In this document: positions 1-64,000 of the stretch, one piece after another | Numbering within the stretch: position 1 is the first letter of the stretch | Layout: each line of letters opens with the position of its first letter | NCBI RefSeq assembly: GCF_029910215.1 | Contig: NZ_CP110396.1 | Span: forward strand, 2,108,001 to 2,172,000 | DNA from: Paraburkholderia sp. D15 | GTDB lineage: Bacteria; Pseudomonadota; Gammaproteobacteria; Burkholderiales; Burkholderiaceae | DNA length: 64,000 nt | Direction of reading: 5' to 3' | Made by a program: the position numbers and the translations under genes | Notes under the pieces: model-generated | Seen by the model: only the letters and a program-made list of their open reading frames with translations | Told to the model about the DNA's origin: nothing | Databases searched by the model: none

Positions 1-1298
1 TGGTCAAGTCGGCGCACGAGGGACAGACGTGGCCGCTGGAAGACATCGACGCGATCGACACGGTCGCCGCCGGTTTCGCGCGGGACGCGGAGCAAACTGC
101 GGTGCCGGATACGACGCCGGCCGCAACGACGCCGCGTCAACCTGCCCCCGCCATCACGACGGAAGGCGAACCCGCGCTGATCGTCTACACCTCGGGATCG
201 ACCGGGCAACCGAAGGGCGTGGTCTTCTCGCGCGGCAACCTGGTGCTGGGCGCGAAATCCGTCGCGCGTCTGATGCGTCTCGCGAGCGACGACCGCGTGC
301 TGTGCCTGCTGCCGTTCAGCTTCGACGCCGGACTCAATCAATTGCTGAGCACGCTGATCGCGGGCGCGACCGCGGTGCTGCTCGACTTCCTTCACGCGAG
401 CCAGGTCGAGGAATGCTGCGCGACGCAGCGCATCACCAGCATGATCGCGGTGCCGGGACTGTGGAGCCGGATCGGCGCGGCGAAATGGAGCGACCGCGCG
501 CGTCTGCACGTGCGCCGGATCGGCAATACCGGCGGCCATCTGCAAACCGAATTGCTGAAGCGGCTCAAGGGCATCTTCTTCAATGCCGACGTATTCCTGA
601 TGTACGGCTTCACCGAGGCGTTCAGGGCAACCTATCTCGACCCGGCGAGCGTCGCGGCCAAACCGCATTCGGTCGGCCGGCCGATTCCCTATGCGAGCGT
701 GGCGGTCGTTTCGGAAGCCGGGCGCTTGTGCGGACCCCACGAGATCGGCGAACTGGTGCAGTTCGGACCGCTCGTGACGCTCGGCTACCGCAATCTGCCC
801 GAGGAAAACGCCGTCAAATTCCGCCCGCTGCCGGCCGGGCTCATCGACGCATTGATGGGCCCCGAGGGTCGCCGCTATGCATTCGATCCAGCACACGCGA
901 ACAGCGCCGCGTGGTCCGGTGATCTCGTCAGCATCGACGAGGACGGCGACATCGTCTATCGCGGCCGCAAGGACGACCTGATCAAGGTCAACGGCTTTCG
1001 CATCTGCGCCGGCGACGTGGAAGACGCGTGCGTCGACGCCGGACTCGCGCTGGCTGTCGCGATCGGCATCACGGAAGGCGACGAGGAGTCCATCGTCGTA
1101 TTCGGCAAACGCGGCGACGCGGCCGTACAGGAAGCCGGCGTTCGCGACCGCCTGCGGGCGAGTCTGCCCGCGTACATGGTGCCCAAACAGATTCTGTTTC
1201 TCGACGACTTTCCGCTGACGGCGAACGGCAAGTTCGATCGCCACGCGCTGCGCACGCTCGCGTTGCAGCAGGCGGAGCGCGTCGCGCCCGCGCAATGA
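1..1298 (+). CDS. AMP-forming acyl/aminoacyl ligase (ANL superfamily), 5' end outside window
   Basis: The reading frame is open from the first bases, so the N-terminus lies upstream. The visible part carries the ANL phosphate loop (YTSGSTGQPKG, near nt 186-220), the A5-type motif MYGFTEAFRATYL, the hinge region GRKDDLIKVNGFRI and the C-terminal lysine motif ANGKFDR. From family knowledge such enzymes adenylate a carboxylic or amino acid and pass it to CoA or a carrier protein. The MYGFTEAFR region resembles the ligases found next to exosortase A systems, which also pair with a LysA-fold PLP decarboxylase like the one at 6729-7994. It starts a co-directional block; a carrier protein would be expected upstream. 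Substrate unknown. Confidence 0.85.
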   Translation, partial: VKSAHEGQTWPLEDIDAIDTVAAGFARDAEQTAVPDTTPAATTPRQPAPAITTEGEPALIVYTSGSTGQPKGVVFSRGNLVLGAKSVARLMRLASDDRVLCLLPFSFDAGLNQLLSTLIAGATAVLLDFLHASQVEECCATQRITSMIAVPGLWSRIGAAKWSDRARLHVRRIGNTGGHLQTELLKRLKGIFFNADVFLMYGFTEAFRATYLDPASVAAKPHSVGRPIPYASVAVVSEAGRLCGPHEIGELVQFGPLVTLGYRNLPEENAVKFRPLPAGLIDALMGPEGRRYAFDPAHANSAAWSGDLVSIDEDGDIVYRGRKDDLIKVNGFRICAGDVEDACVDAGLALAVAIGITEGDEESIVVFGKRGDAAVQEAGVRDRLRASLPAYMVPKQILFLDDFPLTANGKFDRHALRTLALQQAERVAPAQ

Positions 1299-1332
1299 AC
1301 GCGCCCCTCCATTTCTCGACGATGCAAACGCT

Positions 1333-2037
1333 ATGAACGCAGATTCCCCAACGTGGTGGTGTGCCGACGATCTGGTCGATGTGGATCGTCCGAGGCAGGC
1401 GTTTTCCGGTGCGCAGCGCGTGTCCGCCGATCAGCACACCGCGCCGCTCAGCGTCGACGACGCACGGCGCCGCTGGCGCGATCTGGTGAGCGCCGCGCAT
1501 CGCGATCTGACCGGCTGTGCGTCGTTGCTCGGCGTCGATGCGCCGCCGTCCACGGATGCCGCCACGCTCGCACGCGAGCTGGAACTCGGCTGCGACCGGC
1601 TCGCCTCGCGCGACGCCACGCCCGCGCAACTCGCCGTATTGCTGCGCGCCTGCGTGTTGTCGGGCCTGACGGGCCGCCTGATTCGCGACGCGTACGACTA
1701 CGCGAATCAGCGCGTGGTGATGGGCAGCGTGTTGATCGAGTACCAGCTGATCTGCGCGAAGCTCGCCGATATGGCGATTGCCGACGACATCATCGAGCAA
1801 CGCCTGATCGCGGCGCTGGATGCGCGCGAGTGCGCCTCCGCCGATGCGGGATGGCGCGGCATCCCGGCGCTGACGGCACGCCAGCATGTCGTGGAGATCG
1901 CGCGCTGCGCCGCTTCGGTGCTCAGTCTTTACGTCGAGATTCACGCGGGCCATGCGTTCGTGCAGCGCGCGGCGTCCGCGCCGGTGCTGGCGGTGGCGCA
2001 GACGCTGCTCGACGGTATCCAGACGTCGGCGTCATGA
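1333..2037 (+). CDS. Stand-alone acyl-CoA dehydrogenase C-terminal-like helical protein
   Basis: A 234-residue protein whose residues about 110-160 (DAYDYANQRVVMGSVLIEY, then QLICAKLADMAIA) match the C-terminal helical domain of acyl-CoA dehydrogenases, with the usual Y-A-x-x-R...Q/Y...LADM pattern. The N-terminal helical and beta domains that bind FAD and substrate are missing, so it is unlikely to be a complete oxidase by itself. The stop overlaps the next start (ATGA). It may be a non-catalytic partner of the full dehydrogenase at 3071-4348, or a remnant; good coding bias and the tight overlap favour a functional gene. Function not known. Confidence 0.75.
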   Translation: MNADSPTWWCADDLVDVDRPRQAFSGAQRVSADQHTAPLSVDDARRRWRDLVSAAHRDLTGCASLLGVDAPPSTDAATLARELELGCDRLASRDATPAQLAVLLRACVLSGLTGRLIRDAYDYANQRVVMGSVLIEYQLICAKLADMAIADDIIEQRLIAALDARECASADAGWRGIPALTARQHVVEIARCAASVLSLYVEIHAGHAFVQRAASAPVLAVAQTLLDGIQTSAS

Positions 2038-3062
2038 GCAGCGTGATGCGCGTGGCGTCGGACATTCGGGTCGAGGCGCTCGACGACCACGAGCAGATCT
2101 GCGCGCTCGTGAACAGCGTGTGGTCCGCGCAGTATCTGAACGCGCCGGTGCTGCCCCGATGGACGCCCGAATTCTTCGACTGGCAATTTCTGCGCGTGCC
2201 GGATGCGTGGCCCGCCGTCTGCCTCGGCATCTATCGCGACGGGGAGCTGGTCGGCATCTTCTGCGGCGATTGCTGGCCGTTGCAGATGGAGGGCGAGCAA
2301 ACGCGCGCGACCTTGCTGTCGTGCGTGTCGGTCAGCGCGAAGGCGCGTCATCCCGATGTCGCGAAGGCAGGCCTCGACGGTCTGCGCGACTGGTCGGAAG
2401 GCAACGGCTCGCGCTATTTCGTCGGCTTCGTGAACCCCGAGTCGTCGGATGGCGTGGGGCGGCGTTACTGGACCACGCGGCGCGGCTATGCGCATGCGTT
2501 CTCCACGCTGTCGCGGCAATGGCAGATCAATCCGATGAATGTGCCCGACAGCGCCGGCCTGCTTGAAGGCGACGCGACCGGCATGGTGGTCGAACCCAGC
2601 GATCTCGATGCGGCGGTCGCGTTGCTCAAGTCGAACGCCGCGGCGCTTGCCGGTCGCGACATCGCCACGCTCGATTGCTCCGAGTCGCGCTTGCGGCATC
2701 AGCTGAGCTTCGAGTCGATCGCGCGTTCCGTGGTGGTCAGGGAACACGGCGAAATCGGCGTGTGTTCGTTCTATGTACTGCCGACGCACGGTGGCGGCCA
2801 GGTCGGGTTCTTCGACTACATCGCGTCGTCGGAGCCGCAAGGCGCGCTGGCGGACAAGGCGTTCGCGCGCGCGATCGCCGCGATGAAGGCGCAGCACTGC
2901 GAGCGCGCGTTCGTGCTGGGCCAGCCGAATCACGACGACGCGCTGCTTCAGCGGTTGGGTTTTCATCCGTGTTTCCCGAGCTACGCGCCGTTGATCGTGA
3001 GCTGGGACAAGTCGAGACCGCTGCCGAAGGAAGGCGCGTTCTGTTCGCCGATCTATCGCTAA
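2034..3062 (+). CDS. GNAT-like acyltransferase, tandem-domain type
   Basis: 342 residues starting at the ATG that overlaps the previous stop codon by four bases. The first half (residues 1-150) has the GNAT-type layout: early IRVEALDDHEQI, a beta strand YRDGELVGIFCGD, and a helix following a CVSVSAKARHPDVAKAGLDG region. The second half looks like a degenerate second GNAT fold ending FVLGQPNHDDALLQRLGF. Proteins of this type sit in natural-product and exosortase-type clusters and probably transfer an acyl group to an amine. Substrate and acyl donor cannot be read from sequence. The tight coupling to its neighbours supports a shared pathway. Confidence 0.7.
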   Translation: MSSVMRVASDIRVEALDDHEQICALVNSVWSAQYLNAPVLPRWTPEFFDWQFLRVPDAWPAVCLGIYRDGELVGIFCGDCWPLQMEGEQTRATLLSCVSVSAKARHPDVAKAGLDGLRDWSEGNGSRYFVGFVNPESSDGVGRRYWTTRRGYAHAFSTLSRQWQINPMNVPDSAGLLEGDATGMVVEPSDLDAAVALLKSNAAALAGRDIATLDCSESRLRHQLSFESIARSVVVREHGEIGVCSFYVLPTHGGGQVGFFDYIASSEPQGALADKAFARAIAAMKAQHCERAFVLGQPNHDDALLQRLGFHPCFPSYAPLIVSWDKSRPLPKEGAFCSPIYR

Positions 3063-3070
3063 GAGGCTAT

Positions 3071-4348
3071 ATGACGATGTATCCGATTATCCGGCAGGCG
3101 CTGGACCAACGGCCGGGACTTCAGAAGATCTACGCCAATCTGCGCAAGCATGGGCGCGAGGCCGATCGCCTCGGCGACGTGCCGGCCGCCCTGTTCGACG
3201 GTCTCGACGTGGCCGATCTGAACCGCAACGGCATGGCCATGGCCGACGGGAAGAGCGCGGAACCCGCGGAACAAGCCGGGCACGCGGTACGTAAGGTCGC
3301 GGATCTGTGCGTGGTCAACGAGGTGTTCGGTCACGGCGACCCGGCGCTGGCGATTGCGCTGCCCGGCGGCAGCCTCACGCTTGCGGTGATCGATTTCGCG
3401 AGCCGCGCGCAGAAGGACCGGATTCTCGCGCGGTTCGACACCGACCGTCCGGTGTGGGGCGCGTTCGCGATGACGGAGCCGACCTCCGGCACCGACGCCA
3501 CCCGCATGAACACGATCGCGACGAAGGTGCCCGGCGGCTACCGGCTGAACGGCGAGAAATGCTTTATCGGCAATGCGGGGCGCTCCGCATATGTGATCGT
3601 CTTCGCGACCGTCGCGCCGGAGAAAGGCCAGTTCGGCATCCGGCCGTTCTTTATCGCGATCCCGTCCGAGGGGCTGCAGATCGACGACGGCGAACGCATG
3701 CTCGGTCTGCGTGCGGTCCGCGCGAGCCGCATCACGTTGCGCGACTGCTTCGTCGCGGATGACGACGTGATCGGCGCGGGCACGAAGCTCGATCCCGCGC
3801 GTTCGTTCGCCTATGCACAGGCGAGCTGGAATTCGATGCGGCCGTGTCTCGGTTCGCTGATCGTCGGCGCGACGCAGCGCGTGCTGGATGACCTGAGCGA
3901 TGGCCTCGACGATCTTGATGGCTATGGCGCCGCGCTGCGTCACGGCGCGGCCGCGACGCTCGACGAATTTGCCGGGCGGCTCTATTCGGCGCGGTTGCTG
4001 TGCCGCCGCGCGGCCACGCTGATCGATGCGGGACAGCCTTCGCTGATCGCTTCGTCGATCGCGAAAGCGTATGCGAGCGATTGCGCGCGCACCTGCATCG
4101 AACGCGTGATGAGTTTGCCGGGCATCGGCGAGCATCGGTCGATCGCGGATTTCTCGCGCTGGCGGCGCGACTTCCACGCGTTCAACGTGATGGAAGGCAC
4201 GGGCGATATCCACCGGATGATGATCGCGCGCGATCGCAACCGCCGGCGTGCCGAACTCGCGCCGTTGACGCGCGACGCCTCGGAAGCCGTGCCGGCTTCA
4301 CCTGCCGCGCCCTCCGTCCGCCAGCCCGGCGAACCGAGTCTTGCCTGA
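3071..4348 (+). CDS. Acyl-CoA (or acyl-carrier) dehydrogenase
   Basis: A 425-residue flavoprotein of the acyl-CoA dehydrogenase family. The flavin and substrate signature AFAMTEPTSGTDATRM and the following GGYRLNGEKCFIGNAGRS are intact, as is the C-terminal helical domain ending NVMEGTGDIHRMMIARD. The start is the ATG eight bases after the preceding stop. Because it sits with an AMP ligase, the oxidised substrate may be carried on a carrier protein, as in the prolyl-carrier dehydrogenases of pyrrole biosynthesis; that is inference. About 30 residues at the C-terminus are low complexity (Ala/Pro-rich). Confidence 0.85.
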   Translation: MTMYPIIRQALDQRPGLQKIYANLRKHGREADRLGDVPAALFDGLDVADLNRNGMAMADGKSAEPAEQAGHAVRKVADLCVVNEVFGHGDPALAIALPGGSLTLAVIDFASRAQKDRILARFDTDRPVWGAFAMTEPTSGTDATRMNTIATKVPGGYRLNGEKCFIGNAGRSAYVIVFATVAPEKGQFGIRPFFIAIPSEGLQIDDGERMLGLRAVRASRITLRDCFVADDDVIGAGTKLDPARSFAYAQASWNSMRPCLGSLIVGATQRVLDDLSDGLDDLDGYGAALRHGAAATLDEFAGRLYSARLLCRRAATLIDAGQPSLIASSIAKAYASDCARTCIERVMSLPGIGEHRSIADFSRWRRDFHAFNVMEGTGDIHRMMIARDRNRRRAELAPLTRDASEAVPASPAAPSVRQPGEPSLA

Positions 4349-4420
4349 CATCGACGCAACTTTCAGCCACGTAACCCCCAAGCCGACTCCACGCGCTCAA
4401 TCTACCCACGCAGAGGTGCT

Positions 4421-5494
4421 ATGAAGTTCTCTCTCTTCTACGAATTGCAGATGGCCAACCCGTCCCCCGCCGAAGAGGCGCGCCTGATCGCGCAATGCGC
4501 GCGCCAGGCGATCATGGCCGATGAACTGGGCTATCACTGCATCTGGGCCGTCGAACATCACGGACTGTACGGCTACTCGCATTCGTCCGCGCCGGAGGTG
4601 TTTCTTTCGTACGTGGCCGGCAAGACGCGCAAGATCCGTCTCGGTCACGGCATCTCGCTGACGCCGCAAAAATTCAATCATCCGGTGCGGGTGGCCGAGC
4701 GCGTCGCGATGCTCGACATTCTGTCCGGCGGCCGCGTGAACTGGGGCTCCGGCCGCAGTTCGAGCAACTGCGAGCCTGAGGTGTTCGGCGCGTCGCGCGA
4801 CACGCTCGAATCGGAGTGGCTCGAAGCGCTCGAACTGATTCCGACGATCTGGCAGAACGACATCGTTGAATGGAACGGCACGCACTACAAGGTGCCGCCC
4901 ACGCGGATTCGTCCGCAGCCGGTGCAAAGCCCGCATCCGCCGATGTTCGCGCCGGCCTTCTCGGAAACGTCGCTGATCAAGCTGGCCGAACTCGGTCTCG
5001 GCGCGCTGAACTTCAGCCTCGGCAGCTTCGAGGAAATGGTCGCGAAGATCCAGAAGTACCGGACCGCCGTGGAAAACGCGCCGGCCAGGCCGTATCAGCA
5101 CAACAACCGTTTCGCCGTGACCGTCAACACGTGCGTGTTGCCGCAGGACCATGAGGCCTGCCAGCACGGTTTTCGCGGCGCCCGTTATTTCAAGGACGCG
5201 TTCAACGTTTACTACGACCGCACGCCGTCGCCGCTCAGCGCGCCGATGAACATCCGCACCGGCGATCTCGACGCGCAGACGATGGACTTCACGAAGAAGA
5301 TGCGCATGAATCCGGAGACGCAGCTGCTCTCCATGATCGGCGATCCGGCGATCGCGCGCGAAAAGGTGCGCCTCTTCAAGGAGGCCGGTGTCGACGAACT
5401 GCTGTTGTGCATGCAGATGGGCACGGTGCCGCCGGAGATCGTCGAGCGTTCGCTGATGTGTTTCGCCGAGCAGGTGATGTCGCATTTCCTGTGA
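4421..5494 (+). CDS. Luciferase-like flavin-dependent monooxygenase (LLM class)
   Basis: 357 residues with the bacterial luciferase TIM-barrel signature: KFSLFYELQ at the start, IWAVEHHGLYGYSHSSAPEV, then IRLGHGISLTPQKFNHPVRVAER and GRVNWGSGRSS. The start is supported by an upstream GAGGTG. Family members use reduced FMN and oxygen to hydroxylate or oxidatively cleave a substrate; no flavin reductase gene lies nearby. In this cluster it probably tailors the ligase-activated intermediate. The 72 bases upstream contain no clear terminator, so it is likely co-transcribed with the dehydrogenase. Confidence 0.85.
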   Translation: MKFSLFYELQMANPSPAEEARLIAQCARQAIMADELGYHCIWAVEHHGLYGYSHSSAPEVFLSYVAGKTRKIRLGHGISLTPQKFNHPVRVAERVAMLDILSGGRVNWGSGRSSSNCEPEVFGASRDTLESEWLEALELIPTIWQNDIVEWNGTHYKVPPTRIRPQPVQSPHPPMFAPAFSETSLIKLAELGLGALNFSLGSFEEMVAKIQKYRTAVENAPARPYQHNNRFAVTVNTCVLPQDHEACQHGFRGARYFKDAFNVYYDRTPSPLSAPMNIRTGDLDAQTMDFTKKMRMNPETQLLSMIGDPAIAREKVRLFKEAGVDELLLCMQMGTVPPEIVERSLMCFAEQVMSHFL

Positions 5495-5573
5495 CGCGCC
5501 GCAAGCACGCAACCGGAAGCCGACCGAAGATCAACCGAACGTTAACGACAGGTTAACCAAAGGCCGAATCGCC

Positions 5574-6653
5574 ATGACGACCCTTGAGAATCTCCTCGCG
5601 CAGATACAGGCGCTGTACTACCCGCCGCCGCGGCACGGCACGCTGAAGCTGTCGATTGCCGCGCATCCCGAACTCGACCGCTACTTCACGATGGCGGACA
5701 CGCTGTCGGTAAAGGGCGGTTCGGACCTCGCTCACGACGCCGAGCTGCGTCTCAGTCTGAGCATGATCGACTACATCATCGCCAATGCGCAGACGTTCGA
5801 TCCGCGCGATACGCCTTACGTGAAGGCGATTCGCGCGCACGGCGAGATGAGTCTGGTGCATCACTTCACGCAATTGCTGAAGCGCCCGACGCCGGAAGTG
5901 AGCGCGATCCACGCCGGTCTGCAACACCGTTCGTACGACGCCTGTCAGGCGGTCGCCGAAACGGAGCGGATCGATCTCGACGAAATACTCGATGCGATGC
6001 GCGAGAGCCGGCCGCTATGTCTGCGCGGCGCGCTGAAGTCGCCGCTGGTGGAACTCGGCGCGGAGCAGTTCGTGGAGCGCTACGGCGACGTGGTGCTGCG
6101 GCAGAACGCAGTGATCGGCCGTCAGGAAACGGTGGCCGACATCGCGCGCAGGATTCGCGACGAGTCCGTGGACCGCGTCTATCTGAACGGCGTCGAGGTG
6201 CCGCCGGAACTGACGCCGCACGTGCAGTTCCCGATGTTCGAGGACAGCGCGTACTCGATCGGCTTGCTGTGGTGGGGCAAGAAGACTTCCAGCGGCGTGA
6301 TCACCAAGCTCCATCGCGACTTCCAGATTTCGTTTCTCGCGCAGATCTGGGGCGAGAAGAAGCTGCACCTGTTCTCGCCGGACCAGACGGAGGAACTGTA
6401 TGCGGCGCCCGCCTTCAACATGTACCAGTTGTGCGGCGTCGATCCGGGCGCGCCGGATCTGCAGCGCTATCCGCGTTTCGCGCAGGCGCGGCCGCTCGAA
6501 GTCACGATCGGCCCCGGCGACATGCTGATGATCCCGACCGGCTGGTTCCATTGCGTGTGGGCGTTGACCGACGTGCTGTCGGTCAATCGCTTCATGGAGG
6601 AAGCGACGCTGGCGGAACTGCTGGAAAAGGATGCGGCTGCCGCCGCGCGCTAG
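5574..6653 (+). CDS. JmjC/cupin-like Fe(II)/2-oxoglutarate oxygenase
   Basis: 359 residues. The C-terminal half has a JmjC-like cupin fold: H247-R-D249 (in KLHRDFQISFLAQIWGEKK) and H326 (PTGWFHCVWAL) form the expected HxD...H metal triad, and GPGDMLMIP is the typical strand before the distal histidine. The N-terminal 140 residues are helical and unlike standard JmjC enzymes. Expected chemistry is hydroxylation of an amino-acid-derived or carrier-bound substrate. It is the sixth gene of the block, with an 80-base spacer upstream and no obvious strong ribosome site. Confidence 0.75.
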   Translation: MTTLENLLAQIQALYYPPPRHGTLKLSIAAHPELDRYFTMADTLSVKGGSDLAHDAELRLSLSMIDYIIANAQTFDPRDTPYVKAIRAHGEMSLVHHFTQLLKRPTPEVSAIHAGLQHRSYDACQAVAETERIDLDEILDAMRESRPLCLRGALKSPLVELGAEQFVERYGDVVLRQNAVIGRQETVADIARRIRDESVDRVYLNGVEVPPELTPHVQFPMFEDSAYSIGLLWWGKKTSSGVITKLHRDFQISFLAQIWGEKKLHLFSPDQTEELYAAPAFNMYQLCGVDPGAPDLQRYPRFAQARPLEVTIGPGDMLMIPTGWFHCVWALTDVLSVNRFMEEATLAELLEKDAAAAAR

Positions 6654-6728
6654 AACCCGTTCGACACCGCTTCGAACCAACCCCGGCGAAAACGCCTAGC
6701 GGATTTTCGCCTAGCAGGAGTACGACGG

Positions 6729-7994
6729 ATGAATGCATCGACAGCGAACGCCGTGACGATCGACACCGAAGCACCGTATCAATCGCCCATTGCGGCGCTA
6801 TGGCCGCGCACGCGCGACGGCGAATTCGCGCTCGCGGACACGCCGTTGACGCAGGTGGTCGAAGCCGTCGGCGGCACACCGTGTTACCTGTACGACCGCG
6901 CGCTGATCACGCAACGCGTGAACCGGCTGCGCAGCGCGTTGTCGCCCACCGTGGACCTGTACTACGCGATCAAGGCGAACCCGATGCCGGCGGTCGTCGC
7001 GCATGTCGCGCGGCTGGTGGACGGGCTCGACATCGCGTCGATCGGCGAGATGCGGATCGCGCTGGATGCGGGCGTGAACCCCGCCGACATCAGTTTCGCC
7101 GGGCCCGGCAAGTCGGATCAGGAACTGCTGCAGGCACACGCGGCGAACATTCTCGTGAACGTCGAGTCGCGCCGCGAACTGCATGTGCTCGCGCGTAAAA
7201 GCGAGCAGAGCGGGCGCGCCGCGCGCGTGGCCTTGCGCGTCAACCTGCCGTTCGAGCTGAAGGCATCGGGCATGCAGATGTCGGGCGGCGCGCGCCAGTT
7301 CGGCATCGACGCGGAAAGCGTGCCGGACGTGATCGCCGAAACCGCGGCGCTCGGCCTGAAGCTGGAGGGTTTTCATCTGTTCACCGGCTCGCAGAATCTG
7401 CGTGCCGACGCGGTGATCGAAGCGCAGCGCAAGAGCTACGACTGCGCGCGCGAGTGGGCGCAACTGGCGCGCGAGCCGATCGACTCCATCAATCTCGGCG
7501 GCGGCATGGGCATTCCGTACGGCGACGGCGATGCGCGCATCGTGGAGCGCGCGGTCGTCGAGCATCTGAACGAACTGGCCGCCGACACGCGGCGCGACCT
7601 GGGCAGCGTCAAGCTGGTGCTCGAACTGGGGCGCTATCTGGTCGGCGAGGCGGGGCTTTACGTGAGCCGCGTGGTGGACCGCAAGGTGTCGCGCGGCAAG
7701 ACCTTTCTCGTCGTCGATGGCGGGATGCACCAGCATCTCGCGGCGTCGGGCAATTTCGGTCAGGTGCTGCGCAAGAACTTTCCGGTGGCGATCAACGGCA
7801 AGCCGCTCGGCGACGAAACCGCGAGCGTGGTCGGGCCGCTGTGCACGCCGCTCGATCTGCTCGCGAGCAATGCGAAGCTCGCGCACGCGGAAGAGGGCGA
7901 TCTCGTCGTCATCTTCCAGTCCGGCGCCTATGGGCGCACCGCGAGTCCGGCCGCGTTTCTCGGTCACCCGCCGGTGCGCGAGGCGTTGGTCTGA
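6729..7994 (+). CDS. PLP-dependent decarboxylase, LysA/ornithine decarboxylase fold
   Basis: 421 residues of fold-type III (alanine-racemase fold). Residues 75-88 contain YYAIKANPMP with the PLP lysine K82; later GFHLFTGSQN, SINLGGGMGIPYG and LELGRYLVGEAG match the phosphate-binding and substrate loops, and GPLCTPLD carries the conserved cysteine. It resembles the decarboxylases associated with exosortase A loci, which pair with an AMP ligase of the type at 1-1298. It is less likely to be the housekeeping diaminopimelate decarboxylase because of this context and its divergent N-terminus. AGGAG lies about 10 bases before the ATG. Substrate unknown; an amino acid or aminoacyl-carrier is plausible. 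Confidence 0.85.
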   Translation: MNASTANAVTIDTEAPYQSPIAALWPRTRDGEFALADTPLTQVVEAVGGTPCYLYDRALITQRVNRLRSALSPTVDLYYAIKANPMPAVVAHVARLVDGLDIASIGEMRIALDAGVNPADISFAGPGKSDQELLQAHAANILVNVESRRELHVLARKSEQSGRAARVALRVNLPFELKASGMQMSGGARQFGIDAESVPDVIAETAALGLKLEGFHLFTGSQNLRADAVIEAQRKSYDCAREWAQLAREPIDSINLGGGMGIPYGDGDARIVERAVVEHLNELAADTRRDLGSVKLVLELGRYLVGEAGLYVSRVVDRKVSRGKTFLVVDGGMHQHLAASGNFGQVLRKNFPVAINGKPLGDETASVVGPLCTPLDLLASNAKLAHAEEGDLVVIFQSGAYGRTASPAAFLGHPPVREALV

Positions 7995-8028
7995 ACGGCG
8001 GCCACGCCGGGTGTCCAGGGAGGAACGT

Positions 8029-8733
8029 ATGCAAGTCGCCAGTTTGAAGAACGTGTCGCGATCGTATGGCAAGGGCGCGGCGAAAGTCGATGCGGTGCGC
8101 GATGCCAGCATCGAGATTCTGAACAATCGCTTCACCGTGTTGTCGGGACCGTCGGGTAGCGGCAAGACCACGCTGCTCAACCTGATCGGCTGCATCGACA
8201 AGGCGGACACCGGCAGCGTGAGCGTGGCGGGTGTCGATGTGGACCGGATGCGCGACAACGCGCTGTCCGATTTCCGCGCATCGCACATCGGCTTCATCTT
8301 TCAGAATTTCAATCTGCTGCCGGTGCTGAGCGCGGTGGAGAACGTCGAGTATCCGTTGACGCTGCTCGGCGTGCGCGCGGCCGAAAGGCGCCGCACCGCG
8401 CTGGCGTTGCTCGATGCGGTCGGTCTCGCGCAGCAGGCGAAGCGCCGGCCCGGCGAACTGTCGGGCGGCCAGCGCCAACGCGTGGCGATCGCGCGGGCGC
8501 TCGCCACCGGGCCGGCACTCGTGCTCGCCGACGAACCCACCGCGAACCTCGACAGCCGCACCGGCATCGAGATCATCGAACTGATGCGGACCATGCAGCG
8601 CGAACGCGCGACTTCGTTCGTGTTCTCTTCGCACGATCCGAACGTGCTGTCGAGCGCCGACGACATCATCCTGATCAAGGACGGCGCGATCGTCGAGACA
8701 CGCCGCGACGTACGCAACGGAAGGCCATCATGA
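8029..8733 (+). CDS. ABC transporter ATPase, LolD/MacB type
   Basis: 234 residues with Walker A GPSGSGKT (40-47), Q-loop FIFQNFNLLPVLSA, signature LSGGQ (144-148), Walker B LVLADE (164-169) and a switch histidine in SSHD. The NFNLLPVLSAVENVEYPL segment is typical of the LolD/MacB/FtsE branch that powers mechanotransmission permeases. The stop overlaps the start of the permease gene (ATGA). AGGGAGG precedes the ATG. It should energise movement of a substrate through the periplasm rather than simple inner-membrane transport. Confidence 0.92.
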   Translation: MQVASLKNVSRSYGKGAAKVDAVRDASIEILNNRFTVLSGPSGSGKTTLLNLIGCIDKADTGSVSVAGVDVDRMRDNALSDFRASHIGFIFQNFNLLPVLSAVENVEYPLTLLGVRAAERRRTALALLDAVGLAQQAKRRPGELSGGQRQRVAIARALATGPALVLADEPTANLDSRTGIEIIELMRTMQRERATSFVFSSHDPNVLSSADDIILIKDGAIVETRRDVRNGRPS

Positions 8734-10121
8734 AAACGCTCTCCATCGCATTCCGGAATCTGCTGCGCAACCGGCGCCGCTCGACGCGAACCTTGCTCGC
8801 GATGGTGGTCGGGCTCACGGCGGTGCTGCTGTTCGGCGGCTACGCGCGCAACGTGACGTACGGCTTGCAGACCACCTTCGTGCGTGGCGAAGGACATCTG
8901 CAGATCCAGCGCAAGAACTACTTTCTGTATGGCGCCGGCGACCCGATGGCCTACGGCATCGACCGTTACCAGCATGTGATCGACGTGGTGCGCGCCGACA
9001 AGGTGCTGGCGCCGCTCGTCACGGTGGCGACGCCGCTGCTGTCCGTCAGCGGCATCGCGGGGAATTACGGCGCGGGCGTGTCGAGCACGGTGATCGGCGT
9101 GGGCATCGTGGTCGACGATCAGAACCGCATGCGGCAGTGGAACGATTACGGCTTTCCGCGCCGCGCCGCGCCCTTGTCGCTGACGTCGACCGGCGGCGAT
9201 TCGGCGGTGATCGGCACGGGCCTCGGCCGCATTCTGCGGCTGTGCGGGCCGCTCAACATTCCAGACTGCGCGCTCAACGGCGGTGTGCGCAAGGCCAGCA
9301 CCGGCCCTGCGCAGCCCGCGGACATCGCGCAGCTATCCGCGCTGGCCGCGGCCGATATGCCGAAGGTGGACAGCACAGGTATCCAGTTGCTCGCGGCGAA
9401 CGCATACGGTGCGCCGAACGTCGCGCAACTGACGGTGGTGAAAGCGGAAAGCCAGGGTGTGCGTGCAGTCGACGATCGTTATCTGCAACTGCATCTGCCG
9501 GAAGCGCAGAAGCTGATCTATGGCAACGAACCCGGCAAGGCGACGGCGATCGCGGTGCAGTTGCACCATACCGCCGATCTGCCGGCCGCGATGCAACGCA
9601 TCCGGCAACTCGAAGCGACCACGCTGAAGGACGACGACCTCGACGTGCTCGACTTCCGCACGCTCAATCCGCAATACCTGCAGATCACCGGGATGTTCAG
9701 CGCGATCTTCGGCTTCGTCACGCTGCTGATCGGCGTGATCGTGATGTTCATGGTCGGCAACACGATGAGCATGGCGGTGATGGAGCGCACCGTCGAGATC
9801 GGCACGTTGCGCGCGATGGGCGTGCGGCGGCTCGGCGTGTTGCGGATCTTTCTGCTGGAGGGCGCGTTGCTCGGGCTGCTCGGCGCGGCGCTCGGCATCG
9901 GCTGCGCGTTGCTCGGCGCGTGGGCGATCAACCACGGCGGTTTCCACTGGACGCCGCCCGGCGAGATCGATCCCGTGCCGTTCACGGTTCGGCTGTTCGG
10001 CGAGACGCGGATGATCGCCGGCTACGCGGTGGGGATCGTGCTGATCGCCGCGCTGTCGGCATTCTGGCCGGCGCGGCGGGCCGCGCGGATGCCGGTGGTC
10101 GATGCGCTGCTGTTCGCGTGA
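8730..10121 (+). CDS. FtsX/MacB/LolC-like ABC permease
   Basis: 463 residues with the four-helix FtsX/MacB layout: one membrane segment near residues 20-40, a periplasmic domain of about 270 residues, then three C-terminal segments from residue 325 (ITGMFSAIFGFVTLLIGVIVM onward). MERTVEIGTLRAMGVRR is the conserved coupling region. Only one permease gene is present, so it probably works as a homodimer with the ATPase at 8029-8733. Together with the LolA-like and barrel proteins downstream it suggests a Lol-like envelope route for the product of this block. Confidence 0.9.
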   Translation: MKTLSIAFRNLLRNRRRSTRTLLAMVVGLTAVLLFGGYARNVTYGLQTTFVRGEGHLQIQRKNYFLYGAGDPMAYGIDRYQHVIDVVRADKVLAPLVTVATPLLSVSGIAGNYGAGVSSTVIGVGIVVDDQNRMRQWNDYGFPRRAAPLSLTSTGGDSAVIGTGLGRILRLCGPLNIPDCALNGGVRKASTGPAQPADIAQLSALAAADMPKVDSTGIQLLAANAYGAPNVAQLTVVKAESQGVRAVDDRYLQLHLPEAQKLIYGNEPGKATAIAVQLHHTADLPAAMQRIRQLEATTLKDDDLDVLDFRTLNPQYLQITGMFSAIFGFVTLLIGVIVMFMVGNTMSMAVMERTVEIGTLRAMGVRRLGVLRIFLLEGALLGLLGAALGIGCALLGAWAINHGGFHWTPPGEIDPVPFTVRLFGETRMIAGYAVGIVLIAALSAFWPARRAARMPVVDALLFA

Positions 10122-10193
10122 GCGGTCGGCGGCAGGCAATCGCGCATGAATCGGCACGCTTGGGCACTGAGCACGATGAAACGAAGAGGCGTT

Positions 10194-11021
10194 ATGAAAC
10201 GGAATCGGCTTTACTCGACATGGCGGTTGGCGGCAGTGCTCTGCTTCGGCACGCTCGGCACCGTCGCCACGCTTGGCGCGTTCAGTACGCAGGCATGCGC
10301 GCAGGCGGATACATCGAAAGCGCAGCAGCTTCTGGAGGCGAGCGACGCGATCCGCAACCCCGGCCGCCCGTTCAGCCTGACGACGACCCTGATCGAGTTC
10401 CGCGCCGGTCAGCAGACCGGCACGAACACGCTGACCGTCTATTCGAAGGAAGACCCGGCAAGCGGTCAGTTCAACAGCCTCGTACGTTTCGACGCGCCGC
10501 TGCGCGACGCGAACAAGCTGGTGCTGAAAAACGGCAATGACCTGTGGTTCTACGATCCGAACAGCCAGGCGAGCGTGCGGATTTCGCCGCAGCAACGGCT
10601 GCTGGGCCAGGCCGCGAATGGCGACGTCGTCACCGTCAACTTCGCGAAGGACTACACCGCCACGCTGGCGGGCGAGGAAGACGTGACGGACGGCGATCAT
10701 CAGACGCGGCACGCGTACAAGCTGGCACTGGCGGCGCGTTCGCCGAGCGTCACGTATCACGCGATCGACATGTGGATCGACACGAGCACCCGGCAACCCG
10801 TCAAGGCGCGTTTCTACGCGGACAGCGGCAAGCTGCTGAAGACCACCTACTATCGCAAGTTCACCCAGGTGCTGGGCGCCGACCGGCCGACGGAGATGGT
10901 CATCATCGACGGGCTCGATCCCGGCTGGGTCACGGTGATGCGCTACGCCGACTACGCGTGGCGCGACATTCCCGACGAATGGCTGCAGCGCTCGTATCTG
11001 CCGCATTTCAAGGCGAATTGA
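10194..11021 (+). CDS. LolA-like outer-membrane lipoprotein-sorting family protein
   Basis: 275 residues from the ATG preceded by GAAGAGG; two in-frame upstream ATGs (10146, 10176) are less likely because this start places a clean signal peptide (MKRNRLYSTWRLAAVLCFG... cut after a AQA-type site). The mature part has the LolA/LolB-like open barrel pattern with repeated short strands and motifs such as LWFYDPNSQASVRIS and TTYYRKFTQVLG. Members of this family (COG2834-like) often neighbour FtsX-type permeases or RND lipid exporters and carry hydrophobic cargo across the periplasm. Its stop overlaps the next start by one base (TGATG). Confidence 0.82.
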   Translation: MKRNRLYSTWRLAAVLCFGTLGTVATLGAFSTQACAQADTSKAQQLLEASDAIRNPGRPFSLTTTLIEFRAGQQTGTNTLTVYSKEDPASGQFNSLVRFDAPLRDANKLVLKNGNDLWFYDPNSQASVRISPQQRLLGQAANGDVVTVNFAKDYTATLAGEEDVTDGDHQTRHAYKLALAARSPSVTYHAIDMWIDTSTRQPVKARFYADSGKLLKTTYYRKFTQVLGADRPTEMVIIDGLDPGWVTVMRYADYAWRDIPDEWLQRSYLPHFKAN

Positions 11022-12295
11022 TGATCGCGCGACGGCGTGCCTGGGCGCTGGCGGCCGTCGTTTCGCTCGCCGTGGCGGCTAGCGCGCCGCGCGTCGCGCG
11101 GGCCGACAGCGATACCGACGCGCTGTCCCTTGCCGACACCGCGACCGCGAACACGTCGGCGCATCGCGACTGGCAGGCGTCGTTCGAATTCGCGATGGGC
11201 AACTACAACCAGGCGAGCCAGACGACCAGCGCGGAGCTGGCCGATACCGCGCGCGTATCGTCCTTGCTGAGCTACGACGGTTCGTTCGCACCCGGCTGGC
11301 GCGCGGTATTCTCGAACCGCCTGGATGCGGGCTGGCGCGCGAACGTCGGCCAGTACAACGCGATCGATACACTGAAGCAGGCGTATCTGAGTTGGCAGCC
11401 GAACTCGACCACGATCGTCGACGCCGGTCGCGTGAATCTGCGCGAAGGCGTCGCGCAGGGCTTCAATCCGACGGACTTCTTCAAGACCAACGCGGTGCGC
11501 TCGATCGTGTCGATCGACCCGGCGAGCTTGCGCGAGAATCGCCTCGGCAGCGTGATGCTGCGCAGCCAGGTGCTCTGGTCGGGCGGTTCGCTAAGTGGAC
11601 TGGTGTCGCCGAAACTCGCGTCGCAGCCGAGCAATGCAACCTTCAATCCGGACTTCGGCGCGACCAATAATCAAACCCGCTATCTGCTGACGCTGACGCA
11701 GCGTCTGTTCGGCACGGTGGCGCCGCAATGGCTGTTATACGGCGGCGACGGCATCTCGCCGCAACTCGGTCTGAACGTGACGACCCTGCTCGGCGATGCG
11801 ACGACCGGTTTCATCGAGTATTCGGGGGGACGCAGCCCGACTTTCGGCGCGCAACCGGACAGCACGGACGCGTTTCATTCGAAGCTCGCGGCGGGCTTCA
11901 CGCATACCTTCACGAACAACCTGTCGTTGACGGTCGAATACGACTATGACGGCGCCAGCGCCGATCGCGCGACATGGAACCAGCTTGCGTTCGATCCCGC
12001 GCGCTACTGGCAATACCGCACCGCGATCAACGACGCGCAGGAACTGATGACCCGCCAGGCGTTGTTCAGCTACGCGACGTGGCAGGATGCGCTGATGCGT
12101 CATCTGGATCTGACCGCCATGCTGCACTACGACCTCGTCGATCACAGTTATTCGACATGGCTCGAAGCGCGGTATCACTGGCCGCGCGCGGATGTCGCGA
12201 TTCAATGGCAGACGAATCACGGCGCGTCGCACAGCACATATGGCGCCGACTCGCAAAGACAGGTGCTGCAGGCGCTGACGACGTTTTTCTTTTAG
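11021..12295 (+). CDS. Outer-membrane beta-barrel protein of the export block
   Basis: 424 residues with an N-terminal signal peptide (cleavage near ARA-DSD) and alternating polar/aromatic strands throughout; it ends in LTTFFF, a C-terminal phenylalanine as expected for BAM-inserted barrels. The segment WQPNSTTIVDAGRVNLREG followed by GFNPTDFFK resembles DUF1302/alginate-porin-like barrels that partner LolA-like proteins. Overlaps the LolA-like gene by one base, so the two are translationally coupled. It probably forms the outer-membrane end of the transport route; cargo not known. Confidence 0.8.
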   Translation: MIARRRAWALAAVVSLAVAASAPRVARADSDTDALSLADTATANTSAHRDWQASFEFAMGNYNQASQTTSAELADTARVSSLLSYDGSFAPGWRAVFSNRLDAGWRANVGQYNAIDTLKQAYLSWQPNSTTIVDAGRVNLREGVAQGFNPTDFFKTNAVRSIVSIDPASLRENRLGSVMLRSQVLWSGGSLSGLVSPKLASQPSNATFNPDFGATNNQTRYLLTLTQRLFGTVAPQWLLYGGDGISPQLGLNVTTLLGDATTGFIEYSGGRSPTFGAQPDSTDAFHSKLAAGFTHTFTNNLSLTVEYDYDGASADRATWNQLAFDPARYWQYRTAINDAQELMTRQALFSYATWQDALMRHLDLTAMLHYDLVDHSYSTWLEARYHWPRADVAIQWQTNHGASHSTYGADSQRQVLQALTTFFF

Positions 12296-12349
12296 CGCTT
12301 CCAGCTCTGTAGCTCTTCTGCGCACCGTGCCGGCGGCGTCATCGATGAT

Positions 12350-12375
12350 AAAAAAGGCCGCCTCGCGAGGCGGCC
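12350..12375 (-). terminator. Rho-independent terminator for the quinone oxidoreductase gene
   Basis: A perfect GC-rich palindrome (12356-12375, arms GGCCGCCTCG/CGAGGCGGCC) is flanked on its left by six A residues, giving a T run after the hairpin on the - strand. It lies 40 bases past the - strand stop and also separates the two convergent blocks. Confidence 0.8.
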
Positions 12376-12414
12376 ATTGCAAGCGTCAGCGACAGTGCCG
12401 CTGCCGCTACACGC

Positions 12415-13431
12415 TCACGGACGCAGGATCACCTTGCCGAAATTGCGGCGCGCGTGAATGTAGCGGTGCGCTTCGGCGGCGTCGTCGAGCGCGAAGATGG
12501 AATCGATCATCGGCATGACCTGTCCGGATTCGTACAGCGCGAGAATCTCGTAGATGCCCGCCACGCAGATCTCGTAGCGCGACCACAGCGCGGGAAGATG
12601 CAGCCCGGAGATCGACTTGTTGGCCGTCATCAGCGCGATCGGCTCCACGCGCATGGCCGGATGCCAGAACCGCACCAGTTGCAGCGGCGATGCACCGGCT
12701 TCGTTGATGACCCCCGCGCCGCCGAGCAGCACCAGCCTGCCCAGCAAGCCGAGACTTTCATAGCTCTGCTGATACGACTTGCCGCCGGTGGAATCCAGAA
12801 TCACGTCGGCGCCGCGGCCGCCCGTCAATTCGCGCAAGCGCTCGGCGAGATTTTCCTTGGCCGGATCGATGCAGGCATCGGCGCCGATGAAGGTCAAGCG
12901 TGCGTGCTTGCTCTCGGTCGCGATGGCGATCACGCGCGCGCCGCGCGCGAGACACAGTTGCAGCGCGGCCAGACCGACGCCGCCGCCCGCCGAATGCACC
13001 GCGACGGTTTCGCCGGCGCGCACGCTCGCCAGACGATCGACCGACAGCCACGCTGTCAGATAGCTGGTGGCGATCACCGATGCTTCGTCGTCGGACATCG
13101 CGTCGGGCATCTTGAACAACTGATGGCTCGGGCACACCACATGGGTGGCGTAGCCGCCGCCGTCGATGGTGGCGAAGACGCGGTCGCCGGGCACGAAGTC
13201 GGTGACGTCCTTGCCGACTTGAACGACGCGGCCGGCCACTTCGTACCCCGGCACGTAGGGCAGCGCCGGGCTTTCCGGATAGATGCCGAGGCGGATCACG
13301 AGGTCGGGAAAATTCACGCCGCTGGCCGCGACTTCGATCATGACGTCCCGGTTGCCGGGTTCCGGCGCGACGAAGGGTTCCACGGTCAGCGCATCGGGTT
13401 GGCCGAATTGACGAATGATGACGTGTCTCAT
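12415..13431 (-). CDS. Zinc-free quinone oxidoreductase / MDR-family alcohol dehydrogenase
   Basis: 338 residues of the medium-chain dehydrogenase/reductase family. GroES-like N-terminal part (VAASGVNFPDLVIRLGIYP, then PYVPGYEVAGRVVQVG) and Rossmann motif AGGGVGLAALQL are intact; the zinc ligands of classical ADHs are absent, which fits quinone oxidoreductase/enoyl reductase types. The start MRHVIIRQFG is chosen because GAGGA lies just upstream; a start 10 codons earlier would lack a good site. NADPH-dependent reduction of a quinone or enone is likely; the true substrate is unknown. Confidence 0.85.
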   Translation of the reverse strand: MRHVIIRQFGQPDALTVEPFVAPEPGNRDVMIEVAASGVNFPDLVIRLGIYPESPALPYVPGYEVAGRVVQVGKDVTDFVPGDRVFATIDGGGYATHVVCPSHQLFKMPDAMSDDEASVIATSYLTAWLSVDRLASVRAGETVAVHSAGGGVGLAALQLCLARGARVIAIATESKHARLTFIGADACIDPAKENLAERLRELTGGRGADVILDSTGGKSYQQSYESLGLLGRLVLLGGAGVINEAGASPLQLVRFWHPAMRVEPIALMTANKSISGLHLPALWSRYEICVAGIYEILALYESGQVMPMIDSIFALDDAAEAHRYIHARRNFGKVILRP

Positions 13432-13810
13432 GCGTATCCTCGTTTTATCGATCCGCGGCATCGCAGAGGGAATCCGGCCGCATATTGTTCATTGCGCCTG
13501 TATTCGAATTAGCTTTCTCTTTTCCGGCTATTTCTGGTTTGGATTGCTGATTAATATTCACAGGAGATATCCTTTTTTTCATGGCCCTGATGGTGAAATC
13601 CGTGAGCACGGTTAGGCGATGCCTGAAGCCAGGCGCCGGGTACGCGTGTGTCGATGCGGGAGAGAAAAAGCGCGCGGCGTCTGTTAAAGGAATTCTAATT
13701 CGCTCGTCGCGAAGCCACGCAAATCATCGAAAATTTTTAAGCAAGATGCGTGTAACTTGGCAAGATCGGTGGAATGGATATTCGTCGTGCGTGGAAAAAA
13801 TTCTATTCGA
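13432..13810. other. Intergenic region, relatively AT-rich
   Basis: About 380 bases between two - strand genes. It must hold the promoter of the quinone oxidoreductase gene. T runs and low GC stand out from the surroundings, but no convincing gene, hairpin or operator was seen. Confidence 0.5.
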
Positions 13811-14977
13811 TTACTTCGGCATATCCGGATTGACCGGCTGTTGCGATAACGCATCGTTCCGTTCGGTGAGCGATGCGCCGAAAAACGTCACGGCCTGTTC
13901 GATCGCCAGCGCGTGAACTTCGTCGCGATTCACACCGGGCGCTTCCTCGCAAATGTTGGCGAGCTTCGTCATGACCGCCGGCAGACAACTGTTGATGAAG
14001 CTGACGTGGGTCGCGCCGTCGATCATGTCGACCTGCGCGTGCGGCAAAAAGCGGGCGATGTGGAGAATGTTCGACGGCGGCGGCGCGGTCGTGTCGGCGG
14101 TGCCCGCGATCAGGCGCAGCGGGATGTCGATACGGGTCAGCGATGGTTCGTCGAGCGCCTTGCCGATCGCGGGTGCGATGGCCAGCACCGCCTTCACGCG
14201 CGAGTCGCGGTACGACGCGCCGGCACGTTCGATCGACGCGAGCGCGTCGGCCGGAAGCGGCGTCGCCGCGACCGCCTGGCGCGTCGTGCCCGGCGGATGG
14301 CAGTTGGTATCGGCGGCGTTCGAATGGCAGAACGCCTTGAATGCCGGCAGGTTGGTGCGGGCGCCCGCGAGTTCGAGCACCGTGTAGCCGCCGAGCGAGT
14401 AGCCGGCGGCGCCGATCCGGGCCCGATCGATGTGCGGGCCGAACGTCGGGTCGGCGAGAACGCCGTCGAGCACGTCGCTCAGATCGCGAGCGCGTTCCCA
14501 CCAGAGCACGAAGCCTTCGCGCGTCAGCGGTTCGAGCGCGTTGTTGCCGGGATGATTCACAGCCGCGACGATGTAGCCGTGCGCGGCCAGTGCGGACGCA
14601 AGCCAGTCGAGATCGTCGGCGCTGCCGGTCGTGCCGTGCGACATGACGAGTAGCGGGTAGGTGGCGTGGGCAGTCGACAGCGAAGCGTTCTGCGCCAGAT
14701 CGTGCCCGCGGAAGGCCGCGCGTCCCGGCGGCCCGATGTCGTGCGGTAGCACGTGCGCGTCGCTGTCGACCGGATACCAGACGCGCGTGATCAGTGCCCT
14801 CGTCTGCGCGCCGCGCCATTCGCGCGGCCCGGCGGGATGAAACACGCGATCGGTCGCGCCGACCGGGGCAGGGTCGCCGGATGCGGCGTTCGTGTTCGCG
14901 CCGGTGTAAGTGCCGGTGGCCGCGTGGGCCCACGACGCTACGATCAACATCGAGGCAACGGCACAACGACGGAGCAT
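13811..14977 (-). CDS. Secreted alpha/beta hydrolase (dienelactone hydrolase/PAF-acetylhydrolase-like)
   Basis: 388 residues with a signal peptide (MLRRCAVASMLIVASWAHA|ATG). Fold landmarks: LLVMSHGTTGSADD (oxyanion region), nucleophile elbow GYSLGG, acid in RLIAGTADTTAPP and histidine in GATHVSFI. It resembles large predicted dienelactone hydrolases and platelet-activating-factor-acetylhydrolase-like esterases, which are exported and cleave esters or acyl groups. Substrate not predictable. It lies alone between the quinone oxidoreductase and the AraC regulator on the same strand, so control by that AraC protein is possible but unproven. Confidence 0.82.
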   Translation of the reverse strand: MLRRCAVASMLIVASWAHAATGTYTGANTNAASGDPAPVGATDRVFHPAGPREWRGAQTRALITRVWYPVDSDAHVLPHDIGPPGRAAFRGHDLAQNASLSTAHATYPLLVMSHGTTGSADDLDWLASALAAHGYIVAAVNHPGNNALEPLTREGFVLWWERARDLSDVLDGVLADPTFGPHIDRARIGAAGYSLGGYTVLELAGARTNLPAFKAFCHSNAADTNCHPPGTTRQAVAATPLPADALASIERAGASYRDSRVKAVLAIAPAIGKALDEPSLTRIDIPLRLIAGTADTTAPPPSNILHIARFLPHAQVDMIDGATHVSFINSCLPAVMTKLANICEEAPGVNRDEVHALAIEQAVTFFGASLTERNDALSQQPVNPDMPK

Positions 14978-15144
14978 GACGATTCCTTGCGGTGGCGCGC
15001 GGGCGCGTGGATGGATCGCCGATCAGTATCGCAGATGTGTTTTTCGTTTGGCTGTCCCGGCGCATGCGTCGAGCATCACCTGCATGAGATCTCATCGCGG
15101 CGGCGCCGGAAGAACGCCTGCGCGCTCTCCGGATTGACGAGCGA

Positions 15145-16083
15145 TTACCTCGCTTCGTGCAGAAAGCTGCGTGCTTCGCCGGCCTGGCCGCGCCAGTGGC
15201 TCGGCGTCGTGCCGGTGATTTTGCGGAACGCGCGGCTGAACTGGCTGGAGCCGGCGAAACCCACGGAGATAGCGATCTCGAGCAGGTTGGCATCGCGTTT
15301 CATCATCATTTCCTTCGCGCGGTCGATGCGGCGCGTCAGGATGTAGTGATACGGCGATACGCCGAATGCAATGGTGAACGAGCGCGAGAAGTAGTAAGGA
15401 CTCAGGCTGACCAGATTGGCCAGATCGATCAGATGGATGTCGGTGCTCAGATGTTCGTCGATATAGCGCACCAGTTGCTTCGCCTGAAACGACGACAGTC
15501 CCGATTTGGGCAATGCGGAGACCCGGGCCGAATGCTGGAGGCCGAGATTGCGCGCTTCGTGCAGACACGTCAGCGCGAGCGCTTCCACGTGCAGACTGTT
15601 CAGCTCCGGCGTTTCCGCGACTTGCGCGATATGACGGAGAAGCGACACCAGAAATGCATTGCGTTCGGTCATCATGGGCACCAGATCGGAGAGAGGTTGA
15701 AAGGCCATGGACAGCCTGGCCAACGCGGTTTCGTCGATGGTGAGAACGGTCCTTTGCGTCAGGCCGCTTTGATGCACGTTGGCGATGAACTCGACCCCGG
15801 CGGGCCGAAAGTCGACGCTGCCGAGCGCCTTGCCCGGGCGCACCACGCGCCGCCCGTTCAGGATGAATTCCGCCGCGCCCGGCTTGATCTCCGCCTCCCA
15901 TAGCACGAACACATGCCGGCAATGCACCAGCTCCTGACGGTAGGGTTGTTCCGGTTCGGACATTCGGCCTATCGTTCCCCAGGATCCCAGCTTGCGCAGC
16001 TTCAACGCCTCGCCTGAAAAGGCGCTCAAGTCGCTGTGATCCACGGCGATCCCCGGCGTGGAGAATAAGGACGGGTCATTCAA
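15145..16083 (-). CDS. AraC-family transcriptional regulator
   Basis: 312 residues. The C-terminal 100 residues hold two helix-turn-helix units: IHLIDLANLVSLSPYYFSRS and LLEIAISVGFAGSSQFSRAF, the second followed by the hallmark RKITGTTPSHWR. The N-terminal half is a weak cupin-like sensor (LWEAEIKPGAAEFILNGRR). It lies upstream of the secreted hydrolase and downstream of the MFS gene, all on the - strand. Ligand and targets unknown. Confidence 0.9.
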   Translation of the reverse strand: MNDPSLFSTPGIAVDHSDLSAFSGEALKLRKLGSWGTIGRMSEPEQPYRQELVHCRHVFVLWEAEIKPGAAEFILNGRRVVRPGKALGSVDFRPAGVEFIANVHQSGLTQRTVLTIDETALARLSMAFQPLSDLVPMMTERNAFLVSLLRHIAQVAETPELNSLHVEALALTCLHEARNLGLQHSARVSALPKSGLSSFQAKQLVRYIDEHLSTDIHLIDLANLVSLSPYYFSRSFTIAFGVSPYHYILTRRIDRAKEMMMKRDANLLEIAISVGFAGSSQFSRAFRKITGTTPSHWRGQAGEARSFLHEAR

Positions 16084-16478
16084 TTAGAGTCTCCAATTTT
16101 CATTGTTCGTATGGGTACCGATGGCCATCGATGAAACTCTGCTTGAGAGGCGATTGCGGATTCGACCCGGCGGCGTGGGCGTATTGTCAGGTTTTTTAAC
16201 GCCGCGACTCTATATCAGAGATTGACTGCCGGGCCAATATTCCAGAATGTCAATTTTCTTCCCGGCTTTCTTCCTGTGGCCGGGATATTTTTATTACAGC
16301 GCCTTTGTCGCGTTACGAAATATAACGGGACGCGGGGCGTGGTGCTGAATGAAAACGTTGTCGTGGGATGATAGTGTTAAAACGGTCGACGATTCGGATA
16401 TTTCACTCGATCGCGTGATGCGTTATTAAAGCCAGTTTCTCGCGGTTTTGTCAAAGTCATATCGTGGCATGGCGCGCG
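16084..16478. other. Intergenic region upstream of the AraC regulator gene
   Basis: About 395 bases of lower GC, containing the regulator promoter and the 3' flank of the MFS gene. A short hairpin (CCCGGC at 16261-16266 with GCCGGG at 16279-16284) is followed by an A/T-rich tract and could be a weak + strand terminator, but nothing on the + strand needs one. No gene seen. Confidence 0.4.
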
Positions 16479-17780
16479 CTACTCGGCGAACTGTTCTTTC
16501 AGCGGCGCCAGCGCCAGCAGCGAAACAAGACTGCAAATAATCATGTAGTGCGCGGGTGCCATTAAATCGCCGGTGACGCCGATCAGCCACGTCACGATAA
16601 ACGGCGCGAAGCCGCCGAATACCGATACGCCGACGCTGTAGATGGTCGAGAAACCGGTGGAGCGCACCTGCTTCGGAAAGCTCTCCGCGAGCAACTGGAA
16701 ACTGGCGCCCGAGCCGAGCGCGAGGCAGCCGGCCAGCACCGCGATCGCCGCGACGGCAATCCAGCCAGACTGCGGATTGCGGTTCAGCAGCCAGAACGCC
16801 GGATAGATCAACGCCGCGCCGAGCAACCGCGAATACGCGACGAACGGCTTGCGGTGCGTCAGCCGGTCGGACAGCCGGCCGGCGAGCGGCGAGCCGAGCA
16901 GCAGGATCGCGCCCGCCGCCGATGCGGCCACGTAAGAGACCGAGGCGGGCATGTGCAGCGCGACGACCAGATATGTCGGCATGTAGAGCACCACGATGAA
17001 CATGGACGCCGTGCCGCCGACCATCAACAGAATGCCGCTGACGAGTGCGCGCCGATGCGTGGTGAACACCGGCCCGACCGGATTGCGGATGCGCGACGGC
17101 GTGGGATGCGTCTCGTGCAACGTGCGACGGATCGCGTAACCGAGCGGCCCGATCAGCAGCCCGAACAGGAACGGCACGCGCCAGCCCCAATCGGCGAGTT
17201 GGCGTGGCGACAGCAGCGCGGTCAGGAGAAAGCCGGTCAGCGCGCCGGCCAGCGCGGCGCCGCCTTGACTCGCCATCTGCCAGCTGATCATGAAGCCGCG
17301 CTGCGAGCGTGGCGCGGCTTCGGCGAGCAAGGTGGTCGATGCGCCGATTTCGCCGCCCGCGGAAAAGCCTTGCAGCAATCTGCCGAGCACGATCGGCAGC
17401 GGCGCGAGCGCACCGATCTGCGCGTGGGTCGGCGCGAGTCCGATGAGCGCGGTGCCGGCGGCCATCAAACCGATGGTCAGCGTCATCGCCGGTTTGCGTC
17501 CGGCGCGATCCGCGTACGCGCCGATCGCGATACCGCCGAGCGGACGCATCACGAAACCGGCGCCGAAGGTCGCCATAACGAGTAGTAAAGCGTTGAACGG
17601 CGTGGAAGAAGGAAAGAACTGCTGGCCGATCAGTACCGCAAAAAAACTGAAGATCGTGAAATCGAACATTTCGAGGCCATTGCCCAACGTGACAGCGGCA
17701 ATCAATGTCCAATTCGTTGTGGACTGGCGCGCGAATAAATGGGATGGATCACCCAACGCAGGGGCGGGATGGGGTTTCAT
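16479..17780 (-). CDS. MFS transporter, metabolite:H+ symporter (MHS) type
   Basis: 433 residues, 12 predicted membrane segments. The loop 2-3 motif GAYADRAGRKPAM and the segment GRLLQGFSAGGEIGASTTLLAEAAP are hallmarks of the MHS branch (ProP, citrate, tricarballylate and shikimate transporters). Likely imports a polar organic acid with protons. On the same strand as the AraC and hydrolase genes but about 400 bases from them, so probably its own transcript. Substrate unknown. Confidence 0.88.
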   Translation of the reverse strand: MKPHPAPALGDPSHLFARQSTTNWTLIAAVTLGNGLEMFDFTIFSFFAVLIGQQFFPSSTPFNALLLVMATFGAGFVMRPLGGIAIGAYADRAGRKPAMTLTIGLMAAGTALIGLAPTHAQIGALAPLPIVLGRLLQGFSAGGEIGASTTLLAEAAPRSQRGFMISWQMASQGGAALAGALTGFLLTALLSPRQLADWGWRVPFLFGLLIGPLGYAIRRTLHETHPTPSRIRNPVGPVFTTHRRALVSGILLMVGGTASMFIVVLYMPTYLVVALHMPASVSYVAASAAGAILLLGSPLAGRLSDRLTHRKPFVAYSRLLGAALIYPAFWLLNRNPQSGWIAVAAIAVLAGCLALGSGASFQLLAESFPKQVRSTGFSTIYSVGVSVFGGFAPFIVTWLIGVTGDLMAPAHYMIICSLVSLLALAPLKEQFAE

Positions 17781-18056
17781 CGCATTCCCGGAGCGACCAT
17801 CATGTTCGATAGAGATTTATGGGTTCCGCACGGCTTCGTGAGCGTCGCCATCATAAACTACGTGCGCGGCGGATATCAATTAGCGAACGAGGTGGTTTCG
17901 CGAAACGGCGCTGATTCTAGATGGAGTTAATGCTGGTTGAATAAAAATGAATTGATCGAGGTAATCGGCGGGACCGTGGCGGGTGGGATTCGATGCCACG
18001 GTCCTGGGTTCGGCAGGCCGGTCATGCTTTTTTTATGTCTTCATGGTTTCACGCTT

Positions 18057-19460
18057 TCACGTTTTCACGCAGCGAAACCCTGCGTACACATATTGATAGT
18101 GCGGTTGAAACCAGTTGCGGAATGCCGGCCGCAACATGCACTGCGCGGTGCGTGCCGAACCGCCCTTGATGACATAGTGCTGGCCGTCGAAGAAATTGGC
18201 CGAGTAGCCCGGATAAAACGGAAATGCCTCGAAATCGGGCAACGCGTCGAATATCGTCGAGGTCCATTCCCAACCGTTGCCGAACTGGCCTTCCACGCCA
18301 AATGCGCTGACGTTGTCGGGATGAGCGTCGACGGGTTGCGGATCCCACGCGCGGAAATCGAAATTACCCGACGCGGCATGCGGCGCGCCGTGCGCGGCAC
18401 GTTGCCATTGCGCTTCGCTCGGCAATGACTTGCCGGCCCAGCGCGCGTAAGCGCTGGCTTCGGCGTGACTCACGTAGACGGGCCAGTCGAGCGGCAGCGG
18501 CACTTCGTCGAACATGGTGCGCAGCGACCATCGGGGGTGCGGGCCAACGTCGCTAACGTTGCCGTCGTTGCCGTTGCGCGCCCGCGTATCGTCGTTCAGC
18601 GACCAGCAAGCCGGGTGCGTGATCCGCTCGGCCTCCTTCCACGTCCAGTCCTTGTCGGACCACCATGCCCGCTCGCGATAGCCGCCCGCTTCCATGAATG
18701 CGAGAAACGCGCCGTTCGTCACCATATGACGATCGATCTCGAACGCGGGAACGTCGACGCGCAACTCGCCGAACTCGTTGTCCCAACCGAAGCGACCGGC
18801 GTCGCGTGACATGCCGAGCGCGGTCGAGCCGGCCGGCACACGGACCATCGAGGTCAATGCGTTGGCGGGGCGGTCATGACGTGTGGTCACCGGTTCCCGC
18901 AGATTGCTGACCTTCTGGTCGAGCGGCAATTGATGAAGCATGTACGCGAGCGTTTCCGCGTGCATCAGCCGATGCTCGATCGCAACGTTCAGTAACTGTT
19001 CGACGGTTGCGCTGTCTGGCGATTCCGTTGGGCCGCTTGAGCTGCTCGAACCGATCGAGCCGCCCGGGTTGCCGGCACGAGGCGGCGCGCGGTCCACCCG
19101 CGCGGCGAGCGCATGATCGATCTGCTCGCGAGCGCGCAGCGCGTAATCGCGCACGCTATCGAGCGACGGCCAGTCACCGGGTTCGTCGGTCGGAAAACCG
19201 CCGTCGACGGGGTCGATGCCGAACGCGAAAAGCTGGTCGAGGTGGGGGTCGAATTCCGGCAGCTCGAACAGCCGTCGATCGAACAGATTGCGGTCGAACG
19301 CTTCCAGATGGCCGATGTAGAACACGATCCGGTGGCGCTCGCGGATCGGACGTTCATAAAGAAATGCGGGCTTGACGATGGCAAACAGCTCGTCGGTGAT
19401 TCGGCGCGCGTCGATCAGACGCTGGACGAGCGGATGAAGCGGGGCGGGGTCGCGATTCAT
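18057..19460 (-). CDS. EgtB/SenA-like non-heme iron sulfoxide/selenoxide synthase
   Basis: 467 residues from the ATG with AAGGAGA upstream; a longer 5' reading lacks a site. The N-terminal DinB-like domain has the iron triad expected for EgtB: H51 (YIGHLEAFD) and the HX3HXE motif H163-RLM-H167-A-E169. The C-terminal formylglycine-synthase-like (SUMF1) domain ends NGWEWTSTIFDALPDF...GGSARTAQCMLRPAFRNWF. Family enzymes join hercynine to a thiol or selenosugar (ergothioneine or selenoneine synthesis). No egtD methyltransferase, senB or senC gene is near, so which pathway it serves cannot be settled. The last codons fall in a short TTTCACG repeat. Confidence 0.85.
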   Translation of the reverse strand: MNRDPAPLHPLVQRLIDARRITDELFAIVKPAFLYERPIRERHRIVFYIGHLEAFDRNLFDRRLFELPEFDPHLDQLFAFGIDPVDGGFPTDEPGDWPSLDSVRDYALRAREQIDHALAARVDRAPPRAGNPGGSIGSSSSSGPTESPDSATVEQLLNVAIEHRLMHAETLAYMLHQLPLDQKVSNLREPVTTRHDRPANALTSMVRVPAGSTALGMSRDAGRFGWDNEFGELRVDVPAFEIDRHMVTNGAFLAFMEAGGYRERAWWSDKDWTWKEAERITHPACWSLNDDTRARNGNDGNVSDVGPHPRWSLRTMFDEVPLPLDWPVYVSHAEASAYARWAGKSLPSEAQWQRAAHGAPHAASGNFDFRAWDPQPVDAHPDNVSAFGVEGQFGNGWEWTSTIFDALPDFEAFPFYPGYSANFFDGQHYVIKGGSARTAQCMLRPAFRNWFQPHYQYVYAGFRCVKT

Positions 19461-19711
19461 TTCGCCGGGTCTCCTTGCGGGGGACGGACTCAAAACTGTA
19501 CCCGCTCGCAGGAGCCATGCCAAGGCGATTGCGTGTGATTGACGGTAAGGGGCGGCGGCGAATGTGGCCGGTTGATGCGTCTGGGTGAGAGGGCGGGCCG
19601 CGGCGCCGGACTGAAACGCCGAAACGCTGTGCTATGGCGGGCCGCCAGGAAGCGGCCGCCGGAGCTTGGGAGCCCGCGCGGCTCGCGAGCCGCGCTACCC
19701 GCGCCGGCGAA

Positions 19712-20506
19712 TCACAGATGCCGCAAACCGTCGAGATCGACGATCCGGATGTGCTTACCCTGTATGTCGATCAGCCCGCGCTTTTGAAATCTTGACAGGG
19801 TACGGCTGACGGTTTCGAGCGTCATGCCGAGATAGCTGCCCATGTCTTCGCGCGTCATCCGCAGATTGAATTCCGCCGACGAATAACCGCGCTGTGCATT
19901 GCGCTCCGACACGTCGAGCAGAAAGGCCGCAACCCGCTCGTCGGCGGACAGCGAGCCGAGCACCATCATCTGCGCGGCCTCGCGCACGATCTGCTCGCCG
20001 AGCAACTTATGCAGGCGCTCCTGCATCGAGCCGATTTCGCGGCACAGCGACTTGAGCGCGTTGTACGGCACGATGCAGACGGTGCTGTCTTCAAGCGCGA
20101 GCGCGCTGCATGCATGCACGTCTTCGCTGATGCCGTCGAGGCCGAGCGCTTCGCCGGCGAGACGCAGGCCGGTGACCTGCTCGCGGCCATCGCGGTGCGC
20201 CATCACGGTTTTCATCGAACCGGAACGGACGGCGTAAACGTTATCGAAGCGGTCGCCGCTGCGATACAGTGCGTCGCCGCGCGGCACCGAGCGCGCCGTG
20301 CAGATCAGCGTTTCGAGTTTTGACAGTTCGTCGGACGACAAACCTTGAGGCATGCATAGCTGGCGCATCGCGCAACTCGAGCAGCGCGCCGCGCTGCGCG
20401 TGCTGGCCCGGAACGATGCGGCACGGCGGCCGCTGCGTACGGGAATGGAACGGGCGATGGAATCGTCGGGGCTGATCGAGGAAGCGGCGGTGGTGGAAGT
20501 CAGCAT
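19712..20506 (-). CDS. fnr: FNR-type oxygen-sensing Crp/Fnr regulator
   Basis: 264 residues from the proposed ATG; a TTG 69 bases upstream is an alternative start. Four cysteines match the oxygen-labile [4Fe-4S] ligands of FNR: C42, C45 and C51 (CSSCAMRQLC) and C133 (DVHACSALAL). A cyclic-nucleotide-like beta roll follows, and the C-terminal winged helix contains LGMTLETVSRTLSRFQ with the E-x-x-S-R residues that read TTGAT half-sites. It should switch on anaerobic genes when oxygen falls. The neighbouring universal stress gene is a plausible target, but no good FNR site was found in front of it. Confidence 0.9.
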   Translation of the reverse strand: MLTSTTAASSISPDDSIARSIPVRSGRRAASFRASTRSAARCSSCAMRQLCMPQGLSSDELSKLETLICTARSVPRGDALYRSGDRFDNVYAVRSGSMKTVMAHRDGREQVTGLRLAGEALGLDGISEDVHACSALALEDSTVCIVPYNALKSLCREIGSMQERLHKLLGEQIVREAAQMMVLGSLSADERVAAFLLDVSERNAQRGYSSAEFNLRMTREDMGSYLGMTLETVSRTLSRFQKRGLIDIQGKHIRIVDLDGLRHL

Positions 20507-20806
20507 GTTCTGCAGCCATTGGGTCGAGTGCGATAACCCATTGTCCCACCGGCCATGCACCGCGTTTAGCGGCAAAATGACGCGTTCGTTTAGTTAGTCA
20601 TCTTGAGCAATGTCACGCGGTGTCCGTGCAGGGGGGCAGCGTGCTATTCAATGCAGTTGATTGCCGAGTGTCGACGACGCGAATCGCGTGAGCGGCAAGG
20701 CAAGGCAGGATCACCGTAACCGTGGACGTGACGGCCACTGTCGCCCTACGGCAAACGAAGACGCCGCGCGCGCTGCCATCCCATCCGGCGCGCACGGCAT
20801 CGAAGC

Positions 20807-21274
20807 TCATTGCGCGTCGCTGTCCTTACCGGCCGCGGACGGAATCAGCAGAACCGGCAGATTAGCCTGCCGCACGCAACGCTCGGCGACGCTGCCGAGG
20901 ATCAACCGCTGGAAGCCGCGCCGGCCGTGCGTGCCCATCACGAGCAGATCGGCGTTGAAGGCGGCAGCGCCTTTGAGCACCACCGTCGAGACATCGTCGA
21001 GCGACGAGGCTTCGTTTACTGTCAGCTCGCCTTTCACGCCATGCTCCGCCATGGCCTTGGCGAACTCGGCGCCGAGTTCCTTGCCTTCTTCCACCAGCCG
21101 GTTGCGCAACACCGACGGATCGTAGCCGGGCGCCTGGAAATACATCGGCGTGTTTTCGACGACGTAGAAAGGTTGCAGCACGGCACCGCTGGATTTGGCG
21201 AGTTCGAGCGCTGCGTCGAACGCGCGGCGCGAGGTGTGGCTGCCGTCGACCGCGACAAGGATGCGTGTGTACAT
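20807..21274 (-). CDS. Universal stress protein (UspA family)
   Basis: 155 residues, one Usp domain. Starts with the strand MYTRILVAVDGSHTSRRAF and has the ATP-binding pattern G-2x-G-9x-G-(S/T) in MGTHGRRGFQRLILGSVAE. Likely an ATP-binding, stress-survival protein of the cytoplasm. It lies 300 bases upstream of fnr on the same strand; in Burkholderiales usp genes are often induced by low oxygen, which would fit, but no FNR site was seen. Confidence 0.92.
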   Translation of the reverse strand: MYTRILVAVDGSHTSRRAFDAALELAKSSGAVLQPFYVVENTPMYFQAPGYDPSVLRNRLVEEGKELGAEFAKAMAEHGVKGELTVNEASSLDDVSTVVLKGAAAFNADLLVMGTHGRRGFQRLILGSVAERCVRQANLPVLLIPSAAGKDSDAQ

Positions 21275-21591
21275 ATCGACTCCGCGTCTAAAGGATGAAT
21301 ATCGCGACCGCTACCCGGCCGGTCGCGGCTGGCGCTTCGCAGGGGCAAGTCATTGCCGGTCCATTGCCGGTCGTTGCCCATGCCAGCTTAAATGATCGCT
21401 GAAAAAACCGGCGGCGAGCAGACCTGCGTCAAACGCACGTCTAATAAGAGGCGGCGCGAAGCCAAGGGGAAGAGCGCAAGACACGAACGGCCGCTTCAAG
21501 ATGCCAAATATATAAGCGGCGTGACGATCCGTCCCTTACAGTCCGAAACCGCCACGCCGCCTATCCTTGATGCCAGTAAGGGTAAGCCCAG
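21275..21591. other. Intergenic region between braI and usp
   Basis: 317 bases holding the usp promoter and the 3' flank of the autoinducer synthase. An 11-base direct repeat occurs at 21351-21372. No gene or clear terminator seen. Confidence 0.5.
21351..21372. repeat. 11-bp tandem duplication
   Basis: Two exact head-to-tail copies of CATTGCCGGTC, followed by a partial third (GTTGCC), in the usp upstream region. Confidence 0.8.
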
Positions 21592-22185
21592 CTAAGCCGC
21601 CGCCGCCATCTGGCCGAACAACGCGGTGCGGGTCTTCTCGCTGATGTGGACGTCCAGCGCCACGGCCCGCTCCACGCCGATCTGCATCGGCGCGCCGAGG
21701 CGGCTGATGTCCATGCCGGTCTTGCGCAGCATCCGCTCGATCGCCACGGTCGTCACCGTCACGTAGCTGGTGAAGCCCATGCGAATGGCATAGGCGATGA
21801 CTTCGCGAATCGCGTGCATGGTCAGATCGGCAAAACCGAACGACTGTTCCGCGCCATCGGTTTCAATCGCGAAACGGCTCAATTCCCAGATACTCCGGCC
21901 CGCCGGCGCCTCCTGGCCGTGCAGCAGTTGCGGGAAAGTGTCCTTGAGCATGTTCGGCCCCTCGGTCGGCATCAGCCGCCAGCAGCCGCGCAGACGGCCG
22001 GTCTCGTCCTGAATCAGCATGTAATGCGGTCCGAGCGCATCGTAGCCGTCGATCTCCATTCCCGCGATGGTCGGGACTTCCCAGCCCATCCGCCCGTGAA
22101 ACACCCGGGCCCGCAGCCGGTACATCTCGTTGATGTCTTCGTTGTCGAATTCCTGACGCATTCCAATCCGAATCACTGTCTGCAT
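21592..22185 (-). CDS. braI: Acyl-homoserine lactone synthase, BraI-like LuxI
   Basis: 197 residues. All the residues conserved across LuxI enzymes are present: R25, F29, W35 (RARVFHGRMGW), D46 and D49 (EIDGYDA), R70, F84, E101 and R104 (WELSRFAI). It makes an N-acyl-homoserine lactone from S-adenosylmethionine and an acyl-carrier protein. The arrangement with a divergent rsaL-like gene and a luxR gene beyond it matches the BraI/RsaL/BraR system of Paraburkholderia, reported to make long 3-oxo-acyl lactones; the acyl length here is inferred, not shown. A perfect lux-box-like palindrome lies about 70 bases upstream. Confidence 0.93.
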   Translation of the reverse strand: MQTVIRIGMRQEFDNEDINEMYRLRARVFHGRMGWEVPTIAGMEIDGYDALGPHYMLIQDETGRLRGCWRLMPTEGPNMLKDTFPQLLHGQEAPAGRSIWELSRFAIETDGAEQSFGFADLTMHAIREVIAYAIRMGFTSYVTVTTVAIERMLRKTGMDISRLGAPMQIGVERAVALDVHISEKTRTALFGQMAAAA

Positions 22186-22254
22186 GGCGTTCTCCTGAAC
22201 GTGTTGGGGGTGTCCAATACGCTGGAAAACTTATGCATTTTGAATCGCACTTAC

Positions 22255-22274
22255 ACCTACCTACCTGGGTAGGT
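22255..22274. promoter_or_regulatory. lux box between braI and rsaL
   Basis: A 20-base element of form ACCT-N12-AGGT, within a longer inverted repeat of 9-base arms (ACACCTACC at 22253-22261 and GGTAGGTGT at 22268-22276) around a 6-base spacer. It fits the consensus for LuxR-family binding. It is 70 bases before the braI start and 65 bases before rsaL, so BraR bound here could act on both divergent promoters. Confidence 0.8.
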
Positions 22275-22339
22275 GTGCATGCTTATCGGGTAACGCAGAA
22301 TTCGAGACAGGCATCCGTACTTAACCGACAGGACAAAAA

Positions 22340-22657
22340 ATGGAACTTCTCGAAAATCATTGGCAACCGCAAACCGGCCTGCAAGCGCGCGTGGCCGATC
22401 CGTCTTCGGCAGTCGATCGCGTTCTGATCATTGCCTACCGTAAAAAGAAGAAAGAGAGCCAACGCCGCTTCTGGGCGCGCTTTGGCGTGACGCAGTCGCG
22501 CGGCAGCCGGTTTGAATCGGGCGCGGAAATCCCGGCGCCGGTGTCGATCCTGCTGGGCCTGTATTTCACCAAGACCGTGTCCGACGCGGATCTGGGCCGT
22601 GCAGAACGCGTGCTGTACAGCCGCGATGCCGCTGCCCTGCTTAACCCGGGTCAATAA
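22340..22657 (+). CDS. rsaL: RsaL-like quorum-sensing repressor
   Basis: 105 residues, basic, with a helical DNA-binding core around KKKKESQRRFWARFGVTQSRGSRFESGAEIPAPV, similar to the tetrahelical helix-turn-helix of RsaL from Pseudomonas and Paraburkholderia. RsaL dampens lactone production by binding beside the lux box of the synthase promoter. Position supports the call: divergent from the synthase gene and convergent with the luxR gene, the same topology as lasR-rsaL-lasI. Its last 17 bases overlap the 3' end of braR on the other strand. Confidence 0.85.
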   Translation: MELLENHWQPQTGLQARVADPSSAVDRVLIIAYRKKKKESQRRFWARFGVTQSRGSRFESGAEIPAPVSILLGLYFTKTVSDADLGRAERVLYSRDAAALLNPGQ

Positions 22658-23369
22658 GTCCGAGTTGCGCGGCGATGACGGCCGCCGCGCGCCGTGAATT
22701 CACGCCGAATTTCGTCCTGATGTTCTTCATGTGGAAGTTCACCACGGCTTCCGAACAGTTCAGGATATGAGAAATTTCCCACGTGGATTTACCGCGCGCG
22801 GTCCATTTCAGGCATTCGCGTTCGCGCGGCGTCAATTTGGGCAATAAGCTCTGCGCGTGCGTATTCACGTGCCGCTGACTGGTATCGATGACCAGGTCGC
22901 GTAAAAGTAGCAAATTCGGCAATGCCACGTCGATATGACGCCAGAATGCGTCATTCGGATTGCTGTCGTTGACGAAGCACATCATGCCCGCTTCCTGATT
23001 CGGGCCGTGAATCGGCAAGGTCACGCCGGCGCGTAGTCCATACGAGCGCGCTTCCTCGAACATGGCCTGCTGCGCCTCGGTCTGGCAAAGCTCCGGCGAC
23101 CAGATCAGCGGCGTGGAGCGCGTCATGCAATGGGCGACCGTCGGGTCGATGTGCACCATCCCCTGTTCGTCATAAGTGCGGCGCCAGTTCGGCGCGTACG
23201 TGCTGCGCAAATAGGCGTCTTCCAGACGAATCGTCGGACGCGGCAGCATGGCGATCAAAATCTTGTCGAAGCCCCACGTCTCGGCAAGGCCCGTGATCGC
23301 ACCGAACCATTCCGCCTCGTCGGCGGCGTTCAGTAGCGGTGCCATCTGCTCGATAAAATGTAGCGACAA
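22641..23369 (-). CDS. braR: LuxR-family AHL receptor, BraR-like
   Basis: 242 residues if the TTG at 23369 is used; an ATG 24 bases inside (MAPLLNAADE) would give 234 and is a fair alternative. Autoinducer-pocket residues are all present: W62, Y66, D75, P76, W90 and G115. The C-terminal LuxR helix-turn-helix (LTPRERECLKWTARGKSTWEISHIL, then VNFHMKNIRTKFGV) is intact. It should bind the lactone made by the neighbouring synthase and act at the lux box at 22255-22274. Confidence 0.92.
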   Translation of the reverse strand: MSLHFIEQMAPLLNAADEAEWFGAITGLAETWGFDKILIAMLPRPTIRLEDAYLRSTYAPNWRRTYDEQGMVHIDPTVAHCMTRSTPLIWSPELCQTEAQQAMFEEARSYGLRAGVTLPIHGPNQEAGMMCFVNDSNPNDAFWRHIDVALPNLLLLRDLVIDTSQRHVNTHAQSLLPKLTPRERECLKWTARGKSTWEISHILNCSEAVVNFHMKNIRTKFGVNSRRAAAVIAAQLGLIDPG

Positions 23370-23998
23370 TTTCTGGGCTCTCTCAGCGCAGGCAGCGCAT
23401 TGCTGTGATCAGCGGGGCGGCGTGCCTTGCGGTTGTTGTTATCTTCACAATCTATCACCAAAAATTATTTTGCAAAGGCAGGTCGGTTTCCCTGAAAACC
23501 GCGTGGCGATGCCTGTTATGCCTTTTGCAAGTGGGTGAATGAACTGCTCTGTCTACCGTGAATCCGTGACTCAATTGTCATGCAGTGGCCATTAAAGCAG
23601 ATAATTCTCGTCTGGCCGCTATTTTGATGCACGCAAAATGCAACTTATCTGGTGGTTCATTCTAAATAGCTAATTTTTGCCGAAATTTCAGGCAAAACTC
23701 CGCGAGTTGCCAATTGTCCGGTTTTCTCGCCGCTGGTCCTGGCGGCGCAAGCGCTGGTCGCGTCAGCCGCTATTGTCATATAAAACAGGCGTTTTGCCGT
23801 TCACTTCTTCGTCGCGTTAGGGTTATGTCCGGTACGCGTGCCGGTTTCAACTACGAGAAATATGCGGATTCAACGTATTTCCTGGTACTAACCCGCTACC
23901 CTACCGCGATTGTGTTACGGCTTCGCGGTTCGACGCGACTCCGGCATCGTGCGAAGATCGGTCCATTCCATCCCCCACGTTCTCTCTCTCACGCCAGC
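23370..23998. other. Long AT-rich intergenic region upstream of braR and the lactonase gene
   Basis: About 630 bases, clearly lower in GC than the surroundings, between divergent genes. It must contain both promoters. One near-palindrome is seen at 23675-23697 (see findings). An open frame continues upstream from the lactonase start, but its composition is not coding-like and it lacks homology to the family N-terminus. No other gene seen. Confidence 0.5.
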
Positions 23999-24934
23999 AT
24001 GTCCGACAACAGCCGACGCTATCCCGATCCGTCCATCCGCGTGCTCGATGCACGCTTCAAATCGCTGATGCTCGCGTCGGCATCCGTCGAATGTCTGTAT
24101 CAGGGGGCGCGCTGGTCCGAAGGCCCGGTCTGGTTCGGCGACGGCCGCTATCTGCTGTGGAGCGACATTCCCAACGATCGCATCCTGCGCTGGGACGAGG
24201 CGAGTGGCGCGGTCGGCGTCTTCCGGCAATCGTCGAACAATGCGAACGGCCATACGCGCGATCGTCAGGGGCGTCTCGTGAGCTGCGAGCATTTGACGCG
24301 GCGCGTGACGCGCACCGAATACGACGGCTCGATCACGGTGCTGGCCGACCGGTATCGCGGCAAACGTTTCAACTCGCCGAACGACGTGGTCGTGAAGTCG
24401 GATGGCTCGATCTGGTTCACGGACCCGACGTTCGGCATCGACGGTTTTTACGAGGGCGAGCGGCAGGAGTCGGAGTTGCTGGCGCGCGTGTATCGCATCG
24501 ACGGTCAGTCGGGTGAAGTCACCATCGTCGCCGACAGCGTGCTTGGCCCCAACGGTCTGGCGTTTTCACCGGACGAGTCGCTGCTGTACATCGTCGAATC
24601 GCGCGGCGAGCCGCGCAAGATTCGCGCGTTCGACGTCGTGAACGGCAACGCGTTGTTGAACGATCGCGTGCTGATCGACGCCGGGCCCGGCACGCCGGAC
24701 GGCTTTCGCGTCGATGTCCACGGCAATCTGTGGTGCGGCTGGGGCATGGGCAGCGACGAGCTCGACGGCGTGCGCATCTTCACGCCGCAAGGCGAAGCCA
24801 TCGGCCATATCGCGCTGCCGGAGCGATGCGCGAATGTGTGCTTCGGCGGCCGGCACCGCAATCGTCTCTTCATGGCGGCAAGTCACGGCCTCTATTCGCT
24901 GTACGTGAATACGCAGGGCGTGCGGGGCGGCTGA
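23999..24934 (+). CDS. SMP-30/gluconolactonase-family sugar lactonase
   Basis: 311 residues from [10 protein letters not shown]. Six-bladed propeller landmarks: [23 protein letters not shown] (metal-binding glutamate), [39 protein letters not shown] (metal-binding asparagine/aspartate), [16 protein letters not shown] and [17 protein letters not shown]. Such enzymes hydrolyse aldonolactones using a divalent metal. The next gene is an aldonate dehydratase, so the pair likely performs lactone opening then dehydration in a pentose or hexose oxidative pathway. Confidence 0.87.
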
Positions 24935-24996
24935 CCGGCCTTGTGGCTGGGATGGTGGCTGGCGTTGCGGGTGCGGCAAGCAAGGCGGAGGAGATC

Positions 24997-26721
24997 ATGA
25001 CCAGAAAGAAACGCCCCGAGGATCTGCGCAGCCACCGCTGGTATGGCGTGAACGATCTGCGCTCGTTCGGCCACCGCTCGCGCAGCGCGCAGATGGGTTA
25101 CCTCCGCGAGGAATACGCGGGCAAACCGGTCATCGCGATTCTCAATACGTGGAGCGAGATCAATCCGTGTCACACGCATTTCCGTCAGCGTGTGGAGGAA
25201 GTGAAGCGCGGCATCTGGCAGGCCGGCGGTTTCCCGATCGAGTTGCCGGTGCAGACGCTCTCCGAGCCGTTCCAGAAACCGACCACGATGCTCTACCGCA
25301 ATTTCCTCGCGATGGAGGCGGAAGAGACGCTGCGCTCCTATCCCGCCGACGGCGTCGTGCTGATGGGCGGTTGCGACAAGACCACGCCCGCGCTGCTGAT
25401 GGGCGCGATCTCGATGAACCTGCCGGCCATCTTCATGCCGGCCGGCCCGATGCTGCGCGGTAACTGGAACGGTGTGACGCTGGGTTCCGGGACCGACTCG
25501 TGGAAATACTGGGCCGATCTGCGGGCAGGGACGATCGCGCAGGAGGACTGGCAGGGCGTGGAAGGCGGCATCGCGCGCTCGCCCGGTCATTGCATGACCA
25601 TGGGCACCGCGTCGACCATGACGAGCGCAGCCGAAGCGCTCGGCTTCACCTTGCCCGGCGCCGCATCGATTCCCGCCGCGGACTCGCGTCACGCGCAGAT
25701 GGCGGTGAAGACCGGCATGCGCATCGTCGACATGGTGTGGGAGGATCTGAAGCCGTCCGATCTGCTGAGTGCCGCTGCCGTCGACAACGCCGTGACCACC
25801 TGCCTCGCGCTGTCCGGCTCGACCAACGCGATCGTGCACATGATCGCGCTCGCGCGCCGAGCCGGTATCGACCTGACGCTCGAACGCTACGACGCGATAT
25901 CGCGGCGCACGCCGGTGCTCGCGAACATCCGGCCGACCGGCGCGTATCTGATGGAGGATTTTTTCTACGCAGGCGGTCTGCGCGCGATGCTCGCCGAACT
26001 CGGCGATCTGATCGACGGTACGACGCTCACGGTCAACGGCCGCACGCTCGGCGAGAACCTCGAAGGCGCACAGATTTTCAACGACGATGTGATCCGCCGG
26101 CGCGGCCAGCCGCTGCTCGCGAATAGCGGACTCGCGGTGTTACGCGGCAACATCGCGCCCGACGGCGCGGTGATCAAACCCGGCGCCGCCGAACCGCATC
26201 TGCTCGTGCACACGGGCCGCGCGGTGGTGTTCAAGGACTATAACGACATGGCCGCGCGCATCGACGACGACGCGCTCGACATCGACGAGCATTGCGTGAT
26301 CGTGCTGCATCATGCGGGCCCGGTCGGCGCGCCGGGCATGCCGGAGTGGGGGCAGTTGCCGATCCCGCGCAAGTTGTTGAAGGAGGGCGTGCGCGACATG
26401 GTGCGCATCTCGGATGCGCGCATGAGCGGCACGAGTTATGGCGCGTGCGTGTTGCACGTCGCGCCGGAGTCGTTCGTCGGCGGGCCGTTCGCGCTGATCG
26501 AGAACGGCGATCTGATCGAGCTGGACGTGCCGAACCGCGCGCTCAACCTGCTGATCTCCGACGCGGAACTCGCGCGTCGCAAGGCCGCGTGGATTGCGCC
26601 CGCGCCGCGTTTCACGCGTGGGTACGGCGCGCTGCATCAGGCGCACGTGATGCAGGCGAACCTGGGGTGCGATTTCGATTTCCTGCAGCGCGGCGCCGAC
26701 GACGAGCCGGAGATTCACTGA
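24997..26721 (+). CDS. IlvD/Edd-family aldonate dehydratase (L-arabinonate dehydratase-like)
   Basis: 574 residues, start preceded by GGAGGAG. Three cysteines at the [2Fe-2S]-ligand positions of the family: C58 (NPCHTH), C126 (GGCDKT) and C199 (GHCMTMGT); [10 protein letters not shown] near the C-terminus is the conserved active-site loop. The [22 protein letters not shown] start is typical of the pentonate branch rather than dihydroxy-acid dehydratase. It should turn an aldonate into a 2-keto-3-deoxy acid. The dehydrogenase and aldolase/dehydratase that would complete a pathway are not in the window. Confidence 0.88.
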
Positions 26722-26767
26722 CTAAGGAGCCGGCGCCTTCACACCCGCTGCATCCATAGCCGCTGCG

Positions 26768-27373
26768 TCAATAACCAATGCGGTACACGCGCCCCGTCTC
26801 CGCACCTTCCACGCTACGCACATAACCCAGCGCCGCACGTTGCGCCGTCACCGGTTCAAAGCCGCGGAAGTACGGCGCGTAGGCGTCGAGCGCTTCGGTC
26901 AGCACGGTCGGACTCACGAGGTTGATGCGGATGCCGCGCGGCAACTCGATCGCGGCGCCGCGCACGAAACCTTCGAGCGCGAGATTCACGGTCGTTGCGC
27001 TCGCGCCGAGCTTGATCGGTTCGTCGGCGAGAATGCCGCTCGTCAGCGTGAACGAGCCGCCGTCGTTCACGTATTGCTGCGCGGCGAGCACCACGTTCAC
27101 CTGGCCCATCAGTTTGTCGCGCAGACCGACCCAGAACTGTTCGACGCTCATTTCATCGAGCGGCCCGAAGTGCACCTTGCCGGTGGCGGTGACGACACCG
27201 TCCACCTTGCCGATCTCGCGAAACAGACGCTCGACGCTCGCCGGGTCCTTGATGTCCGCGCGATATTGGCCGCGCGTCGCGCCGACTTCGATCACTTCGT
27301 TGCGTGCTTTCAACTCCGCGCTCACCGCCTGGCCGAGCGTACCGGTAGCGCCAATCACGACGATCTTTTTCAT
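26768..27373 (-). CDS. Short-chain dehydrogenase/reductase
   Basis: 201 residues from MKKIVVIGATGTLGQAV; an ATG four codons upstream is possible. N-terminal Rossmann motif G-A-T-G-T-L-G, then VVTATGKVHFGPL, and SFTLTSGILADEP. The catalytic Y-x-x-x-K is not canonical (the region reads ATTVNLALEGFVRG), so this belongs to the short atypical SDR group often annotated as YwnB-like or Rossmann-fold reductases. NADP(H) use is likely; the substrate is not known. A perfect inverted repeat lies about 170 bases upstream. Confidence 0.82.
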   Translation of the reverse strand: MKKIVVIGATGTLGQAVSAELKARNEVIEVGATRGQYRADIKDPASVERLFREIGKVDGVVTATGKVHFGPLDEMSVEQFWVGLRDKLMGQVNVVLAAQQYVNDGGSFTLTSGILADEPIKLGASATTVNLALEGFVRGAAIELPRGIRINLVSPTVLTEALDAYAPYFRGFEPVTAQRAALGYVRSVEGAETGRVYRIGY

Positions 27374-27680
27374 CTGCTGTTCCATTGAGTGATGTTGAGG
27401 TCCGATCGATTGTGCCGGCATTGGTGACGAAGAAAAAGGCGCGGCGGCGCGGAGGACTTGCAACTCCGGGTTGCGAATCGAATGAGGCAACACTCGCCCG
27501 ACAAGCCCATTCTCGCGTCGTATGACGCGTCGCACAAAGTCGAACGCACGCCATTATTCAAACGGCGTGCGTTCAGCGATACCTGATTTAATCGGACTGC
27601 GCGCGGTCATTCAAACAAACTAAACAGACTAAAGAGAACCGCCGGAGAACCGCGGTAAAACATGCGCGCGGCGCGAATGC
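27374..27680. other. Intergenic region with an inverted repeat
   Basis: 307 bases between two - strand genes. The main feature is the 11-base-arm inverted repeat at 27542-27574. Otherwise nothing is seen. Confidence 0.5.
27542..27574. repeat. Perfect inverted repeat, 11-bp arms
   Basis: GAACGCACGCC (27542-27552) pairs with GGCGTGCGTTC (27564-27574) around an 11-base A/T-rich loop. No T run follows on either strand, so it looks more like an operator or structured RNA element than a terminator. Confidence 0.6.
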
Positions 27681-28136
27681 TTATTTCACCCGATGTAATT
27701 CGATCACGCGCGCCGGCCGTAAATGATTGAGCGCGTAGTGAATGCGGCCGCGATCCTGACGACTGCCCACCGGGCGCGGATCGTCGTATTGATGGTCGGC
27801 CGAATAGACCTCCTGCGGCGCCACCATGCCACGATCGATCACCGTATAACCCGGTTCGAGCGCAAGCAGCAGATGATTGCCGCCGACCCGGCTGTCGAAG
27901 CCCGCCATGCCGTCGAGCGCCTCCGGTACGCTGTTGACGAGCGTCGCGTTGCTGCCGGTGATTTCGTCGGGCGAGATCGGGCTGTGACCGGCGATACGCG
28001 CGGCTTCGAGGTTCTTGCCGTCGGTATCGACGGTGCTGTCGTGCGTACGGTCGTTGTGCAATTCGGTCGAGCTCGGGCCGCGGGTGTTCGGCAGCGCATC
28101 ATTGGACGATGCCTTGTTGGTATCGCTGTTCATCAT
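27681..28136 (-). CDS. Conserved hypothetical protein, Burkholderia type
   Basis: 151 residues from the first of two adjacent ATGs, with AAGGAGA just upstream. Soluble, acidic, no signal peptide or membrane segment. The N-terminal 45 residues are polar and probably disordered; the rest (SVPEALDGMAGFDSRVGGNHLLLALEPGYTVI) looks folded. It resembles small uncharacterised proteins restricted to Burkholderiaceae (possibly DUF3005), recalled without a search. No function can be given. Confidence 0.7.
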   Translation of the reverse strand: MMNSDTNKASSNDALPNTRGPSSTELHNDRTHDSTVDTDGKNLEAARIAGHSPISPDEITGSNATLVNSVPEALDGMAGFDSRVGGNHLLLALEPGYTVIDRGMVAPQEVYSADHQYDDPRPVGSRQDRGRIHYALNHLRPARVIELHRVK

Positions 28137-28513
28137 GCTTTCTCCTTGAAAGAGGACATGGGGTGAAGTGCAGCAAGACCCGTTCCGCCCGGTTCGATGT
28201 GCGTCGCGGTTGTGGTCCGCAGATGACCCGCGAGCGACCCGTAGTGCTCTCGCAGCGCTTTCGCGGCGCTTGCGGATGGCACGCCTATCCGGGGGCGATG
28301 ACATCCAGAATTCTTTTCGTTTTTTTAATGGACGCGTATTTTCTACAGAGTATGATCTTACTCCGGCGAGCGAAGCGCGGTTAAATGCAGGGGAGACGTC
28401 GACGAGTTTTTACCGGCCAATGTGTCCAGTTCATCGGCATGGCCGGCAACGATTCGGTTCAGACAACCGCGCGCAACTGAAAACATTTATGGGGCCGTCA
28501 GGGCGGGTGACAC
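28137..28513. other. Intergenic region between divergent small genes
   Basis: 377 bases between two divergent small hypothetical genes; should hold both promoters. A T-rich patch near 28318-28330 is followed by TATGAT (28351-28356), which could be a -10 element, with no good -35. No gene seen. Confidence 0.35.
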
Positions 28514-28747
28514 ATGCACTTCGATGCTGCATTCACACATCGCGGCTATCTGTTGAATTGCGCGCCCGCGCGCGCGGTCGATGGCTCGTGGCAACCGTAT
28601 GTAGTCATCTCACGCTCGAGCGACGGCGAACTGGTCGCCAACCGTTTCTTTCCCACCGACCTGCGTTTTCCCGACGAAGCCGCCGCCATCGCGCATGCGC
28701 GTGATTGGGCCGTGCGCTGGATCGACGCGAGCAGCGTCACCATCTGA
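28514..28747 (+). CDS. Small conserved hypothetical protein
   Basis: 77 residues, MHFDAAFTHRGYLLNC... then PYVVISRSSDGELVANRFFPTDLRFPDEAAAIAHARDWAVRWID. The layout (short strands and a C-terminal helix with A-x-x-x-A-R-x-W-A) is that of a family of small Burkholderiaceae proteins of unknown role. No signal peptide or membrane segment. Coding bias supports a real gene; a clear ribosome site (AGGGCGGGTGAC region) is weak. Confidence 0.65.
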   Translation: MHFDAAFTHRGYLLNCAPARAVDGSWQPYVVISRSSDGELVANRFFPTDLRFPDEAAAIAHARDWAVRWIDASSVTI

Positions 28748-28966
28748 TTCGCGTTCGCACTCGTTCACACTCGTTCGTAACATTGCGCACGCAACCGGCA
28801 CGAACCGTGTGCGCCGTGTAGCGATTCGCGCGCGACGGGGCACGCTTCGCGCCGCTCTCCGTCTGCTATACCGGCGCTCAGGCCGCTGCTGCGCGAGCTC
28901 CGGCAAAACGCGGTAATCTCTCGACACAATCACTCTTGACCGTGCGTCGCACGGCGCTGTCCTTTT

Positions 28967-29893
28967 ATGCCTAATGTGCCTGCCCAGAACTGGGGTCTCG
29001 AACAGATCGTCGCGAATCTGCGCGCGTCGCGTGAAGAACTGCATCGCACGCGGCATCCGCTCGGCATTCGCGAACTGCCGTCGCGCGAAGCCGTCGTCAA
29101 CATCGTCGCGGGCTTGCGCGCGGCCTTGTTTCCCACGCACTACGGCGCGCCCGATCTGACCGACGAAACCGTCGATTACTACGTCGGCCACACGCTCGAG
29201 AGCACGTTGCGTCTGCTCGCCGAACAGATCCGCCGCGCGCTGCGTTTTCTGCCCGAGTCGGGTGCGACGCCGGACGCGGAGTTGAAAGCGCGCGCGTTCG
29301 ATGTCGCGCGCGAATTCGGCACGCAGTTGCCCGGCATTCGCGCGCTGCTCGTGAGCGACATTCAGGCGGCCTTCACCGGCGATCCGGCCGCGCAGCACAT
29401 CACCGAAATTCTGCTGTGCTATCCGGGCGTGTGGGCGATGACGCATCATCGGCTCGCGCATGCGCTGCATCGGCTCGGCGTGCCGCTGCTCGCGCGCTTC
29501 ATCAACGAGATCGCGCATTCGGCGACCGGTATCGACATCCACCCTGGCGCGACCATCGGGCCGAGTTTCTTCATCGACCACGGCACGGGCGTGGTGATCG
29601 GCGAGACCGCGATCATCGGCGAACGCGTGCGCGTGTATCAGGCGGTCACGCTCGGCGCGAAGAGTTTCGCGGCGGATCTGGACGGCACGCTGATCAAGGG
29701 CAACGCGCGCCATCCGATCGTCGAGGACGACGTGGTGATCTACGCCGGCGCGACGATTCTCGGGCGCGTCACCATCGGGCGCGGCTCGGTGATCGGCGGT
29801 AACGTGTGGCTCACGCACAGCGTGCCGCCGGGCAGCAGCGTGTCGCAAGGCAAGGTCCGCGAAGGCGAACGCGGCGACGAGGGACGTTCCTGA
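28967..29893 (+). CDS. Serine O-acetyltransferase (CysE/EpsC-like)
   Basis: 308 residues. The N-terminal 150 residues are helical, as in the long EpsC/SrpH-type serine acetyltransferases; the C-terminal part is a left-handed beta helix with hexapeptide repeats: GIDIHPGATIGPSFFIDHGTG, VVIGETAIIGERVRVYQ and HPIVEDDVVIYAGATILGR. The histidine in FIDHGTG is the expected catalytic one. It makes O-acetylserine for cysteine synthesis. Only three bases separate it from the AraC regulator that follows, suggesting a single transcript. Confidence 0.88.
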   Translation: MPNVPAQNWGLEQIVANLRASREELHRTRHPLGIRELPSREAVVNIVAGLRAALFPTHYGAPDLTDETVDYYVGHTLESTLRLLAEQIRRALRFLPESGATPDAELKARAFDVAREFGTQLPGIRALLVSDIQAAFTGDPAAQHITEILLCYPGVWAMTHHRLAHALHRLGVPLLARFINEIAHSATGIDIHPGATIGPSFFIDHGTGVVIGETAIIGERVRVYQAVTLGAKSFAADLDGTLIKGNARHPIVEDDVVIYAGATILGRVTIGRGSVIGGNVWLTHSVPPGSSVSQGKVREGERGDEGRS

Positions 29894-29896
29894 GCC

Positions 29897-30724
29897 ATGC
29901 CGCGCGGCCGCGTCCACATGCCTCGTCGCGCGCTGGCCGGCGTCGAGGCGACAGTTGCCGAAACCGCGCACGCGTTTCCGCGTCATTCGCATGATCGCTT
30001 CGGCGTTGGCGTGATCGTCAGCGGCGGGCATCGGTCGGCGAGCGGACGCGGTGTCGTCGAAGCGCGCGCGCAAGACGCGATCATGGTCAATCCCGGTGAA
30101 GTCCACGACGGCAGTCCGCTCGACGAACGCGGACGCGCCTGGCGGATGCTGTACGTCGAACCGTCGATGCTGAACGATGCCGCGCGCGAATTGAACGGCG
30201 ATGCGACGGACGAGCGCGAGATCGAATTGACGCGGCCCGTCGTGCGCGATCCGTTGTTGGCGCGATTGTTCGAGCGTGTGTTCGCGGTGTCGGTGGAGAC
30301 GCCATCGGTGCCGGACGACCTGATTCGCGAAGAGGCGCTGCTCGACCTGCTCGGGCATCTGGTCCGCACGCACGCGACGCGGCCGGCGCGCTCGTCGCCG
30401 GCGAAGGCATTGGGGCCGATCGCGCGCGCGAAGATGCGCATCGACGACGATCCCGCCGCGTCGCTCACGCTTGCCGAGCTTGCCGTCGATAGCGGCCTGA
30501 GCCGCTTCCAGTTATTGCGCGGTTTCGCGCACGAGATGGGTCTGCCGCCGCACGCGTACCGGATGCAGCGGCGCGTGGGCCTCGCGAGGCAATGGATCGC
30601 GCGGGGTGCGCCGCTTGCGGACGCGGCGCTTGCCGCGGGTTTCGCCGATCAGAGTCACATGACGCGCGCGTTCGTGCGATTGCTCGGCGTGACGCCGGCG
30701 AACTACGCGGCGGCGATTCGCTGA
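29897..30724 (+). CDS. AraC-family regulator with cupin sensor
   Basis: 275 residues. N-terminal AraC cupin (AHAFPRHSHDRFGVGVIVSGGHR, MVNPGEVHDGSPLDERGRAWRMLYVEP) and C-terminal double helix-turn-helix (LTLAELAVDSGLSRFQLLRGF, DAALAAGFADQSHMTRAFVRLLGVTPANY). This architecture is common in regulators of amino-acid exporters and small-molecule responses. It follows serine acetyltransferase almost directly, so may be coregulated with it. Inducer not known. Confidence 0.88.
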   Translation: MPRGRVHMPRRALAGVEATVAETAHAFPRHSHDRFGVGVIVSGGHRSASGRGVVEARAQDAIMVNPGEVHDGSPLDERGRAWRMLYVEPSMLNDAARELNGDATDEREIELTRPVVRDPLLARLFERVFAVSVETPSVPDDLIREEALLDLLGHLVRTHATRPARSSPAKALGPIARAKMRIDDDPAASLTLAELAVDSGLSRFQLLRGFAHEMGLPPHAYRMQRRVGLARQWIARGAPLADAALAAGFADQSHMTRAFVRLLGVTPANYAAAIR

Positions 30725-30850
30725 AATCGCGGACGTTCGCCGGTTATGCCGTGCGTGGTTCCCGCGCAGTTACGCTGCAGTTACCGCGCGGGTACTTGTA
30801 GTAAGCCCCACCATCCCCCGCAGCCCCCCACAGCCTTTCCGCAATCACCC

Positions 30851-31366
30851 TCAGCCCACGCCCCAATGTCGCAACAACGTGAGCCCATGCACGCCATGCG
30901 GCCACACATGTTCGCCGACGAACCACGCGGCCACCCACGACGCCGCCACCACGATCAGATCGCAGTGCCCGCTATTCCATAGATTCAGCGAATGCCGGCC
31001 GGCGACCCACGGTACGCCGAGCGGATTCGGCCAGTCGGCGAACAGGTGCATCAGACCGCCGCACGCGAAGCCGAACGCCGGCGCGGCATAGAAGGAATGC
31101 CCGAGCCAGTGCCAGGACACCGCGAGCAGCACGACCCAGCCGATGCCCCAATGCGTCAACGTGCGATGCGTGATCCACAGCCTGCGCGTGCGCGACCACC
31201 ACGCGACTTCGAGCCAATCCGGCGCCGTGGCGCCGGCCACGCCCGCGATGAAGCTCAGCAAAACGCCGATGTGAAACGAACCGCCGCCGCCCGTTCGCGC
31301 GACGATCGCCGCCGCGATGACGCCCGCCGCGAAGCCGGTTGCGTGATGTGCCTTGCTGGATGCCAT
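30851..31366 (-). CDS. Inner-membrane metal-dependent hydrolase, YdjM/DUF457 family
   Basis: 171 residues with about four membrane segments. Conserved histidine/aspartate motifs of the YdjM family are visible: SKAHHATGFAAG at the start, TAPDWLE, HRTLTHWGIGW and LMHLFADWPNPLGV. Family members are annotated as membrane-bound metal-dependent hydrolases and in E. coli ydjM is LexA-controlled; the actual reaction is unknown. No SOS box was identified upstream. Confidence 0.8.
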   Translation of the reverse strand: MASSKAHHATGFAAGVIAAAIVARTGGGGSFHIGVLLSFIAGVAGATAPDWLEVAWWSRTRRLWITHRTLTHWGIGWVVLLAVSWHWLGHSFYAAPAFGFACGGLMHLFADWPNPLGVPWVAGRHSLNLWNSGHCDLIVVAASWVAAWFVGEHVWPHGVHGLTLLRHWGVG

Positions 31367-31421
31367 CGAAACGTGCGCCGCTCGAAGAATGGAAGGGCGG
31401 CTATGTTCGCAGATGAGCGCA

Positions 31422-31465
31422 TAAAAAAATAGCCGATGCGCGACTTAAAAAATTCGCGCATCGGC
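31422..31465 (-). terminator. Terminator for the small lipoprotein gene
   Basis: Perfect 12-base arms GCCGATGCGCGA (31432-31443) and TCGCGCATCGGC (31454-31465) around an A-rich loop; the A-rich tract at 31422-31431 becomes a T run after the hairpin on the - strand. Confidence 0.8.
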
Positions 31466-31499
31466 GTGGGGTTCGACAAGCAGTAGGACGACTCGACGC

Positions 31500-31853
31500 T
31501 CAGGTCGCGCAGCGTGCGATATCGAAGCGCAGTTCGGGTTCGGGCGGATCGTCCGGTGCGTTCGCCGGATGCATCACCTTGATCACCGAGCCGGCGTTGT
31601 ACGGCGTCAGCGTGACGAAATACGAGTTGTTCGAATCCGAGCCGATCGCGAGTTCGGTGGCGCCGCCGACATTCGACATCCGCACGCGCGACAGACGGCT
31701 TTCGAGGCAGTTGGCGATATACGCGGGCGCGTATTGCGACGACACGTACATCAGCGGTTGGGACGCATCGCGGATCGGTCCGCTGGACGAGCCGCAGGCG
31801 GCGAGGCAAGCCGTCACGACAGCGACGGGGGCAAGCAGGAAAAGTCTGTTCAT
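31500..31853 (-). CDS. Small predicted lipoprotein
   Basis: 117 residues with a type II signal peptide and lipobox L-A-A-C (MNRLFLLAPVAVVTACLAAC), cysteine at residue 20. The mature part contains two more cysteines (ANCLESRL and FDIARCAT) that could form a disulfide. No recognised domain. Probably anchored in the outer membrane. Followed by a strong terminator. Confidence 0.75.
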   Translation of the reverse strand: MNRLFLLAPVAVVTACLAACGSSSGPIRDASQPLMYVSSQYAPAYIANCLESRLSRVRMSNVGGATELAIGSDSNNSYFVTLTPYNAGSVIKVMHPANAPDDPPEPELRFDIARCAT

Positions 31854-32251
31854 GGTCCGGTCGTCGGCGTCCCCGGTGAAGCGCGGGAACTTGGGGCGCG
31901 GGCGAAGCGCGACGCGTTTCAGCGCGTATCGGCGTCATGCTTCGCGACGAAGCTGCCGTTCAATCGCAAACGCGTTGCGGCGCGCATTTGCGGCGGAAAG
32001 ACAGCCGGGCCAGTATACCTATCGCATCGTCTCTGCGTCACTACCTCGCTGCACGACGAAGGCGCGGAGTAGCGCGGAGTCATCAACGTCGCATCGTTTC
32101 GTAAGCTGTATGAAAAAACCCGCGCGTGATCGTGTCACGCGCGGGTTGATTTGCTGTCGCCAAGCGGACCAATCGCACCGATGCGTCCGCTTCGCCGAGC
32201 TCGTCGATACGCGGGGCGACGCCAGAGCCGCCCCAACCTTCGACACAAGCC
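31854..32251. other. Intergenic region with the porin terminator
   Basis: About 400 bases: promoter side of the small lipoprotein gene and the 3' flank of the porin gene with its terminator at 32113-32145. No gene seen. Confidence 0.5.
32113..32145 (-). terminator. Terminator for the porin gene
   Basis: Perfect 11-base arms CCCGCGCGTGA (32119-32129) and TCACGCGCGGG (32135-32145) around a 5-base loop, with six A residues at 32113-32118 giving a T run on the - strand. It lies about 107 bases past the porin stop codon. Confidence 0.85.
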
Positions 32252-33403
32252 TTAGAAGCGGTGACGCAATCCCACCGCCGCCGCAACCTGATTCCCCGTC
32301 GACGACGGCGCGAGCGTATTGATCGACGCGACGTTCGCGCCGAAGTTGCCGAGCTCGCCCGACGCGTGCTGATACACGCCTTCCACATACACGTCGGTGC
32401 GCTTGCTCAGCGAGTAGTCGCTTTGCAGCGAGACGGTGTGCCACTTCGGATCGCCCGAGCCGTTCGAGCCCGTCATCTTGCCGTCCGTGAACGTGTACGA
32501 GGCGGCGAGGCTCAGTGCCGGCGTCAGCGCATAGCGGCCGTTCACCTCGTAGTTGTCGAGATGCAGGTTGGTGCCCGCCACGCCCGGCAAGGTCGCGCCG
32601 CCGACATCCACACCCGTGATGCCGTCGAGTTGCGTATGCGTGTACACGAAGCCGGCCGTCGCGGGGCCGAACGTGTAGTTGACGCCCGCGCCGAACGTGC
32701 GCTGCAGGTTCGCCGCAACGGCCGCGGTGCCGTCGCCTTGCGAGACCGCGCCGCCCAGATTCGTGCTGCCCGAGTTATTCAGTTGCAGGTAAGCCGCCGC
32801 GACGCTCAACGGACCGTTGTCGTACGAAGCGCCCGCGCTCCACGCGCGATTGTTCGAGAACTGGCCGGCCGAATTGCTGAAGCCGTACAGGCCGCCGAAC
32901 TTCAGACCCGCGTAGTTCGCGCTCGTGTACTTCACGGCGTTCTTGATCGAGAACGAGTTGTCGAGGTTGTCGTTGTCGAACGGATGGGCTGCGAGGTTGT
33001 TGCCGTAACCCGCGCCGGCTTCCGATAGCGGCGCCAGATAGTCGACCACGGAATCGTATTGACGGCCGAGCGTCAGCGCACCGTACTGGTCGCTCTTCAG
33101 ACCGACGAAGGCCTGACGGTTGAACATCGTGCCGTTCTCCGTATCCTGGCCGTTGTTCAGATTGAAGCCGTTTTCCAACGTGAAGATGGCGTGCAGACCG
33201 CCGCCGAGATCTTCGCTGCCGCGCAGACCGAAGTAGGTGTTCGAGACCGAGCCGCTGCCTTGCTGCCAGTTGCTGTGGCCGCCCTGGTTGTTCGAGTAGA
33301 CGAGGCCGGCGTCCAGCGTGCCGTACAGGGTGACGCTGCTCTGCGCGTGAGCGTTGATGGCGAACGCGCCCATGAGGCCTGCTGCGATGAGGGTTTTTTT
33401 CAT
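32252..33403 (-). CDS. Gram-negative porin (OmpC-like, Burkholderia type)
   Basis: 383 residues. Signal peptide MKKTLIAAGLMGAFAINAHA followed by the hallmark QSSVTLYGTLDAGLVY; 16 predicted strands; loop 3 motif region NRQAFVGLKSDQYGALTLGRQYDSVVDYL; C-terminal AAAVGLRHRF with the terminal phenylalanine. Forms trimeric general diffusion pores in the outer membrane. Own promoter and terminator; no operon partners. Confidence 0.93.
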   Translation of the reverse strand: MKKTLIAAGLMGAFAINAHAQSSVTLYGTLDAGLVYSNNQGGHSNWQQGSGSVSNTYFGLRGSEDLGGGLHAIFTLENGFNLNNGQDTENGTMFNRQAFVGLKSDQYGALTLGRQYDSVVDYLAPLSEAGAGYGNNLAAHPFDNDNLDNSFSIKNAVKYTSANYAGLKFGGLYGFSNSAGQFSNNRAWSAGASYDNGPLSVAAAYLQLNNSGSTNLGGAVSQGDGTAAVAANLQRTFGAGVNYTFGPATAGFVYTHTQLDGITGVDVGGATLPGVAGTNLHLDNYEVNGRYALTPALSLAASYTFTDGKMTGSNGSGDPKWHTVSLQSDYSLSKRTDVYVEGVYQHASGELGNFGANVASINTLAPSSTGNQVAAAVGLRHRF

Positions 33404-33791
33404 GTTTGGATAACTCCGGGACAGTGCATGGGGAATCGCATTCCAGTGCTGAGCGCCGCATGCGCGGCGGCCTGGCGATCCGCAGCGAAGTGTATTCCCG
33501 TCATTCGAATCTTTAACCGCGTATGGCACAACAATTAATTATCGAATTGGAAATGAACTTTTAAATGCTGGATAAGTGCGGGTAAATAAAGAGGAATCGA
33601 GTCGAATGAAAAATCCGGAAATGTTCTCGCGGAGCGTGCGATGTTGTTCGGTCGCGACGCGGCCTGCGTATGTTACGGGGCAAGGATGTGGAAGGTGTGA
33701 CGACTGATTTTGCGATTCCTTGCGCTTTCTGCAACGCACTCTTCCAATTCATGCGATCTATTCGGGCGAATTACGCATCTACAATTGAGCC

Positions 33792-33852
33792 ACCCCTTGA
33801 CCAAGGGTGTCTTTTTCATCTTTTATACGCGGCCCACGGGCCGCGTTTTTTT
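33792..33852 (+). ncRNA. Candidate small RNA (hairpin, U-rich linker, terminator)
   Basis: A predicted RNA of about 60 nt: first hairpin CCCTTG-AC-CAAGGG (33794-33807), a U-rich single-stranded stretch (33808-33827), then the terminator hairpin and U tail. TACAAT at 33780-33785 could be the -10 element, with only a poor -35. This is the usual layout of Hfq-binding small RNAs. It could instead be the leader/attenuator of the gene at 34105. Confidence 0.35.
33828..33852 (+). terminator. Strong + strand Rho-independent terminator
   Basis: CGCGGCCC (33828-33835) and GGGCCGCG (33838-33845) around a two-base loop, followed by seven T residues. No protein gene upstream on this strand; it may end a small RNA. 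Confidence 0.8.
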
Positions 33853-33938
33853 ATGGTGTTTTTATAATCGATTTATAAGTTCCCGCCAAACGCGAAGCAG
33901 AATATTTCCACTCGTGACTGCCGAGTGACCGCGCGTGT

Positions 33939-33969
33939 CCACGCGTGACCACGCGTGACCACCGCGTGA
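33939..33969. repeat. 10-bp tandem repeat, about three units
   Basis: Two exact copies of CCACGCGTGA (33939-33948 and 33949-33958) followed by a third with one inserted base. Confidence 0.75.
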
Positions 33970-34104
33970 ACGCCTCATCCGGCCTTGTCCGGAAGTCATA
34001 GGGCCACGTTGGGCGAGGGGCGGGCAGGTAGAATTGCGCGCTTGAGATCTGCGCATCTGCACGTCAGATCTGTTTCCTGCCCCGCGAACGTGAGTAAACC
34101 TGTA

Positions 34105-34653
34105 ATGACCGATACGCCCCTTCCTTCGTCCGGGAACCCTGTCGATACCGAGGCCGACCTCGCGTCGGAAGACTCGTCCGAACTGGGCGAGACCGTGCAC
34201 GAAGACCGCCTGTGGCGCGACGACGGCTGGACCGCGCGCGTCATCAAGAACGAAGACGACGACGGCTGGGCCGTCGCAATGATCAAGGACGGCGAAGCGG
34301 AACCCGCGCTCGTCGGGCCGTGGACCATGGGCCGCAACAAGAAGGACCCGAAGCCGCTCGATACGTCGGCGTTCAACACGCTGGTGAAGACCGCGTCCGA
34401 AGTGCTGCGCCGTCACGAGCAGCAACTGCGCGCGCAACTGCATAAAGCCGTGCGGGTCGCGAGCGCGGACGGCAACGACGAACTCGACATCACGCTCGAC
34501 ATCGTTCCCGACGACATCGAACCGTACGCGTTGCTGACCGCGCTCGATGTATTCGGCGAGCAGCTCGCGCAGGTGCAGGTGGCGCCGAATTTCAAGCTCA
34601 GCAAGGCGAGCGCGGTGGCGTGGGTCGAAAACGAGTTCCGCCGGCCGGGCTGA
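34105..34653 (+). CDS. Conserved hypothetical protein
   Basis: 182 residues from MTDTPLPSSG; a GTG five codons earlier is possible. Acidic N-terminus (residues 1-40, likely disordered), then WRDDGWTARVIKNEDDDGWAVAMIKDGEAEPALVGPWTMGRNKKDPKPLD and a helical C-terminal half. No signal peptide or membrane segment. This looks like a protein widely kept in Burkholderia with no assigned role. It stands alone between the porin and phoX. Confidence 0.75.
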   Translation: MTDTPLPSSGNPVDTEADLASEDSSELGETVHEDRLWRDDGWTARVIKNEDDDGWAVAMIKDGEAEPALVGPWTMGRNKKDPKPLDTSAFNTLVKTASEVLRRHEQQLRAQLHKAVRVASADGNDELDITLDIVPDDIEPYALLTALDVFGEQLAQVQVAPNFKLSKASAVAWVENEFRRPG

Positions 34654-34776
34654 TCCCGGGTTGATGACGGTCTGACGGTTTCACAGACTGACCGCGCGCC
34701 GGCGTGGGCGCCGTGCGAGGAAAAATTGACAGGCTGAATTCAGCTAACGGCAAGCTGAATTAAACATTACCAATAG

Positions 34777-34794
34777 CTGTCAATATACTTTCAC
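34777..34794 (+). promoter_or_regulatory. Pho box upstream of phoX
   Basis: CTGTCAATATACTTTCAC matches the PhoB consensus (two 7-base direct repeats, CTGTCAT-like, 4-base A/T spacer) at all but about two key positions, and a third weaker repeat (ACTTCAT) follows at the same spacing. It lies about 120 bases before the phoX ATG. A perfect 12-base palindrome GCTGAATTCAGC (34733-34744) sits just upstream. Confidence 0.75.
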
Positions 34795-34913
34795 ATTCAC
34801 TTCATAGAATCCTCGCGTCATAGCGGCGCGAGCGTGAGCCATGCGGTTGCGGGTTCAGCGTGCGTGCCGGCTGTGCATTCACCCACGCTACCCGAACTCT
34901 GGATCACGACAAC

Positions 34914-36899
34914 ATGGCAGAGCCGTTCGACCTTTCCCGCCGCAAGGCCCTGAAACTTCTGGCCGGTGCGCCGATGCTGCCGCTGGGCGGCCTCGCCACC
35001 GCCTCGATGCTGACCGCCTGCGGTGGCGGCAACGACCTCGCCGGCCCCGCGGGCTCGGCCGCCACGCCGACCGCGAACTTCGCGTCGGCGTCGTTCGCCA
35101 GCATGCCGGCGCCGTCGCTCGCCAACCCCGCGGCCATGGCGACGACCACGGTCGGCTCGAGCCTGAGCGTCGCGTATTCCGATGGCTCGAAGCGGGCCTA
35201 CAAGCTCGCTTATCAGCCGTTCTTCATGACCGGCGATCAGGTGCCCGACGGCAAGGGCGGCACCGTGCTCGCGGGCGGTTATTTCGACATCAACAATCAG
35301 CCGATCTACGACAACACCGATCCCGCGCGCCGCCGCCAGTTCTTTTCGGATTCGCCGGACGGCACGTCGCTGCTGAAGATCGAGGGTGCGAAGGTGGCCG
35401 GCGTGAAGGGCAACACGGTGTTCGCCGTGGTCCAGTTCGAATACACGACGCGCTCGCTGTCCGGGGCCGACATGTACGGCCGCCTGCCGTCGCCGATCGC
35501 GGTACTGACGCTGGATCAGGACCCGGCCACCGGCAAGCTCACGCTGGTGAAGTATCACAACGTCGATACGTCGCCGGCGAACGGCTTGTGGATCACGTGC
35601 GGCGCGAGCCTGTCGCCGTGGAACACGCACCTGTCGAGCGAGGAATACGAGCCCGACGCATTTACCACCAGTTCGAGCAACCTCGCGCAGTACAAGGCGT
35701 TCAACGACAACCTGTACGGCAACACGAACATCGCGTTCAACCCGTATCTGTACGGCCATCTGCCGGAAATCACGGTCAAGGCGGACGGCACCGGCACGGT
35801 GAAGAAGCACTATTGCCTCGGCCGCATTTCGCACGAACTCGTGCAGGTGATGCCGGACAACCGCACCGTGCTGATGGGCGACGACGCGACCAACAGCGGT
35901 CTCTTCATGTTCGTGGCGGACAACGAAAAGGATCTGTCGTCCGGCACGCTGTACGTGGCGAAAGTCGGCGCGGGCTTCTCGGTCGATCCGTCCGCTGCCG
36001 GCGCGGACCTGACGTGGGTCAAGCTCGGCCATGCAACAAGCGCGGAAGTCGAGGCGATGGCGAAGTCGAACCGCCCGCAGGATGTGATCGACGTCAAATG
36101 GACCGATCCGGGCGACGCGAGCTACCGGAAGATTTTCGCGAGCGGCGTCGCGCAGTGGGTGAAGGTCGTGCCCGGCAAGGAGAAGGTGGCGGCCTTCCTG
36201 GAGACGCACCGCTATGCGTATCTGGCCGGCGGCAGCATGGGCTTCACGAAGATGGAAGGCACGACGGTCAACATCAAGGACAAGATCGCGTACTCGGCGC
36301 TGCAGAACATCGTCGATTCGATGGTGAAGGGCAACACCGCGAAGGGCTGGAACGCGGAGAGCAACATTGCCGTCGACGCCGCGATCAACGCCGGCGGCGT
36401 GCTTCAGCACAAGCTCGCGGGCGGCCAGCGCGACACCGGCGGCGCGGCGATCAACAGCGAGTGGGTGCCGGTGCACACGAGCGCGCTGCTGGTCGGCAAG
36501 GACATTACCGCCGACGCGCTCGGCAACAAGGCCGATCCGGAACGCGTCGCGAATCCGGACAACCTGAAGTTCTCGGAGAAGCTGCGCACGCTGTTCATCG
36601 GCGAGGACAGCGGGTATCACGTGAACAACTTCCTGTGGGCGTACAACGTCGACACGAAGCAGCTCACGCGCCTGCTGTCGACGCCGGCCGGCGCCGAGTC
36701 GACGGGTCTGCATGCCGTCGACGAGCTGAACGGCTGGACCTACATCATGAGCAACTTCCAGCACGCGGGCGACTGGGGCAGCCAGCATACGCAGACGCTG
36801 AGAGACACGCTCGATCCGCTGGTGCGCGCGAATTACAAGGACCGGTATGGCGCGTCGGTGGGGTATCTGACGGCGGACCCGGTGGCGCTGAAGCTGTAA
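34914..36899 (+). CDS. phoX: PhoX-family alkaline phosphatase (DUF839)
   Basis: 661 residues. N-terminal Tat motif SRRKALKLLAG followed by a lipobox-like LTAC, so probably exported folded by Tat and possibly lipid-anchored. The body is the DUF839/PhoX propeller: SVAYSDGSKRAYKLAYQPFFMTGDQVPDG, ENTDPA-type metal region, HNVDTSPANGLWITCGASLSPWNTHLSSEEYEPDA and GRISHELVQVMPDNRTVLMGDDATNSGLFMFVAD. PhoX enzymes use calcium and iron to release phosphate from esters outside the cytoplasm. The Pho box upstream indicates induction by phosphate starvation. Confidence 0.88.
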   Translation: MAEPFDLSRRKALKLLAGAPMLPLGGLATASMLTACGGGNDLAGPAGSAATPTANFASASFASMPAPSLANPAAMATTTVGSSLSVAYSDGSKRAYKLAYQPFFMTGDQVPDGKGGTVLAGGYFDINNQPIYDNTDPARRRQFFSDSPDGTSLLKIEGAKVAGVKGNTVFAVVQFEYTTRSLSGADMYGRLPSPIAVLTLDQDPATGKLTLVKYHNVDTSPANGLWITCGASLSPWNTHLSSEEYEPDAFTTSSSNLAQYKAFNDNLYGNTNIAFNPYLYGHLPEITVKADGTGTVKKHYCLGRISHELVQVMPDNRTVLMGDDATNSGLFMFVADNEKDLSSGTLYVAKVGAGFSVDPSAAGADLTWVKLGHATSAEVEAMAKSNRPQDVIDVKWTDPGDASYRKIFASGVAQWVKVVPGKEKVAAFLETHRYAYLAGGSMGFTKMEGTTVNIKDKIAYSALQNIVDSMVKGNTAKGWNAESNIAVDAAINAGGVLQHKLAGGQRDTGGAAINSEWVPVHTSALLVGKDITADALGNKADPERVANPDNLKFSEKLRTLFIGEDSGYHVNNFLWAYNVDTKQLTRLLSTPAGAESTGLHAVDELNGWTYIMSNFQHAGDWGSQHTQTLRDTLDPLVRANYKDRYGASVGYLTADPVALKL

Positions 36900-37018
36900 A
36901 CAAGCGCGGCTTGCGATGTATTGCCAGATGCCCCTGGGTCATCTGGCGAGGCGATTCGCGACCCGGGGTATAACGCCCGTCAGCCGCACGACCGGAAATA
37001 GCGACGCCAGAAATAGGT

Positions 37019-37039
37019 GAGGCCCCACAAGGGGGCCTC
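37019..37039 (+). terminator. Possible terminator after phoX
   Basis: GAGGCCCC (37019-37026) pairs with GGGGCCTC (37032-37039) around a 5-base loop; only a short A/T-rich run follows, so termination is plausible but weak. Confidence 0.4.
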
Positions 37040-37092
37040 ATAATATTCGCCGTTCCACGCGATTGATGCGCATGCGACGCACCTTTTGCGCA

Positions 37093-37524
37093 TCAACTCC
37101 GTTTGCAGAAAATCGCCGTGATCAGCGGCGCCACGCGATGCACGATCGCCGTGCTGCCCGCCGCGGTAACCGCGCTCTGCACCTTCGATTCGCTGCCGAA
37201 CACCACCACGCCGTACGCCGAGCGCGCGACCGGCTCGCCGTCGCCGACGCGGAACATCGGGTCGTCCTTCTCGTAGCCGACCACCGCGAATACGTGGAAA
37301 CCGTACGCACTCAGATCCGCGCCCGAGGTCGGCGAAAACGCGTTGATCGAATTGCTTTCCACGCGCGTCGGTTTCGGATCGATCAATTGCTGCTGCGCAA
37401 GATCGGCGATGAACTGGTGGCCGCTCTCATTGCAGAGAAGCGGCGTATCGAGTGTGGCGGCGTGACCGGTCAGCGGCAGTGCGCCGGTCAGCGCAAGGAG
37501 TGCAGAGGAAAAAATGCGTTTCAT
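37093..37524 (-). CDS. Exported small protein of unknown function
   Basis: 143 residues, signal peptide MKRIFSSALLALTGALPLTGHA|ATL. The mature protein has two cysteines (LLCNES and AIFCKRS) likely to form a disulfide, and a region FSPTSGADLSAYGFHVFAVVGYEKDDPMFRVGDG. No known domain recognised. Convergent with phoX; periplasmic location likely. Confidence 0.75.
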   Translation of the reverse strand: MKRIFSSALLALTGALPLTGHAATLDTPLLCNESGHQFIADLAQQQLIDPKPTRVESNSINAFSPTSGADLSAYGFHVFAVVGYEKDDPMFRVGDGEPVARSAYGVVVFGSESKVQSAVTAAGSTAIVHRVAPLITAIFCKRS

Positions 37525-37763
37525 AAAGTGAACGGCGATCGTTGTTCGATGTAGTGTGTGCGCAACGGGCGGCGGTGTGGCGGCGCGGCCCGAAAGACGT
37601 TGCGCATCGAAGGGATCCCGCTTGACAGGCGCAACTGGATTCGCACTTTATATCGATTCGGCAGATTTTGCTCGGCCGCTAACATACTGCGGCAATGAGT
37701 CCGCCTCAAAGAAACGTGCGGGAAGAAAGCAATCTTTTGCGATCCCGTATATATTTCCGGGTT

Positions 37764-38492
37764 ATGAATTCGAGACCCCAAACTCCAATTAACGTGCCGC
37801 CGCCCCGAACCTGGGACGCGCGGCTCGCCCGCCGACTCGTCACCCCGCTGGTCAACACCTGGGTCACGCCGAACCACCTCACCACGCTGCGCCTGCTCAT
37901 CGGGCTGGCGGGCGCGCTGTGCCTCGCTCACGGCGGATTCGCCTGGGCCAACGCCGGCGCCTTCCTGATCGTGCTGTCGAACTTCGTCGACCATACGGAC
38001 GGCGAACTCGCGCGCATCGGCGGGAAGTCGAGCCGAATCGGTCATTTTTACGACCTTGCGTGCGACGCGCTCGTCACCGTCATGCTGTTCGTCGGCATGG
38101 GAGTGGGTGTCGATGCCGCGCATGTCGGTAATCTGAAAATCGAGCCGGGTTGGCTCGGCGCGCTGGCCGGCGTCGCCATCGCGCTGATTTTCTTCCTGCG
38201 TATGCGCATCGAGGAAATGGCGGGCAAGGCGGGCACGAAGCAGGCATCGGTCGGCGGTTTCGAAACCGAGGACGTGCTGTACCTGCTGCCGATCGTCACG
38301 CTCACGGGTGTCGTCGGGCCGTTCGTGGTGGTCGCGTCGATCGGCGCGCCGCTGTTCGCCGCGTGGGTCGTGATCGACTACTGGCGCGTCGCGCGCCGCA
38401 CCGCCGTACCGGTCGCTTCTAGCGCATCGGTCGCGCCGGTCGCGACAGTCGCCGCTGCTCCCGAAACCCGTCAGATGTGGGCCAGCGAATGA
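37764..38492 (+). CDS. CDP-alcohol phosphatidyltransferase
   Basis: 242 residues, about six membrane segments. The catalytic signature D-x2-D-G-x2-A-R-x8-G-x3-D-x3-D is perfect: D76, D79, G80, A83, R84, G93, D97 and D101 in VDHTDGELARIGGKSSRIG. It should join an alcohol to a CDP-activated lipid (or a CDP-activated headgroup to a lipid alcohol). First gene of a four-gene coupled operon with an oxygenase, a flippase-like protein and a nucleotidyltransferase. Not one of the housekeeping PssA/PgsA enzymes by context. Confidence 0.9.
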   Translation: MNSRPQTPINVPPPRTWDARLARRLVTPLVNTWVTPNHLTTLRLLIGLAGALCLAHGGFAWANAGAFLIVLSNFVDHTDGELARIGGKSSRIGHFYDLACDALVTVMLFVGMGVGVDAAHVGNLKIEPGWLGALAGVAIALIFFLRMRIEEMAGKAGTKQASVGGFETEDVLYLLPIVTLTGVVGPFVVVASIGAPLFAAWVVIDYWRVARRTAVPVASSASVAPVATVAAAPETRQMWASE

Positions 38493-39316
38493 GTACGCAC
38501 GCCGAAGACGACGTGGTCGCGACAGTCGCAGCGAACCGGGGCGCGTCGTCCGCCGCCGCGCCGATCGCGCCCGCGCCGAATGCGGACCACGCGGTCGCAA
38601 GCCGCACGCGAACGTTCGACACGCCGCGTCTGCGCAAGGATTTCACCGGCCAGGACGCATTCCTCTATCTCGAAGACTTTCTTGCGCCGGAAGTCACCGC
38701 GCAACTGGTGCACAGCGCGCGCTCGCTGCTCGACGAGGTGAACCGTAATTACCTGCCGGGCCACAAGCAGGGCGGCAGCGTGAGCCGTCACACCATCGAC
38801 CGCCTCGCGCCGTTCATCGCCGAGCTGTATCGCTCGAAGGAACTGATCGGCTGGCTCGAGCAACTGAGCGGCGACAAGCTGCAGGTGTCCCCGGCGGACG
38901 ATCCGCATGCGTACGCGCTGTATTACTACACGCGCGCGGGCGATCACATCGGCTGGCACTACGACACTTCGTACTATGACGGCCGCCGCTACACGCTGCT
39001 GCTCGGCGTGATCGACGAATCGTCGTGCCGCCTCGACTACGAATTGCACACGCGCAATCCGGACGTGCCGGACCAGCCGGGCTCGGTGCAGATTCCGCCG
39101 GGTGGTCTGGTGTTTTTCGACGGCGACAAGCTGCGTCATCGCATCACGCCGGCCGGCGCGAACGAGATGCGCGTATCGCTGACGTTCGAGTACGTGACCG
39201 ATCCGAACATGCGGCCGTGGCGCCGCTTCATCTCGAACATGAAGGACGCGATCGCGTACTTCGGGTTCCGCCAGGTGTTCCGTCAGATGACCGCGCGCGG
39301 CAAGGATCGCTCGTGA
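38489..39316 (+). CDS. 2-oxoglutarate/Fe(II)-dependent oxygenase
   Basis: 275 residues; start overlaps the previous stop (ATGA). The double-stranded beta-helix core has the metal triad H157-x-D159 (HIGWHYDTSYYDG) and H217 (LRHRITPAGANEMRVSLTF), with R228 ten residues later as the 2-oxoglutarate anchor. The first 45 residues are Ala-rich and probably disordered. It likely hydroxylates a headgroup or lipid intermediate made by this operon. A prolyl-hydroxylase-like role on protein is possible but fits the context less well. Confidence 0.85.
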   Translation: MSTHAEDDVVATVAANRGASSAAAPIAPAPNADHAVASRTRTFDTPRLRKDFTGQDAFLYLEDFLAPEVTAQLVHSARSLLDEVNRNYLPGHKQGGSVSRHTIDRLAPFIAELYRSKELIGWLEQLSGDKLQVSPADDPHAYALYYYTRAGDHIGWHYDTSYYDGRRYTLLLGVIDESSCRLDYELHTRNPDVPDQPGSVQIPPGGLVFFDGDKLRHRITPAGANEMRVSLTFEYVTDPNMRPWRRFISNMKDAIAYFGFRQVFRQMTARGKDRS

Positions 39317-40332
39317 GTCGCGCCGCCCTGATTCTGCTGTCGATCGGGACGGCGCTGTTTGTCGGCCTGCTCGCGTGGCAGGGTTTCGGTTCGGTCGCAT
39401 CGACGCTGCTCGCCGCCGGTTGGGGGCTCGCACTCGTCGCGCTGTTCCATGTCGTGCCGCTCGTGCTCGATGCCGGCGCGATTTCGGTGTTGTTCAAGAA
39501 CCGTCACGACGGTGTGCATCACGATCTGTCGCTGCGCGACGCGTTGTTCGCGCGCTGGATCGGCGAATCGGTAAACAGTCTGTTGCCGGCTGGGCAGATC
39601 GGCGGTCCGGTGCTGATGGTGCGGCAACTGTCGCAGCGCGGCATGCGCATGCGCGACGCCGCCGCCGCGATCACCGTCAGCACGACCGCGCAAGCGCTCG
39701 CGCAAATCGTCTTCGCGTTGGGCGGATTGCTGCTGTTCGGCGCCTATGCCGCGCATGGCGCGCTGCACGATCTGCAAACCGCCACGCTGATCGCAACCGG
39801 CGTGCTGGGCGCGATGATCGTCGGCTTCTACTATGCGCAGCGGCGCGGGCTGTTTGGCCGGCTGCTCGGCGTGGTGTCGAAGGTGTTCGGCAAGCGCGAC
39901 TGGTCCTCGCTGATGACCCGTGCCGAAGCGGTCGATGCCGCGGTGCAGGCCATGTACCGCGAACGCGGCCGGGTCGCGGCGAGCTTTGCCTTGAGCCTTG
40001 CAGGCTGGATTGTCGGCACGGTCGAAGTGTGGCTCGCGTTGCGCTTTCTCGGTCATCCGGTGGACTGGGTCGACGCGTTGCTGCTGGAAAGCCTGGGTCA
40101 GGCGATTCGCGGCGCGGCGTTCATGATTCCCGGCTCGCTCGGCGTGCAGGAAGGCGGTTATCTGCTGCTCGCGCCGCTCGTCGGGTTGCCGCCGGATGCG
40201 GCGCTGGCCTTGTCGTTGGCGAAGCGTGCGCGTGAAATCCTGCTAGGCTTGCCGGGTCTGCTGGTTTTGCATTTCAGCGAACGAAGCTGGCAACGGCGGC
40301 GCGCCACGGGGCGCGTACCGGTTGTCGATTAA
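39313..40332 (+). CDS. Flippase-like membrane protein (LPG_synthase_TM / UPF0104)
   Basis: 339 residues starting at a GTG that overlaps the previous stop by four bases. About eight membrane segments in the pattern of the lysylphosphatidylglycerol synthase membrane domain and HpnL: LSIGTALFVGLLAWQGFGSV, ARWIGESVNSLLPAGQIGGPVLMVRQLSQRG and FMIPGSLGVQEGGYLLLAPLVGLPPDAAL. This family is thought to flip or transport lipid-linked molecules. Coupling to a phosphatidyltransferase and cytidylyltransferase-like gene supports a role in moving the new lipid. Confidence 0.85.
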   Translation: MSRAALILLSIGTALFVGLLAWQGFGSVASTLLAAGWGLALVALFHVVPLVLDAGAISVLFKNRHDGVHHDLSLRDALFARWIGESVNSLLPAGQIGGPVLMVRQLSQRGMRMRDAAAAITVSTTAQALAQIVFALGGLLLFGAYAAHGALHDLQTATLIATGVLGAMIVGFYYAQRRGLFGRLLGVVSKVFGKRDWSSLMTRAEAVDAAVQAMYRERGRVAASFALSLAGWIVGTVEVWLALRFLGHPVDWVDALLLESLGQAIRGAAFMIPGSLGVQEGGYLLLAPLVGLPPDAALALSLAKRAREILLGLPGLLVLHFSERSWQRRRATGRVPVVD

Positions 40333-40359
40333 ACTCCGTATTTTTTCAAAGGACCGCGC

Positions 40360-41124
40360 ATGCGTGCCATCATTCTCGCAGCGGGCCTCGGCCTGCGTCT
40401 CCAGCAACCGCCGCAGGCCCAGTTTCCGAAGTGTCTGTTGCAGTTCGACGGCATGAGTCTGCTCGAACGGCATCTGCAGATGCTCGAAACCGCCGGCGTG
40501 ACGGATGTCGTGCTGGCGCTCGGCTTCCAGCCGGAGTCGGTGCAGGCGGAACTGGAGCGCATCAACTGGCCGCACAAGGTCGAAACCGTGTTGAACACGC
40601 GCTTCGATCTGGGCAGCGTGCTGACGGTGCACACCGTCGCTGACGCGCTGACGCGCGGCGGCGACGTGCTGCTGATGGACGCCGACGTGCTGTACGACGA
40701 ACGCATTCTGAACGCGCTGGTCGCCGGCGAAACGGTCAACCGTCTGTTGATCGACCGCGATTTCGAAGCCGGCGACGAACCCGTCAAGCTGTGTCTGAAA
40801 GACGGCGTGCCGGTCGAACTGCGCAAGCAGCTCGCGGTCAACCTCGACTACGACACCATCGGCGAATCGGTCGGCTTCTTCCGCTTCCGCCAGGAAACCG
40901 CGCAGCGTTTCGCGGAGATCGTTGCGGGTTATGTCGATAGCGGCCGGGCCAACATGCCGCACGAGGAAGCGGTGCGCGATCTGCTGCTGGAGCGCAGCCA
41001 GGTGTTCGATACCGCCGACGTGACCGGCGCGCCCTGGATCGAAATCGATTTTCCGAATGACGTTGCACGCGCAACGACCGAGATCCTGCCGCAGTTGCAG
41101 CCGCTGGTCAGCGCATCGCGGTAA
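40360..41124 (+). CDS. Sugar-phosphate/phosphoalcohol nucleotidyltransferase
   Basis: 254 residues with the MobA/GlmU-like fold: MRAIILAAGLGLRL and PKCLLQFDGMSLLERHLQ, then VLLMDADVLYD (metal-binding aspartates). Similar enzymes activate phosphocholine, inositol-phosphate or 2-aminoethylphosphonate with CTP. With the upstream phosphatidyltransferase it would supply a CDP-headgroup. It follows the flippase-like gene by 27 bases. Confidence 0.82.
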   Translation: MRAIILAAGLGLRLQQPPQAQFPKCLLQFDGMSLLERHLQMLETAGVTDVVLALGFQPESVQAELERINWPHKVETVLNTRFDLGSVLTVHTVADALTRGGDVLLMDADVLYDERILNALVAGETVNRLLIDRDFEAGDEPVKLCLKDGVPVELRKQLAVNLDYDTIGESVGFFRFRQETAQRFAEIVAGYVDSGRANMPHEEAVRDLLLERSQVFDTADVTGAPWIEIDFPNDVARATTEILPQLQPLVSASR

Positions 41125-41133
41125 GACGGGTTC

Positions 41134-41183
41134 GCGACTCGACGCGACTCAGAGCAACTCAAGGCAACTCAGAGCAACTCAAC
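41134..41183. repeat. 10-bp tandem repeat, five units
   Basis: Five head-to-tail units of form GC(G/A)ACTC(N3) directly after the nucleotidyltransferase stop codon. Units 3 and 5, and 2 and 4, are nearly the same. Confidence 0.85.
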
Positions 41184-41216
41184 GCACCGCCGCGCAAGCG
41201 AGCGCGACGAAAGCAC

Positions 41217-41250
41217 AAAGAGCCGGCTCCCGCCGGCTCTTTGCCGTTTA
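41217..41250 (+). terminator. Terminator of the lipid-headgroup operon
   Basis: Arms AAAGAGCCGG (41217-41226) and CCGGCTCTTT (41233-41242) around a six-base loop, with more T residues a few bases on. Symmetric, so it could work in both directions. Confidence 0.65.
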
Positions 41251-41334
41251 CGGCCCGCGTAACAACATTCGTTGTCGATGCGATGCCATAATCGACGCTT
41301 TACATCGACGGCCTCCCAACCTGTCGCTCTGCCA

Positions 41335-42738
41335 ATGCCCTTCGCTTTAGGCACTTTCATCGTTCCGCTGATCGTCGCTTGCGCGATGTTCATGGAAAAC
41401 GTGGACGGCACGGTCATCGTGACGTCGCTGCCGGTTCTGGCGCGCGATCTCGGCCAGGACCCCATCACCCTCAAACTCGCGGTCACCGCCTACGTCATCG
41501 GGCTCGGCGTGTTCATTCCGATCTGCGGCTGGGTGGCCGACCGCTTCGGTTCGCGGACCGTGTTCCGCACGGCGATCGGCATTTTCATGGCGGGTTCGCT
41601 GATGTGCGCGGCGTCCACCTCGCTCGGCACGTTCGTGGTCGCGCGCTTCGTGCAAGGCATCGGCGGCGCGATGATGGTGCCGGTGGGGCGCATCATCATC
41701 TTCCGCTCGGTGCCGAAGTCGGACTTCATTCGCGCGGTCAACTATCTGACGGTGCCCGCGCTGCTCGGGCCGGTCGTCGGACCGCCGCTCGGCGGGTTCA
41801 TCACGACGTATCTGCATTGGCGCCTCATTTTCTTCGTCAACATTCCGATCGGCCTGCTGGGCATCTGGCTCGCGAACAGGCATATCGGCAACGTGCGCGA
41901 AGCGCATCCGGGCCGGCTCGACTGGACCGGCTTCGTGTTGTCCGCGAGCGGCGCGTCGCTGTTCATGCTGGGGTTGTCGCTAGTGGGCGGTGAACTGGTG
42001 TCGAACGCGGTGTCGTTCGGCATGTGCGCGATCGGCGTGGCGTTGCTCGTGTTGTACGCGCTCTACGCGAGCCGCGTCGAATTGCCCGTGCTCGATTTGC
42101 GTCTGTTGCGCATTCCGAGTTTTCACGCGAGCGTGGTGGGCGGATCGTTGTTCCGCATCGGCCTCGGCGCGGTGCCGTTTCTGTTGCCGCTCGCATTGCA
42201 GGAAGGTCTCGGCATGACGGCCTTCAAGTCCGGCTCGATCACGTGCGCGTCCGCCTTCGGCTCGATCTTCATGAAGGCGGCGGCGTCGCGCATTCTCGAA
42301 CGCTTCGGTTTTCGCACGGTACTGATGTTCAACGCGGGCTGCGCGGGTCTGGCGATCGCGGTGTATGGCCTGTTCTTTCCGGGTACGCCGCATTGGCTGA
42401 TCTGGTGCGTCGTGTTGTTCGGCGGCTTCTTTCCGTCGTTGCAGTTCACGTCGCTGAACACGCTCGCGTACGCGGATATTCCGAGCCGCGACGTGGGCCG
42501 CGCAACGAGTGTTGCCAGCGTGATCCAGCAGATCTCGCTGGGACTCGGCGTGACGATCGGCGGCATCGTGCTGCAGCTCTCGCACAACGTGCAGGGACAC
42601 GCGGCCATCGTGTTCTCCGACTTCTGGCCGGCGTTCCTCGTCGTAGGCCTGTTCTCGGTATTGTCGATTCCCGTCACCGCGCGTTTGCCGCACGGCGCGG
42701 GCGATGAAATCGCGCGAGGCAGTCGCGGCCGCGCGTGA
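41335..42738 (+). CDS. MFS drug/metabolite exporter, DHA2 (14-helix) type
   Basis: 467 residues from MPFALGTFIV. About 14 membrane segments; motif A variant GWVADRFGSRTVFR, motif C region LLGPVVGPPLGGFITTYLHWRLIFFVNIPIG, and an early ENVDGTVIVTSLPVLARDLG typical of EmrB/QacA-like proton-coupled exporters. Likely a drug or metabolite efflux pump. Separated from the upstream operon by a terminator. Confidence 0.9.
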   Translation: MPFALGTFIVPLIVACAMFMENVDGTVIVTSLPVLARDLGQDPITLKLAVTAYVIGLGVFIPICGWVADRFGSRTVFRTAIGIFMAGSLMCAASTSLGTFVVARFVQGIGGAMMVPVGRIIIFRSVPKSDFIRAVNYLTVPALLGPVVGPPLGGFITTYLHWRLIFFVNIPIGLLGIWLANRHIGNVREAHPGRLDWTGFVLSASGASLFMLGLSLVGGELVSNAVSFGMCAIGVALLVLYALYASRVELPVLDLRLLRIPSFHASVVGGSLFRIGLGAVPFLLPLALQEGLGMTAFKSGSITCASAFGSIFMKAAASRILERFGFRTVLMFNAGCAGLAIAVYGLFFPGTPHWLIWCVVLFGGFFPSLQFTSLNTLAYADIPSRDVGRATSVASVIQQISLGLGVTIGGIVLQLSHNVQGHAAIVFSDFWPAFLVVGLFSVLSIPVTARLPHGAGDEIARGSRGRA

Positions 42739-42864
42739 TTTTTTGTGTGCCGCAGCATGCGGACTACGGACAGTTGCGGCTTCGCAAGCGAGCGGTTCGC
42801 ATGTTATAAGCCCAAGGCAGCTCCTGTAATCGTCAGGTCATCGCGTCGTCTTGGGGGATCTTCA

Positions 42865-44598
42865 ATGAGGTTGTTCCGCAACGCCAAATCGTCTGCCGGC
42901 GGGTTCGCGCTGGTTGCACTCGTTACCGTTTCCACCGGCTTTCTCGAAGCGACGCCCGCGGTCGCGAAGACCGCCGCGAAAAACCAGCCCGCCGTACTCA
43001 CGGCCTCCGCGATCGCGGTCGCGGATAAATACAGCGCCGACGCCGCCGAGCAGATCTTCAAGGAAGGCGGCAATGCCGTCGATGCGGCCGTCGCGATTGC
43101 CTTCACGCTTGCCGTGACGTATCCGGAAGCGGGCAACATCGGCGGTGGCGGCTTCATGACGCTGTATGTCGGCGGCAAGCCGTACTTCCTCGACTATCGC
43201 GAGCGTGCGCCGCTGGCGGCCACGAAGAACATGTACCTCGACGACAAGGGCGAGGTGATCAAGGGCATGAGCCTGTTCGGCTATCGCGCGGTGGGCGTGC
43301 CGGGCACCGTCGACGGCATGTGGCAGGCACAGCGCCGCTTCGGCAAGCTCAAGTGGAAACAGGTGCTCGCGCCGGCCATTCACTATGCGCGCGACGGCTT
43401 CGAAGTCAGCCAGCAATTGCAGGAACGCCGCGACGCGGCCGCGAAGGACTTCGCGGGTAAGACCAACTTCGACACCTATTTCGGCAACCTGAAAGAGGGC
43501 GTCAACTTCAAGCAGCCGGATCTCGCCGCCGTGCTGCAACGCATTTCCGATCAAGGCGCGAAAGACTTCTATCAAGGCAAGACCGCCGATCTGATCGCGG
43601 CGTCCATGCGCGGCCACGGCCTGATCACCAAGGCCGACCTGCAGCAGTACAAGGCCGTCTGGCGCGACCCGATCCAGGCCGACTGGAACGGTTATCGCGT
43701 GTACACCGCGCCGCCGCCGAGTTCGGGCGGCATCGGCCTCGTGCAGTTGCTGAAGATGAAGGCCGACATCGCGCCGGACTTCAAGGACGTGCCGCTCAAT
43801 TCCGCGCAATACGTGCATCTGATCGCGGAGATCGAGAAGCGCGTGTTCGCGGACCGCGCGCAATATCTCGGCGATCCGGACTTCTACAAGGTACCGATCG
43901 CGCAATTGACCGACGACGCGTACATCGCCAAACGCGCGGCGGAAGTGAATCCGAACACGCCGTCGGACACGAAGAGCGTGGTGCCGGGACTCGGCACCAA
44001 CATGCCGGAGAAAGCGGAAACCACGCATTTCTCGGTGATCGACAAGTGGGGTAACGCCGTGTCGAACACGTATACCATCAACGGCTATTTCGGCTCGGGC
44101 GTGGTGGCGGATCGCACCGGTATCGTGCTGAACGACGAGATGGACGACTTCTCCGCGAAGCCGGGCGTGGCGAACATGTTCGGCGTGGTGGGCAGCGACG
44201 CGAATTCGATCGAGCCGAAGAAGCGTCCGCTGTCGTCGATGAGTCCGACCATTGTGACGAAGGACGGCAAGGTGTCGCTGGTGATCGGCACGCCGGGCGG
44301 GTCGCGTATTTTCACGTCGATCTTCCAGGTCATCAACAACGTGTACGACTTCAACATGCCGTTGCAGGACGCGGTCGCGGCGATGCGCTTCCATCACCAG
44401 TTGCTGCCGCCGAACACGATCTTCTGGGAGCCGTACAAGCCGATCGAAGGCGAACTCGCGCAGCAGATCGAAGCGAAGGGTTATACGCTGAAGGGGCAGG
44501 ATTTCAGCGGCGACATCCAGGCGATCAAGGTGAATGGCGATACGCCGGAAGCAGCGGCCGATCCGCGCGGACGTGGCGTGACGCGGGTGATTCCGTAG
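42865..44598 (+). CDS. ggt: Gamma-glutamyltransferase precursor
   Basis: 577 residues from an ATG with GGGGGAT upstream. Signal peptide (cut near AVA|KTA), then the heavy subunit (GGNAVDAAVAIAFTLAVTYPEAGNIGGGGFMTLY). The autoprocessing/catalytic threonine is in EKAETTHFSVIDKWGNAVSNTYTI, and the light subunit has KKRPLSSMSPTIV and GTPGGSRIFTSIFQV. Cleaves and transfers gamma-glutamyl groups, for example from glutathione in the periplasm. Single gene with its own terminator. Confidence 0.93.
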   Translation: MRLFRNAKSSAGGFALVALVTVSTGFLEATPAVAKTAAKNQPAVLTASAIAVADKYSADAAEQIFKEGGNAVDAAVAIAFTLAVTYPEAGNIGGGGFMTLYVGGKPYFLDYRERAPLAATKNMYLDDKGEVIKGMSLFGYRAVGVPGTVDGMWQAQRRFGKLKWKQVLAPAIHYARDGFEVSQQLQERRDAAAKDFAGKTNFDTYFGNLKEGVNFKQPDLAAVLQRISDQGAKDFYQGKTADLIAASMRGHGLITKADLQQYKAVWRDPIQADWNGYRVYTAPPPSSGGIGLVQLLKMKADIAPDFKDVPLNSAQYVHLIAEIEKRVFADRAQYLGDPDFYKVPIAQLTDDAYIAKRAAEVNPNTPSDTKSVVPGLGTNMPEKAETTHFSVIDKWGNAVSNTYTINGYFGSGVVADRTGIVLNDEMDDFSAKPGVANMFGVVGSDANSIEPKKRPLSSMSPTIVTKDGKVSLVIGTPGGSRIFTSIFQVINNVYDFNMPLQDAVAAMRFHHQLLPPNTIFWEPYKPIEGELAQQIEAKGYTLKGQDFSGDIQAIKVNGDTPEAAADPRGRGVTRVIP

Positions 44599-45003
44599 GC
44601 TTTACGCCGAAGTTGCACGACGTGTCGTGCAATCGTGCAATCGTGAATGCCAATGCAAAAAACCTCGCACTTGAAAGAGTGCGAGGTTTTTTTATGGGCC
44701 GATTGTGTCGTGACGTTAAGCTAAGACGTTGCGCGTTCAACTAACCTGCTCGACGGGCGTCAACGTCAGATCGAGCTTTTGCGTGCCAGGCAATACCGTG
44801 ACATTCACCGGCCTGCCGATACGCGATGCGTCGGAGTGTGCGCTGCAGACTATCTCGTCCGCGCGGCAAAAGTCGCTATCATGGGTAAGAACCCCAGGCT
44901 CGCGGCGGTAACACGGCTGACACCTCGCGCTTCGATAATCGAACGCGGTCGCGTCGTGATTTTCGCCGCGCGCTTAACCATTTCCGTTGCCAGGAGAGCC
45001 GCA
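44599..45003. other. Intergenic region with ggt terminator and ppk2 promoter
   Basis: About 400 bases. The terminator lies at 44657-44693. After it, some open frame joins the ppk2 frame but the AGGAG-led ATG at 45004 fits the family start better. No separate gene seen. Confidence 0.5.
44657..44693. terminator. Bidirectional Rho-independent terminator after ggt
   Basis: Arms CCTCGCACT (44663-44671) and AGTGCGAGG (44678-44686) with a six-base loop, flanked by six A residues on the left and seven T residues on the right. Confidence 0.9.
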
Positions 45004-45930
45004 ATGAAAGAGCTGGATCCGAGACCCGAAAGCGAGCTGCTCGCAGAGCGGCAACGCCGTTTCGAGGAAGACCTGATCGACGCGTATGACGAAGAGCTCG
45101 AAATGGAGGTCGACGACCGCATTATCGACGGCGCCGAAGGCTTCACGGCCGAGCATCGCGAAGCCCGCAAGATGTACTTCCGCGAGTTGTTCCGCCTGCA
45201 AGGCGAGCTGGTCAAGCTGCAGGACTGGATCGTGCAAACGGGGCATCGGCTGGTAGTGATCTTCGAAGGGCGCGACGCGGCCGGCAAGGGCGGCGCGATC
45301 AAGCGCATCACGCAGCGGCTCAATCCGCGCGTGTGCCGGGTGGCCGCATTGCCCGCGCCGAATAACCGCGAACGCACGCAGTGGTATTTCCAGCGCTACG
45401 TCTCGCACTTGCCGGCGGGCGGCGAAATGGTGCTGTTCGACCGGAGCTGGTACAACCGCGCGGGCGTCGAACGTGTGATGAATTTCTGCTCGGACGAAGA
45501 ATACGAAGAGTTCTTCCGCTCGGTGCCGGAGTTCGAGAAGATGCTGGCGCGCAGCGGCGTGCAGATTCTCAAATACTGGTTCTCGATTACCGACGAAGAG
45601 CAGGAGATCCGCTTCCAGAATCGTATTCACGATCCGCTGAAGCAATGGAAGCTGAGTCCGATGGATCTGGAAAGCCGCCGCCGCTGGGAAGCGTACACGC
45701 AGGCGAAGGAAGTGATGCTGCAACGCTCGCATATTCCCGAAGCGCCGTGGTGGGTCGTGCAGGCGGTCGACAAGAAACGCGCGCGCCTGAACTGCATTCA
45801 CCATCTGCTGAGCCAGGTGCCGTACCACGAGGTCGAGCATCCCACGGTCGAGTTGCCGGATCGGGTTCATCACGACGAATACAGCCGTCAGCCGGTCCCG
45901 CAATCGATGATCGTGCCGGAGATTTACTGA
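45004..45930 (+). CDS. ppk2: Polyphosphate kinase 2
   Basis: 308 residues, start preceded by AGGAG. Walker A in FEGRDAAGKGGAIKRI (residues 88-102), lid region PNNRERTQWYFQRYVSHLP and Walker B-like FDRSWYNRAGVERVM (145-159). Single PPK2 domain, class I by length. Uses polyphosphate to phosphorylate nucleoside diphosphates, or the reverse. Convergent with the Pit transporter; a CHAD protein lies beyond. Confidence 0.92.
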   Translation: MKELDPRPESELLAERQRRFEEDLIDAYDEELEMEVDDRIIDGAEGFTAEHREARKMYFRELFRLQGELVKLQDWIVQTGHRLVVIFEGRDAAGKGGAIKRITQRLNPRVCRVAALPAPNNRERTQWYFQRYVSHLPAGGEMVLFDRSWYNRAGVERVMNFCSDEEYEEFFRSVPEFEKMLARSGVQILKYWFSITDEEQEIRFQNRIHDPLKQWKLSPMDLESRRRWEAYTQAKEVMLQRSHIPEAPWWVVQAVDKKRARLNCIHHLLSQVPYHEVEHPTVELPDRVHHDEYSRQPVPQSMIVPEIY

Positions 45931-45972
45931 GCGTTCGCTGGCCGGAGTCTGTTCCGTTCCGGCCGGCAAAAG

Positions 45973-46011
45973 AAAAAGCGCGGCTCGATGTGTGAGCCGC
46001 GCTTTTTTTTT
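45973..46011. terminator. Bidirectional terminator between ppk2 and pit
   Basis: Arms GCGCGGCTC (45978-45986) and GAGCCGCGC (45994-46002) with a seven-base loop, five A residues on the left and nine T residues on the right; serves both convergent genes. Confidence 0.92.
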
Positions 46012-46083
46012 ATCCTGCCGGTCCGGACCGCTAACGAGAAGTCGGACCAGCGCGTTTTTCAGTACGTTCTTTTGGGTCGCGTT

Positions 46084-47670
46084 TCAGAACACCATCCGGA
46101 ACACCCAATACAGCCCCGCCGCGAGCGCGATCGACACCGGCAGCGTCAGCACCCAGGCGAGGATCAGGCTGCGCACGGTGCCCCATTGCAGGCCCGAGCC
46201 GTTGGCCGCCATCGTGCCCGCCACGCCGGACGACAACACGTGCGTCGTCGAGACCGGCAGACCGTACATGTCAGCCGCGCCGATCGTCAGCATTGCGACC
46301 ACTTCCGCCGATGCGCCCTGGCCGTACGTCAGATGCTGCTTGCCGATCTTCTCGCCGACCGTCACGACGATCCGCTTCCAGCCCACCATCGTGCCGAGAC
46401 CCAGCGCGATGGCGACGGCCACCTTCACCCAGGTCGGAATGAACTTGGTGGCGTGATCGGTCTGCGCCTTGAAGTTGTCGATGGCCTTCTGGTCTTCCGG
46501 CGCGAAGGCCGGTTGCTTCGCCTTGTCCATCAGGCGGATCGCTTCGGACGCCACGTACATGTTGTTGCGCACGTTATCGACAATGCCTTGCGGCACCGCG
46601 CCCATCGAACCCGACGCGCTGACCTGATGCGTGATCTGGTCGGTCAGTTGCTGCAATGCGGGCAGCGTGGCGGGCGTCAGTTGATGCGTGCGGACATAGG
46701 TTTCCACATCGCCGCGCGGATTCGTCGAGGGCGTTGCGCCCTGCGTGTACTTACCGAGCGTCGCCGACGCATGTTGCGCGACCGCGATGAAGGTCTGCGT
46801 CTGTTCCGGCGTGACCGCCTTGTTCAACGCGTAAGCGGTCGGCACCGTGCCGATCAGGATCAGCATGATGAGGCCCATGCCCTTCTGACCGTCGTTCGAA
46901 CCGTGCGCGAACGACACGCCGGTACACGTCAGGATCAGCAGCGCGCGAATCCAGAACGGCGGCGGTTCCTTGCCCTTCGGTTCGGCATACAGCGCGGGAA
47001 CACGTATCACGGCCTTCAGGACCAGCAGCAGCAAGCCGGAAAGAAGAAAGCCGACGATCGGCGAAAACAGCAGCGACTTGCCGACGCCGAGCGCCTGGTT
47101 CCAGTCCACGCCGCTGGTGCCGTTCGCACCATGCATCATTTGATTCATCAGACCGACGCCGATGATCGAGCCGATCAGCGTGTGCGAACTCGACGACGGC
47201 AAACCGAAATACCAGGTGCCGAGGTTCCAGATGATCGCCGCGATCAGCAGCGCGAACACCATCGCGAAGCCCGCGCTGCTGCCCACCTGCAGGATCAGCT
47301 CGACGGGAAGAAGTTGCAGCACGCCGAAGGCGACCGCGCCGGTCGAGGTCAACACGCCGAGGAAGTTCCAACTGCCGGACCACACGACCGCGAGGTTCGG
47401 TGCGAGCGAATGCGTGTAGATCACCGTGGCCACCGCATTGGCGGTGTCGTGGAAGCCGTTCACGAATTCGAAGCCGAGCGCGATCAGCAACGCGACACCG
47501 AGCAGGAGATACGGTAGAACCGAGCTTTCGCGGACAGGTTGCAGATCGTCCACGAGATGCATCGCGCAGTAAGCGGCGCCGACGGCGATCACCGCGAAGA
47601 AGATAAGCAGGCTTAGGTTGCGCCCCTTACCGCTTGCAGTGCCCGGTTGCGGGTACGAAAGTTCCGGCAT
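46084..47670 (-). CDS. pit: Low-affinity inorganic phosphate transporter, Pit family
   Basis: 528 residues. The two Pit signatures are present: EFVNGFHDTANAVATVIYT near residue 75 and AADMYGLPVSTTHVLSSGVAGT near the C-terminus, plus FAHGSNDGQKGMGLI in the middle. About ten membrane segments with a hydrophilic insert of roughly 130 residues after the seventh, as in the long proteobacterial PitA/PitB type. Imports metal-phosphate with protons. A possible Pho box lies 65 bases upstream of the start. Confidence 0.92.
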   Translation of the reverse strand: MPELSYPQPGTASGKGRNLSLLIFFAVIAVGAAYCAMHLVDDLQPVRESSVLPYLLLGVALLIALGFEFVNGFHDTANAVATVIYTHSLAPNLAVVWSGSWNFLGVLTSTGAVAFGVLQLLPVELILQVGSSAGFAMVFALLIAAIIWNLGTWYFGLPSSSSHTLIGSIIGVGLMNQMMHGANGTSGVDWNQALGVGKSLLFSPIVGFLLSGLLLLVLKAVIRVPALYAEPKGKEPPPFWIRALLILTCTGVSFAHGSNDGQKGMGLIMLILIGTVPTAYALNKAVTPEQTQTFIAVAQHASATLGKYTQGATPSTNPRGDVETYVRTHQLTPATLPALQQLTDQITHQVSASGSMGAVPQGIVDNVRNNMYVASEAIRLMDKAKQPAFAPEDQKAIDNFKAQTDHATKFIPTWVKVAVAIALGLGTMVGWKRIVVTVGEKIGKQHLTYGQGASAEVVAMLTIGAADMYGLPVSTTHVLSSGVAGTMAANGSGLQWGTVRSLILAWVLTLPVSIALAAGLYWVFRMVF

Positions 47671-48199
47671 GACTTGTGCCCCAAGATAGTTTGTCGCGGA
47701 ACTACCGATCCTGCGGGGCACGTGTGTCGTATTGATGACAACGGCGTGACACGCCGACGGGACCAAAGTCGCGCGGAAAGGCGCGCGGATATGGGCCGAG
47801 CGCCGCTTCGAAGGTGAGTTGCGTAAAAAACCGTCGGATACCGATGCTCAGATGTCCGAAAAAGAAGGCATGTGCGACGGCTGAAAATGGCGAAACTTCC
47901 CCGCTCGCCTGCCGTGCATACGGGTCGATTTTTATCGGGAGCCGTGTGTGCCTGGACGTGTCCCGGATTCCTCGTTGCGATGCGACCGGGTTCGCGTGTA
48001 GCTAAAGATAGTCGCTGTCCGTGCGCATTGCCAAATGAAAGGCGGAAAAAATAAATGCGTAAAACAAGTGCTTTTTGCGCATATTTTGTGCGAGCGTTGT
48101 TGATGTCGCGCAGCGCGGGACGAACGACTTAAGCTAACCCATACCTTCCGGGCCTCGTATTTGCTAATCTCACTGCAGGGTGTTTTCAACGGAGCGTCG
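47671..48199. other. Divergent promoter region of pit and the CHAD gene
   Basis: About 530 bases, lower in GC toward its right half. Holds both promoters and a Pho-box-like element at 47735-47752. No gene seen. Confidence 0.5.
47735..47752 (-). promoter_or_regulatory. Possible Pho box upstream of pit
   Basis: On the - strand the element reads GTGTCAC-GCCG-TTGTCAT: two 7-base repeats close to CTGTCAT at the right spacing, but with a GC-rich spacer in place of the usual A/T, so this is weaker than the phoX site. Confidence 0.4.
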
Positions 48200-49081
48200 A
48201 TGAAACGCGAGAGTTTGAAAATGGATAAACGGCCCGGCGACGAAACGGTCGTCGACGTTGCGCCCTCGGCGCAGTCAGCCTTCGCATCGTATGCAGCGCC
48301 GATCGTGGATCAGGCCATCGAAAACGCTCACGCGGTGCGCGACGATGCATCGCCCGAAGCGCTGCACAAGCTGCGGGTTTCGCTGCGGCGCTTGCGCTCG
48401 CTCTGGTGGGCCTTCGAGCCGCTGCTGGAGAAGGGCGAAAACACGCGGCAACGCGCGCTCTACAAATACCTCGCCACCGCGGCTGGCAAGACACGCGACT
48501 GGGACATCCTGATCGAACTGATCGCGCGCAAGGACGGCGCGGCGAATGCAATGACCGCGAGTCTCGATCAGGTGCGCGACAACGCGTTCGCGACCAGCCG
48601 CGAAACCCTCTCGAATGCCGACGTCAAGCATCTGCTGCGTGAAGCGTTGACGACCACGTCGACGGAATTGAATACGGCGCATGAACGCCTGCCGTTGCGC
48701 AAATTCGCGGAGCGACGAGTCGCGGCGTCGGAACGGTCGCTGAAAAAGCGGATGAAACGCGCGCGAGCGGCGAAGCGCTCGAATTACACCGCCTTTCATA
48801 ATGTCAGGAAGGCGGGCAAGAAGCTTCGTTATCTGCTCGAGTTTTTCGCGCCGGTGTTGAGCGGCGGACACAAGCGCACGGTGAAGCGGCTCAAGCAGAT
48901 CCAGAAGCGCTTCGGCGCGCTGAACGATGTGGTCGCGAGCGAAGTGCTGCTGCGCGACAACGCGGCGTTGCTGAGCGGAGCGGGGGCGGTAGCCGGCAAT
49001 GCGGATGATGCGTTGCAATGGCTCAAGAAAGAACGCAAACGCAGAATGCGAGCGGCTGCCGCCGTGCTGCGCAAGATGTAG
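48200..49081 (+). CDS. CHAD-domain protein (predicted polyphosphate-binding)
   Basis: 293 residues, GGAG six bases before the ATG. Two CHAD repeats with the conserved basic/histidine helices EALHKLRVSLRRLRSLWWAF and TAFHNVRKAGKKLRYLLEFF. CHAD proteins bind polyphosphate granules through positively charged surfaces. The position near ppk2 and pit fits a polyphosphate role. No triphosphatase (CYTH) domain is fused here. Confidence 0.88.
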   Translation: MKRESLKMDKRPGDETVVDVAPSAQSAFASYAAPIVDQAIENAHAVRDDASPEALHKLRVSLRRLRSLWWAFEPLLEKGENTRQRALYKYLATAAGKTRDWDILIELIARKDGAANAMTASLDQVRDNAFATSRETLSNADVKHLLREALTTTSTELNTAHERLPLRKFAERRVAASERSLKKRMKRARAAKRSNYTAFHNVRKAGKKLRYLLEFFAPVLSGGHKRTVKRLKQIQKRFGALNDVVASEVLLRDNAALLSGAGAVAGNADDALQWLKKERKRRMRAAAAVLRKM

Positions 49082-49126
49082 CGATGCGGCGATGGAGCGA
49101 TGGAGCACGCCGTAACCGACGCCGCG

Positions 49127-50266
49127 CTACACGCCTTGACCTTGCCGCTGACGTTGACGCTGTGCACGCCTTGGCGCAACACCGCGTAGCGTGATCGCAT
49201 CGCGTGCGTCTTCAATTTCCCCACTCACCTCGGCGGCACGTTTTCCATTCGCAAGCTCCTCCGGCGGCGTGGTATGCGCCACCGGAAAGCCACGTCGCTG
49301 CCATGCATCCAGACCGCCCTTCAGCGCGCGAATCCGCGTGTAGCCATGCCGGCGCATCCCTTGCGTAATCTCGACGGCGACCGCGCTGTCCGGGCAGATG
49401 CAGTAGATCACCACGTCGTACGCGTCGAGCGCGGCGTCGATCTGCTCAGTCGAGTGCGGGTCGAAAGTTTCGGCGCCGGGGATGCGTCGTTGCACGGCGA
49501 GCGCTGGCGTTTGTGGACGTGCATCCAGTACCTTGGGCGGCGCGATGCGGCGCCAGCCGCCCGTGCCGTCCTGCGTTGCGGTGGCAGCCGTAGCGGCGGC
49601 ACGGCGTTGCCGTTCGCGCCGCCGTTGCAGCACGCGATACGCGAGGTACAGCAGCGCCGCCGCGAGCAGAATGTCGATCACCGTGCCGCCGCGCGCTTTC
49701 ACGAAATCGAGCAGCATGTGCAATTCGCGCTCGGCGGCCGCGCCGCCAAGCAGCCAGAAGTTGGCCCAGGCGAGCGCGCCGGCGAGGTCCCAGATCGCGT
49801 AGATTTTCGTATCGACGGCCGTGGTGCCCATCAACGGCGGCGTGATCAAGCCGAGACCCGGGACGAATTTCGAAATCGCCACGAGCGGCACGCCGTAGCG
49901 TTCGAACAGCGAGCGCGCCTTCTCGACCTTCGCGTCGATCGCGGGCGACAGGCGGCCGAGTGCGGCCATCAGCCTGCGGCCGTACAGGCGGCCGGCGGCG
50001 AACCACGCGCCGTCACCGATCAGCGCGCCCAGCACCGCCGCGCCGAGGATCGGCCAGAACGACAGCGTGCCGGCCGCAATCGCGGAACCGGCGAACAACA
50101 GCACGGGCACGGCGGGAATCGGCACGCCGAGGCGCGTCAGCAACACGTTGACGAACACGAACACGCCGCCCCAGGTGGACACCGCCGACGTCGGAAACGC
50201 GATCAATTGAGCAGCTCCTGTTATTGCTGTTGGGCCGGCTTGACACGGGGCTGAGTCCACTGCCAT
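49127..50266 (-). CDS. DedA-family membrane protein fused to a rhodanese domain
   Basis: 379 residues. N-terminal DedA/SNARE-associated domain with membrane segments (GGVFVFVNVLLTRLGVPIPAVPVLLFAGS, then ERYGVPLVAISKFVPGLGLITPPLMGTT), a short linker after a segment VIDILLAAALLYLAYRVLQ, and a C-terminal rhodanese domain with the catalytic cysteine in VIYCICPDSAVAVEITQGM and a GGLDAWQRRGFPV end. DedA proteins are lipid flippase-like; the rhodanese part would move sulfane sulfur. Residues after 340 are low complexity. Confidence 0.87.
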   Translation of the reverse strand: MAVDSAPCQAGPTAITGAAQLIAFPTSAVSTWGGVFVFVNVLLTRLGVPIPAVPVLLFAGSAIAAGTLSFWPILGAAVLGALIGDGAWFAAGRLYGRRLMAALGRLSPAIDAKVEKARSLFERYGVPLVAISKFVPGLGLITPPLMGTTAVDTKIYAIWDLAGALAWANFWLLGGAAAERELHMLLDFVKARGGTVIDILLAAALLYLAYRVLQRRRERQRRAAATAATATQDGTGGWRRIAPPKVLDARPQTPALAVQRRIPGAETFDPHSTEQIDAALDAYDVVIYCICPDSAVAVEITQGMRRHGYTRIRALKGGLDAWQRRGFPVAHTTPPEELANGKRAAEVSGEIEDARDAITLRGVAPRRAQRQRQRQGQGV

Positions 50267-50443
50267 GCAAGGTGTGTTCCCGATGCGCCGGGCGCGGCAT
50301 GAGTGCGGAGCCCTGCCGCGCCTGTTCTCCCTGTGCCGAGGATACTCGATGACATCCGCACCGCCGGATCTTTGCAATTTCGTTCAAGACCGCGTGCCGC
50401 GTCCGCACCTACTCTGCCTGCTCGTTTCAACGACCGGGACAGC

Positions 50444-51376
50444 ATGATGAATTCGCGGCATCTGGGGTATCTGTTTTGCGCGCTGGCGATGCTTGGCGTC
50501 GGCAGCACGGTGGTGGTGAGCAAGTCGATCGCGGCGGGTTTGCCGCCGTTCAGCGCGACCGCGCTGCGCTTCGCGATCGCGTTTCCGTTGTTCGTGCTGA
50601 TCATGCGCTGGCGCGGCGTGCGCTGGCCGCGTCTGTCGCGCCGCGACGCGCTGCTGGTGATCGCGCAGGCGGGTGCGGGCAGCGTCGGCTACACGGTGCT
50701 GTTGATCAGCGGGATGAAGATGGCGTCGGCCGCGGATGCCGGTGTGATCGCGGGCACGCTGCCCTCGGTGTCCGCGCTCGTTGCGGTGCTCGCGCTCGGC
50801 GAGCGGCCCGCCCCCGCTTTGATCGGCGCGATTCTGCTCGCCACGGCCGGCGTACTGGTGTGCACCGTCCATCCCGGCGCGTTCGCCGGACCGCATGCGG
50901 CCAGTTCGTGGATGGGCAATGCGCTGGTGTTCGCGGCGATCGTCTGCGAGGCGTTGTTCATTCTGCTCAATCGCAAGCTGCGCACGCCGGTTGCGCCGCT
51001 GCCGCTGTCGGCCTTGATGTGCGGCATCGGCTTGCTGGTCGCGCTCGGGCCGGCGTGCGTCGAGAGGCCGTGGACAATCCCGCTCGACACGAACGCGCTC
51101 GCCGGCGTGCTGTACTACGCGTTGGTGCCGACGGTCGCGGGTTTCGTGCTCTGGTATGCCGGCGCCGCGCGCATCAGCGGCGCGGAGGCCGGTTTGATGA
51201 CCGCGCTGGTGCCGGTCAGCGCGGTGGCGCTCGCGGCGCTCGTGCTGCACGAACCGGTGAGCGCCGCGCAATTAGCCGGCGTGGCCTGCGTGCTCGGCGC
51301 GGTATTGCTGGCCACGCTCGGTAAGGCAGCGAAGGCAGGCGTCGCACGTAGCAAGGCGCCGGGTGGCGGGACTTAA
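50444..51376 (+). CDS. EamA/DMT-family exporter
   Basis: 310 residues with ten membrane segments in two EamA repeats (LFCALAMLGVGSTVVVSKSIAAGLPPFSATALRFAIAFPLF and WMGNALVFAAIVCEALFILLNRKL). Likely exports amino acids or small metabolites. The stop codon is also the first base triplet of a 14-base tandem repeat. Substrate unknown. Confidence 0.87.
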   Translation: MMNSRHLGYLFCALAMLGVGSTVVVSKSIAAGLPPFSATALRFAIAFPLFVLIMRWRGVRWPRLSRRDALLVIAQAGAGSVGYTVLLISGMKMASAADAGVIAGTLPSVSALVAVLALGERPAPALIGAILLATAGVLVCTVHPGAFAGPHAASSWMGNALVFAAIVCEALFILLNRKLRTPVAPLPLSALMCGIGLLVALGPACVERPWTIPLDTNALAGVLYYALVPTVAGFVLWYAGAARISGAEAGLMTALVPVSAVALAALVLHEPVSAAQLAGVACVLGAVLLATLGKAAKAGVARSKAPGGGT

Positions 51377-51415
51377 AAGCCGGGACCTAAAAGCCGGGAC
51401 CAAAAAGCCGTCAGC
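51374..51415. repeat. 14-bp tandem repeat, three units
   Basis: Two exact copies of TAAAAGCCGGGACC and a diverged third; the first begins at the stop codon of the exporter gene. A partial fourth (TAAAAGCG) leads into the folE hairpin. Confidence 0.85.
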
Positions 51416-51416
51416 T

Positions 51417-51454
51417 AAAAGCGAATACTTAAGTGCAGAAACTTAAGTATTCGC
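51417..51454 (-). terminator. folE terminator overlapping the stop codon
   Basis: Perfect 14-base arms (51421-51434 and 51441-51454) around a six-base loop; on the - strand the hairpin is followed by TTTT. The first arm on that strand contains the folE stop codon at 51443-51445. Confidence 0.7.
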
Positions 51455-52081
51455 CACCGCCACCACGCCCGGATTGCCGACGATCGACAGAAACTCGCGA
51501 CGCGTCGACGGGTCCGTGCGGAACGTGCCCAGCATGCGCGACGTCACCATCGTCACGCCGGCTTTGTGCACGCCGCGCGTGGACATGCATTGATGCGCGG
51601 CTTCGAGAATCACGCCGACGCCGGCCGGTTGCAGCACTTCGTTCAGCGTGTCGGCGATCTGCACCGTCATCTTTTCCTGAATCTGCAGACGCTTGGCGAA
51701 CGCATCGACGAGCCGCGCCAGCTTCGAAATGCCGACCACCCGATGCTCGGGCAGATACGCGACGTGCGCGCGGCCGATGATCGGCACCATGTGATGCTCG
51801 CAATAGCTTTCGAAGCGGATGTCCTTCAGCACGATCATCTCGTCGTAGCCGTCCACTTCGGAAAACGTGCGGGCCAGGATCTCGCGCGGATCGACCTGAT
51901 AGCCCGCGTAAAACTCCTCATACGAGCGCACCACGCGCGCCGGCGTATCGATCAGACCTTCGCGCGCCGGATTGTCGCCGGCCCAGCGCAGCAGGACGCG
52001 AACGGCTGCTTCGGCTTCTTCACGGCTCGGACGTTCGAGCGCCGCCGCGGGTTTGGTTTTTTTGGCCTTGCTGCTGGTCAT
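51443..52081 (-). CDS. folE: GTP cyclohydrolase I
   Basis: 212 residues, start with GGAGGAA upstream. Zinc ligands C94 and H97 ([12 protein letters not shown]) and C165 ([11 protein letters not shown]) are present, with [21 protein letters not shown] typical of the family. Makes dihydroneopterin triphosphate for folate. The first 18 residues are a Lys/Ala-rich extension. Confidence 0.95.
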
Positions 52082-52156
52082 GCGGTGTTCCTCCGGGATC
52101 GCGCGTCGACGCTGCGGGCACGCGGGGTCAATGAGTGCGGCCATTGTTCCATGTTT

Positions 52157-53083
52157 TCACCTGGGCCACTCGTCCATCGCGTCGTTGAAGAGTTCGGCCA
52201 CCACGCCGCGCAGCCAGCTCGCGCGCGGATCGTTGTGAAACTTGCGATGCCAGTGTTGCCGCAAGTCGAAGCGCGGCAACGGTAGCGGCGGCTCGATCAG
52301 CGTGATCGACGCATGCTCCGATGCGTACGCGAAGCCGATCGCGTGCGGCACCGTCGCCAGCAGATCGGTGCGCGCGAGGATGAACGGCAGGCTCATGAAG
52401 TGCGGCGTTTCGAGCACCGCGCGCCGCTTGATGCGCTTCTTCGCCAGAAACTGTTCGAGCACTTCCTGGCTGCGTCCCTCGGCGCGCACCACTGCATGGC
52501 CGGCCGCGACGAACTGCGCGAGCGTGAGCGGCGCCTTCGCGAGCGGATGACCGGCGCGCATCAAACAGATGAAGCGGTGCGTGAAGAGCCGCTGCTGGAA
52601 GAAGTTGTTGCCGGCGAGATCCGGGAAATAACCGACGGCCAGATCGACATCGCCCGATTCGAGCCCGCGTTCCACATGGGCGGGCGGCAGCGACACCGAG
52701 CGCAGATTGGCGTGCGGCGCGCGTTCGGCGAACAGTTGCAGCAGACGCGGCAGAAAGACGATTTCACCGACATCGGAGAGCGCGATCGAAAACGTGTGCG
52801 TGCTGGTGTCCGGGTCGAAGTCCTGCACGTCGAGCATGCCTTTCTCGATGCGCAGCAGTGCGTCGCGCGCGGCCGGCAGGATCGCGAGCGCGCGCGGCGT
52901 CGGCTCCATGCCTTTCGATGTGCGCACGAACAGCGGATCGTCGAAGTATTCGCGCAGGCGTCCCAGCGCGGTGCTCACGCGCGGCTGGCTGACGCCGAGT
53001 TGTTCGGCCGCGCGGCTGACGTTGCGGGTGTCTTCCATCGCGACGAGGTAGGGGATCAGGTTCAGATCCAGATTGGTGTCCAT
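52157..53083 (-). CDS. LysR-family transcriptional regulator
   Basis: 308 residues. N-terminal winged helix-turn-helix (NVSRAAEQLGVSQPRVSTALGRLREYFDDPLFVRT) and a periplasmic-binding-like effector domain. Divergent from pcaI, so it may regulate the pca genes in the manner of PcaQ, though the intergenic site seen looks more like an IclR-type PcaR operator. Effector could be beta-ketoadipate or a carboxymuconate; not determinable. Confidence 0.88.
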   Translation of the reverse strand: MDTNLDLNLIPYLVAMEDTRNVSRAAEQLGVSQPRVSTALGRLREYFDDPLFVRTSKGMEPTPRALAILPAARDALLRIEKGMLDVQDFDPDTSTHTFSIALSDVGEIVFLPRLLQLFAERAPHANLRSVSLPPAHVERGLESGDVDLAVGYFPDLAGNNFFQQRLFTHRFICLMRAGHPLAKAPLTLAQFVAAGHAVVRAEGRSQEVLEQFLAKKRIKRRAVLETPHFMSLPFILARTDLLATVPHAIGFAYASEHASITLIEPPLPLPRFDLRQHWHRKFHNDPRASWLRGVVAELFNDAMDEWPR

Positions 53084-53425
53084 GTGGGGTTTGAGCTGGC
53101 TGCGCCGTGGCGTTTCGTGTCGTTTGGTGTCGTGTCGTGCCCGCCATGCGCGGCACCGACTATTCGTCTACGGCATAAAGGGTAGTCGAAAAATCTCGAC
53201 TGTAGATAGCGGGATGAGGTGAGCGGTGTGGCGAAACCTGTGATGAACGGGAATCCTCTGCCTTGACAATGCATCGGCGGCACAATCATAATTCTTTGAA
53301 ACGTTCGCTAAACGAATGTGTGTTCATATACCGAACAAAAACGGATGGACTTTAGCGGAAGTTCGAAGCGAGTATCAAGCCATGCTGTAGCCCGGCGGCA
53401 CGCAGCGCCCCAGAGGAAATTCGAC
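53084..53425. other. Divergent promoter region of the LysR gene and pcaI
   Basis: About 340 bases. Contains a PcaR-like operator at 53303-53317 and a second short inverted repeat GTTC-N7-GAAC at 53322-53336. No gene seen. Confidence 0.5.
53303..53317 (+). promoter_or_regulatory. PcaR-like operator before pcaI
   Basis: The 15 bases GTTCGCTAAACGAAT resemble the operator recognised by IclR-type pca regulators (as remembered, GTTCGATAATCGCAC; 11 of 15 match). Position 109 bases before the pcaI start. No IclR gene is in the window. Confidence 0.45.
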
Positions 53426-54124
53426 ATGATCAACAAGATTTTCGAGTCACTTGAGTCGGCGGTCGCCGACGTGTACGACGGCGCGACCGTCATGATCGGC
53501 GGCTTCGGCACGGCCGGCATGCCGTCGGAGCTGATCGACGCGCTGATCGGTCAGGGCGCGCGCGAGCTCACCATCGTCAACAACAATGCGGGCAATGGCG
53601 ACATCGGCCTTGCGGCGCTGCTCAAGGCAAAGCGCGTGCGCAAGATCATCTGCTCGTTCCCGCGCCAGACCGATTCGTATGTGTTCGACGCGCTGTACCG
53701 CGCCGGCGAAATCGAGCTGGAACTCGTCCCGCAAGGCAATCTCGCGGAACGGATTCGCGCGGCGGGCGCGGGCATCGGCGGCTTCTTCACGCCGACCGGC
53801 TACGGCACGAAACTCGCGGAAGGCCGCGAAACCCGTATCATCGACGGCAGGCATTACGTGCTGGAATCGCCCTTGCATGCCGACTTCGCGTTGATCAAGG
53901 CCTTCAAGGGCGACCGCTGGGGCAATCTCATCTATCGCAAGACGGCGCGAAATTTCGGCCCGATCATGGCGAGCGCGGCGAAAACCGCAATCGTGCAGGT
54001 GTCGCAAGTCGTGCCGCTCGGCGAGCTCGACCCTGAAGTGATCGTCACGCCCGGCATCTTCGTGCAACGCGTGATCGAAGTGCCGCAAGCGGCCCATCAA
54101 TCGAGCGCCGCCAGCGCCGCCTGA
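53426..54124 (+). CDS. pcaI: 3-oxoadipate CoA-transferase subunit A
   Basis: 232 residues, GAGGA upstream of the ATG. CoA-transferase I alpha-subunit motifs DGATVMIGGFGTAGMPSELIDAL and TIVNNNAGNGDIGLAALL, and a C-terminal GELDPEVIVTPGIFVQRVIEV. Transfers CoA from succinyl-CoA to 3-oxoadipate with PcaJ, 16 bases downstream. Confidence 0.93.
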   Translation: MINKIFESLESAVADVYDGATVMIGGFGTAGMPSELIDALIGQGARELTIVNNNAGNGDIGLAALLKAKRVRKIICSFPRQTDSYVFDALYRAGEIELELVPQGNLAERIRAAGAGIGGFFTPTGYGTKLAEGRETRIIDGRHYVLESPLHADFALIKAFKGDRWGNLIYRKTARNFGPIMASAAKTAIVQVSQVVPLGELDPEVIVTPGIFVQRVIEVPQAAHQSSAASAA

Positions 54125-54140
54125 ACCGGAGTAGACCGAC

Positions 54141-54803
54141 ATGAAAAAGCTGACTCGCGATGAAATGGCGAAACGCGTTGCGCTGGATATCCCCGAAGGC
54201 GCGTATGTGAATCTCGGCATCGGCGTGCCCACGCTGGTGGCCAATCACCTCGCCGCCGACAAGGAAATCTTCCTGCACAGCGAAAACGGCCTGCTCGGCA
54301 TGGGCCCGGCGCCGGCCGCGGGCGAGGAAGACGACGAACTGATCAACGCCGGCAAGCAGCACGTCACGCTGCTCACGGGCGGCGCGTTTTTCCACCATGC
54401 CGATTCGTTCGCGATGATGCGCGGCGGCCACCTCGATTTCTGCGTGCTCGGCGCGTTCCAGGTCTCGGCCAAAGGCGATCTGGCGAACTGGCACACCGGC
54501 GCGCCGGACGCGATTCCCGCCGTCGGCGGCGCGATGGATCTGGCGATCGGCGCGAAGCAGGTGTACGTGATGATGGAGCACCTGACCAAACAGGGTGAAA
54601 GCAAGATCGCCGCCGAGTGCACGTATCCTGTCACGGGCGTCGCGTGCGTCGATCGTATTTACACGGACCTCGCGATGATCGATGTCACCGCGCAAGGCCT
54701 CGTGGTGCGCGAGATTTTCTCGGACATCGATTTCGATACGTTGCTCGAGCTGACCGGCGTGCCGCTGATCGACGGCACGCAGTCGCCGGCGCGCGCGGCC
54801 TGA
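54141..54803 (+). CDS. pcaJ: 3-oxoadipate CoA-transferase subunit B
   Basis: 220 residues. Catalytic glutamate E48 in the S-E-N-G motif (FLHSENGLLGMGPAP), preceded by YVNLGIGVPTLV and followed by GGHLDFCVLGAFQV. Partner of the preceding subunit. The next gene is pcaB; a thiolase gene (pcaF) does not follow. Confidence 0.93.
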   Translation: MKKLTRDEMAKRVALDIPEGAYVNLGIGVPTLVANHLAADKEIFLHSENGLLGMGPAPAAGEEDDELINAGKQHVTLLTGGAFFHHADSFAMMRGGHLDFCVLGAFQVSAKGDLANWHTGAPDAIPAVGGAMDLAIGAKQVYVMMEHLTKQGESKIAAECTYPVTGVACVDRIYTDLAMIDVTAQGLVVREIFSDIDFDTLLELTGVPLIDGTQSPARAA

Positions 54804-54875
54804 ACACGCCGCCTTACTGAGCCACCGCACGCAACACCGCATCACCGCGATAAGAACAAGGACAGGGACGCCACC

Positions 54876-56234
54876 ATGCTCGACTCCAGCGCTCGTTTGA
54901 CCGGCCTGCTGTGCGGCACGCAACCGATGAACGACATCTGGTCGCCGCACGCCACGCTGCAACGCATGCTCGACGTCGAAGCGGCGCTGGCGCGCGCGTC
55001 GGCCCTGCATCGCGTGATTCCGGATTCGGCGGTACCCGCGATCGAAGCCGCGTGCCGCGCCGGACAACTCGACGCCGACGCGCTCGCACGCGACGCCGCG
55101 TTGGGCGGCAACCTCGCCATCCCGCTCGTCAAGCAACTCACCGCGCGCGTGAAGAGCGCCGACGCGGAGGCCGCGAAATACGTGCATTGGGGCGCGACGA
55201 GTCAGGACATCATCGACACGGCGACGGTGCTGCAACTGCGCGATACGTTCGCTCTGCTGGATCACGGCCTGCAAGCCACATGCGACGCATTGGCCACGCT
55301 CGCGGCCACGCATCGCGCGACACCGATGATCGGCCGCACGTGGTTGCAACAGGCGCTGCCCATCACGCTCGGCCTCAAATTCGCGCAATGGCTCGACGCG
55401 CTGCTGCGCCATCGCGAGCGGCTCGACGCCTTGCGCGCGCGTGTGCTGGTGCTGCAATTCGGCGGCGCGGCCGGCACGCTCGCGAGTTTGCGCGAGGCCG
55501 CGCCGTCGGTGACGCAGTCGCTTGCCGACGAACTCGGCCTCGCCGTACCCACCCTGCCGTGGCACACGCAGCGCGATCGCATCGCTGAAACCGCCGCGCT
55601 GTTCGGCATGCTGATCGGCACCCTCGGCAAGATCGCGCGCGACATCTCGCTACAGATGCAGACCGAAATCGACGAGCTGGCCGAACCCGCCGCGGCGGGC
55701 AAGGGCGGTTCGTCGACGATGCCGCACAAGCGCAATCCCGTCGGCTGCGCGGCGGTGCTGACCGCCGCGACCCGCGCACCGGGCCTCGTCGCCACCGTGT
55801 TCGCGGGCATGGTGCAGGAACACGAACGCGCGCTCGGCGGCTGGCAGGCCGAGTGGGATGCGTTGCCGGATCTCGCGCGTCTCGCGGGCGGTGCGCTCGC
55901 CCATATCGAACAGATCGTCACAGGGTTGAACGTGAACGTGGCGCGTCTCGCCGCGAACCTCGACGTCACGCACGGGTTGATTCTCGGCGAGGCGGTCATG
56001 CTCGCGCTGGGTGACAGCATCGGGCGGCTGGATGCGCATCATGTGGTCGAGCGCGCGTCGAAGGAAGCGATCCGCGACGGCCGTACCCTGTTCGACGTGC
56101 TCGCCGCCGATCCGGCCGTCACCGCTCATCTATCGGTCGAGCGTCTGAAGCAGTTGCTCGATCCCGCACACTATGCCGGCCAGGCGCACGCCTATGTCGA
56201 CGCCGTGCTGGCGCTTCACACCACGCGCGCCTAG
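54876..56234 (+). CDS. pcaB: 3-carboxy-cis,cis-muconate cycloisomerase
   Basis: 452 residues of the fumarase/aspartase superfamily with the signature GGSSTMPHKRNPVGCA and the PcaB-type WGATSQDIIDTATVLQLRD. The region VQEHERALGGWQAEWDALPDLARLAGGAL is typical of PcaB rather than argininosuccinate lyase. Converts carboxymuconate to carboxymuconolactone. Confidence 0.92.
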   Translation: MLDSSARLTGLLCGTQPMNDIWSPHATLQRMLDVEAALARASALHRVIPDSAVPAIEAACRAGQLDADALARDAALGGNLAIPLVKQLTARVKSADAEAAKYVHWGATSQDIIDTATVLQLRDTFALLDHGLQATCDALATLAATHRATPMIGRTWLQQALPITLGLKFAQWLDALLRHRERLDALRARVLVLQFGGAAGTLASLREAAPSVTQSLADELGLAVPTLPWHTQRDRIAETAALFGMLIGTLGKIARDISLQMQTEIDELAEPAAAGKGGSSTMPHKRNPVGCAAVLTAATRAPGLVATVFAGMVQEHERALGGWQAEWDALPDLARLAGGALAHIEQIVTGLNVNVARLAANLDVTHGLILGEAVMLALGDSIGRLDAHHVVERASKEAIRDGRTLFDVLAADPAVTAHLSVERLKQLLDPAHYAGQAHAYVDAVLALHTTRA

Positions 56235-56258
56235 CGCACTCACCAGGGAGTAACCGGC

Positions 56259-57050
56259 ATGCCCTACGCCGCAGTCAACGGCACCGAGCTGCATTACCGG
56301 ATCGACGGCGACCGTCACGGTAACGCGCCGTGGATCGTGCTGTCGAATTCGCTCGGCAGCGATATGTCCATGTGGACGCCGCAGGTCGCGGCGCTGTCGC
56401 GGCACTTCCGCGTGCTGCGCTACGACACGCGCGGTCATGGGCACTCTGAAGCGCCGAAGGGACCGTATTCGATCGATCAACTGGCCGGCGACGTGCTCGG
56501 CCTGATGGATACGCTGAAGATCGCCCGCGCGAATTTCTGCGGGTTGTCGATGGGCGGGCTGACTGGCGTCGCGTTGGCCGCGCGTCACGCGAACCGGCTG
56601 CAGCGTGTCGTGCTGTGCAATACGGCGGCGCGTATCGGCTCGCCGGAAGTGTGGGTGCCGCGTGCCGCGAAAGCGCGCGGCGAGGGCATGCTCGCGCTTG
56701 CCGACATGGTGCTGCCGCGCTGGTTCACGGCGGAGTACATGGCGCGCGAGCCGGTCGTGCTGGCAATGATCCGCGACGTGTTCGTGCACACGGACAAGGA
56801 AGGCTACGCACTGAACTGCGAAGCCATCGACGCCACCGATCTGCGCCCCGAAGCATCCGGTATCCAGCTACCGGCGCTCGTGATCAGCGGCACGCACGAC
56901 CTTGCCGCGACGCCGGCGCAGGGCCGCGAACTGGCGGCATCGATCCCGGGCGCGCGATATGTCGAATTGGACGCGTCGCACATTTCCAACATCGAACAGA
57001 CGGACGCGTTCACCAAGACCGTACTCGATTTTTTGACGGAGCCGACATGA
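56259..57050 (+). CDS. pcaD: 3-oxoadipate enol-lactone hydrolase
   Basis: 263-residue alpha/beta hydrolase with nucleophile elbow GLSMGG, RYDTRGHGHSEAPKGPYSIDQLAGDVLGLMDTL and a C-terminal acid/histidine (SGTHDLAATPAQG, LDASHISNIEQTDAF). Opens 3-oxoadipate enol-lactone. The stop overlaps the pcaC start (ATGA). Confidence 0.92.
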   Translation: MPYAAVNGTELHYRIDGDRHGNAPWIVLSNSLGSDMSMWTPQVAALSRHFRVLRYDTRGHGHSEAPKGPYSIDQLAGDVLGLMDTLKIARANFCGLSMGGLTGVALAARHANRLQRVVLCNTAARIGSPEVWVPRAAKARGEGMLALADMVLPRWFTAEYMAREPVVLAMIRDVFVHTDKEGYALNCEAIDATDLRPEASGIQLPALVISGTHDLAATPAQGRELAASIPGARYVELDASHISNIEQTDAFTKTVLDFLTEPT

Positions 57051-57433
57051 ACGACGAAGACCGCTACGAAGCCGGACTCGGCGTGCGTCGCGCGGTGCTG
57101 GGCGATGCGCACGTGGACCGTTCGCTCGCCAACCGCACCGAACTGACTGAGGAATTCCAGAACCTGATTACCCGCTACGCGTGGGGTGAAATCTGGACGC
57201 GCGACGGCTTACCGCGTCACACGCGCAGCCTGCTGACCATCGCGATGATGGTCGCGCTCAATCGCGGCGAGGAGCTGGCATTGCATTTGCGCGCGGCGAA
57301 AAACAACGGCGTGACGCGCGAGCAGATCAAGGAAGTGCTGCTGCAGACCGCGATCTATTGTGGCGTGCCGGCCGCGAATTCGGCGTTTCATCTCGCCGAC
57401 AAACTGTTCCGCGAGGAAGACGCGGCATCCTGA
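57047..57433 (+). CDS. pcaC: 4-carboxymuconolactone decarboxylase
   Basis: 128 residues, CMD/AhpD-like fold: GLGVRRAVLGDAHVDRSLAN, NLITRYAWGEIWTRDGLPRHTRSLLTIAMMVAL and EVLLQTAIYCGVPAANSAFH. Overlaps pcaD by four bases. Its last 46 bases overlap the 3' end of the TetR gene on the opposite strand. Confidence 0.93.
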   Translation: MNDEDRYEAGLGVRRAVLGDAHVDRSLANRTELTEEFQNLITRYAWGEIWTRDGLPRHTRSLLTIAMMVALNRGEELALHLRAAKNNGVTREQIKEVLLQTAIYCGVPAANSAFHLADKLFREEDAAS

Positions 57434-58161
57434 ACGTCGCTTGCCGACACGGGTGACACGGACGACTCGGGCAGCGATGACGGCATCGGCGGCATGGGCG
57501 GCAATTGCAGCCGCACTGCCCGCAACACCGTGTCCTTGATCACCTCGCGCCAATGCGCGAGCGCCGCCTTGTCCATCAGCGGCTCACCGAGAAACGCGCC
57601 GAGCGTGTACTGATTCGCGTTATAGAAATAACCGAGCGACGCGATCATCAGATACACGTCTCGCGCTTTCACGTCGGCGCGAAACACGTTTTGCGCGATG
57701 CCTGCATCCAGCAGCCGCTGCACCACGGAAATCGCGTAACCCGAAATCTCCTTCAGTTTGAGCGACTTTTTCGCGTGCTTGCCTTGATGCAGGTTTTCGC
57801 TCGACAGCAGCGTGACGAACTCGGGGTGATCGAGGTAGTACTGCCAGACGAATTCCACCATCTGTTCGAGACCGTGAATGGGGTTGTCGACGTCGAGATC
57901 GAGCCGGCTTTCCGCCTCGTTGAACTGCGTGTAGATGGTTTCCAGTACTTCGACGAACAACTGTTCCTTGCTGCCGAAGTAGTAGTAGATCATGCGGTCG
58001 TGCGAACTCGCGGCCTTCGAAATGCTCTCCACGCGGCCACTCGCGTAACCCTGTTTCGCGAACACCTTGATCGCCGCCTTGAGGATCTTGGCGCGCGTGT
58101 CCTGCGCCTGTTTCGCGCGGATGCCGGTAGCGCCCGGCTTGCGGACGGCAGTCGAACTCAT
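57388..58161 (-). CDS. TetR-family transcriptional regulator
   Basis: 257 residues from MSSTAVRKPG. N-terminal helix-turn-helix (TRAKILKAAIKVFAKQGYASGRVESISKAA...MIYYYFGSKEQLF) and an all-helical ligand domain (YLMIASLGYFYNANQYTLGAFLG). Divergent from the iron-sulfur reductase operon at 58471, with a perfect palindrome in the shared promoter region, so it most likely controls that operon. The low-complexity end (Ser/Pro-rich) overlaps pcaC. Confidence 0.9.
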   Translation of the reverse strand: MSSTAVRKPGATGIRAKQAQDTRAKILKAAIKVFAKQGYASGRVESISKAASSHDRMIYYYFGSKEQLFVEVLETIYTQFNEAESRLDLDVDNPIHGLEQMVEFVWQYYLDHPEFVTLLSSENLHQGKHAKKSLKLKEISGYAISVVQRLLDAGIAQNVFRADVKARDVYLMIASLGYFYNANQYTLGAFLGEPLMDKAALAHWREVIKDTVLRAVRLQLPPMPPMPSSLPESSVSPVSASDVQDAASSSRNSLSAR

Positions 58162-58470
58162 GACGGTCTCGGCTCTCGTTGTTGGACTCACGGTGAACGG
58201 CTCGCGCGACGCGTTCGCCGGCATCGGCGTAGATTGAAGCCTCGCCGTCATGGCGCTCAGGGTGCGGATGCCGCGTTGCACCATTGAAGCGAATGCCGGG
58301 AAACACGTTGCGCGGACTAATTTGATCGAGTAGATTTCTAACGAGTTTGGTGTAGCGGATACTACACGAACGGTAAGTGACCGCAACATGGAAAGCGGCG
58401 ATGCGCGAGAAAAGGCCTTCAAACAAGGGTTAATCGCGATGCCTCGCCGCCCGGAGCAGGACCGCTTGTA
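58162..58470. other. Divergent promoter region of the TetR gene and the reductase operon
   Basis: 309 bases with a perfect inverted repeat at 58350-58367. No gene seen. Confidence 0.5.
58350..58367. promoter_or_regulatory. Palindromic operator candidate for the TetR regulator
   Basis: GTGTAG-N6-CTACAC, a perfect inverted repeat located 104 bases before the start at 58471 and 189 bases before the TetR start. Size and symmetry fit a TetR dimer. Confidence 0.65.
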
Positions 58471-60114
58471 ATGTCGTCGTATGGAAACCCCACCATGACA
58501 GAACATACGAAGGTCGATTTCGGTGCGGAGCGCGTCGACGGCGAAACCGCGTCGACGCCGGGTCCGACCGTGCTCGAAAAGGCGGCCCCGCGCAGCGAGC
58601 GGATGGCGGCCAACAAGATCGAATGCAATGCGTGTCCCGTGCTGTGTCAGATATCCGAGGGCCGCACCGGCGCGTGCGATCGTTATGCGAATGCGCAAGG
58701 GCGGTTGATTCGCGTCGATCCGGTGGTGTTTCTGTCGCGCGATCAGCGTGCCGCTCATGACGGCGCGAACGCCTCCGCTGCGATGGTCGAATTTGGTGCA
58801 TCGCCGTCGTCTTCATCGGCCTTTGATTCCGCTGCTGGAGAAGACGCGCTGTTCGTCACCGGCGTCGGCGCATCGTCCACTTATCCGGACTACAAACCCG
58901 CGCCGTTCATCGTCGCGTCGAAACACGACGGCGTCGACATGGTCACGGTGGTGACCGAAGGCATTTTCAGCTATTGCAGCTTCAAGGTGAAGATCGACAC
59001 CGATCGCTTTCTCGGCGCGGAGCAATCGAACGTGCGTTGTCAGGGCGAGATCGTCGGCCACGTCACCACCGCGGAATACGGCTCGCAGATGCTGAGCCTC
59101 GGCGGCGTCCATCATCTGACCGGCGGCAGCAAGAAGGAAGGCCGCGTGACCTGCGACATGATGCTCGCGCTCGGCAACAAGGAAGCGGTGGAATTGAGCA
59201 TCGACGACGGCGCGGGTCTGGTGATTCGCGCGGGCGCCGCGCCGGTCGTCGACGGCGTCGAGGAGCAGCGCATGCGCGTAGGTTGCGGCTCGGCGACGAT
59301 CGGCATCTTCGCCAAACAGTGGTTCGGTCACGTCGACGAAGTCGTGGTGGTCGACGATCACATCACTGGCGTGCTGAGCGAGCATCAGGCGGGGCGCTGT
59401 CTTGGCATGGAGCGTTCCGGGGTGAAGATTCGTGGACGGAAATCCACGCCGGGCCGTTACTTTCAGGTCGCGAATCCCGGCACCGGTTGGGGCGGCACCG
59501 ATATTCAGGATCCTTTGGCGATCGTCGAGGGCTTCGATCCCGCGGTGGCGAAGCCGGGCATGCGCGTGCTGATGGTGTCGACGACCGGCGAACATGCGCA
59601 GTGGTACGAACTCGATCGCGATCTCGTGCCCCGCGTCGCGCCGATGCCGGATGCCGTGCGCCGCACGGTCGAGCGGATCGGCGAGAACTGCGAGCCGTCG
59701 CTCGCCACCGTGCTGTTTCTCGGCGGCGCGGGCGGCAGTCTGCGCGCGGGCGCGACCGAGAACCCGGTGCTCCTTACGCGTGCGATCAAACAGAATCTGG
59801 TCAACGTGACGTGCGGCGGCGCGCCGGCCTATGTGTGGCCCGGCGGCGGCATCACGGTGATGGTGGACGTGTCGCGCATGCCGGACCGTTCGTTCGGCAC
59901 GGTGCCGACGCCCGCGCTCGTCGCGCCGATCGAATTCACGATGACGTACGACGCGTATCGCGATCTCGGCGGTCATCTCGATGCGGTACGTTCGTTGAGC
60001 AGCGTACTGGCGAATGGACCCGAGCACCGGGAAGGCGCGCCGCTCGCGCGCCGCACGCTGGCGCGCCATGCCGGCAATCCATGGCCGCCGGGCATGCCGC
60101 CGATGCTCGGCTGA
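58471..60114 (+). CDS. 6-hydroxynicotinate reductase-like iron-sulfur protein
   Basis: 547 residues; an ATG eight codons inside is an alternative start. An N-terminal cysteine cluster C52-x2-C55-x3-C59-x9-C69 (ECNACPVLCQISEGRTGAC) should bind a [4Fe-4S] centre. The rest is a large domain (FVTGVGASSTYPDYKPAPFIVASKHDGVDMVTVVTEGIFSYCSFKVKIDTDR) recalled from proteins annotated as 6-hydroxynicotinate reductase; whether this is the true substrate here is unknown. It starts an operon with a UPF0280 protein, two AA_synth proteins and a branched-chain-type permease. Confidence 0.75.
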   Translation: MSSYGNPTMTEHTKVDFGAERVDGETASTPGPTVLEKAAPRSERMAANKIECNACPVLCQISEGRTGACDRYANAQGRLIRVDPVVFLSRDQRAAHDGANASAAMVEFGASPSSSSAFDSAAGEDALFVTGVGASSTYPDYKPAPFIVASKHDGVDMVTVVTEGIFSYCSFKVKIDTDRFLGAEQSNVRCQGEIVGHVTTAEYGSQMLSLGGVHHLTGGSKKEGRVTCDMMLALGNKEAVELSIDDGAGLVIRAGAAPVVDGVEEQRMRVGCGSATIGIFAKQWFGHVDEVVVVDDHITGVLSEHQAGRCLGMERSGVKIRGRKSTPGRYFQVANPGTGWGGTDIQDPLAIVEGFDPAVAKPGMRVLMVSTTGEHAQWYELDRDLVPRVAPMPDAVRRTVERIGENCEPSLATVLFLGGAGGSLRAGATENPVLLTRAIKQNLVNVTCGGAPAYVWPGGGITVMVDVSRMPDRSFGTVPTPALVAPIEFTMTYDAYRDLGGHLDAVRSLSSVLANGPEHREGAPLARRTLARHAGNPWPPGMPPMLG

Positions 60115-60120
60115 CCGCCC

Positions 60121-60163
60121 GAACCCAAGGCACGAACCCACGGCACGAACCCAAGGCACGAAC
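60121..60163. repeat. 13-bp tandem repeat, three units
   Basis: Three units of GAACCCA(A/C)GGCAC plus a partial GAAC fill the gap between the reductase-like and UPF0280 genes. Confidence 0.9.
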
Positions 60164-60170
60164 GAACCTC

Positions 60171-61163
60171 ATGACCCCCACCCGCACGCCACTCGATGCG
60201 ACCCGCTGGCATTGGCAGCATGGTCCCATCGATCTGATCCTCGCCGCCGACGGCGACGCCCCGGCGTTGCACGCGGCCTACGAGGCGTGCTGGGCGCGCT
60301 TCGCGGAGATCCTGCCGGAACTGGTCGCCGAGTTGAAACGGCTGCGTGCGCCCGTGGACCCTCATGCGTCGCTCGACACCTGCGGCGTGCAAGGCCCGGT
60401 CGCGCGCCGCATGTGGTCCGCCTGCCAGCCGCACAGCACGCGCTACATCACGCCGATGGCGGCGGTAGCCGGCAGCGTCGCGGACGAACTGATCGCGGCG
60501 TTCGCGCGCGACGGCATCTCGCGCGCGTACATCAACAACGGCGGCGACATCGCGCTGTATCTAGGCGAAGGGCAGCAGTATCGGGTCGGTGTCTTCGCCG
60601 ACCTTGCGCAATGGCGAGGTGCACAAAGTGCCCTGAAACACGGCCCATCGCGCACCAATGACCTGGCGCTCGACGCCAGTCTCACGCTCGACGCCACGCA
60701 ACCCGTCCGCGGCATCGCGACGAGCGGATGGCGCGGACGCAGTTTCAGTCTCGGCATTGCCGACAGCGTGACCGTGCTCGCGCGCGACGCCGCCCGCGCT
60801 GATGCCGCCGCGACGATGATCGCCAACGCGGTGGACGTTCCGCATCCGGGCATTCTGCGGCGCCCGGCGGCTTCGCTGAAAGACGACAGCGATCTCGGCG
60901 ACATCCCTGTCACCGTTCACGTGCCCGCGTTGCCGCTGCCGCTGATCGACATCGCGTTGGCGCGCGGCATCGATGCCGCGCGACGTCTGCGTGAACAAGG
61001 TTTGATCGAAGGCGCCGCGTTATTCCTGCAAGGACAGATACGCGTCACCGGGATTCCCGACGACACTCGCGCGCTGCCGGGCCGGCGCGATCAGACAACC
61101 CAGCATACCCAGAATATCCAGAAGACTCAGGAGGCTCCGTGTTCGAAATACGCCGCGTGCTGA
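60171..61163 (+). CDS. UPF0280 (ApbE-related) protein
   Basis: 330 residues. Core motifs resemble UPF0280/ApbE-like flavin-transfer proteins: MAAVAGSVADELIAAFARDGISRAYINNGGDIALYL, RGIATSGWRGRSFSLGIADSVTVLA and DAAATMIANAVDV. It probably helps insert or anchor FMN or acts on a related cofactor, perhaps for the reductase upstream. The last 25 bases overlap the next gene, which starts at a GTG. Confidence 0.78.
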   Translation: MTPTRTPLDATRWHWQHGPIDLILAADGDAPALHAAYEACWARFAEILPELVAELKRLRAPVDPHASLDTCGVQGPVARRMWSACQPHSTRYITPMAAVAGSVADELIAAFARDGISRAYINNGGDIALYLGEGQQYRVGVFADLAQWRGAQSALKHGPSRTNDLALDASLTLDATQPVRGIATSGWRGRSFSLGIADSVTVLARDAARADAAATMIANAVDVPHPGILRRPAASLKDDSDLGDIPVTVHVPALPLPLIDIALARGIDAARRLREQGLIEGAALFLQGQIRVTGIPDDTRALPGRRDQTTQHTQNIQKTQEAPCSKYAAC

Positions 61164-61729
61164 CGCATGTCGAAGAGATTTTTCACGAGTTCGGTCCCGC
61201 GCCCGCGCAGCCGCTCAAACGCGGCGCGATTGCCGCGGTGATGACGAATCCGTTCGCGGGCCGCTACGAAGCGAAAATCGATCACGCGATGGAAGCGCTC
61301 AAGCCGATCGGTTTCGACATGGCGCAACGTCTGCTCGCGGCGATGGCGGTGCCGCATGCGGCGATCGAGAGTTACGGCAAGGGCGCGATTGTCGGCGCGC
61401 GCGGCGAACTCGAACATGGCGCGCTGTGGCACGTGCCCGGCGGTTACGCGATGCGCGAGCTGCTGGAGAAGAACGGCGTGCCGACCAACGCGATCGTGCC
61501 GTCGACGAAGAAAGTGGGCGCGCCGTCCAGTTCGCTCGACGTGCCGCTCACGCACGTCAACGCGAGTTATGTGCGCAGCCACTTCGACGCGATCGAAGTG
61601 CGCGTGCCGGGCGCGCCCGCCGCCGACGAACTGGTTTACATCCTCGTGATGAGTACCGGGCAGCGCGTGCATGCGCGCGTCGGCGGACTCGCGAAAGAGG
61701 CGATCGTCGGCAAGGACGGCTTGCGCTGA
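61139..61729 (+). CDS. AA_synth (DUF1185) family protein, copy 1
   Basis: 196 residues starting at GTG, with AGGAGG placed correctly upstream inside the UPF0280 gene. Family motifs: AVMTNPFAGRYEAKIDHAME, ESYGKGAIVGARGELEHGALWHVP, and LTHVNASYVRSHFDAIEVRVPGAPAADELVYILVMSTG. Annotated as amino acid synthesis family, though no member has an assigned reaction that I can state with confidence. A close paralogue follows. Confidence 0.85.
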   Translation: MFEIRRVLTHVEEIFHEFGPAPAQPLKRGAIAAVMTNPFAGRYEAKIDHAMEALKPIGFDMAQRLLAAMAVPHAAIESYGKGAIVGARGELEHGALWHVPGGYAMRELLEKNGVPTNAIVPSTKKVGAPSSSLDVPLTHVNASYVRSHFDAIEVRVPGAPAADELVYILVMSTGQRVHARVGGLAKEAIVGKDGLR

Positions 61730-61750
61730 CCGGCCGCCGGACGAAAAACG

Positions 61751-61809
61751 CGACACGCACGCAACACGCACGCAACATGCAACACGAAAAGAACACGCGC
61801 AACACGCAC
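61751..61809. repeat. Degenerate 11-bp tandem repeat
   Basis: Imperfect copies of GCAACACGCAC (61761-61771 and 61799-61809 exact, others diverged) between the two AA_synth genes. Confidence 0.7.
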
Positions 61810-61826
61810 CCCAATCGGAGAGCGAC

Positions 61827-62411
61827 ATGGCAATCAAGCTTCGCAAGCTGATCGTACAGGTAGACGAAACACGCATTGAAATGGGCCAGCCGATCGATCC
61901 GCCGACGCGCCGCGCGGTTGCGATCGCGGTGATCGACAACCCCTACGCGGGCCGCTACGAAGCGAAACTCGACGCGCTGATCGAAGCCGGCGAAGAACTG
62001 GGCGCGCTGCTCGGCAACAAGTGCGTCGAAGCCCTGGGCATCGCGCCGGGCGACGCGCACAGTTACGGCAAGGCCGCGATCGTCGGCGAAGCGGGCGAGC
62101 TCGAACACGCGGCCGCGATCCTGCACCCCAAGCTCGGCGCGCCGCTGCGCGTGGCGGTCGAGAAAGGCGCGGCGCTGGTGCCGTCGGCAAAGAAGATCGG
62201 CACGCTCGGCACCGCGATCGACGTGCCGCTCGGGCACAAGGACGCCGCCTTCGTGCGTAGCCATTTCGATGCGATCGAAGCGCGCGTGTCCGACGCGCCG
62301 CGCGCCAACGAGATCGTGGTAGCCGTCGCGGTCACGGCGTCGGGCCGGCCGCTGCCGCGCATCGGCGGCTTGCAGGCCAACGAAATCAAGGGCGAGGACG
62401 GCTTGCGCTGA
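61827..62411 (+). CDS. AA_synth (DUF1185) family protein, copy 2
   Basis: 194 residues from MAIKLRKLIVQVDETRIEMG, with GGAGAG upstream. Shares with copy 1 the NPYAGRYEAKLDALIE, HSYGKAAIVGEAGELEHAAAILHP and KDAAFVRSHFDAIEARVS segments and the GxxxxEIxGxDGLR end. The two may form a heteromer. Followed 33 bases later by the permease gene. Confidence 0.85.
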   Translation: MAIKLRKLIVQVDETRIEMGQPIDPPTRRAVAIAVIDNPYAGRYEAKLDALIEAGEELGALLGNKCVEALGIAPGDAHSYGKAAIVGEAGELEHAAAILHPKLGAPLRVAVEKGAALVPSAKKIGTLGTAIDVPLGHKDAAFVRSHFDAIEARVSDAPRANEIVVAVAVTASGRPLPRIGGLQANEIKGEDGLR

Positions 62412-62444
62412 GTTAGCATTCGGGTATTTTTGCCGAGGGTCGCG

Positions 62445-64000
62445 ATGCTTTCGAATTTGCTGGTACAGCTGGTCAATGGACTCGCCGACGCGTCGACGCT
62501 GTTTCTGGTCGCCGCCGGTTTGTCGTTGATCTTCGGCGTGACGCGCATCGTCAACTTTGCGCACGGCTCGTTCTATATGTTCGGCATCTACGTCGCGTAC
62601 AGCATCGCGAGCCGGTTCGGCCACACCACGGGCGGCTTCTGGCTCTCGGTGCTGGCCGCCGCGCTGGTCGTCGCGGTGCTCGGCGCGCTGGTCGAGATCG
62701 TCGTGCTGAGGCGGATCTATCAGGCGCCGGAACTGTTCCATCTGCTGGCGACCTTCGCGCTCGTGCTGATCTTTCGCGATGCCGCGCTGTGGCTGTGGGG
62801 CCCGGAAGATCTGTTCGGCCCGCGCGCGCCGCATCTGGCGGGCGCGGTCGATTTTCTCGGCCATCCGCTGCCCACCTACGACATCGCGCTGATCGTGATC
62901 GGCCCGGTCGTGCTGCTGCTGCTCTGGTATGCGTTGACGCGCACGCGCTGGGGCACGCTGGTGCGCGCCGCGACCCAGGACCGCGAGATGCTCGGCGCGC
63001 TCGGTATCAACCAGGCGTGGCTGTTCACCGGCGTGTTCTTCGTCGGCGCGTTTCTCGCCGGACTCGGCGGCGCGCTGCAAGGGCCGCGCATGTCGGCGAA
63101 CCTGTCGCTGGATCTGGAGACGATCGGCAATGCGTTCGTGGTGGTGGTGGTCGGCGGCATGGGTTCGATTCCCGGCGCGTTCGTCGCCGCGCTGATCATC
63201 GCGGAGATCAAGGCGTTGTGTATCGGCATCGGACACGTGACGATCTTCGGCATCGGTCTGTCGTTGAGCCGCTTTACGCTGGTCGCGGAATTCGTCGTGA
63301 TGGCGGTCGTGCTGGTGGTGCGTCCGTGGGGCCTGCTCGGCCGCGCCACCGCCGCGGTGCGCGGGATGGCGGCGCCGGAAGCGCCGTTGCGGCCGGCGGG
63401 CAAACGTCTGAAGTGGCTCGCCGCGATCGCATTGCTGGTGCTCGCGCTCGCGCCGCTCGCGGCCAACGCATTCCCGTATATGCCGGTGTTGCTGGTCGAG
63501 ATACTGATTGCCGTGCTGTTCGCCACAAGTCTGCATTTCATCATGGGGCCGGGCGGCATGCATTCGTTCGGTCATGCCGCGTACTTCGGCCTTGGTGCGT
63601 ACGGCGCCGCGTTGTTCCTCAAGGTGCTGAACCTGCCGATGGAAGCCGCGTTGTTGCTCGGCCCTCTGCTCGCCGTAGCCGGTGCGCTGGTGTTCGGCTG
63701 GTTCTGCGTCAGGCTTTCCGGCGTCTACCTCGCGATGCTGACGCTCGCGTTCGCGCAGATCGTCTGGTCGGTGGTGTTCCAGTGGGACGACGTGACCGGC
63801 GGCAGCAACGGCGTGCTCGGCTTGTGGCCGTCGAACTGGCTGTCGTCGCCGGTCGCGTTCTATTACCTGACGCTGGTGTGCGTGGTGATCGGCGTATGGC
63901 TGCTGCGCAGGATGCTGTTCTCGCCGCTCGGCTACGCGATGCGTGCGTCGCGCGATTCGGTGCTGCGCGCCGAGGCGATCGGCATCGACGTGAAGCGCGT
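62445..64000 (+). CDS. Fused LivH-LivM branched-chain-type ABC permease, 3' end outside window
   Basis: An ATG at 62445 opens a frame with no stop to the end of the window (518 codons). Residues 1-300 are LivH-like (GLSLIFGVTRIVNFAHGSFYMFG, EMLGALGINQAWLFTGVFFVGAFLAGLGGALQGPR). After a short linker near residue 315 the chain continues directly as LivM (GPGGMHSFGHAAYFGLGAYGAALFL, RLSGVYLAMLTLAFAQIVW, GGSNGVLG, MRASRDSVLRAEAIGID). Both permease halves of a HAAT importer are thus one protein. Substrate is likely the compound handled by the upstream genes. Confidence 0.88.
   Translation, partial: MLSNLLVQLVNGLADASTLFLVAAGLSLIFGVTRIVNFAHGSFYMFGIYVAYSIASRFGHTTGGFWLSVLAAALVVAVLGALVEIVVLRRIYQAPELFHLLATFALVLIFRDAALWLWGPEDLFGPRAPHLAGAVDFLGHPLPTYDIALIVIGPVVLLLLWYALTRTRWGTLVRAATQDREMLGALGINQAWLFTGVFFVGAFLAGLGGALQGPRMSANLSLDLETIGNAFVVVVVGGMGSIPGAFVAALIIAEIKALCIGIGHVTIFGIGLSLSRFTLVAEFVVMAVVLVVRPWGLLGRATAAVRGMAAPEAPLRPAGKRLKWLAAIALLVLALAPLAANAFPYMPVLLVEILIAVLFATSLHFIMGPGGMHSFGHAAYFGLGAYGAALFLKVLNLPMEAALLLGPLLAVAGALVFGWFCVRLSGVYLAMLTLAFAQIVWSVVFQWDDVTGGSNGVLGLWPSNWLSSPVAFYYLTLVCVVIGVWLLRRMLFSPLGYAMRASRDSVLRAEAIGIDVKR

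Follow-up and report, generated by a model that had tools for sequence, protein, structure and literature searches.

Predicted nicotinate import and reductive breakdown by an operon of Paraburkholderia sp. D15, with candidate roles for its UPF0280 and AA_synth proteins

The window (the whole stretch of 64 000 nucleotides that was analysed) ends within an operon of the soil bacterium Paraburkholderia sp. D15 that very probably imports nicotinate (vitamin B3) and breaks it down by the reductive route, a rare one in which the ring is reduced to 1,4,5,6-tetrahydro-6-oxonicotinate (THON) before it is opened. We put the probability of this reading at about 0.82, a value that covers import, hydroxylation, reduction and ring opening in Paraburkholderia sp. 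D15 only, the roles of the UPF0280 and AA_synth proteins lying outside it. The predicted hydroxylation, reduction and ring-opening steps are based on homology with enzymes in print, and those proposed for UPF0280 and AA_synth on context and fold. Judged from its genes, the operon itself belongs to a known cluster, and the additions made here are all comparative; what is new are specific candidate roles for UPF0280 and AA_synth, as well as an alternative ring opener.

Organization of the locus

All genes named in the first-pass annotation were found, either by profile matches or by relatives. A TetR-family regulator (positions 57388–58161, minus strand; TetR_N 47 bits, TetR_C_29 131 bits; start codon uncertain), which reached the cut-off of none of the 19 listed NCBIfam models, is divergent from the operon. 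The latter begins on the plus strand with a 6-hydroxynicotinate reductase-like Fe-S protein (HNR, 58495–60114), followed by UPF0280 (60171–61163), the AA_synth (DUF1185) paralogues AAS1 (61139–61729) and AAS2 (61827–62411), and a fused LivH-LivM branched-chain-type permease of 658 aa with two BPD_transp_2 stretches (62430–64000, continuing to 64406). The annotation had placed the ATP-binding and solute-binding subunits just past the window and had set rightward extension as the test. There, in continued window coordinates, the permease indeed runs on into related genes, i.e. livG (start 64403), livF (start 65233) and a solute-binding gene with a generic Peripla_BP_6 product (start 71477). Between livF and the solute-binding gene sit the genes for an enamidase and a molybdenum hydroxylase, the latter being, at the level of a family match, a 2Fe-2S subunit (a 65 % relative of this ORF bears a 2Fe-2S-binding annotation) plus a Mo subunit fused to cytochrome c. 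Co-occurrence of the operon genes in other genomes, as had been expected, was also seen: of 398 Pseudomonadota genomes, 32 carry UPF0280 and HNR, with their genes side by side, and neither occurs without the other. These 32 (Paraburkholderia sp. D15 included) span 15 genera, so that Fisher values computed from the counts overstate their independence.

For HNR we adopted the start at 58495 instead of 58471 as in the ORF list, because M1-x-E-H-T-K is nearly invariant among its relatives. The protein matched no Pfam or NCBIfam model at E 0.001, and seven of its cysteines are kept in at least 119 of 120 aligned sequences. Its likely identity as a 6-hydroxynicotinate reductase follows the names of these relatives.

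Between tetR and the HNR gene lies a perfect inverted repeat, GTGTAG-N6-CTACAC (58350–58367), a probable operator through which the TetR protein would control the operon. Its core has a single exact copy in the whole genome. The TGTAGYNNRTACTACA pattern precedes HNR in 13 of 15 aligned named Paraburkholderia/Burkholderia loci, while the exact pattern was not found in one locus of the same genus (L036). In 68 of 80 named loci, the queried gene that most closely precedes HNR is a minus-strand TetR gene; these loci are the best 80 of 591 and betaproteobacterial or uncultured by name. The cluster is also present in the genome of Paraburkholderia xenovorans LB400.

Predicted route of nicotinate breakdown

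Following uptake by the branched-chain-type ABC importer, nicotinate would be converted to 6-hydroxynicotinate by the molybdenum hydroxylase, with the electrons passing to the respiratory chain via the cytochrome c fusion. HNR would then reduce 6-hydroxynicotinate to THON, possibly with electrons from a ferredoxin-NADP reductase, whose gene lies close to HNR in some relatives and at another site in the Paraburkholderia sp. D15 genome. Finally, the enamidase, an orthologue of the E. barkeri enzyme (370 bits to 2VUN), is predicted to open the THON lactam, yielding ammonia and 2-formylglutarate.

Nicotinate fermentation in E. barkeri, reportedly described by Alhapel et al. in 2006, shares 6-hydroxynicotinate, THON and 2-formylglutarate with this route, in addition to the enamidase. 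E. barkeri, an anaerobe, reduces 2-formylglutarate and, like other Firmicutes, is not known to decarboxylate it, whereas the hydroxylase here is cytochrome-linked and decarboxylation towards glutarate, as in Azorhizobium, is probable.

Uptake of an N-heterocycle with reductive and then hydrolytic breakdown, as proposed by the first-pass annotation, thus fits. Its statement that there was no assigned pathway has to be given up, because the genes past the window edge assign the pathway to nicotinate, and PMC3511419 describes a reductive nicotinate cluster for Azorhizobium caulinodans and Bradyrhizobiaceae. The likeness to the clusters of A. caulinodans and Bradyrhizobiaceae strain SG-6C is drawn from this published description. 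According to the same source, a cluster of like make-up was assigned to nicotinate in a strain degrading nicotinate completely, and no explanation was given for two of the conserved cluster proteins (PMC3511419); from what is described there, we infer that these two are UPF0280 and AA_synth.

Two probable types of ring opener

All 32 HNR genomes carry either the enamidase (18 genomes) or only a close HyuB of the hydantoinase type (14 genomes), ‘close’ referring to a 65 % line that was set after the gap was seen, with paralogues at 41–45 %. Close HyuB was absent from the 160 HNR-less genomes tested (of 366, hand-picked as about every second handle). Since every HNR genome has one of the two and close HyuB is absent from these 160, the enamidase and the HyuAB-type hydrolase look interchangeable as ring openers, and it is rather probable that the latter carries out the THON ring-opening step in the other HNR genomes.

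In 7 of 16 genomes, no more than about 12 kb separates the close HyuB gene from HNR; in the other nine it is further off or on another contig. While HyuB was searched genome-wide, HyuA was seen at loci only; among eight plasmid loci opened around HNR (plasmid records, n=26, of which 12 Sulfitobacter), five have both HyuA and HyuB beside HNR, annotated as hydantoinase in three and as acetophenone carboxylase subunits in two. One genome (G139) has HyuA near HNR and the close HyuB 1.4 Mb away, and the HyuB reading frame has one stop in each of G194 and G197.

UPF0280 as a candidate flavin maturase of HNR

UPF0280 matches both PRK04334.1-2 (401 bits, cut-off 290) and ApbE (30 bits, cut-off 25.6); the Paraburkholderia sp. 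D15 genome has no second match to the ApbE family. Like ApbE, Ftp and FmnB, it has the ApbE fold, which aligns over more than 200 residues, in addition to the Pfam ApbE match. Its invariant stretches NxGGD, ATSG and AD-A are shared by ApbE. HNR of E. barkeri carries a covalent flavin. Considering that UPF0280 and HNR occur in the same genomes and side by side, and that UPF0280 has the ApbE fold and is the only match to this family, we lean towards UPF0280 being the maturation enzyme that installs the covalent flavin of HNR through an ApbE-type FAD site.

Two features argue against ordinary ApbE chemistry and set the pair apart from ApbE, Ftp and FmnB. The catalytic triad of ApbE flavin transferases is Ser-His-Asp (PMC12052999). 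In the alignment, S185 and D211 of UPF0280, which correspond to the serine and the aspartate, are invariant, but the triad is incomplete, as the position of the catalytic (general-base) histidine is R190, an arginine in 119 of 119 sequences. Secondly, the conserved alignment columns of HNR contain no full D-x-x-[ST]-G-A-[ST] target; the best target-like stretch, DDHITG[VI][LVM][ST], present in 120 of 120 sequences, departs from it at the last two positions. Thr421 of HNR was rejected as the flavin site, being Ser in 4 of 120 sequences and Val in one.

Both features would also suit a UPF0280 that is not a flavin transferase and instead serves HNR as FAD-binding subunit, flavin chaperone or FAD pyrophosphatase supplying FMN, all the more so as Treponema Ftp, the flavin protein with the best score, combines transferase and pyrophosphatase functions. 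This is a serious, if less probable, explanation, set against the invariant S185 and D211, the extent of the fold alignment and the HNR flavin, which is reported to be covalent. Relatives of UPF0280 exist outside Pseudomonadota, for example two methanogen controls matching below the cut-off and DVU1097; the proposed role of UPF0280 as HNR flavin maturase is claimed for the Pseudomonadota subfamily only.

A possible role of AA_synth proteins in pyridine breakdown

AAS1 (220 bits; 170 bits to PDB 3BYQ) and AAS2 (233 bits) are full-length members of AA_synth (PF06684/DUF1185, cut-off 27), a family whose structures 3BYQ and 2QTP bear the name ‘uncharacterized’ in PDB and which is here tied to pyridine breakdown. 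We know of no function for AA_synth or UPF0280. The suggested co-occurrence of these two families was borne out in 31 of the 32 HNR/UPF0280 genomes, but is looser than that of UPF0280 and HNR, with AA_synth also present in 28 genomes without UPF0280. The one HNR genome without AA_synth is G139, so the AA_synth step can be dispensable.

Outside the nicotinate loci, AA_synth recurs beside trigonelline and vitamin B6 degradation genes. Among 43 places outside these loci, with context classes assigned by hand, eight adjoin an FAA hydrolase, for which we know of no pyridine link, and three have other surroundings. Neighbours were scanned with Pfam in 8 of the 43 loci (L164, L165, L169, L176, L180, L188, L192 and L201), using a rough GC-based gene picking that served only to choose the scan targets. 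In genome G194, AA_synth has an MHPCO oxygenase (3ALJ, 838 bits) on one side and, separated from it by one small gene, the decarboxylase Mlr6791 (2Z7B, 465 bits) on the other, and also lies beside an E-2AMS hydrolase (3KXP, 492 bits); G197 and G274 are alike. This arrangement resembles the Mesorhizobium loti vitamin B6 pathway, which differs from the nicotinate route in its upstream ring chemistry and in leading to a succinate instead of a glutarate skeleton.

Because the nicotinate, trigonelline and vitamin B6 pathways share aminomethylene/formyl-dicarboxylate intermediates, we infer that AA_synth acts on these, probably as a decarboxylase or an enamine hydrolase. Here, it would act on the opened product, and a decarboxylase towards glutarate semialdehyde is our tentative choice. 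E-2AMS hydrolase alone is reported to give semialdehyde, ammonia and CO2, and AA_synth may therefore only speed a spontaneous event.

That AA_synth proteins are instead RidA-like enamine hydrolases acting on the opened product, with AAS1 replacing the deaminating half of the enamidase in HyuAB-type genomes, seems rather unlikely. It would agree with the fold, which we take to resemble that of RidA enamine deaminases, and with the distribution of the paralogues, assigned by best tblastn match at HNR or enamidase loci and by a tree leaf order (without support test) that separates AAS2 from AAS1: AAS1 is present in 13 of 14 HyuB-only vs 9 of 18 enamidase genomes. However, AAS2 is present in all 18 genomes with the enamidase, which itself supplies the deamination, and both types are found in three HyuAB plasmid loci. 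A strict link between AAS2 and the enamidase was also rejected, since AAS2 is present in the HyuAB plasmid loci L206, L208 and L210 and in genome G386.

Still less probable is a structural, regulatory or transporter-linked AA_synth without a catalytic role. The HNR genome lacking AA_synth and the three places in other surroundings, one of which (L180) lies beside a branched-chain-type transporter, would fit it, but all 104 sequences agree at eleven positions, of which eight are charged or polar, and the placement recurs in several pyridine pathways.

Substrate and wider meaning

It is unlikely that the same chemistry serves another pyridine or pyridone carboxylate (e.g. isonicotinate or a methylated or chlorinated nicotinate) in place of the predicted substrate, as the generic Peripla_BP_6 solute-binding protein and the variation of molybdenum hydroxylase and ring opener among HNR clusters would allow. 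Against this stand the clear orthology of the enamidase with the E. barkeri enzyme and the similar cluster assigned to nicotinate in a complete degrader (PMC3511419).

Taken jointly, it is tempting to speculate, although the combination is doubtful as a whole, that UPF0280 forms a new dedicated flavinyltransferase subfamily with Arg for the catalytic His, HNR as its one partner and DDHITG[VI][LVM][ST] as off-consensus site; that AA_synth/DUF1185 is a hitherto unassigned enzyme family that takes ring-opened pyridines (aminomethylene/formyl-dicarboxylates) through the last part of their degradation in three or more pathways, those for nicotinate, trigonelline and vitamin B6; and that a dedicated HyuAB and the enamidase can replace each other as ring openers. 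If UPF0280 flavinylates HNR, ApbE-type modification would reach an Fe-S reductase by way of an altered active site. Should ring-opened pyridines prove to be the substrates of AA_synth, a vitamin B6 step held to be spontaneous or bundled into the hydrolase would have an enzyme of its own. Both readings would bear on the turnover of vitamins in soil and on the degradation of pyridine pollutants such as 6-chloronicotinate.

Operon organization and pathway assignment

At the right edge of the window, which spans G000:C2:2108001-2172000, the genes named in the first-pass annotation were found in place by the ORF list and the Pfam and NCBIfam searches, i.e. those encoding a 6-hydroxynicotinate reductase-like Fe-S protein (HNR, 58495-60114), the ApbE-fold protein UPF0280 (60171-61163), the two AA_synth paralogues AAS1 (61139-61729) and AAS2 (61827-62411), and a LivHM fusion (62430-64406, in continued window coordinates). 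The sequence taken beyond the right edge (L003; window position = L003 position + 56000) harbours, in the same continued coordinates, genes for LivG (64403-65236), LivF (65233-65946), an enamidase-like amidohydrolase (66005-67204), a 2Fe-2S protein (67218-67736), a molybdenum hydroxylase fused to cytochrome c (67733-71401) and a solute-binding protein (71477-72703). Adjacent genes of the operon overlap or lie no more than ~100 nt apart.

The TetR gene is divergent from the operon, and a perfect inverted repeat, GTGTAG-N6-CTACAC (58350-58367), is located between it and HNR. The core of this repeat precedes HNR in 13 of the 15 named Paraburkholderia/Burkholderia loci aligned, and no second exact copy of it was found in the window genome (8.3 Mb, three contigs). 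Two spacers within the operon (60120-60163 and 61748-61781) are short tandem repeats of 13-nt and 11-nt units, respectively, with about three copies each. The stretch immediately to the left of the TetR gene (53318-57433) encodes part of the 3-oxoadipate (protocatechuate) pathway, with CoA-transferase-like subunits, a PcaB-like lyase, PcaD (328 bits, NCBIfam cut-off 256) and a carboxymuconolactone-decarboxylase-like ORF, the members other than PcaD being identified by eye from the ORF list.

Among PDB sequences, the amidohydrolase scored 370 bits against E. barkeri enamidase (2VUN), the alignment spanning residues 12-394 of 399; the runner-up reached 27 bits. The 1222-residue hydroxylase fusion combines molybdopterin domains with a C-terminal cytochrome c part, which contains three CxxCH motifs and resembles the cytochrome subunit of a membrane aldehyde dehydrogenase. 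PMC9304392 describes the E. barkeri enzyme as a bifunctional enamidase that opens the ring and deaminates, giving (S)-2-formylglutarate. The earlier reading, uptake and breakdown of an N-containing or amide compound, is partly supported. The enamidase match, the hydroxylase-cytochrome c fusion and the enamidase chemistry described overturn its remark of knowing no assigned pathway. Judged by its sequence, the operon is a further example of an already known kind.

HNR, UPF0280 and possible electron supply

At least 8000 HNR relatives were scored in the homologue search, the closest named ones belonging to Paraburkholderia. Neither Pfam nor NCBIfam yielded a match to HNR itself at E 0.001, PDB sequences gave nothing better than E 0.048, and the predicted HNR model had zero Foldseek matches at E <= 0.001. 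In one single-contig genome, HNR is split across two overlapping frames (G016:C1:2969817-2971252), with UPF0280, AA_synth and the transporter retained despite the break. The Hydrogenophaga sp. BPS33 plasmid NZ_CP044550.1 carries UPF0280 at four places, with no HNR match elsewhere on that plasmid record; both copies inspected sit in repeated segments carrying IS1071 transposases.

A ferredoxin-NADP reductase gene is present in 10 of the 31 fetched HNR loci and in five of the eight plasmid loci opened around HNR, and its product may feed HNR with electrons. None was seen in the fetched loci L003 or L004; the window genome harbours a relative (64% identity) on contig C1.

Two candidate ring openers

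Enamidase (E <= 1e-60) occurs in 20 of the 398 Pseudomonadota genomes, 18 of these with HNR. Three of the eight plasmid loci opened around HNR carry enamidase-like genes and five instead a hydantoinase/oxoprolinase-related pair, annotated so in three and as acetophenone carboxylase subunits in two. A close HyuB of this hydantoinase type (65-82% identity to Neorhizobium HyuB) was found in 16 of the 32 HNR genomes: 16 have enamidase only, 14 HyuB only, two (G123 and G194) both and none neither. In a control search, no close HyuB was detected in the 160 HNR-less genomes tested (of 366), two of which harbour HyuB paralogues with 43-44% identity. HyuB lies within ~12 kb of HNR in seven of the 16 genomes and more distantly or on another contig in nine; a single operon is thereby less well supported, but the co-occurrence stands. 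In the window genome, enamidase is present and a search for HyuB at E 1e-100 gave no match.

By analogy with ATP-dependent 5-oxoprolinase, HyuAB probably opens the lactam of 1,4,5,6-tetrahydro-6-oxonicotinate in genomes carrying a close HyuB. Two close HyuB frames contain one stop codon each (G194:C80:13899-15572 and G197:C3:241938-243608); G194 does have enamidase, and none was found in G197 at E 1e-60.

Distribution and proposed role of AA_synth

AA_synth is present in 59 of the 398 genomes, including all HNR genomes but one (31/32; the exception is G139). Outside HNR loci, 43 places (45 genes) were fetched from the 59-genome list. In 22 of them AA_synth adjoins two or more of tgnA-, tgnB- and tgnC-like genes and an alpha/beta hydrolase; the Acinetobacter sp. 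PK01 annotation of tgn genes names trigonelline monooxygenase and (Z)-2-((N-methylformamido)methylene)-5-hydroxybutyrolactone dehydrogenase. Three places belong to vitamin B6 clusters (L188, and by tblastn L189 and L196) with the order MHPCO oxygenase (838 bits, 3ALJ), AA_synth, one small gene and decarboxylase Mlr6791 (465 bits, 2Z7B), E-2AMS hydrolase (492 bits, 3KXP) being nearby. Three lie close to another FAD monooxygenase (alpha/beta hydrolase shown in L169 only), four adjoin enamidase with no HNR in the stretch (L183, L187, L194, L198), eight adjoin an FAA hydrolase (L164, L167, L176, L190, L192, L197, L202, L203) and three have other surroundings. Among three FAA-hydrolase loci whose neighbours were scanned, two showed a GntR regulator and a zinc alcohol dehydrogenase. 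At L180 (G095:C1:1298500-1314000), which comes from a genome lacking HNR, the neighbours of AA_synth are a branched-chain-type transporter with its binding protein and a gene of the 3-hydroxyisobutyrate dehydrogenase family.

The nicotinate, trigonelline and B6 routes have in common a ring-opened (acyl)aminomethylene-dicarboxylate, ending as semialdehyde and CO2. For vitamin B6, PMC3538738 gives the conversion of E-2AMS to succinic semialdehyde, ammonia, acetate and CO2. We infer that AA_synth acts at this shared stage. AAS2 occurs in 18 of the 18 HNR genomes with enamidase, for G123 and G194 at the enamidase locus itself; this would be consistent with a formyl-acid decarboxylase, deamination being already done. 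The presence of AAS1 in 13 of the 14 HyuB-only genomes would fit an enamine hydrolase. Both types are found together in three HyuAB plasmid loci, so there is no strict division between them. R5, N37, K81, G86, E92, H93, R106, P136, P160, E164 and R180 are identical in 104 AA_synth sequences, as might be expected for an enzyme binding a dicarboxylate; the fold is presumably RidA-like, following structural classification. The part worth pursuing is the set of functions proposed for UPF0280, AA_synth and HyuAB.
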